DNA of 24,837 bases from a virus. The notes beneath the pieces are model-generated. The model was not told the origin of the DNA, did no database searches, and saw only the letters and a program-made list of their open reading frames with translations. This document shows positions 1-24,837 of this stretch, piece after piece. The first letter of the stretch is position 1. Every line of letters begins with the position of its first letter. The translations under genes were made by a program, and so were the position numbers. Where the stretch lies: the IMG/VR virus record IMGVR_UViG_3300027788_000075, positions 1-24,837 of that record; one strand, written 5' to 3'.

Positions 1-10
1 AGTAAATTGC

Positions 11-53
11 AAAAAAAGGCTATCGCCTTAGTTGATACCTAGAAGCGATAGCC
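11..53 (-). terminator. Intrinsic terminator at the end of the gp23 late block
   Basis: A 9-bp perfect stem (18-26 with 45-53, GGCTATCGC/GCGATAGCC) encloses an 18-nt loop. Read on the minus strand it is followed at once by seven U residues (complement of A11-A17). It lies about 45 nt beyond the gp23 stop codon, so it is the natural end of the minus-strand structural transcript. Hairpin and U-tract are seen directly; function is inferred. Confidence 0.8.
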
Positions 54-64
54 AGTAATGATGT

Positions 65-91
65 GGGTGGGGTTTGATCCCCACCCTTTTT
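65..91 (+). terminator. Intrinsic terminator facing right (plus strand)
   Basis: An 8-bp GC-rich stem (65-72 GGGTGGGG with 79-86 CCCCACCC) has a 6-nt loop and is followed on the plus strand by TTTTT (87-91). On the minus strand the downstream side is not U-rich, so this one should stop transcription arriving from a plus-strand gene left of the window, just before it would enter gp23 antisense. Confidence 0.75.
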
Positions 92-98
92 GTTATGT

Positions 99-1415
99 TT
101 ATGCAGAAACCATGATGTTGTCTACACGGAAGATTCTGTAGTATTGGTTAGTCTTAGCAGTTGCCAAGCCATCACGTCCAGAAGCCGCACCAACGAATGG
201 GTTAGAAACCATGCCGTAGCGTGTTTTGAAACCGATTTTTGGTTGGAAGTTATCTTCACCAACAGCCCGCATCATTGTAAGCGGTACGTATGGGCAATAG
301 AATACACCAGCATCGTATGGGTTTGTGCCTTTATAGCCTACAGTTACGTAGTCTACTGTTGCATATGGATCGATGTACACTTTTGTACGTCCGTTAAGAA
401 CACCAGCAAACAAGTTACCTGTGTCATCTACGTTCAAGTTAGCCGCAATAGCTGGAGCGTAATCCAACATGCCAGCCGCCGCTAGTGCAGAAGCAACATC
501 AGAAGAACACATAACTACGTTACCTTTTCCTCTACGTGTTTCTTTAGCAATTGCGTTTGCTTCACGTTCGATTTGTACCATCAAACCTTTAAACTTCTCA
601 GCAGACCAACGACCATCAGCATCTGTGCTCATGTTGAAGATACCACGTACTGCAACGTTAGACTGTTGTGCACCTGATTTAGCTTGTGAGTTGATTGTAC
701 GGATTACTTCACGGTTCATTTCGCTCAAGATTTCAGTTGACAAGATGTTTGCCAATTCTGTTTCAGCATCCAAACCATGGATTGCTTTCAAGTCTTGTGC
801 TAGTTCTAGTGAGTACTCAGCTTTCAAAGCACGTGATTTTGCAGTCACTGTTGCTTTTTCGATTGAGAAGCCCATTTCAGCAAAAGCGTTACCAGCGGCA
901 TCGCCAAGTGCTTCAGCAGAGTCTGTATCCATTCCGCCACCTGCAAGTGCAGTCAAACGGTCTGAGTCAATTGTTTTCACATCGTTTGCGTTTGCAACGT
1001 CAAGACCTGATGGGCTTGCTGGTTGTGCGGCAGAGTTCTGTGTACCTGAGAAGCGTGTATCTGCTTCGTTGAACAAAGCTTCTGTACCACCTTGTGATGT
1101 GTACTTTGACTTCATTGCGAAGATCAAGCCTGTTGGACCTGACATTGGCTGAACACCAGCAAGGTCATATGCCAACATGTTTGGAGCGGCACGACGAACT
1201 AGTGAGATCAAGATTGGATCCCAGTTTGCTACGTTTGAGCCTGTTGCGTTAGTCGGTGCGGCTTCAGTCAACTGACGCTCTTCAAGAAGAGCCTTTTCAG
1301 TGTTTTCCAAAAGAGCGGCAGTTACCGAGCGTTTGTGTGAGTCTGTAATGGAACCAGCAGTTTCTTCGTTAAGAACTGGTGACCATTTTTCGACTAGGTT
1401 GTCGTATGTATTCAT
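99..1415 (-). CDS. gp23: Major capsid protein gp23
   Basis: 438 aa, T4 gp23 family, the hexameric shell subunit of the phage head (T4 gp23 is 521 aa). The conserved family segment around residues 65-100 (ISLVRRAAPNMLAYDLAGVQ, then PMSGPTGLIFAM) is clear. A gp21-type maturation site, (L/I)-x-E, occurs at residues 49-51 (LTE followed by AAPTN), so the mature protein probably begins at Ala52; the removed N-terminal part is charged and helical, as in T4. It ends with TAA at 99-101 just before the terminator pair and lies 15 nt downstream of the gp22 stop, so it is the last gene of the head-core run gp21-gp22-gp23. The start is an ATG. Confidence 0.97.
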   Translation of the reverse strand: MNTYDNLVEKWSPVLNEETAGSITDSHKRSVTAALLENTEKALLEERQLTEAAPTNATGSNVANWDPILISLVRRAAPNMLAYDLAGVQPMSGPTGLIFAMKSKYTSQGGTEALFNEADTRFSGTQNSAAQPASPSGLDVANANDVKTIDSDRLTALAGGGMDTDSAEALGDAAGNAFAEMGFSIEKATVTAKSRALKAEYSLELAQDLKAIHGLDAETELANILSTEILSEMNREVIRTINSQAKSGAQQSNVAVRGIFNMSTDADGRWSAEKFKGLMVQIEREANAIAKETRRGKGNVVMCSSDVASALAAAGMLDYAPAIAANLNVDDTGNLFAGVLNGRTKVYIDPYATVDYVTVGYKGTNPYDAGVFYCPYVPLTMMRAVGEDNFQPKIGFKTRYGMVSNPFVGAASGRDGLATAKTNQYYRIFRVDNIMVSA

Positions 1416-1430
1416 TGGAATAATTCCCTT

Positions 1431-2444
1431 TTACTTTTGAGATTTTCTGATTGCAGAAAGGTAGGTTTGCATCACGTCTGAAGTTGCTTCGGAGATTGCA
1501 TCAGATGCATCGTCTACAGTTTCTTCTGCGATAGTGGATTCAATTGCTTCTGGTTTGAAATTTGCTTCCTTCACGATTGCAACTTTTTCTGCAAACGATT
1601 CAGCATCATGGAATTCAAAACCTTCAACTAATTTGGTTAGTTTTTCAACTTGGGTATCTGCCAAACCTTTAGATGCTTCAGCAATAACTGCTTCACGTCT
1701 AAATGTGTCTAGCTCTACAGACAATGACATTGCTTCTTCAGTGCGCTCGTTAATTGCTGTTTCCAGTTCTTTAACTTGCTCAGATAGATCGTCAACTAGG
1801 TCGAGTTTCTCATCTGGTACTGCAATGTAAGATTCGGTGAATACGTCTTTCAACTTCTCCATGAATCCTTCTGCGATTTCTGTGCGAAGTCCTGATTGAA
1901 TGGCAACTTTGTTGTCCTCAACCCATGACTCAACTACATAGTTTAGGTAGCTATCAACTTGTTCAGCCAATTCAGCTTTCTGTGTAGAAAGTTCTTCAGC
2001 TAATTCAGTTGCATAAGTTTCTTCCAGACGATCAATTTCCTCTGTAAGCTTGGCTTTAATAGCAGATTCAAAGATAATGCTGGTTTTAGTCTTGAACTCT
2101 TCGGAAAGAGTTGCTTCAGACTCAACTAATGCATCAAGCTCGTTAGTATAGTTGAATTCTACTGCACTAGCTTCTGCTACTGCGGTTCCTTCAGCGTCTA
2201 CTTCTTCGCCCATCATTTTACTGTAAGACGCTTGAAGATCTGTTTTCTTCATCTTCGAAATCTTACCGTACATTGCATTAATCATTCCAGCTTTGGTCTT
2301 TGGTGCCGCCGCCTGTGTTGTTGCTTTTGCGGCTTTATCGACAGAGTCGACAGAGTTCGCTTCAGCGTTTTTTGGATCATGAGCTTCTTCCACAACGTTC
2401 TCGTCATGGAGTTCTGCATCGATGATCTGAGTTTCTTCAGACAT
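1431..2444 (-). CDS. gp22: Prohead core scaffolding protein gp22
   Basis: 337 aa, highly acidic, dominated by predicted alpha-helix and coiled coil (Glu/Ala/Lys-rich from about residue 95 to 260). This is the composition and position of T4 gp22 (269 aa), the internal scaffold that is later chopped up by the gp21 protease. A recognisable family stretch is VESWVEDNKVAIQSGLRTEI (about 170-190), matching T4's AKEWLAENKLAVDKGIKAEL. The N-terminal 75 residues are an extra low-complexity acidic/Ala-Lys extension relative to T4. Several (L/I)-x-E tripeptides offer protease cut sites. It sits between gp21 (11-nt gap) and gp23 (15-nt gap), the standard T4 order. Confidence 0.93.
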   Translation of the reverse strand: MSEETQIIDAELHDENVVEEAHDPKNAEANSVDSVDKAAKATTQAAAPKTKAGMINAMYGKISKMKKTDLQASYSKMMGEEVDAEGTAVAEASAVEFNYTNELDALVESEATLSEEFKTKTSIIFESAIKAKLTEEIDRLEETYATELAEELSTQKAELAEQVDSYLNYVVESWVEDNKVAIQSGLRTEIAEGFMEKLKDVFTESYIAVPDEKLDLVDDLSEQVKELETAINERTEEAMSLSVELDTFRREAVIAEASKGLADTQVEKLTKLVEGFEFHDAESFAEKVAIVKEANFKPEAIESTIAEETVDDASDAISEATSDVMQTYLSAIRKSQK

Positions 2445-2455
2445 GCTGTACTCCT

Positions 2456-3118
2456 TTACATGCTTTTTGTTTTGAGTAACGAGAGGAAATTCTTAAACTC
2501 ACGTGTTTGAGCCTCATAGAGGTCAGCACGTGGAGCCTTCTTAATCTCAGTCTCCATTCTTTCAATTTCTCTTGCTTCGATTACGCCGTTATTCCAAACC
2601 CAGTCCACACCTTCCATTATTCCATTTACGAAAGCTTGCGGGGCGGATGGATCTTGTACAATATCAACTGTATTTAGAATGAAATCGTCTTTGACCATTG
2701 TTACGCCGTTTCTCTGTTCGAGACTACCCATACCACGAGTTGACACACCTAGTTGAACACCACCATCCAGCAGACCTTTTACAATCTTACCCATAGGTGT
2801 ATCCAATATTTGCGCCTTACCCATCACATTATCACCAGCCCATTCGAGCTTGGTGATTAGATGGGATACCTTGTCTAAGTTAACAGTTGGACCTTCGGGG
2901 TGATTTAACTCACCAACTGCTCTCTTAGTCATTACTTGATCCGTAACGTATTTATCTACTGCCTTCTCCATTATGGCTTTAGGGTAGATACGCCCATTAC
3001 GGTTTTTTGATTCAGCCATTGCAAAGATACCTTCGATAACATACGATTTCTCGCCTTTATCGTTAGCCTCGACTATGCATTGCACATCGGTCTCAGTATA
3101 CTCTGTAATTAGCTTCAT
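2456..3118 (-). CDS. gp21: Prohead maturation protease gp21
   Basis: 220 aa, T4 gp21-type serine protease that processes scaffold, core and capsid proteins inside the prohead. The catalytic His is in ELNHP (His73) and the Ser in LGVSTRG (Ser126), the same arrangement as T4 ELNHP/GVSSRG. The N-terminal fold segment GIFAMAESKNRNGRIYP (30-46) is typical of the family. Near the C-terminus an LYE motif (200-202) could be a self-cleavage site. It is slightly longer than T4 gp21 (212 aa). Two exact TATAAATA late promoter boxes lie about 20-37 nt upstream and a third slightly further, which marks this as the head of a late transcription unit gp21-gp22-gp23. Confidence 0.95.
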   Translation of the reverse strand: MKLITEYTETDVQCIVEANDKGEKSYVIEGIFAMAESKNRNGRIYPKAIMEKAVDKYVTDQVMTKRAVGELNHPEGPTVNLDKVSHLITKLEWAGDNVMGKAQILDTPMGKIVKGLLDGGVQLGVSTRGMGSLEQRNGVTMVKDDFILNTVDIVQDPSAPQAFVNGIMEGVDWVWNNGVIEAREIERMETEIKKAPRADLYEAQTREFKNFLSLLKTKSM

Positions 3119-3138
3119 GTTCTTGTGTCCTAATGTTC

Positions 3139-3155
3139 TATTTATACTATTTATA
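3139..3155 (-). promoter_or_regulatory. Tandem T4-type late promoters for gp21
   Basis: Two exact TATAAATA boxes on the minus strand (3146-3139 and 3155-3148), nine nucleotides apart, lie upstream of the gp21 start. TATAAATA is the T4 late promoter -10 element read by the phage sigma factor gp55 with the gp45 clamp; no -35 element is needed. The 14-nt perfect palindrome AGTTATATATAACT (3171-3184) lies just upstream. Confidence 0.75.
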
Positions 3156-3185
3156 CATTTTAGAACTTGTAGTTATATATAACTT

Positions 3186-3193
3186 TATTTATA
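3186..3193 (-). promoter_or_regulatory. Third T4-type late promoter box before gp21
   Basis: A third exact TATAAATA on the minus strand overlaps the stop codon of the 130-aa gene. It lies about 68 nt from the gp21 start and probably adds to the tandem boxes at 3139-3155. Confidence 0.6.
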
Positions 3194-3581
3194 ACCAAAT
3201 TCTTTGTGGGGCAGAAGGTGTCACGCCATGTGACGTGTCCAATGCTTCCACTGCTTCTCTAACTTCATCACCCACTAAACGGATATTCACGTGCCAACCA
3301 TCTAAGGCTTGTATCTCAGGATACTCCATGTCATTATCATCTGTCAGTGTATTGCCTGTAGGTTCGCTTAGTGTTCCCACAACATCAATAGCATAGTTAG
3401 ATGTGTTTGACACTAGGTAAGGATCGCCTACGTTTGTAGTGGTCTCCTCGCCTGTATCCTCGTTTACTGTAGTTTCAGTGTCTTGTGTATAGAAGTCTGA
3501 TAATACTGTAGTCATTGCGGCTTCGTTAGCTAACTTTAAATAAAAGTCAATCTTTATTGTTTCTAATTCTTCAATGCTCAT
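3189..3581 (-). CDS. Hypothetical virion-associated protein, 130 aa
   Basis: 130 aa with no family that I recognise firmly. The N-terminal part (1-35) is helical, followed by a Thr/Asp/Glu-rich linker (33-52, TQDTETTVNEDTGEE). The C-terminal part (about 90-130) reads GWHVNIRLVGDEVREAVEAL and then a Pro-rich tail. There is no signal peptide or membrane segment. Its start overlaps the stop of the 536-aa fibre-like gene by 4 nt (ATGA), so it is translationally coupled to that gene and probably works with it, for example as a small structural or assembly partner. Function is not known; the link to the fibre-like proteins is inferred from coupling only. Confidence 0.75.
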   Translation of the reverse strand: MSIEELETIKIDFYLKLANEAAMTTVLSDFYTQDTETTVNEDTGEETTTNVGDPYLVSNTSNYAIDVVGTLSEPTGNTLTDDNDMEYPEIQALDGWHVNIRLVGDEVREAVEALDTSHGVTPSAPQRIWL

Positions 3582-5188
3582 GTTGTTAGCTCCTGTAGCT
3601 GTGTGTCTGATAATCTACGTGGGTAGTATTTGACTGACTTGATGTGTCCTAGTTGATCGCCAGCAAGTTGATAGTCTACGTCAGTATAGCCGGCTACTGT
3701 GGCAGTATGTATGGTGGTATTAGAAAGAACCGAGTTTTGACCAATCGAACCACCATCTACACAAACAGATATATACTCGCCATTTTTAACCACAACCGCA
3801 ATTTTAGATGTTTGGTTAGCTGTTATAGGGAAATTGGGACTAGAGGCACTATTCATAAACTGAGCAGTCATGGTACCCGAATATGTTGACCAAATGCTGA
3901 AATCATAACCAGCCCCATATCTAGTTAGTAGCACCTGATTAGTATCAACAGATGGAAATGTTGGGGTAAACTCAACTACCCAAGTAGAAGCCTCGTTGTT
4001 ATGTCCAAAACTTGACCTTGGGATGATAGCATCATCTGCCGCCCTAGTAACGGTGACACTAAATCCTGTTGGGATGTAGGACGAAGGGAAAGCGCCAGCT
4101 TCGAATTGTGCGCCCCATAAGAACACACTATCTCCAATCGCATTAGTGACATTACTCCAAGGGTCGCCATTGCCCTCTGTTGGCTTTGGAGAGAACAACA
4201 CACGATTCCAGCCAGTAGTTATGCCCCATGCTTGGCAAAGATACCAACCATTAGGGTAAGCGGTTATTTTGGTGTGACCAATAGTAGTGGACTTGTTCCC
4301 TGTAACGCCATTTGCAAGGTCAAAGTACGCCCAGCAATCCCCAGCTTGTCCGAAACCAAGCCAATCAACTGTGTCAGCTTTAGCGAAGACACTAACGCAA
4401 CCACCAGTAGGCACATCTTCATTTGTAAAAGCTCCATTGTTTGCGGACGCATTCTTAGCGGCAATTCTGTCGGCTGTTAAATTGCCATCAGGTGCAACTG
4501 CTACATTACCTGTTGTTGTTACTGCATTATATGCCTTCCAGTACGAATTCGTGAAATCCTCAGAATACCTCGCAATGTTAGTCCGAGCTTCCTCAATCAG
4601 TAAACCTTTGACTGCACCAGTAGCATCGTACTCAATGCGAGGGATGTTATTTGCATGGTTCCAAAGTTGAAGTGTGCCATCAGCTTGATCGAAGAGGACT
4701 TCTTCAATGGATACGTTGTCAATAAACTTGTCAAAGCTATTAGAGATTACGTTATCAAAGGCCATATAGCCGTTTGCTGTTGGAGATATAAGAAGCTCGT
4801 TTGAGCCAGTGTTTATATAGCTTCCATTGTAGATAAATGTACCTGTTCCGTTATCATTACCCCAAATCCGAAGTTTCATGCTTGTGTTCACTGGAGTACC
4901 AACAGATGTTGAAGCATCAAATCTAACTCTATATGTTTTTCCTACCTTTACATAAGCTTTAGTAGATGAAAGGCTTTGGTTAGGTTCACTATTAGCCAGA
5001 AGTGCCGCTTTGCCATTGCTGTAAGTCCAACTACTCTCAGCGTTCCAACCAGATAAATCAGTATCAAACGTGCCATTCGTAACCAAATTGTTGCCATAGC
5101 TAATCTTGCGTAGTGCTGTACCCCCACTTGCACGGGAGAATGTAAGTATATCAGTTGCACTGTCGTATTGTTTAGTACCCATGATCAT
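3578..5188 (-). CDS. Fibre-like virion protein with carbohydrate-binding and LamG-like domains
   Basis: 536 aa, beta-rich, Asn/Ser/Thr/Gly-rich. Visible modules: a CBM-like jelly roll (about 33-165) opening with NLVTNGTFDTDLSGW; a second module (about 195-385) with the phage-adhesin signature GLLIEEARTNIARYSEDFTN and closing VFLWGAQFEAGAFPSSYIPT; a C-terminal concanavalin/LamG-like domain (about 395-530) ending YYPRRLSDTQLQEL. Such modules in tail-fibre and virion-surface proteins bind sugars. It has no signal peptide. The start overlaps the upstream 839-aa gene by ATGA (4 nt); a second ATG lies 6 nt downstream. It sits inside the head-gene block, so it could be a tail fibre, a whisker or a head decoration; the sequence alone does not decide. 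Confidence 0.85.
   Translation of the reverse strand: MIMGTKQYDSATDILTFSRASGGTALRKISYGNNLVTNGTFDTDLSGWNAESSWTYSNGKAALLANSEPNQSLSSTKAYVKVGKTYRVRFDASTSVGTPVNTSMKLRIWGNDNGTGTFIYNGSYINTGSNELLISPTANGYMAFDNVISNSFDKFIDNVSIEEVLFDQADGTLQLWNHANNIPRIEYDATGAVKGLLIEEARTNIARYSEDFTNSYWKAYNAVTTTGNVAVAPDGNLTADRIAAKNASANNGAFTNEDVPTGGCVSVFAKADTVDWLGFGQAGDCWAYFDLANGVTGNKSTTIGHTKITAYPNGWYLCQAWGITTGWNRVLFSPKPTEGNGDPWSNVTNAIGDSVFLWGAQFEAGAFPSSYIPTGFSVTVTRAADDAIIPRSSFGHNNEASTWVVEFTPTFPSVDTNQVLLTRYGAGYDFSIWSTYSGTMTAQFMNSASSPNFPITANQTSKIAVVVKNGEYISVCVDGGSIGQNSVLSNTTIHTATVAGYTDVDYQLAGDQLGHIKSVKYYPRRLSDTQLQELTT
4575..4591. repeat. Exact 17-nt segment shared by the two fibre-like genes
   Basis: The 17-mer ATGTTAGTCCGAGCTTC at 4575-4591 recurs exactly at 6626-6642, and a 16-mer (GCCGCCCTAGTAACGG) at 4038-4053 recurs at 6158-6173. 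Both pairs encode the same parts of the duplicated module (EARTNI and VTRAA), so they are traces of domain duplication or recombination between the neighbouring genes. Confidence 0.7.
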
Positions 5189-7704
5189 TCACTCCAATCT
5201 AGTACGGTAAAGCTGGTTTCACTGCCGTCGAAGGTCAGGCTCAGAGATGGTTCAGTTGATGGTAGAGTTGCTTCAACTATACCTGCGTCTGTTAAGTCTT
5301 CATTCCACACTCTGAATTGAGCTATTGTACCCATGAAGTCATAGCCTAAGTTTAGGTCTGTGGTTGACAGATCAGGTAAAGCTACAGGTGTTGTGTTGGC
5401 TGTTAGTGCTGTACCATCGGTAGCTCCGTTGATAAACGTAGAGCCTTGGCGAGAACTCAGGTTAAACGGAACAAGAATGCCTTCATTGTATACAACTCCA
5501 GTAGCAATAGTGTCATTAACACCACCCGCAACCTGTTGAAACAAAACTCTAAGACCATCGCCTGTATTAGTCCCACCTACTATTGAGATATTGTCACTAC
5601 CATTTGCTCTCCAACGCATAAATTGGTGAGCACTAAACTCATCCTGATCAGCATAAGTTATCTTACCGTCCATCTGTATTGACACAGAGAGAGGGTTGAT
5701 TTCTTTTACTGAGATGTTGTCGAAAGCTGATACGTTACCTCCATTACCCATTACGATTGCGGAAATATAAGACGTTGTTGCTGTTGCCTTAAAAGTAAGA
5801 CCTAACGGCGCATCAGTGGCAGTATAGTTTATGATACCACCCTTAATCGTACCGCCACCACTATTTGTAAGGTAAAGTGTCGCCCCTGGTCCACCATTAC
5901 CAGATATGGCTCGACCAACGCCACTGACCTGATAAAACCTTCCAACGATAGTGGGAACACCTGTTACAACTCTACCATTGGCTGGCCCAGCAGTGAGATG
6001 CATTTCACCACTAACAGCGGCAGAGGTTGCGGAGGAGCTACCAGCCACCCAACCAGATACATCCGTATCAAATGTACCATTAGTAACCAACTCAGTGCCT
6101 GTAGTCTCAACAGGAGTAGGATAAGTCAGGTTAGCGGCAGGGACTGTTAGTGTCTCAGCCGCCCTAGTAACGGCGACATTATCTGCCGAGATGTAGCTTG
6201 ATGGGGTTGCGCCTTCTTCCATTTGTGCGCCATAAACAAAGATAGTACCAGCCTGTGTTGCTAAAATTCTAGCTCTAACTTGGTCAGGTGTTCCCGAAGC
6301 GAGAGTCGACGTAACGGTAAACCGTTGCCATTCATTAGTAAGGGTATGAGTTACTGCGGTGTAACCAAGTCCACCACCACTAAATAGCAGAACAGTGCTT
6401 ACTTCACTAGCAGTCCCTGCCTTTATCCAGACAGAGAACGTATAGGTCTGACCAACACTAGGAACATGACCAGATATCTTTCTAGTGTAGCCATTAGAAG
6501 CCATGTCAAACTTTGTAGCATTTGTTGTGCCATCAGGGGAAATTGCAGAGTTTGGGGTAACAGTGATGTTTGATGGAAGCCATTTAAGATATGCCACATT
6601 ACCAAAGTCGTTAGAGTATGTGCATATGTTAGTCCGAGCTTCACTCTCGTGGAGGATGCCTTCGTTAACCCAAGCATCACCATTGTAGATGTGATGACCA
6701 CGACGAGAAAGGTAGGCAGGAGTAGTTGTCGTTGGAACGTAGCTGTCACCACGGTCAGGGTTGTTTACCATGCCACCGAGGTCACTGCGGAATGTGTGTG
6801 CGCCCCAGACATAGATGCCCGAAGTTCCATCTCCTACAAGTGCAGGGCTTGGGTTAACAGGATTACCAGACTGGTTAAAAGGCATGATAGCCGCCCAAGG
6901 AGATGAGCCTGTCTGTGTTGTAATATCAACAGCGCACAAATACCATCCGTCTCCAACAGAAGTAATAGTGGGATTACCAACATAACCAACAGTACCGTAT
7001 TGTACCCCACCAGCGAGTGTTCCTGATGTTAAGTTGAAAGTAGCAACTGACCAGTAACCTGAACCATTTGTAACAGCTAATGCAACATGGTCCCATTCTG
7101 CGGCTTTAGCATAAACAGCTATTGTTCTTCCCGCTACTGCCACACTCTGTTGAGACCTACCCCTTGTATCTCCAGAACCTTCGATTATCTTATCGGCAGT
7201 TAATGTACCATCTGGTGCAGTAGTAGCGTTTGCAACAGATGTTAAGTTCGTTACCCAATTTGAATTAGTGAAGTCTTGACTATAGGTCATCAAGTTATGC
7301 GGACGCCACTTCAGCAAGCCATCACTGTCTGTCATGGTCGCATTAGAGGAAGCTGAGTGAGTTATAGATGCATCAAAGGTACTAGCAGTGCCATTCGTGT
7401 CAAAGACACTCTCCTTGAAGTCGAGAATGAGCTTTGGTTCAAGAGCAAGTACTCCATACGAAGACACCGACGATCTCAAATCCCAATAGGATTTACTGAT
7501 CTCGCCATGAACATGGGGATCATTAGGATCAGCTTCATTACTTCCTACTCTGTGACAGCGCACATAGGTTGATTGACCGTGCTCAGTTCTTATACCATTT
7601 TCTGATTTCTGCCATAGCGCACGTAGGGGGTGCCCGACACCTGGATCAGGAGGGGATTGGTCGTACTGATACTGAGAGTTTCCTGGTATATGCCTAAATG
7701 CCAT
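5185..7704 (-). CDS. Large fibre-like virion protein with repeated carbohydrate-binding modules
   Basis: 839 aa, beta-rich. The first 80 residues (polar, with PPDPGVGHPLRALWQKSENG) look like a distinct attachment segment. Three sugar-binding-like modules follow: about 130-330 (NLMTYSQDFTNSNW to IYVWGAHTF), about 350-525 (ESEARTNICTYSNDF to FVYGAQMEEGATPSSYI), and about 538-665 (ELVTNGTFDTDVSGW to FDNISVKEI). A LamG/concanavalin-like domain (about 672-810) ends YDFMGTIAQFRVWNEDLTDA. The modules are paralogous to those in the adjacent 536-aa protein. The gene starts just after the 70-aa gene and is coupled to the next gene through an ATGA overlap. A role in receptor or surface glycan binding is inferred from the domains. 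Confidence 0.85.
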   Translation of the reverse strand: MAFRHIPGNSQYQYDQSPPDPGVGHPLRALWQKSENGIRTEHGQSTYVRCHRVGSNEADPNDPHVHGEISKSYWDLRSSVSSYGVLALEPKLILDFKESVFDTNGTASTFDASITHSASSNATMTDSDGLLKWRPHNLMTYSQDFTNSNWVTNLTSVANATTAPDGTLTADKIIEGSGDTRGRSQQSVAVAGRTIAVYAKAAEWDHVALAVTNGSGYWSVATFNLTSGTLAGGVQYGTVGYVGNPTITSVGDGWYLCAVDITTQTGSSPWAAIMPFNQSGNPVNPSPALVGDGTSGIYVWGAHTFRSDLGGMVNNPDRGDSYVPTTTTPAYLSRRGHHIYNGDAWVNEGILHESEARTNICTYSNDFGNVAYLKWLPSNITVTPNSAISPDGTTNATKFDMASNGYTRKISGHVPSVGQTYTFSVWIKAGTASEVSTVLLFSGGGLGYTAVTHTLTNEWQRFTVTSTLASGTPDQVRARILATQAGTIFVYGAQMEEGATPSSYISADNVAVTRAAETLTVPAANLTYPTPVETTGTELVTNGTFDTDVSGWVAGSSSATSAAVSGEMHLTAGPANGRVVTGVPTIVGRFYQVSGVGRAISGNGGPGATLYLTNSGGGTIKGGIINYTATDAPLGLTFKATATTSYISAIVMGNGGNVSAFDNISVKEINPLSVSIQMDGKITYADQDEFSAHQFMRWRANGSDNISIVGGTNTGDGLRVLFQQVAGGVNDTIATGVVYNEGILVPFNLSSRQGSTFINGATDGTALTANTTPVALPDLSTTDLNLGYDFMGTIAQFRVWNEDLTDAGIVEATLPSTEPSLSLTFDGSETSFTVLDWSE

Positions 7705-7706
7705 TG

Positions 7707-7919
7707 TTAAGCCTTATATTGCTTGACGAATTCCGCCCCAGCCTTTTTTGCTGTGTTTAAGTCACGGAATGTGTCCAACTTGTCGTTGTCAACGTAGGTA
7801 ACAAACTTGTTTTTTATCTTGTGAACCATTACACTAATACCAGAAATTTTGGTATCGAAGACATGTTCGCCCGGAGGCATCTTCTTTTTAGCTTCACGTA
7901 TCTCTGAGAACTTCTTCAT
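7707..7919 (-). CDS. Small basic protein in the prohead-core (gp68) position
   Basis: 70 aa, Lys-rich. It begins MKKFSEIREAKKKMPPGEHV and ends with a short helix (KKAGAEFVKQYK); the middle looks like a small beta-sheet (ISVMVHKIKNKFVTYVDNDK). It occupies the slot that T4 gives to gp68, between gp67 and gp21, but I see no clear similarity to T4 gp68 (141 aa), so no name is assigned. It has a good ribosome binding site (AAAGGT) and its own exact late promoter box 25 nt upstream. It could be a minor core protein; confidence in the gene is high, in the role low. Confidence 0.8.
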   Translation of the reverse strand: MKKFSEIREAKKKMPPGEHVFDTKISGISVMVHKIKNKFVTYVDNDKLDTFRDLNTAKKAGAEFVKQYKA

Positions 7920-7944
7920 TGATGTTACCTTTTGTTTCAGCTAT

Positions 7945-7952
7945 TATTTATA
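7945..7952 (-). promoter_or_regulatory. T4-type late promoter box
   Basis: An exact TATAAATA on the minus strand, 25 nt upstream of the 70-aa gene. It probably drives the 70-aa gene and the fibre-like cluster that follows. Confidence 0.7.
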
Positions 7953-7968
7953 ACAATTAGCCTTGCTA

Positions 7969-8202
7969 TTATGCGGCAGTTTCTTCTACTTCTGGTACAT
8001 CAATTTCGACCTCAGTAGCGTCATTATCAACTACAGCATCTTCACCACCATTGTGGATGATATTAGCAACCGCAATCTTCTCAGCATCTAATGCGTCACC
8101 AATCTTTGCGGTCATCATATCTTGGAACGTTGGTTCCGCTTTCGCAAAGTCTTTGACTGCTACTTGATCAATGAAGTTTGTTAGTGTATCGTTCATTTCC
8201 AT
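7969..8202 (-). CDS. gp67: Prohead core protein gp67-like (PIP)
   Basis: 77 aa. The N-terminal helical half (AEPTFQDMMTAKIGDALDAEKIAVAN) resembles T4 gp67 (ARKLFAEAMAARTIDLIKEEKIAIAR), followed by a strongly acidic tail (from about residue 53: EDAVVDNDATEVEIDVPEVE). T4 gp67 is an 80-aa internal core protein that is cut to small peptides by gp21 during head maturation. It lies directly downstream of portal gp20 with a TAATG stop/start overlap, exactly the T4 order. Identification rests on size, composition, partial similarity and synteny. Confidence 0.82.
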   Translation of the reverse strand: MEMNDTLTNFIDQVAVKDFAKAEPTFQDMMTAKIGDALDAEKIAVANIIHNGGEDAVVDNDATEVEIDVPEVEETAA

Positions 8203-9860
8203 TATTTATCATCTTTCTTTTGTTTAGGATCCTTGGGATCTTTCTTAGGCTTGTCAGTGTCTACCCTTGGTTTCTCTTCGGGTTCGTCTGGCACTACCTT
8301 GACTTCAACTGGTGCAGGTTTGGGTTCGTTATACTCTTCATCCCCACCTTCATCTGGCATAGTCTCGCCATCAGCTTCTTCCTGCTTCATTTGTTTCTTC
8401 ATCTCTTCCATCTCTTCATCAGATAGGTTCAAGACGTTCTTAAATACCCATTCCTTAGAATAGAACTCGCCAACGTACTGTTGTGTCATATCTAGGGTCT
8501 GTAGTCTTTCTCTGACCAATTCTGCATTGCGAAGTTCTGCAAAATGGTTATCAGACACATAGTCAACAACCATCTCGTTACGCCATGCTTCCCAATCTTC
8601 ATTAGTAATAGTTCCTTTCAGAACAAGTTGCTTTCTAAGGATCTCTAGGAATAGTCCAGAGAAGCGGCGACGAAGTCTATCGACGAACTTCTGAAATTTA
8701 AGTTCGTCACGGTTGATCTCTGTGGATCTACCTAATAGCCCACTCTGTTGCTCTCCCTCTAGTCTTGAGGCAGGGACATTCAATGATCTATATAGACGTT
8801 TCTGGAAGTAGATAATATCGTCAATCTGTCCAAGGTTCTCTCCACCCGGAAGTGTAGAGATTTCTGTACCACGACCACCTTCACGTCTTGGTAGCCAAAA
8901 GTCTTCCAACATAGACATGTGCTTGCGGTCATCTTTAAGCTTACCTGTATTAGCATCGTATACCAACTTATTGCGGTACTTAGTCATAATGCCCTTCATG
9001 TACTCTTCTGACTTACCACGTGGCATGTTGCCTACGTCAATGTAGAAGATCCTACGTTCTGGTGCACGTGCTAAACGATAGATGACCAAACTGTCTTCCA
9101 TCATACGCAATTGGTTAATTGGTTTTAGAGCTTTATGTAGATATGAAACAACCTTCTTACGGCTCTCATCTAATAGACCAGATGTCACATAACTCACACT
9201 GTCTGGTGTTAACTTAATACCGTTGACTGTTTCTCCAGGTTTATCCTGATAGATGAAGTGTTCGTCAACTTTCTCGACGATCTTTGCACCTGTTAGTGGA
9301 TCTTTCTTAGTCCTTACTTCCTTAACCTTACGGATCTTGGTAGCATCGATAGCACGTACTTCTTGAATACCTGCTTTTAGATTTGATTCATTTACAACTA
9401 GGTGGTGATACATCCGCCCATCGATATAAAAGCGTCTGAAGATGTCATGTCCAAGATCGTTGAACTTAAGCATACCCAATACGTTATCAAACTCTAGTTG
9501 GATCTCTTTCTTAATTTTATCTGAAGCTTCGACATCATCAAGAACAAGCTTGACTGATAGTCCCTTATCCTCAATGGTAACTGCTTCGTTTACAATATCT
9601 TCGATAGCCGCATCGACTTCGGGATGCATAGCAACCCCACGATACTGCCTAATTAGTTCTACGTTGTCTTTGGATTCATCACCGTCTAGGTTTACATATT
9701 GACCGAAGTGAGAACCAGATGCAGTAACGTATCCTGCTCCATCATCATCCGTTGGTGGTACAATGGAATCAAGTTGATTCTTAGCCGCCGCTTTACGTGC
9801 GCCAGCTCTACGAATCTCGAAGCCGAATAATTTAATGCCTTGATTACTGTTGTCTGCCAT
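8202..9860 (-). CDS. gp20: Portal vertex protein gp20
   Basis: 552 aa (T4 gp20 is 524 aa), the dodecameric portal at the head vertex through which DNA is packaged and ejected. Family features: YRGVAMHPEVDAAIEDIVNE (about 73-92), DIFRRFYIDGRMYHHLVV (about 139-156), the long stem region with DSLVIYRLARAPERRIFYID (about 257-276) and the crown helices with LNVPASRLEGEQQ. The C-terminal 60 residues are an acidic, then Lys/Pro/Asp-rich, low-complexity tail (PEEKPRVDTDKPKKDPKDP) beyond the T4-like core. It has its own late promoter and a leader hairpin upstream. Confidence 0.97.
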   Translation of the reverse strand: MADNSNQGIKLFGFEIRRAGARKAAAKNQLDSIVPPTDDDGAGYVTASGSHFGQYVNLDGDESKDNVELIRQYRGVAMHPEVDAAIEDIVNEAVTIEDKGLSVKLVLDDVEASDKIKKEIQLEFDNVLGMLKFNDLGHDIFRRFYIDGRMYHHLVVNESNLKAGIQEVRAIDATKIRKVKEVRTKKDPLTGAKIVEKVDEHFIYQDKPGETVNGIKLTPDSVSYVTSGLLDESRKKVVSYLHKALKPINQLRMMEDSLVIYRLARAPERRIFYIDVGNMPRGKSEEYMKGIMTKYRNKLVYDANTGKLKDDRKHMSMLEDFWLPRREGGRGTEISTLPGGENLGQIDDIIYFQKRLYRSLNVPASRLEGEQQSGLLGRSTEINRDELKFQKFVDRLRRRFSGLFLEILRKQLVLKGTITNEDWEAWRNEMVVDYVSDNHFAELRNAELVRERLQTLDMTQQYVGEFYSKEWVFKNVLNLSDEEMEEMKKQMKQEEADGETMPDEGGDEEYNEPKPAPVEVKVVPDEPEEKPRVDTDKPKKDPKDPKQKKDDK

Positions 9861-9881
9861 AGTTTCTTTCCATTTAAAAGT

Positions 9882-9909
9882 AAGGTAGAGGAGTTTCCCC
9901 CTCTACCTT
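9882..9909 (-). other. Perfect hairpin in the gp19-gp20 intergenic region
   Basis: A 10-bp perfect stem (9882-9891 with 9900-9909, AAGGTAGAGG/CCTCTACCTT) has an 8-nt loop. Read on the minus strand it is followed by ACTTTTAAATGG, a weak U-tract. It begins two bases after the late promoter box at 9912-9919, so it would sit at or just inside the 5' end of the gp20 late transcript. It could be a leaky terminator for the gp18-gp19 message, a 5' stability hairpin, or both. Confidence 0.6.
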
Positions 9910-9911
9910 GT

Positions 9912-9919
9912 TATTTATA
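9912..9919 (-). promoter_or_regulatory. T4-type late promoter box for gp20
   Basis: An exact TATAAATA on the minus strand between gp19 and gp20, 51 nt upstream of the gp20 start codon. It supports a separate gp20-gp67 late transcript. Confidence 0.75.
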
Positions 9920-9925
9920 CTACTA

Positions 9926-10453
9926 TTAAGTAGTGGTATTTGATTCCCAGTATTGGATTTGGAATTCAACAGGGAACTCCTCAATCGCACCAGTTGTATC
10001 ATAATTCAGATCAATAGCACCTACATTGGTTGGGAAACAACCACGGAAAGTGTATGATTTGAGTACTGTTTCGTCACGATCCAATTGCTCAACAATAAGA
10101 TCAGACTGATAGTCAGCAGGGTTAACAATACCAGTGTTAGTTGTGTGACCGTTAATACCGTTCATCCAACGTTCCATACTGTCACGAACACCGAAGTCCG
10201 TATCGTTAATGATTGTTACAGTCCATGGTTCAAATGTTCTGTCGCCAGCAATTTGCAATTGTCTACCTCTGAATGATACAGGGATAGGTGCAATCACAGA
10301 TGCAGGTAACTGAGCACCCTTACACATGAATGATGTTTGTTCGACGTTGCCACCAGCATAAGCAGGGAAGTTGACTGTTACCTTAAATAGGTTAGGTCTA
10401 GCTCCACCACCAGCGAGTTTGGCTTTAAAATCGTCTACTCCAAGAATAGCCAT
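9926..10453 (-). CDS. gp19: Tail tube protein gp19
   Basis: 175 aa (T4 gp19 is 163 aa), the subunit that forms the stacked hexameric inner tube of the contractile tail. Recognisable family parts are the N-terminal RPNLFKVTVNFPAY, the middle SFRGRQLQIAGDRTFEPWTV (about 60-79), and the C-terminal FPVEFQIQYWE. It follows sheath protein gp18 with a 23-nt gap containing a strong AAAGGA ribosome binding site, so the two are probably co-transcribed; the T4 order gp18-gp19-gp20 is kept. Confidence 0.97.
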   Translation of the reverse strand: MAILGVDDFKAKLAGGGARPNLFKVTVNFPAYAGGNVEQTSFMCKGAQLPASVIAPIPVSFRGRQLQIAGDRTFEPWTVTIINDTDFGVRDSMERWMNGINGHTTNTGIVNPADYQSDLIVEQLDRDETVLKSYTFRGCFPTNVGAIDLNYDTTGAIEEFPVEFQIQYWESNTTT

Positions 10454-10476
10454 TTAAATGTTCCTTTCTACTCTAC

Positions 10477-12204
10477 TTATACCGTGCCTACAACTTCTTC
10501 AAACTCTACGCCGCTACGTACTGCAACGAAGTTAAGGGTGATGAAGTTGATGGAACGTGCTGGTTTGATGAAAATGTTAGCGATAAATTCGTTACGATCA
10601 ATAACAGACGATGTGTTATTTGTTTCGTCACAAACTACCTTAAAGTCTGTAATGCCACGGCGACCTTTGATTTCTCTTAGGACTGGCTCTACGATGTTAA
10701 CAAATTCTGCACGAGTGAACTCATCATTAAGTTCAAACATTACGTTTTTAGCCGCTTCGCCAATGGCTCTCTCAACTACGAGGAACAATCTGCGAACATT
10801 GATACGATCAAATGCGGATGGTCTACTCATGTGTGTCTTATCACCAAAGAGTAAAACACCTTGACCTGGAATATTGCCAACAGGGTTAATGCCTGCTTTA
10901 TACAATGTATCACGTTGCGTTTTAGTTGGATTGTAAACAGTAGATGTAACACCTAAGTATTGACCACGTCTTCCACCAGCTGGTGAGATCCATGGTGCAC
11001 CGTTTGCATCAGATGCAGACATAATGCCCGCTGTAGATGAAGCGGCAGGGATGCTAACATACTTATCGTTGTACTTGTCATACACTTTCAGCCAGTTACA
11101 ATCGACAAACAATGTGCTGTCGTATGTAAATGTGTCGGCTGTAGCAGTAACATTTGTTGTGATTGTAGTTGAGTTGTTTACGCCAATGATGTCACTACTA
11201 GCAGGACCTGCAACCACTACGCAATCTTTACGTAATTTTGCTGTTGCAACAAGATCGTTAACGACTGTTGTTTGGTCTGCACGACTTGTCATACCCGGAG
11301 CAATCAAGAAGTCTACTGTAACCGTATCAACGTCTTCGTATAGATCGAAGCTTGATGTGATATCTCCAGCAGTGAAGCCACTTGATGTTACGCCACCTGA
11401 TAGGTTATATGTCTTAACAGCAGGTGCTGATAGGATGAAATCTTCTCCACTATCTGCTAGTGTGCCTGCACCTACATCTGTAAATGCTGTTTCAAATCCA
11501 GCCATCCAAACATAGTTTGAACCTGTGTTGACGATGTCTTTAACGTAGTTGGTTGAGCCATCTGCGTTCTTAGCACCAAGTGCCAAAGATACGAATGGGT
11601 AAGTTTCAAGAACTGCACCCTTTGATCCAAAGTTACCATCTTTATCGATAACCGCAATGTGAACCTCATCGTTCAAAGCGTTTTTGTCTGCCGCATGTGC
11701 GGATGTTCCGGGTTGACCATCAAAGCTAGGTTTATAAGCCCAATTTGTGAATGATGCTGTGTGTGCAGGACATACTTGAATTTCTAATGCATCCCCAAGC
11801 TCACCTGGGTATTTTGCAATGAATGTGTGACCGTCTGAGTCACGGCTTGCGATTTGGGTGTCCCAATCGTCTGCGTTTTTGATTACTGGGTTGTCTGTAG
11901 TGGCGTTAACATTATCGTGTGCATTTCTTGCATTTGATGTGATAGAACGTGTTACAAACAAGTCTGAGCTATAACGTAAGTAGTATGCCGCAGTGTGAAA
12001 GTCTGAACTGAAAGCATCGTTAGGTGTGCCAAATGTAGCCGCAAGTTCGGTCTCGTTAGAGATACGCTGTCTTGTTTCTACTGGACCCCAACGGAAGCCG
12101 CCAACTATTGCACCAGTTGTAGATTGTACGTTAGGCACTGTGCCTGACAGATCTACTTCTTTGATAACAATCGCTGGACTTTGGGATGGTGTTCCAATTG
12201 CCAT
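10477..12204 (-). CDS. gp18: Contractile tail sheath protein gp18
   Basis: 575 aa (T4 gp18 is 659 aa; shorter sheath proteins are usual in marine relatives). It forms the outer contractile sheath. The N-terminus SPAIVIKEVDLSGTVPNVQ followed by GAIVGGFRWGP is the sheath signature, and the C-terminal domain (about 395-575: GAPWISPAGGRRGQYLGVTS, then NVRRLFLVVERAIGEAAK) is the conserved polymerisation core. The variable middle (about 130-370) is the surface-exposed part. Start chosen at the ATG with AAAAGGAAAA upstream. It is preceded by a late promoter box 63 nt before the start. Confidence 0.97.
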   Translation of the reverse strand: MAIGTPSQSPAIVIKEVDLSGTVPNVQSTTGAIVGGFRWGPVETRQRISNETELAATFGTPNDAFSSDFHTAAYYLRYSSDLFVTRSITSNARNAHDNVNATTDNPVIKNADDWDTQIASRDSDGHTFIAKYPGELGDALEIQVCPAHTASFTNWAYKPSFDGQPGTSAHAADKNALNDEVHIAVIDKDGNFGSKGAVLETYPFVSLALGAKNADGSTNYVKDIVNTGSNYVWMAGFETAFTDVGAGTLADSGEDFILSAPAVKTYNLSGGVTSSGFTAGDITSSFDLYEDVDTVTVDFLIAPGMTSRADQTTVVNDLVATAKLRKDCVVVAGPASSDIIGVNNSTTITTNVTATADTFTYDSTLFVDCNWLKVYDKYNDKYVSIPAASSTAGIMSASDANGAPWISPAGGRRGQYLGVTSTVYNPTKTQRDTLYKAGINPVGNIPGQGVLLFGDKTHMSRPSAFDRINVRRLFLVVERAIGEAAKNVMFELNDEFTRAEFVNIVEPVLREIKGRRGITDFKVVCDETNNTSSVIDRNEFIANIFIKPARSINFITLNFVAVRSGVEFEEVVGTV

Positions 12205-12267
12205 GGTTATTTTCCTTTTGAAATGATAAGTAATACATAATGCGGTGGGATTTCAAGGTTACGCTGT

Positions 12268-12275
12268 TATTTATA
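12268..12275 (-). promoter_or_regulatory. T4-type late promoter box for gp18
   Basis: An exact TATAAATA on the minus strand lies in the 83-nt gap between gp17 and gp18, so the sheath and tube genes can be transcribed at a higher level than the upstream packaging genes. Confidence 0.75.
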
Positions 12276-12287
12276 AGAAAACTATTC

Positions 12288-13889
12288 CTAGCTTAAGTCC
12301 CACTTATCACTTACCGTTATCCCCCAACCGAATCTTTCGTGATCTACTGGTGGTGGTTGATCCCCCACACCATCATCCACAAACCCAAATGGTAAAACGT
12401 CCGCTTCAATATCAGCCATTCGTTGTTGAAACAACATGTCTTTGAGATTGATATCCGTCATATCACCAAAGAATGCACTAGAAGCAAAATATCCAAACAT
12501 AACAAAGTTCATCACAAGATCGTCATGGTTGCCGTTAGATGCTTCAAAAGAGTTGCCTCTAGCCTCAAATGTGGAGATCTCAATGATGGTCTGTTCGTCC
12601 ACAATATCGAGTTTGTGGTTCTCAAGGATGTCTTTAAAACCAGAACAACCAATACGTTTAATCTTTCTGTTCATCTCAATGCCGATACCACTACTCTTTG
12701 TAGCACTTTCGACGTGCATATTCTCATACTCTAGATCTTGGTATAACCCTTGACACACCAAAGACCCCTGATCATTACTCTCTACTATCACGTATGCGTT
12801 GTTATATGCTGTGGCGAACTTAAAGATAATGTCTGGAAACAGAATAGGTGAGATCCTATTATTTCTATAGACAGCCACTTGTCTGAATGGTACTGTACTA
12901 ATATCGATCATATTGAATGTCGAGTAGTCTTGACCTCTGCCTTTAGCCACGTCAACACAACAAATGTATTCGTGGTTCTTTACTGTTTCTTCATAGATTA
13001 GACAATCCCCATTAACTCTAATGGGGTTCTTGGCTCTCAACTTCATCAGTGTTTCAGCATCGATTAATGTATCACCTGTACCAAAGAACGTATTACCGTA
13101 CTCTTGGTCAAACTGTAATTGGCTTGTGTTGTTGATCGTCTCTTGTTTCCACGCATCATCACGACCCGGAACATCCCACCAATCAACTCTGAACGGTATG
13201 AATGTATTGGTTTGTTGTTGAGCACCTTCCCAAATCTTATGGAATACATTACCAATGCCGTTAGCAGTGGATGTAATGATAACCTTGGTGTCCTTACCAG
13301 ATGACACAACAGGATATGTTGATGTGTAGAATTGAGCATCGTTCTCAACGAATGCAAACTCGTCAAGGAACAGTAGGTTGATAGATAGACCACGAATAGA
13401 AGATCCGCTTGTAGCAGACGCAAGGATCTTAGAGTTGTTACTGAATTCTATTGAACCTTTGTTAAGTGCTTTAGTTCCTGGTTGTAGGAAGTATGGTAGG
13501 TTCTCTAACATAAGAGTAACACGTGCCAACATCTCCCTAGCAGTAGCACCTTTGTTTGCTAGGATAGCAACGTTCTTCTCTGTGTGGAAGATAGCATACC
13601 ATAGAATGTACGCAACGGATGAGATAGATTTACCAGATTGCCGACAGGCCAACACAATAGAGAAACGATTATTGTTGAAGTGGTCAAACATCGTCTCTTG
13701 ATATGGATACAGATCGAAGTTAACTAAGCCTCTGTCAAGGTGAATAACCTTACAGTAGTTCTTAGCAAAATACTTAGGATCTTCCATACACTTTTTGTAC
13801 TCAAGGATCGTTTCCTGAGACCATGGAGCTATTACCCCATCCTTCTTGACGTTATTATTGCCAAGGTAGCCTTGTTCTTTATTCACCAT
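12288..13889 (-). CDS. gp17: Terminase large subunit gp17 (packaging ATPase/nuclease)
   Basis: 533 aa from the ATG at 13889 (T4 gp17 is 610 aa). It is the motor that pumps DNA into the prohead and cuts the concatemer. The ATPase domain has Walker A CRQSGKS (82-88), Walker B LLFLDEF with Asp176/Glu177, and the coupling motif TSTANG (206-211). The RNase H-like nuclease has CVDVAKGRGQDYS (Asp313), VIVES (Glu370) and NHDDLVM (Asp456/457). The T4 N-terminal extension is shortened. An upstream in-frame TTG at 13904 would add five residues and has AGAAG just before it, so the start is not fully certain. It overlaps gp16 by 11 nt from the ATG. Confidence 0.96.
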   Translation of the reverse strand: MVNKEQGYLGNNNVKKDGVIAPWSQETILEYKKCMEDPKYFAKNYCKVIHLDRGLVNFDLYPYQETMFDHFNNNRFSIVLACRQSGKSISSVAYILWYAIFHTEKNVAILANKGATAREMLARVTLMLENLPYFLQPGTKALNKGSIEFSNNSKILASATSGSSIRGLSINLLFLDEFAFVENDAQFYTSTYPVVSSGKDTKVIITSTANGIGNVFHKIWEGAQQQTNTFIPFRVDWWDVPGRDDAWKQETINNTSQLQFDQEYGNTFFGTGDTLIDAETLMKLRAKNPIRVNGDCLIYEETVKNHEYICCVDVAKGRGQDYSTFNMIDISTVPFRQVAVYRNNRISPILFPDIIFKFATAYNNAYVIVESNDQGSLVCQGLYQDLEYENMHVESATKSSGIGIEMNRKIKRIGCSGFKDILENHKLDIVDEQTIIEISTFEARGNSFEASNGNHDDLVMNFVMFGYFASSAFFGDMTDINLKDMLFQQRMADIEADVLPFGFVDDGVGDQPPPVDHERFGWGITVSDKWDLS

Positions 13890-14241
13890 CAGGCGTAATG
13901 TCAATCACTTCTGTGGGTAATTCTTTGACATCCTGTAACATACGTTGAAGATCTGTACTAGATCCGATAAAGACATTGTTATTGGTTGTTCCAGCACTTT
14001 CAATAGCTGGAGCATCACTCTTCTGAATATCTTTATTCTTCTTATTAAGATCCATAAGCTTGTCGTTAACATCAGCAACGTTCTTGATCATACCAGACAA
14101 CACCTCATAGGCACGTGGATGTTCACTTTCTCGTGCAACTTCCATCATCATGCTTAAGGCATCTTGTCCCTTTTCGATCAGATCGTAATATGTCTCTCGT
14201 GACTTATCATAATCACTCTTGATATTAGTCTCATCCGTCAT
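13879..14241 (-). CDS. gp16: Terminase small subunit gp16
   Basis: 120 aa (T4 gp16 is 164 aa), the ring-forming packaging regulator that recognises DNA and stimulates gp17. It is mostly helical: a central helical pair (about 14-70, with YDLIEKGQDALSMMMEVARE and YEVLSGMIKNVADVNDKLMD) matches the T4 gp16 coiled-coil core. The C-terminal part (NNNVFIGSSTDLQRML) is polar and matches the family's gp17-contact tail in character. It overlaps gp17 downstream and gp15 upstream (11 nt), so all three are translationally linked. Identity rests on position plus the helical core. Confidence 0.9.
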   Translation of the reverse strand: MTDETNIKSDYDKSRETYYDLIEKGQDALSMMMEVARESEHPRAYEVLSGMIKNVADVNDKLMDLNKKNKDIQKSDAPAIESAGTTNNNVFIGSSTDLQRMLQDVKELPTEVIDITPDGE

Positions 14242-15007
14242 CGCTCGTTATTTCCTCATAATTATAAGTCTTAGTAAATCCGTAGTCAGAATCATACATT
14301 GGTATTATTGTGGGGGTTGTCGTTGTCGTAAGTACCTTAGTACCCTTTTCGAGTTCGTATTCCATGATAGACTTAGTAATGACTTCGCCATCATCGATTG
14401 CACCTGTGAAGCTAGTCTTAACTTCAAAGTCCATTACATATTGTACTGACTGTCTTTGTTCTTGTTGACCCTCACCCTCATTGACAAACGCCACTGATTG
14501 TAGTGTAATTGGAACATCTTCTTTGATATCTGGATAGTCTTTGTACGGTCTCATAGTCACAGTGTATTGTGGTGCAAAGGTTGGTATGATCTGTTCTACA
14601 ATTTGTAGAGCATCATCCTGATTATTTGCATAGATCCCAAGAGAAAATGTTACAATGTAGGGAACTGATTGTTTTACTTTGGCACGTTTACTGTTGTCGT
14701 TTACTGTCGCTTGTTGAAGTCTAGCGTTAGTCTTAGACAACTGTCGTGTCGCATCATATGCCATTGAAGTCATCTCAAAGGTCATGCGTGGCAACTTTAT
14801 AGCAACTGAATCGTCAACACCAAATTCGCCCACCTGTTGTAACCTAAGAAGAAACTTAGATCTAGGAGAGTATGCCAAAGGAACACGAATTGTGCTTAAC
14901 ACTTTGCCGTTCTTGTCCGTTCTCATTACATGGATCTTTGTAAAGAGCGAACCGAATATAGCTACTGTTTTACGTAGTCTCTCGTGATAAAAGTAATCAT
15001 TAAACAT
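14231..15007 (-). CDS. gp15: Tail sheath stabiliser / tail completion protein gp15
   Basis: 258 aa (T4 gp15 is 272 aa). It forms a hexameric ring that caps the finished tail and joins it to the neck. N-terminal MFNDYFYHERLRKTVAIFGS and RVPLAYSPRSKFLLRL correspond to T4 gp15 MFGYFYNSSFRRYATLMGDL and RVPITYASKEHFMMKL. The middle segment VTFSLGIYANNQDDALQIVE with QIIPTFAPQYTVTM is also typical. The start ATG overlaps the stop of the 270-aa repeat protein gene by one base (TAATG). Order gp14-gp15-gp16 as in T4, apart from the inserted repeat protein. Confidence 0.94.
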   Translation of the reverse strand: MFNDYFYHERLRKTVAIFGSLFTKIHVMRTDKNGKVLSTIRVPLAYSPRSKFLLRLQQVGEFGVDDSVAIKLPRMTFEMTSMAYDATRQLSKTNARLQQATVNDNSKRAKVKQSVPYIVTFSLGIYANNQDDALQIVEQIIPTFAPQYTVTMRPYKDYPDIKEDVPITLQSVAFVNEGEGQQEQRQSVQYVMDFEVKTSFTGAIDDGEVITKSIMEYELEKGTKVLTTTTTPTIIPMYDSDYGFTKTYNYEEITSDDG

Positions 15008-15819
15008 TAGCTTGAAAGTCCTGTGCTTTTACTGATTTCGCCAAATGGATTGCCTTCACTAAAGTCTAGGAAGTCCTCTATCTCAGTAGCAAATTCGAAG
15101 TTCTGTTGATCTACAGTATCTTTCTGCGTAGAGCTAACAATCTTAGCAGTAGCACCTGAGTTTTGCCCAGTGAGATACTTGCCAGTCGATGGTAGTGCGA
15201 ATGATCCCAAGTTGTTTGCCGAACCAACATGAATAAGCGATAAGATTTCGCTACTATCATTGTATGCCGCAACTTCGGCTGTCAAAACACCACCGTCTGA
15301 TGCGCTGTCTTGGTTAACATATTCGCCAACAAGAAACGGTTGGAATAGCTGTGGATCTGATATTAGAATAGATGGTGGGGAAGTATAGAAATCTCCACTG
15401 TCCACAATTGTTATTGAAGTAAGTTTACTAGTAGCACTGTCTAGATTTGGGTATCCAACTGCAATAAAGTCAGTCGCATTCTTACTTGGACCTAAAATCG
15501 TAACAGCAGGTACAGATTGATATCCTTGACCACTATCCGTTAGAGTAACCGAGTTAACTCTTCCGTTTAGAACTGTTGCAGTTGCAGTTGCCGTAGTGCC
15601 AACACTAGATGCAATTGTAATAGTAGGAGTAGATCCATCCTCATAGTAGCTTCCGCCACTATCGATGTTAATTTGGTTAAGACTGCCACTATTCAAAATA
15701 GCGATTAGTCTTGCTGGTTTCTTGGCTGTTGTGGGTGCCGAAAAGGTTATGGAAGGAACTGTTGTGTATAGATCACCACTGTCAGTAAGAGTAATGCTTG
15801 TGATACCTTGTAATGACAT
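15007..15819 (-). CDS. Repeat-containing virion protein, probably a detached gp14 C-terminal part
   Basis: 270 aa. Four copies of a roughly 24-residue beta motif of the form (I/V)-x-(S/N)-(I/V)-T-(L/I)-x-D-S-G-x-x-Y-x-(T/S)-x-P-(S/A)-(I/V)-x-(I/F) begin near residues 5, 47, 88 and 133, spaced about 41-45 residues. The last 110 residues are not repetitive. Such glycine/tyrosine beta repeats occur in structural proteins of marine T4-like phages. It starts at the last base of the gp14 stop codon (TAATG) and its first repeat continues naturally from the gp14 end (TATATASIS), suggesting that the two were or can be one protein. It is likely a neck or head-tail connector surface element; the function is inferred. 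Confidence 0.85.
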   Translation of the reverse strand: MSLQGITSITLTDSGDLYTTVPSITFSAPTTAKKPARLIAILNSGSLNQINIDSGGSYYEDGSTPTITIASSVGTTATATATVLNGRVNSVTLTDSGQGYQSVPAVTILGPSKNATDFIAVGYPNLDSATSKLTSITIVDSGDFYTSPPSILISDPQLFQPFLVGEYVNQDSASDGGVLTAEVAAYNDSSEILSLIHVGSANNLGSFALPSTGKYLTGQNSGATAKIVSSTQKDTVDQQNFEFATEIEDFLDFSEGNPFGEISKSTGLSS

Positions 15820-16412
15820 TATGAAATACTCGCTGTTGCTGTTGCGGTCTTACCACGATTAACTTTAATGTCATATCTATAGGCATTATCAATCTCAATT
15901 TGATCGATATTCGCATTACCTGTATCAATATCTTCGTCATTGTATTCAAACAATTCACAACGGATCTTATATGTTGGTAGGTTGTTTAGCTGATAGAAAG
16001 GCTGTTCGTGCTCAACGTGCACGATCTGAAACAGTTTGCCTGCAAATGGGGTGTAAATAAGATCGCCTTCTGCTGGCCTATCTGTCTTAATCTCGTTATC
16101 AAACTTACGTACTGTTTGGTTCCAACGCCTTTTGGCTACGACAAGTGTTACACTGTCTCTGATCTCTACACCAAACTTACTGAATAAGTCGCCTTCACCG
16201 TCAAACCCATCATTGTTCTCCACATACATCTCAAGTCTGTAACTAGAGTTGAATGAGGATACTGGATCTTCTTTAAACACATCATCTACGTTCACTAGAT
16301 CACGTGGCATGTAATACATGTCCTGACCATAGATCCGCAATGCTTCGATTGTTAGATCTTCGTAAAGAAGTTGTTCTGACTTATGACCATCTGAAAAGTA
16401 TAAATTGCGCAT
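15819..16412 (-). CDS. gp14: Neck protein gp14
   Basis: 197 aa (T4 gp14 is 256 aa). Head-completion/neck protein that, with gp13, seals the packaged head and accepts the tail. Shared features with T4: an early ESIQMRGVECYYVPRE-like segment (here TIEALRIYGQDMYYMPRDLV), then DGFDGEGDLFSKFGVEIRDSVTL written in T4 as [23 protein letters not shown] (conserved FSKFG), and PAEGDLIYTPFAGKLFQI matching EGDLIYFPMDNSLFEI. It ends early in an Ala/Thr-rich stretch right where the next gene's repeat domain begins. It starts two bases after the gp13 stop region, so the genes are tightly linked. Confidence 0.92.
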   Translation of the reverse strand: MRNLYFSDGHKSEQLLYEDLTIEALRIYGQDMYYMPRDLVNVDDVFKEDPVSSFNSSYRLEMYVENNDGFDGEGDLFSKFGVEIRDSVTLVVAKRRWNQTVRKFDNEIKTDRPAEGDLIYTPFAGKLFQIVHVEHEQPFYQLNNLPTYKIRCELFEYNDEDIDTGNANIDQIEIDNAYRYDIKVNRGKTATATASIS

Positions 16413-16413
16413 A

Positions 16414-17166
16414 TTAACCTACAAAGAATTCTACAGGGAGTTCATGCTCTAGTCTCATATCCTCTTCGAGTTTCAATACTTCTGCGTTTGCGGCCTCTAG
16501 TATAGCCAAGCCATTCATCGTCACACCACCAGGCAATTGCATACCTTCAAACTTACTAAGGTTTTGCCCCCATTGTTGCTTGACCAATGCAGTAAAGTAT
16601 GCCTTAACAAACCTGTCGTTATACACTGATGTGTTTGCTACAGGATCTACAAGTTGAGTGCCTTCTACAATAATGTATTGGCCTTCTTTAATATCTTGTG
16701 TTTCAAACTCGCCATGAATGTATAGCTTACTTTCGTATTGAGAGTAATTAACCTGTGGCATTCCGTTTAGTGTTTGGTCAATCATAGCAATGTGCTGTTG
16801 CATCATTGTATAATATGCCATGTCTCCCATGAACTTACCCATGACTGCAAGATCGTTCAACCTAAGCTGATAGCCCAAAGAGAACATTCCGCTAGAAGAA
16901 GCCCCACCATTGATTGGAAGGACTCTTTTCACAAATAGATAGTCGGATGGGATAGGGATATATTTGTTAGTGACATCATCTGCCGTAATAAGATACTTTA
17001 GATAGACTGTCTTAGTCGCATCAGAATGGTACTCTTGAAAGTATTCAAGAGCTTCGTCCAATCTGTCTTCTACTTGATCCTCATCAACATTAATTTCGAG
17101 AACAGGCTCACCCAATCTTCGCTTTGCATAGTCAATTAATGTCGATCTTGAATTCGGTTTTGCCAT
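16414..17166 (-). CDS. gp13: Neck protein gp13
   Basis: 250 aa (T4 gp13 is 309 aa), partner of gp14 in the neck that closes the portal after packaging. The N-terminus STLIDYAKRRLGEPVLEINV with a following VEDRLDEALEYFQEYH helix is the family signature. The remainder contains the YQLRLNDLAVMGKFMG segment and a C-terminal helix with NAEVLKLEEDMRLEHELP. It is the first gene of the structural block and has an exact late promoter box 31 nt upstream. Confidence 0.93.
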   Translation of the reverse strand: MAKPNSRSTLIDYAKRRLGEPVLEINVDEDQVEDRLDEALEYFQEYHSDATKTVYLKYLITADDVTNKYIPIPSDYLFVKRVLPINGGASSSGMFSLGYQLRLNDLAVMGKFMGDMAYYTMMQQHIAMIDQTLNGMPQVNYSQYESKLYIHGEFETQDIKEGQYIIVEGTQLVDPVANTSVYNDRFVKAYFTALVKQQWGQNLSKFEGMQLPGGVTMNGLAILEAANAEVLKLEEDMRLEHELPVEFFVG

Positions 17167-17197
17167 CTAACTCGTCCCATGTGTAATCCGTTACTTC

Positions 17198-17205
17198 TAT
17201 TTATA
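17198..17205 (-). promoter_or_regulatory. T4-type late promoter box for gp13
   Basis: An exact TATAAATA on the minus strand, immediately after the stop codon of the glycosyltransferase/hydroxylase gene and 31 nt before gp13. It probably starts the gp13-gp17 late transcript. Confidence 0.75.
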
Positions 17206-19134
17206 CTAATTTATATCCCCAGGGTAGCGTTGTGTCCACATTGTAAAGCTATATTTCGTTCCCGAAACAAGTTCTGTACACTCATGACCGTGTGTGACCA
17301 TGCCCGGAAACAGAATCATCTTACCACAAGGCACATCATCGTTGTTAACACCCTGTCTTGGGTAGATCAAAGACGCACCTTTATAGTCATCATTGAGCTT
17401 AACGGATCCTGTAACAAGAGAGGCATCATTGTGCAAAGGCAAACTCTTTTGAGTGTCCACCGAATATCGCATAACGAATGCATCACGCATACCATACATT
17501 TCAATAGGGTGCCAAAGCTTCTCTACGATTGGTACGATATGTTCTTTCCAATGGGTTTCTAGCTCATTCCACAATCCTAGTTCTTTGACACGGATCTCAT
17601 ATGCTGGAAACTTATCTTCTGGCATAGGTGCCCACTTGCCGTGGTTATCACCCATTTCAATCAAACGATCACACTGGCTTTGTGTCATGAAGTCCACAAC
17701 CATCATGTCCTTTTCAAGCATGTCAACCTTACCGTGATGGGGGATGAACATCGGAGACTGTGGAGTTGTTCCTAAAGCGGTTTTAGGTTTAGGCAATGCC
17801 TTTGTGTATTTGGTGTGCACTTGGCTCCATAGGTTATCAAACTTTACTTTAGCCTCAAACCCACCGTTACCATGATATAGACAAGGAACAGTATTCGTGA
17901 TTGGGTTCCATAGCTCATTACCTACGTCTACTTCTGGCTCGTGCGTTTGGAAGATATATTGTTCATAGTCCAACCCTACAGAGAATTTAGTAGTATCGTT
18001 TAGCCAGACACGTTGCATGTATAGCTGATCGTCATCATCATCGTTAAGTCGTTCTCCAAAGAAGTCTTTTAATGCACCAACCCTACCAATGTATTGTCCA
18101 CTGTTGAGGTATTTGTAATGAAAGAGGTTGGGTTCTGGATGTAGGCTTTGCATGCTCTCGTCAGGCCAACAGCTTGCTTCTGCCCCGAATAGGATCTCTA
18201 CAGAAGCGTCCATATACCGTTTAACGATTTCTTGTAGATTATTTGTAAAGAATACGTCATATGCATCTGTGAATAGAAGAATATCGTTTTCGGGCAAGGT
18301 GTCGAGATAGTCTCGCACCAAGTTAACTTTATGTCCACCACCAGGGCCTTGCATGTCTGTACCAGCCCAATCGACATTAGTGCCCAAGTTCTTAACATCA
18401 AATCCCATTAGTGCCGCACTGTCATTCAATGCTACACACTTAGATCTATCCGTACCAACCGTAACCGCATGAACATTGAAGTTTTGGAACCAATCGTCAT
18501 GGCTTTGTGGCTCAATGTCAGATCCAAGAGCTTCTCTACTAATCTGTGTCGCAATCTCTACTTTGAGTGCTTGTACGTTATGTGTCTTTACCTTCTGAGC
18601 CAAGACCTCATCTACAGGGATGATCTTTCTGTGGAAACCACTATTAATAAGATCATGCGCCATTTTAACAGTTAGCATATATGCATGACCATTGTATGGA
18701 TAGCAAGGCTTAACTAGGTGTTGATTGCCACCTTCTGTGACACCAGTTTCGTTATTCTCGTTGTGACCCAAATATAGTAGATCGATATTATGCTCATCCA
18801 TCCACTCGTGGTATTCGTTCTCTTTCCACTTAAATCTGTCGATCTTAACATCATCTTCGAAGATGATTGTAGTCTCGTTTAGTTCAACTACTTTCTGCCA
18901 CGCCTGATAGTGTGATAGGAAGCAACCAACCTCACCCTTTGTAATTCTACGGTTCTTGAATGGATCACGCCATTTGTGATTAACACCAAATTCATTGTCT
19001 ACCATACGTTGGTGATCAATGTCATGACCATCAATGGCAAATACGAATTGATAATCTTCCAACCAACCACATTCACCCATAAAGGATCTTTTTCTGTCAG
19101 TTCTTCGATTTAGATTAATAACTAGCTTGTGCAT
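17206..19134 (-). CDS. Three-domain GT25 / PLOD-type glycosyltransferase / 2OG-Fe(II) hydroxylase
   Basis: 642 aa with three domains. Residues 1-200: a GT25 (LPS glycosyltransferase) fold, VINLNRRTDRKRSFM, KGEVGCFLSHYQAW and the acidic motif FEDDVKI (93-97 region). Residues 220-430: similar to the glycosyltransferase domain of animal procollagen lysyl hydroxylases (PLOD/LH3), LLFTDAYDVFF (Asp290, Asp293), LFGAEASCWP, YLNSGQYIG, DDDDDQLYMQRVWL and LYHGNGG. Residues 470-635: a PLOD-like 2OG dioxygenase with iron ligands His568-x-Asp570 and His617 and 2OG-binding Lys627 in GTKYSF. In animals and in mimivirus L230, such proteins hydroxylate lysine and glycosylate it. The phage substrate is unknown; no collagen-like Gly-x-y protein is visible here. 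It has a strong AAAAGGA ribosome binding site and follows another 2OG oxygenase gene. Confidence 0.92.
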   Translation of the reverse strand: MHKLVINLNRRTDRKRSFMGECGWLEDYQFVFAIDGHDIDHQRMVDNEFGVNHKWRDPFKNRRITKGEVGCFLSHYQAWQKVVELNETTIIFEDDVKIDRFKWKENEYHEWMDEHNIDLLYLGHNENNETGVTEGGNQHLVKPCYPYNGHAYMLTVKMAHDLINSGFHRKIIPVDEVLAQKVKTHNVQALKVEIATQISREALGSDIEPQSHDDWFQNFNVHAVTVGTDRSKCVALNDSAALMGFDVKNLGTNVDWAGTDMQGPGGGHKVNLVRDYLDTLPENDILLFTDAYDVFFTNNLQEIVKRYMDASVEILFGAEASCWPDESMQSLHPEPNLFHYKYLNSGQYIGRVGALKDFFGERLNDDDDDQLYMQRVWLNDTTKFSVGLDYEQYIFQTHEPEVDVGNELWNPITNTVPCLYHGNGGFEAKVKFDNLWSQVHTKYTKALPKPKTALGTTPQSPMFIPHHGKVDMLEKDMMVVDFMTQSQCDRLIEMGDNHGKWAPMPEDKFPAYEIRVKELGLWNELETHWKEHIVPIVEKLWHPIEMYGMRDAFVMRYSVDTQKSLPLHNDASLVTGSVKLNDDYKGASLIYPRQGVNNDDVPCGKMILFPGMVTHGHECTELVSGTKYSFTMWTQRYPGDIN

Positions 19135-19159
19135 AATGATTCCTTTTCAGTGTTATATA

Positions 19160-19720
19160 TTAGTCTCTGTAGAGATACAAATCAACAGGGACGCAGATCC
19201 GTAGTTCGGAGTAGTAAGGGTTGACGTGGTGATAAGCGAAACTTGGGAAGATCAAGAAGTCTCCTGTCTCAGGTTGATGATGATGTCTGTTAAACATTGG
19301 ATTGAAATATTCGTCATACCCCCGATTGGCATTAGATCTAGGATCGTGTAGCACCAAGTCGCCGCCCGAATTTTGATCTTCTGCTAGTATATAGAACACG
19401 CCAGATAAGTGTGCTCCCGAATGATTGTGAATAGTCATTGAATAGTCTTTACCGTGACCAGTGATCCAACCCTTTAGCTTGTAGTTGTCCCAATCCTCAA
19501 TAGAGCAATCAATAGTACTCTTTAGGTAGTCATTAAAAGCACTCTTAACAGTACTATTAAAGGCACTCATAACAGCACTCTTATCATCCAATATGTTATA
19601 TCCACCCAAATCGCTAGGTGGTTCGTTTAGATTGTATGTGCTAAATATATGTTCCACTAAACCAGTGGTGTCGAACTTTCCTTGACCCATCTGTGTAGGC
19701 CATAGATTATGGATATCCAT
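19160..19720 (-). CDS. 2OG-Fe(II) oxygenase (TIGR02466/2OG-FeII_Oxy_5-like)
   Basis: 186 aa, the usual length for this family of small phage and marine bacterial 2OG dioxygenases. The core has MTIHNHSGAHLSGVFYIL (about 95-112; metal-ligand His region), DLVLHDPRS (Asp126-Pro-Arg), then GDFLIFPSFAYHHVNPY (distal His164/165) and ELRICVPVD (Arg174, 2OG contact). Substrate unknown; members are often placed with phage structural genes and are assumed to hydroxylate proteins or other small targets. It is the first minus-strand gene at the divergent junction and lies 25 nt upstream of the PLOD-like fusion, so the two oxygenases are probably co-expressed. Start ATG has AGAAGTGAG upstream. Confidence 0.9.
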   Translation of the reverse strand: MDIHNLWPTQMGQGKFDTTGLVEHIFSTYNLNEPPSDLGGYNILDDKSAVMSAFNSTVKSAFNDYLKSTIDCSIEDWDNYKLKGWITGHGKDYSMTIHNHSGAHLSGVFYILAEDQNSGGDLVLHDPRSNANRGYDEYFNPMFNRHHHQPETGDFLIFPSFAYHHVNPYYSELRICVPVDLYLYRD

Positions 19721-19750
19721 CTCACTTCTTTCATCATGTTAATATACATC

Positions 19751-19758
19751 TATATATA
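19751..19758 (-). promoter_or_regulatory. Possible late promoter variant for the oxygenase pair
   Basis: TATATATA on the minus strand, one base from the T4 late box TATAAATA, 30 nt before the 2OG oxygenase start. That spacing is within the range of the exact boxes in this window (20-63 nt). The element is self-complementary and AT-rich, so chance occurrence is quite possible. Confidence 0.35.
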
Positions 19759-19771
19759 CTAGTAATAACAC

Positions 19772-19800
19772 TTGACTCTATGTTTCGGGTATGCTAGAAA
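19772..19800 (+). promoter_or_regulatory. Sigma70-like extended -10 promoter for the radical SAM operon
   Basis: TTGACT (19772-19777) as -35, a 17-nt spacer, and TAGAAA (19795-19800) as -10 with an extended TGC directly upstream. Transcription would start near 19807. No TATAAATA box is present on the plus strand here, so the operon is probably read by host RNA polymerase before the late genes. Placement and spacing are seen; activity is inferred. Confidence 0.5.
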
Positions 19801-19830
19801 TAGGTATAACAAATGAAAAGAGAGAATCAC

Positions 19831-20115
19831 ATGACTATGATGAACACAGTACTTGACCAAATCAATCGTATGGACGCTTCAGAAATCAACCGTGTAGTTG
19901 AAGCGATCAAATCTCGCCGCAACTCACTGTCTTATGCCACAAACGCTACCTTGCGTGTTGGCGATATTGTCTCTTGGATGCGCCGTGATGGAAGCACTGT
20001 AACAGGATCTGTTAAGAAAGTTAATCAGAAAACAGTTATAGTAAATGAACGTAATAACCCCAATGTTTGGAAAGTATCTTCAAGCATGCTTACTCCACTG
20101 TCTATAGGTGGATAA
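19831..20115 (+). CDS. Small KOW/SH3-like protein heading the radical SAM operon
   Basis: 94 aa from the ATG at 19831, chosen because AGAGAG sits 6 nt upstream; an in-frame ATG at 19813 would add six residues but leaves almost no leader after the predicted promoter. The N-terminal third is helical (TVLDQINRMDASEINRVVEA). The C-terminal half has a KOW/SH3-like beta pattern: LRVGDIVSWMRRDGSTVTG, VKKVNQKTVIV, and WKVSSSMLTPL. Similar short proteins with a VGD...GxVxxIxxKTVxV pattern occur in marine T4-like phages without known function; nucleic-acid or ribosome binding is a plausible guess. It does not look like a peptide precursor (no Cys-rich or repetitive core). Its TAA overlaps the next ATG (TAATG). 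Confidence 0.85.
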   Translation: MTMMNTVLDQINRMDASEINRVVEAIKSRRNSLSYATNATLRVGDIVSWMRRDGSTVTGSVKKVNQKTVIVNERNNPNVWKVSSSMLTPLSIGG

Positions 20116-20579
20116 TGACATTTGACGAATTCTTCGACTTCTTGATGAGTGAAGAATGTTTTAATGACTGTTCGGTCTCCTTTATTAACAATAGAGGAGA
20201 ACAACAGTACATAGAGCATGACGATTTATTTGCATATAGGGGCAAGGTGGTTGATCTTTGGTTTAGTGGAGATGATACGATTAAGGTAGAGGGATATGAA
20301 CGTATCCAACCTTATGATGGGACTATCCATATATTCTATGCTCCTACAAATGCTCCTTCATTTCCTGTACATACAGATCCTATAGATATCTATATCGAAT
20401 GCCTTGATGGGCGTAAGATAATGGAAATTGACGACCAATACGTGATGATAGAAAAGGGAACGAAGATCTTTATTCCCGCAGACACACCACACGTTGCGCT
20501 CAACTCAGAGAAAGCATTGACATTAAGCTATGGCATTAACGACACAAACACATTCGGTAATCTACGTAAAGACTACTGA
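20115..20579 (+). CDS. Minimal JmjC/cupin (ROX-like) oxygenase
   Basis: 154 aa from the ATG in TAATG at 20115, with AGGTGG upstream. A single cupin barrel: metal motif His86-x-Asp88 (HTDPIDIYIECLDGRK) and distal His126 in GTKIFIPADTPHVALN, which fits cupin motif 2, followed by KALTLSYGI, like the SLTLSIGF end of bacterial cupin_4/RoxA-type JmjC ribosomal protein hydroxylases. At 154 aa it is less than half the length of the RoxA proteins (about 370-390 aa) and lacks their dimerisation and winged-helix domains. Expected chemistry is Fe(II)/2OG hydroxylation, but a plain metal-binding cupin cannot be excluded. Its 3' end overlaps the first radical SAM gene by 50 nt. Substrate unknown. Confidence 0.82.
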   Translation: MTFDEFFDFLMSEECFNDCSVSFINNRGEQQYIEHDDLFAYRGKVVDLWFSGDDTIKVEGYERIQPYDGTIHIFYAPTNAPSFPVHTDPIDIYIECLDGRKIMEIDDQYVMIEKGTKIFIPADTPHVALNSEKALTLSYGINDTNTFGNLRKDY

Positions 20580-21561
20580 AACTTGTAATCTTAATTGCAG
20601 TCACTGTTTTACTTCTGGTATGAATGGGCGTAAGATCTATTTTGATCACGTGAAGACCGCAAATTGGTGTAACGAACTCGACACTGGCTCTAACCAGATC
20701 CATTTAGAGTACCATGGTGGTGAGCCTATGCTTGCGCCCATGGCACACCTACGAGAATTCCATGACATCACTAAAGCTCAATGGGGTGATCGTGCAACTC
20801 ATGGTATCACAACAAATCTTGTGTTTAAGCTTACCGAAGAGAAACTTGCATTCTTTAGTGAAATCATTACAGGTGGTAACATCGGCACCTCATGGGATCC
20901 TAATATTCGTTTTACTAACGAACATCAAAGGAAGATGTGGGAAAATAATGTTAAGCAGTTGACAGGACTTGGGCATAGTGTCAAGTGCTTTATCTCTGTA
21001 TCTAAGGATGTTATTAAACTACAACCGTTGGAGATTGCTGATTATATGGAGTCTCTTGGTGTTGCTGAGATCTCTTATGAACGACTTACCCATGATGGTA
21101 ATGCCACAATCAATACGGACATCTTTCCTCATAACTCTGAACTAGATGCTTGGTGGATGCTGATGCATGAACAAACTCAAGATCACCCTGTAGAAAACGG
21201 CTTTATGGGATCCATCTACGACAAGTTCAACAAAGGGCAGTTCCAGATCGGCACATTCTGTCGTGATTGCGAACAAAAGATCCACACTATTAATGCAGAC
21301 GGTACTGTCGCAGGCTGTCCTAACACCGCACCAACCATGCATTATGGTCATATAGATACACCAGCAAAGGAAGTAAGATTAAGTCCTAAGCGTATGGAGA
21401 TCATATCTTGTGAACAGCATGAACGTGATGAACGGTGTTACAAATGTCCAGTCTTTATGTATTGCCATTCTGACTGTCATCAGTTACAATGGATGGATGA
21501 TGTGTGCCCTGCGCCTAAAACATTGATGATGAAGTTAGCGAAAGAGAAGAAATGGATTTAA
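20530..21561 (+). CDS. Radical SAM protein 1 with canonical SPASM domain
   Basis: 343 aa. The radical SAM [4Fe-4S] motif is C19-x3-C23-x2-C26 (TCNLNCSHC), with the SAM-binding HGGEPM at 62-67. The C-terminus holds a full SPASM domain: C247-x10-G-x4-C263, then C303-x2-C306-x5-C312-x3-C316 and a final C326, enough for two auxiliary clusters. SPASM enzymes mostly modify peptides or proteins (thioether or C-C cross-links, epimers, formylglycine). The general layout recalls anaerobic sulfatase-maturating-type proteins, but the target is unknown. The ATG at 20530 is the only reasonable start before the motif; it overlaps the cupin gene. It is translationally coupled to radical SAM 2. Confidence 0.93.
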   Translation: MALTTQTHSVIYVKTTETCNLNCSHCFTSGMNGRKIYFDHVKTANWCNELDTGSNQIHLEYHGGEPMLAPMAHLREFHDITKAQWGDRATHGITTNLVFKLTEEKLAFFSEIITGGNIGTSWDPNIRFTNEHQRKMWENNVKQLTGLGHSVKCFISVSKDVIKLQPLEIADYMESLGVAEISYERLTHDGNATINTDIFPHNSELDAWWMLMHEQTQDHPVENGFMGSIYDKFNKGQFQIGTFCRDCEQKIHTINADGTVAGCPNTAPTMHYGHIDTPAKEVRLSPKRMEIISCEQHERDERCYKCPVFMYCHSDCHQLQWMDDVCPAPKTLMMKLAKEKKWI

Positions 21562-22589
21562 TCGTAAAGCCAACCGAAGCGTGTAACTTCAAGTGTACAT
21601 TTTGCTCGTCAACAGATATCGATCCCAATGAGGTTGGTCTGTTAGACTTGAGCTATATCTATAGGTTCTTAGAAAGGTTTCCAGAGACTAACACAATTAT
21701 TGTTAATGGTGGTGACCCTCTTATGGTCAAGCCACAGTATTATCAAGATCTAATTGACCACCTTAATGAGCATGATTACCCAGCAAGCATTAGCTTTACG
21801 TCCAACCTTTGGCCTTTCCTAATGAAACCTAAGAAGTGGTTACCCATCTTTCAGAACGAACGATTTGGTTGTGCCACATCATTTCAGTATGGTGGCGGTA
21901 GACTAAAAGGCGATTATTCAGAGTTCACAGAGGCAGACTTTTGGATGGTGTCTAATGCCATGTTGAAGCATACAGGTGAACGTCCAGATTTTATCGCAGT
22001 TATTACAGAAGAGAATGAGCATCTCGCCATTAAGAATGTAGAACTAGCAAAAGAGATGGGCGTCGAGTGTAAGTTGAACTATGCTATGGCTTCTGGTGTA
22101 CAGGGATCTACGTATCAATTAAGCAAGATCTACGAAACATATCTTGAGATTTATGACCGTGGTCTAGCCGATCATGAGTTCAACACTAAGCAAATGATGA
22201 AACGTCTTGGGGGATCTTCTACATCATGCCCACAGAATAGAGCGTGTGATGAAGGTATCCGTGCATTTAACCCAGGAGGTGATTACTACTCTTGTGGTTC
22301 ATTTGCAGATGATATGGATTATCCTATCGACTTCGAAACTGAGATGGCAGGAAAGTTGCAAACACCACTGCAACACGACCCCAACATTCAGACAATGAAG
22401 ATGGCTTGTTACACATGCCCTATGTTTGAAATCTGCAATGGTTGTAAGAAAACTGTGCGTGATATGAAACGTGAAGGTACTGTTGAAGGTCATTGTAGGC
22501 AGATGAAAGCATTAGCACCTCGTATCCTTGCTACCAATAATATGAGTCCTGATGGAGTGACGCCCTATGTCGATGAATCTATCAATTAA
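21552..22589 (+). CDS. Radical SAM protein 2 with SPASM domain
   Basis: 345 aa. Radical SAM motif C11-x3-C15-x2-C18 (CNFKCTFC); SAM-binding NGGDPL (52-57). The SPASM domain is present: C232-x10-G-x4-C248 and C286-x2-C289-x5-C295, with the fourth Cys only two residues on (C298, instead of x3), then C315. Extra Cys at 226. It starts inside the last codons of radical SAM 1 (10-nt overlap) with AAGAGAAG upstream. It is not a close copy of protein 1: the N-terminus is shorter and the loop after the barrel differs, so the proteins are paralogues with separate jobs rather than a recent duplication. Confidence 0.93.
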   Translation: MDLIVKPTEACNFKCTFCSSTDIDPNEVGLLDLSYIYRFLERFPETNTIIVNGGDPLMVKPQYYQDLIDHLNEHDYPASISFTSNLWPFLMKPKKWLPIFQNERFGCATSFQYGGGRLKGDYSEFTEADFWMVSNAMLKHTGERPDFIAVITEENEHLAIKNVELAKEMGVECKLNYAMASGVQGSTYQLSKIYETYLEIYDRGLADHEFNTKQMMKRLGGSSTSCPQNRACDEGIRAFNPGGDYYSCGSFADDMDYPIDFETEMAGKLQTPLQHDPNIQTMKMACYTCPMFEICNGCKKTVRDMKREGTVEGHCRQMKALAPRILATNNMSPDGVTPYVDESIN

Positions 22590-23496
22590 CCCAACTTACT
22601 ATTGTAACTTCTCTTGCGACTTTTGTTACTTGACAAAGCAACAGTTAAATGATAGACACAAGATAAACCCAATGTGGTTACAACATTCTATGGGTCAAAT
22701 AACAGATCCTATAACTCATGTTGATTTATATGGCGGTGAGATTGGATTACTAACACCAGAGTATTATTATTCGATCAAAGAGGTGATTAGGAGATACTAT
22801 GGTGGTAGTATCCACATCAACACAAATCTGTCAGCATTTCCAGACTTCTTCCGTGATGATGATGTTACCCTATCGGTATCTTATGACTTCCACGCAAGAG
22901 AGAAAGAACAGTTTGTTCTAAATAACATGATGAATGCTAATAAGGATCTTGCTGTCCTTATCCTTGCATCGCCTAAAGTATTGAAGATGGATGTGGAGTT
23001 TATGATCTTCACTCTTAACATGGTTTCTAATGTCAAGTCGGTAGAGATCAAGCCTTACTCTATCAACCAAGCCAATGCATTTGATGTTACTCATAAAGAC
23101 TTTGAGGACTTCGTTATTAGGTTTGATGAGGCTAAGACTAAGAAGAACTTTGACTTCCAAAACATACACAACATTTATAGAAGTATAGATAAAGAGTACA
23201 ATGCCTTTTCCAATGACCACGTCTATATCACACCATCTGGTAAGTTTGGCGTATTGGAGTTTGATAAGCATGATAAAGAGTACTTCAAGGAGTATAGCAC
23301 ATATTATGAATATAAACAATGGGCAGATAACGAAGCTGTTGATAATCTTAGCGACATTTGTCGTAGCTGTACCTATTTCGGTACATGTCTTACCGAGCAC
23401 TATCGGTACGTATTGGATTTAGACAACAGTTGCAATGGATATAAAGGATTACTAGATTACTATGGAAAATTGGAAAGCGAGACAGAAGGCGTATAA
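22567..23496 (+). CDS. Radical SAM protein 3 with reduced SPASM/Twitch-like end
   Basis: 309 aa from the ATG at 22567 (GGAG about 10 nt upstream; another ATG two codons on). Radical SAM motif C13-x3-C17-x2-C20 (CNFSCDFC); the GGE motif is GGEIG (56-60). The C-terminus keeps only C265-x2-C268-x5-C274 and C289; the first SPASM Cys pair is replaced (HVYITPSGKFGVLEFD, with Gly but no Cys), so at most one auxiliary cluster is expected. It overlaps radical SAM 2 by 23 nt and the orphan gene by up to 35 nt. It could be a single-cluster enzyme or a partner subunit. Substrate unknown. Confidence 0.9.
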   Translation: MSMNLSINPTYYCNFSCDFCYLTKQQLNDRHKINPMWLQHSMGQITDPITHVDLYGGEIGLLTPEYYYSIKEVIRRYYGGSIHINTNLSAFPDFFRDDDVTLSVSYDFHAREKEQFVLNNMMNANKDLAVLILASPKVLKMDVEFMIFTLNMVSNVKSVEIKPYSINQANAFDVTHKDFEDFVIRFDEAKTKKNFDFQNIHNIYRSIDKEYNAFSNDHVYITPSGKFGVLEFDKHDKEYFKEYSTYYEYKQWADNEAVDNLSDICRSCTYFGTCLTEHYRYVLDLDNSCNGYKGLLDYYGKLESETEGV

Positions 23497-23860
23497 TCAT
23501 ATGACAACAAACCACCGTGACGATTTGACGGATGTTGATGTATTGAATAGGCCAGAATTTATTGTAGAAGATGCTTTGATGCACTTCGATAAGAGAGTGG
23601 ATCAGTGGATCTACCCAGCGAAGTCGTTCTTCGTTGCAATCTGCTATGCCAATTGGATAGCCGAAGACTTTGGTGAGCAGTTCTATGATGTACTAAACTA
23701 TAACGAATTACTACCAGACGATCCACACTTCCTACCATATGAGAGAAGTAAAGAGATCTATGATGAGATCCTTTCTAAAGTTAATTTTGATAATACTAAT
23801 GGTATGGTTCCAGATGTCTATGAGTATTACCAAGAGGAATTCATGATTGGACAACTTTGA
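23462..23860 (+). CDS. Orphan acidic protein between radical SAM 3 and 4
   Basis: 132 aa, no family that I recognise. It is acidic and unusually rich in aromatic residues (for example QWIYPAKSFFVAICYANWIAE near the middle and VYEYYQEEF at the end), mostly helical by appearance. There is one Cys (in AICYANW). No signal peptide or membrane segment is evident. It could start at 23462 (overlapping radical SAM 3 by 35 nt) or at the ATG at 23501, which has AGAAGG 11 nt upstream; the latter gives 119 aa. Its stop overlaps the TTG start of radical SAM 4. Placement between two modifying enzymes makes it a candidate partner or substrate, which is inference only. Confidence 0.8.
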   Translation: MENWKARQKAYNHMTTNHRDDLTDVDVLNRPEFIVEDALMHFDKRVDQWIYPAKSFFVAICYANWIAEDFGEQFYDVLNYNELLPDDPHFLPYERSKEIYDEILSKVNFDNTNGMVPDVYEYYQEEFMIGQL

Positions 23861-24837
23861 CTTCACCAAACAGCTACTGGAATCTAAACGTCCAGACATA
23901 GCCGAGATTGAGATGACACTCTTTGAGAACTGTCACCTCAACTGTTCTTTTTGTCACCACGACAAGAAGTCTACAGTAGGCTTGTCTCGTGAAGAGATCT
24001 TCTCCAAGATCCCTCTAGTAGAAGAGCATGTTATTAAGATGAAGAACCGTGCAGACGTTATTCAGATCAATATGCTTGGTGGAGAATTGTTTCAAGACCG
24101 AATATCTGAGTGGGCTTATGAGGTCTACTACGACTTCTTAGTTGAGATTAAGAAGATCTATGATGAACATAAGCAGAACATTAAAGTAGTTTGGGTAACA
24201 TCCTTTCAGTTTAGTAAACGTGAGAGAGTTCAAAAACTACTTGATGATTTGAATGCAATAGACATTCCATCCTATATTATCTGTTCTTATGACTTTGATG
24301 GTAGACCTGTCAAAGGACCTTATGGCAAGAACATAGAATACTTTGCTGATTATATCACATCTATTAATATGGTTGCAACCACTATTTCTATTAAAAAGTT
24401 TATGGCAGATGAGGACGAGTACTTTCACTATCTGTATAATAAGTTTGATAACTTCTACTTTGATGATTACATTCCTGATCGTGGTTATGACTATATGATC
24501 CCATCAGATAGTGAGTATCTTGAGTTCCTAAAGTTTGTGTATCATAACTATCCAGACATCAATCCTATCAAGGATCTGATCTATAACGAAACAAATCATA
24601 TGCATTGCTTGGCTCTTAACAAGGTTACAATCTTTCCTGATAACTCTACATCAAACTGTAGATGGGATAGATATGACCAACGTGACTTCAACACGAAGTA
24701 TGAGCCTAAAGATAATGCTGGTATGATGCAAGCTTATATGGATGAGAATGGTTGCTTGTCATGTAAGTGGTACAACAAGTGTGGCTTTAGATGTTATACA
24801 CAATGGGATTGGAAGAACCGTGAACGAGATCTGCCCG
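23847..24837 (+). CDS. Radical SAM protein 4 with SPASM domain, TTG start, cut by window end
   Basis: Open for 330 codons from a TTG at 23847 to the window end with no stop, so the 3' end is missing. The frame is closed just upstream (TGA at 23844). AGAGG lies 9 nt before the TTG; the first in-frame ATG is at 23913, only six codons before the motif. Radical SAM motif C29-x3-C33-x2-C36 (CHLNCSFC); LGGELF holds the GGE-type SAM site (77-82). The SPASM part is visible: C254-x11-N-x4-C271 (Asn in place of the usual Gly) and C303-x2-C306-x5-C312-x3-C316. It overlaps the orphan gene by 14 nt. Family as for the other radical SAM proteins; target unknown. Confidence 0.9.
   Translation, partial: MDNFDFTKQLLESKRPDIAEIEMTLFENCHLNCSFCHHDKKSTVGLSREEIFSKIPLVEEHVIKMKNRADVIQINMLGGELFQDRISEWAYEVYYDFLVEIKKIYDEHKQNIKVVWVTSFQFSKRERVQKLLDDLNAIDIPSYIICSYDFDGRPVKGPYGKNIEYFADYITSINMVATTISIKKFMADEDEYFHYLYNKFDNFYFDDYIPDRGYDYMIPSDSEYLEFLKFVYHNYPDINPIKDLIYNETNHMHCLALNKVTIFPDNSTSNCRWDRYDQRDFNTKYEPKDNAGMMQAYMDENGCLSCKWYNKCGFRCYTQWDWKNRERDLP

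Follow-up and report, generated by a model that had tools for sequence, protein, structure and literature searches.

Enzymes of the radical SAM (rSAM) superfamily share a CxxxCxxC motif that binds a 4Fe-4S cluster, a GGE-like motif and a partial TIM barrel, and those of the SPASM subfamily additionally have 7–8 C-terminal cysteines, with a CX2CX5CX3C core, that bind auxiliary clusters. SPASM-type enzymes usually produce thioether, C-C, C-O or His-N cross-links, or oxidised side chains. The described systems closest to the locus analysed here are DarE and DynA, the rSAM/SPASM maturases of darobactin and dynobactin, and the His-Xaa-Ser system, in which a repeated His-x-Ser substrate (HxsA) is found beside several rSAM genes (HxsB/HxsC). 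Several rSAM genes in large phages have also been reported before, with 12 in TARA_ERS488813_N000010 (PMC5332604), 8 in Aeromonas phage 332-Vera, inside the structural gene cluster (PMC12390700), and several in FLC6 (PMC8066314) and RP12/RP31 (PMC5468394). As far as the available portions of these four reports go, the function of the enzymes is left open or ascribed to Fe-S metabolism, and no substrate, orthologous four-enzyme set, bacterial relatives or protein with the Cys-His-x-Ser (CHxS) tail described below are named. We found no earlier description in the literature of an rSAM set together with a CHxS-tailed protein; the abundance of rSAM genes in phages had been noticed, while the conserved four-enzyme set, the putative CHxS substrate and the link to predatory bacteria appear to be new.

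The window, by which we mean the whole 24,837-nt stretch that was analysed, comes from a marine T4-like phage and holds a single operon of overlapping plus-strand genes at 20115–24837, consisting of a cupin/JmjC-like gene, four rSAM genes (R1–R4) and a 132-aa orphan, with overlaps of 1–50 bases between neighbours. The coupled run is headed by an open reading frame for a 100-aa protein (19813–20115, plus strand), whose TAA stop shares bases with the ATG start of the cupin gene; its only match, a DUF2187-like one (PF09953, 22.2 bits), is weak and falls short of the cut-off, and its membership in the system is unproven. There follow, all on the plus strand, the short cupin/JmjC-like protein (154 aa, 20115–20579), R1 (343 aa, 20530–21561), R2 (345 aa, 21552–22589), R3 (309 aa, 22567–23496), the conserved 132-aa companion of unknown function (23462–23860) and R4 (23847–24837), which starts at a TTG and is cut by the window end. 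These reading frames agree with an earlier note, made from the sequence alone, which had described a coupled plus-strand run including a TTG-started last gene. The same note proposed that the operon runs off the window and may be longer, and this holds only in so far as R4 is truncated, since R4 is the last gene: in a 160-kb contig that matches the window with 2 mismatches in 12,565 b, the full R4 is 360 aa with its stop at window-equivalent position 24929, and the genes past it are convergent, which rules out a rightward continuation of the operon beyond R4. Compared with the relative in locus L015, the cupin, R1, R3 and R4 genes are under strong purifying selection (dN/dS 0.03–0.07).

Judged by their motifs, R1–R4 qualify as members of the radical SAM superfamily, and R1, R2 and R4 satisfy the SPASM-type definition, whereas R3 does not. 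All four match PF04055, with the curated cut-off exceeded by R2 only (31 bits vs 29.5), and all four match the phage family phrog_1802 with E-values from 1e-18 to 6e-54 (R1 6e-54, R3 3e-34, R4 1e-18). CxxxCxxC is invariant within each of the four orthogroups, and GGE is conserved, as GGD in R2. In addition to the three cysteines of CxxxCxxC, we observed 8, 8, 4 and 7 invariant C-terminal cysteines in R1, R2, R3 and R4, with the spacing CX2CX5CX3C in R1 and R4 and CX2CX5CX2C in R2. The invariant cysteines of R3 are residues 13, 17 and 20 together with 265, 268, 274 and 289, the last four forming a reduced, twitch-like cluster. The SPASM model TIGR04085 is above its cut-off for R1 only (29.9 bits vs 27). 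The earlier description of four rSAM proteins with CxxxCxxC in each is borne out, and that of three as SPASM-type and one as reduced is correct because of these cysteine counts and CX2CX5C spacings.

The best NCBIfam scores of R1 and R2 are to peptide maturases, with DarE best for R1 (39.5 bits) and DynA best for R2 (48.5 bits), over most of their length and with SPASM-type cysteines in common. These scores are far below the equivalog cut-offs (DarE 39.5 vs 650, DynA 48.5 vs 450, PapB 38 vs 340 bits), so that R1–R4 cannot be assigned to any of these families. The same applies to the Hxs maturases, for which weak matches were obtained (HxsB 27.4 vs 370, HxsC 25.2 vs 268 bits). Searching PDB sequences with R1 as the query produced nothing beyond spurious Homer-domain matches. 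Unlike the DarE/DynA systems, the present locus has enzymes of four orthogroups, and the substrate proposed for them is a folded protein carrying a tail instead of a short precursor.

R1–R4 form four separate, supported orthogroups (R1, 17 rows, support 100; R2, 19 rows, 99; R3, 18 rows, 100; R4, 23 rows, 98), as had been suggested for checking. One member of each is found in four isolated jumbo phages from distantly related lineages, Atu_ph07, Phosso, SURPRISE13 and pPa_SNUABM_DT01 (Phosso has two R4 genes), and the set recurs in marine contigs and in two Bdellovibrionota chromosomes. In tblastn searches, R1 has 36–44% identity over 95–97% of its length to the CHxS-adjacent rSAM of seven phage records, and R3 matches the same seven. 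This recurrence answers the concern that the genes might be independently scattered without linkage, and no grouping with nucleotide-modifying rSAM families was found at family level, which leaves the proposed multi-step phage modification of peptides or proteins supported, with the modification step itself an inference.

The 132-aa protein (phrog_20737, 2e-36) is found in the seven phage records that have an R1 relative, and blastp gave 1e-22 to the Atu_ph07 and Phosso copies and about 1e-12 to those of Bdellovibrionota. The cupin belongs to phrog_8014 (5e-14), carries an HxD...H metal triad and matches JmjC_2 at 1.8e-5 (24.7 bits, just above the cut-off of 22), and it probably represents an Fe(II) oxygenase step. 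The protein described earlier as a mini JmjC oxygenase is a short cupin.

In the isolates, the gene immediately downstream of R1 encodes a protein that ends in CHxSCHxSCHxSRxRR just before the stop codon. A tblastn search with a marine CHxS protein found no match in phages, and the tail was traced instead by its DNA pattern alone, with the Ser positions left free; this pattern gives hardly any false matches. The scan yielded 135 loci with a complete open CHxS frame, 127 of which have rSAM genes, in every case on the same strand, at a median gap of 2 bp and within 150 bp at 108 of them. Most of the remaining eight are cut at the locus edge, while at L149 and L228 there would be space for an rSAM on the R1 side; three pattern matches that did not end a complete CHxS frame had no rSAM. 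Conversely, the tail is present in 19 of 22 records picked by R1/R4 or as isolates, including all seven phage records with an R1 relative, and a backward-pattern control gave no matches. Ser occupies the three free positions in 149, 132 and 148 of 163 proteins and is encoded by both TCN and AGY codons, which indicates, from the coding sequences, that selection on the tail acts at the protein level. The identical tail type ends 10 groups of bodies that BLAST does not link. NCBIfam and Pfam contain no family for the CHxS protein, which matched only the unnamed phrog_35144, and HxsA was not matched by any of ten CHxS proteins at E up to 10, so that identity with HxsA or another known RiPP precursor is not supported; its repeat differs from that of the His-Xaa-Ser system in being Cys-His-x-Ser with a fixed RxRR end. 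The last repeat, C-H-x-S-R, resembles the sulfatase formylglycine motif C-x-[PA]-x-R, a likeness that we do not use as evidence.

Since R1–R4 travel as a set with the CHxS-tailed protein, they probably remodel its tail chemically, on a protein of the virus particle or of the predator surface. We therefore favour, with a probability of roughly 0.62, a RiPP-like system in which several enzymes modify the Cys/His/Ser tail of a protein from the fibre region of the virion, with the operon encoding most of the enzymes and the chemistry unknown. The criterion for a RiPP system, a precursor with a conserved core beside a modifying enzyme, is fulfilled at 127 of 135 CHxS loci; substrate status is inferred, and none of the CHxS proteins has been observed to carry a modification. 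In RiPP systems the core is also altered enzymatically and, as a rule, freed from a leader. In the proposed mechanism, R1–R4 would act successively on the C-terminal CHxSCHxSCHxSRxRR of a protein that is encoded separately and is folded apart from this tail, with R1 probably first because it adjoins the substrate gene. The cupin/JmjC-like protein, 2OG-Fe(II) oxygenases, the 132-aa companion and a ~240-aa companion, F2 (phrog_20767), may serve as helpers. The inferred product would be a cross-linked and/or oxidised, perhaps metal-binding tip for host attachment or penetration.

The tailed protein would be made alongside tail-fibre genes and would probably be incorporated into the particle close to the fibres or the baseplate. 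Among 120 dereplicated CHxS loci, a fibre family is present in 59 and a cupin family member in 61, the latter commonly between the fibre gene and R1. In Atu_ph07, gp170 (YP_009611835.1), the first gene of the cluster ‘CDS 170-215’ reported from virion mass spectrometry, is a CHxS protein (PMC6102473). The match of numbering was checked through gp140 (sheath) and gp141 (lysozyme) only, and the inferred virion location rests for Atu_ph07 on the cluster boundary, without individual detection in the available part of that report. One structure prediction, made on a viral-contig relative, gave a confident fold for the CHxS body (pLDDT 91, pTM 0.83) and lower values for the last two blocks (72 and 55). 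PDB structure searches with both models returned no significant match for the body, which leaves a fibre-tip role without structural evidence, and a BFVD search returned only CHxS-like or uncharacterised phage proteins, including that of Atu_ph07. RiPP precursors do not usually have a large folded body. The tail could also give rise to a small peptide that is released, as a true RiPP such as a bacteriocin or signal, with the body as a cleaved long leader and the rSAMs as the enzymes that make the peptide; a short conserved Cys/His-rich C-terminal core beside several rSAM/SPASM genes does resemble RiPP clusters, and the nearest NCBIfam models are RiPP maturases. We consider this unlikely, as a body so well folded argues against a simple leader, the tail stays fixed across ten groups of bodies, the conserved neighbours include no recurrent protease or exporter family, gp170 opens a virion-protein cluster, and a lytic phage would have little obvious use for the product.

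In the window’s own phage, two CHxS genes lie on the opposite strand, 7.4 kb to the right of the window end on the 160-kb contig, where a collagen-like fibre gene immediately precedes the pair and further such genes and five more rSAM genes adjoin it. With the tail at this distance and accompanied by its own rSAMs, R1–R4 could have another substrate: they might modify a different virion protein, for instance the collagen-like fibres or the fast-evolving 132-aa companion, leaving only the other-strand clade to act on the CHxS tail here. The window also encodes a PLOD-like glycosyltransferase/2OG protein, typical of collagen modification. The jumbo phages, however, lack most of this second clade, yet R1–R4 accompany their CHxS gene, with R1 directly upstream, and we rate the alternative substrate as unlikely.

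A role of R1–R4 on nucleotides or RNA of the host or the phage, in auxiliary Fe-S metabolism or in anti-defence, with the CHxS protein a mere neighbour, is more improbable still. Weak matches to prokaryotic viperin (pVip) in PADLOC (R1 3.9e-9, 34 bits) would fit it, as would the discussion of many-rSAM marine T4-like phages in terms of Fe-S metabolism, in the part of that report available (PMC5332604). Scores are far under the cut-offs for viperin (NF038283, 24.4 vs 180 bits) and for QueE (TIGR03963, 20 bits for R1 and 11 for R4 vs 260), both with only partial N-terminal coverage, so that neither identity is supported, the SPASM-type C-terminal cysteines are invariant, and linkage to the CHxS protein is near-obligate across very distant genomes. 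Least credible is an unmodified zinc- or iron-binding tail with rSAM genes that assemble or load the metal, since regularly spaced Cys and His could bind metal directly but four conserved divergent rSAM/SPASM enzymes with oxygenases, the conserved Ser and the invariant Arg positions would be left unexplained.

Relatives in Bdellovibrionota are infrequent (8 of 291 genomes). The two loci examined are flanked by acyl-CoA dehydrogenase, thiolase and pyruvate kinase genes, and no confident sheath gene was found in their genomes, which rules out stray phage contigs for these two; the other seven were outside the scope of this check. Both CHxS/rSAM loci have Peptidase_S74 fibre-chaperone proteins nearby, a likeness to the Bdellovibrio MAT fibres, but these S74 proteins resemble pilins (one has N_methyl) and not long MAT fibres, and the word ‘radical’ does not occur in the text of the MAT paper (PMC10769870). 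A broader reading, which we hold only tentatively and at less than even odds, is of an undescribed class of rSAM maturation of virus-particle proteins that phages share with predatory bacteria, in which the four-enzyme set converts the CHxSCHxSCHxSRxRR tail of fibre-associated proteins into a metal-binding tip, cross-linked or oxidised, and phages and predators alike use these proteins to engage Gram-negative prey.

The occurrence of the set in chromosomes of predatory bacteria points to a common way in which these predators and phages arm their surface fibres. Any new SPASM chemistry on so short and repetitive a Cys-His-x-Ser sequence would also be of interest to enzymologists, and the tail offers a concrete, testable substrate in cultured phages. 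If true, dedicated rSAM modification of virion proteins would represent a new type of post-translational chemistry in viruses, and would explain the 4 to 13 rSAM genes of some large phages, termed highly unusual in a published genome paper.

The window is a virus record of 24,837 bases whose left two thirds carry structural genes of T4 type (Gp23 capsid, Gp20 portal, T4-type terminase and tail sheath). Beyond 19.8 kb, the plus strand has seven genes, with neighbours overlapping by 1 to 50 bases, that encode in order a protein of 100 aa, a cupin/JmjC-like protein of 154 aa, R1, R2, R3, a 132-aa orphan and R4, which has a TTG start and is truncated at the window's right edge. Pfam and PHROGs identify R1–R4 each as radical SAM (rSAM) proteins, and the CxxxCxxC motif is invariant across the orthologues of all four. 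These orthologues carry 8, 8, 4 and 7 C-terminal cysteines, respectively, making three of the proteins SPASM-type and R3 reduced, which confirms the division proposed in an earlier note. Compared with a close relative (locus L015), dN/dS is 0.03–0.07 for the cupin, R1, R3 and R4, and the orphan evolves faster than these four. The best-scoring models for R1 and R2 are DarE, DynA, PapB and related peptide maturases, with scores so far under the cut-offs that the chemistry cannot be read from them. Directly opposite the operon on the minus strand is a 2OG-Fe(II) oxygenase (19160–19720; PF13759 8e-15, phrog_81), and beside it a 642-aa minus-strand protein (17206–19134; GT_PLOD 1e-45) joins GT25-type and PLOD-type glycosyltransferase domains to a 2OG-Fe(II) oxygenase end, a combination like that of the lysyl hydroxylase/glycosyltransferases of collagen.

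The continuation is visible in the IMG/VR contig G001 (159,934 bases; 2 mismatches over 12,565 shared bases, offset +95,728). The operon does run off the window, as had been noted, since R4 passes its end and stops at window-equivalent 24,929; the suggestion that it might be longer did not hold, R4 being the final gene with no further operon gene after it. The genes past R4 are convergent to the operon. Among them are five further rSAM genes, whose products share a CxxxCxxCF motif, two genes for unknown proteins, and a tandem pair encoding 128-aa proteins (window-equivalents about 32,238–33,010), each with the C-terminus ..LCHSSCHTSCHTSRGRR. Two collagen-repeat fibre proteins, in which GxKGQKGE units occur many times, follow in the same direction (G001 128739–131516). 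Further rSAM genes lie outside both operons at G001:C1:140631–141575 (minus strand) and 146689–149026 (plus strand), and PF04055 matches the contig as a whole 13 times (E ≤ 0.1), with some of these matches unsure. Judged by eye, the gene at 140631–141575 adjoins nitroreductase-like and PP-loop (QueC-like) genes.

Searched separately by tblastn against 50,697 phage records, R1, R3 and the orphan each matched only the same seven: Agrobacterium phage Atu_ph07 (two records), Sinorhizobium phage Phosso, Burkholderia phages SURPRISE13, FLC6 and FLC8, and Pseudomonas phage pPa_SNUABM_DT01 (DT01). The earlier note had proposed asking whether the four rSAMs form separate clades and co-occur, and they do both. 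In a quick tree of 117 rSAM proteins, whose deep joins are unsure, R1, R2, R3 and R4 form four groups with support of 100, 99, 100 and 98, each including jumbo-phage, marine-contig and Bdellovibrionota members. Profile assignment places one of each in all four jumbo-phage isolates (Atu_ph07, Phosso, SURPRISE13 and DT01, with an additional R4 in Phosso), in contigs G001 and G004, over two stretches in contig G003, and in two Bdellovibrionota loci, one with two R1. Atu_ph07 is placed in the T4 superfamily (PMC6102473). Such genes are also present in RP12/RP31 and in their relative RSF1, phages described as phiKZ-related (PMC5468394), and RSF1 proteins resemble the FLC6 rSAM and cupin proteins (PMC8066314). 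The set is thus spread over phage lineages that are only distantly related.

Directly after R1, Phosso, Atu_ph07, SURPRISE13 and DT01 encode a 178–306-aa protein ending in the same tail, CHxSCHxSCHxSRxRR-stop (the CHxS protein, a putative rSAM substrate); FLC6 and FLC8 carry a relative that is 88% identical to the protein of SURPRISE13. A DNA pattern for the tail alone, in which just the Cys, His, Arg and stop positions were set and the Ser positions were free, matched at least 120 stretches in viral contigs and 19 in genome contigs. Among the 139 matches listed, 135 end a complete CHxS frame. rSAM frames are present in 127 of these 135 loci, always on the same strand, with a median gap of 2 bp (≤150 bp in 108). 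Most of the eight loci without an rSAM are truncated at their edge. L149 and L228 have several kb upstream of the CHxS gene, giving some room on the R1 side, yet no rSAM was detected in either locus; their enzymes could be elsewhere in the genome. Locus L210 has an rSAM and no complete CHxS frame. The three remaining matches (Frankia, Pseudoalteromonas and Bordetella) neither end CHxS frames nor have an rSAM, and are chance matches that serve as a negative control. In reverse, the tail occurs in 19 of 22 records picked for R1 or R4, or as isolates, in which a backward control pattern had no match. Relatives of the window's 19160–19720 oxygenase recur in CHxS loci. At L152 8105–8878, where several rSAM genes adjoin, the CHxS protein has four repeats, not three (CHSNCHSNCHSNCHTNRSRR).

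Among 163 distinct CHxS proteins, the three free positions are Ser in 149, 132 and 148, and Ser codons of both families occur at every one, indicating that selection acts on the protein; position −3 is Gly in 148. The bodies preceding the tail fall into ten groups with no BLAST link between any. AlphaFold2 predicts a confident fold for the commonest body (pLDDT 91, pTM 0.83; last two blocks 72 and 55), for which a structure search found no PDB match, only predicted phage proteins including a 296-aa Atu_ph07 protein (E 9e-5, TM 0.50 of query); the marine body prediction is weaker (pLDDT 78, pTM 0.56).

In the 120 loci left after dereplication, the families that recur nearby are a 240-aa protein (phrog_20767; 101 loci), a cupin (61), a fibre family (59; its representative contains DUF5907 repeats and matches an autoproteolytic domain below threshold), another unknown family (55) and 2OG-Fe(II) oxygenases (34 and 25), typically in the order fibre, cupin, R1, CHxS, 240-aa protein, then more rSAMs and oxygenases. 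Marine members have two putative CHxS substrates and additional rSAMs. On G002, a single phage contig with three CHxS tails, the system is present in two versions, one of jumbo type (R1, CHxS, R4, B12-rSAM, R3) and one of marine type, which has two CHxS genes, at L115 7116–16089 and L116 9124–17241. Larger rSAM proteins in some loci (L115 11417–13252, with a B12-binding domain match just under cut-off; L240 1456–3123, with PF04055; L262 8571–10310) suggest an optional extra step.

The system also occurs in predatory bacteria. In GTDB species genomes, one CHxS gene each is present in eight contigs labelled Bdellovibrionota and in one further bacterium that turns up in the same phylum search, and an even sample of the phylum gave 8/291 genomes. 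R1–R4, CHxS and the 132-aa orphan lie within 35-kb neighbourhoods of a Halobacteriovoraceae (382-kb contig) and a Bacteriovorax (219-kb contig), with a Peptidase_S74 (fibre chaperone) protein nearby in both and a pilin methylation signal in one. These genomes are MAGs and mis-binning is not fully excludable; speaking against it, the genes around both loci are of an ordinary chromosomal kind, encoding acyl-CoA dehydrogenase, thiolase and pyruvate kinase.

Published virion proteomics of Atu_ph07 lists 131 proteins, most in three clusters, one being 'CDS 170-215' (PMC6102473). The CHxS protein is numbered gp170 in RefSeq, and the two numberings agree at gp140 (sheath) and gp141 (lysozyme). That this cluster opens at the CHxS protein points to its presence in the virion, an inference from cluster boundary and numbering without individual detection data. 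Many rSAM genes in phages have been reported (PMC5332604, PMC12390700, PMC8066314 and PMC5468394); our search of the phage RiPP/rSAM literature, with subscription papers and preprints mostly outside it, found nothing tying these genes to a substrate. We therefore class the proposed virion-protein target as novel and rSAM/SPASM, RiPP-like maturation as known. The most economical reading is that the CHxS tail belongs to a fibre-associated particle protein and is what R1–R4 and the oxygenases would modify; cross-linking or oxidation of its Cys, His and Ser residues, a chemistry itself inferred, may create a rigid or metal-binding tip.
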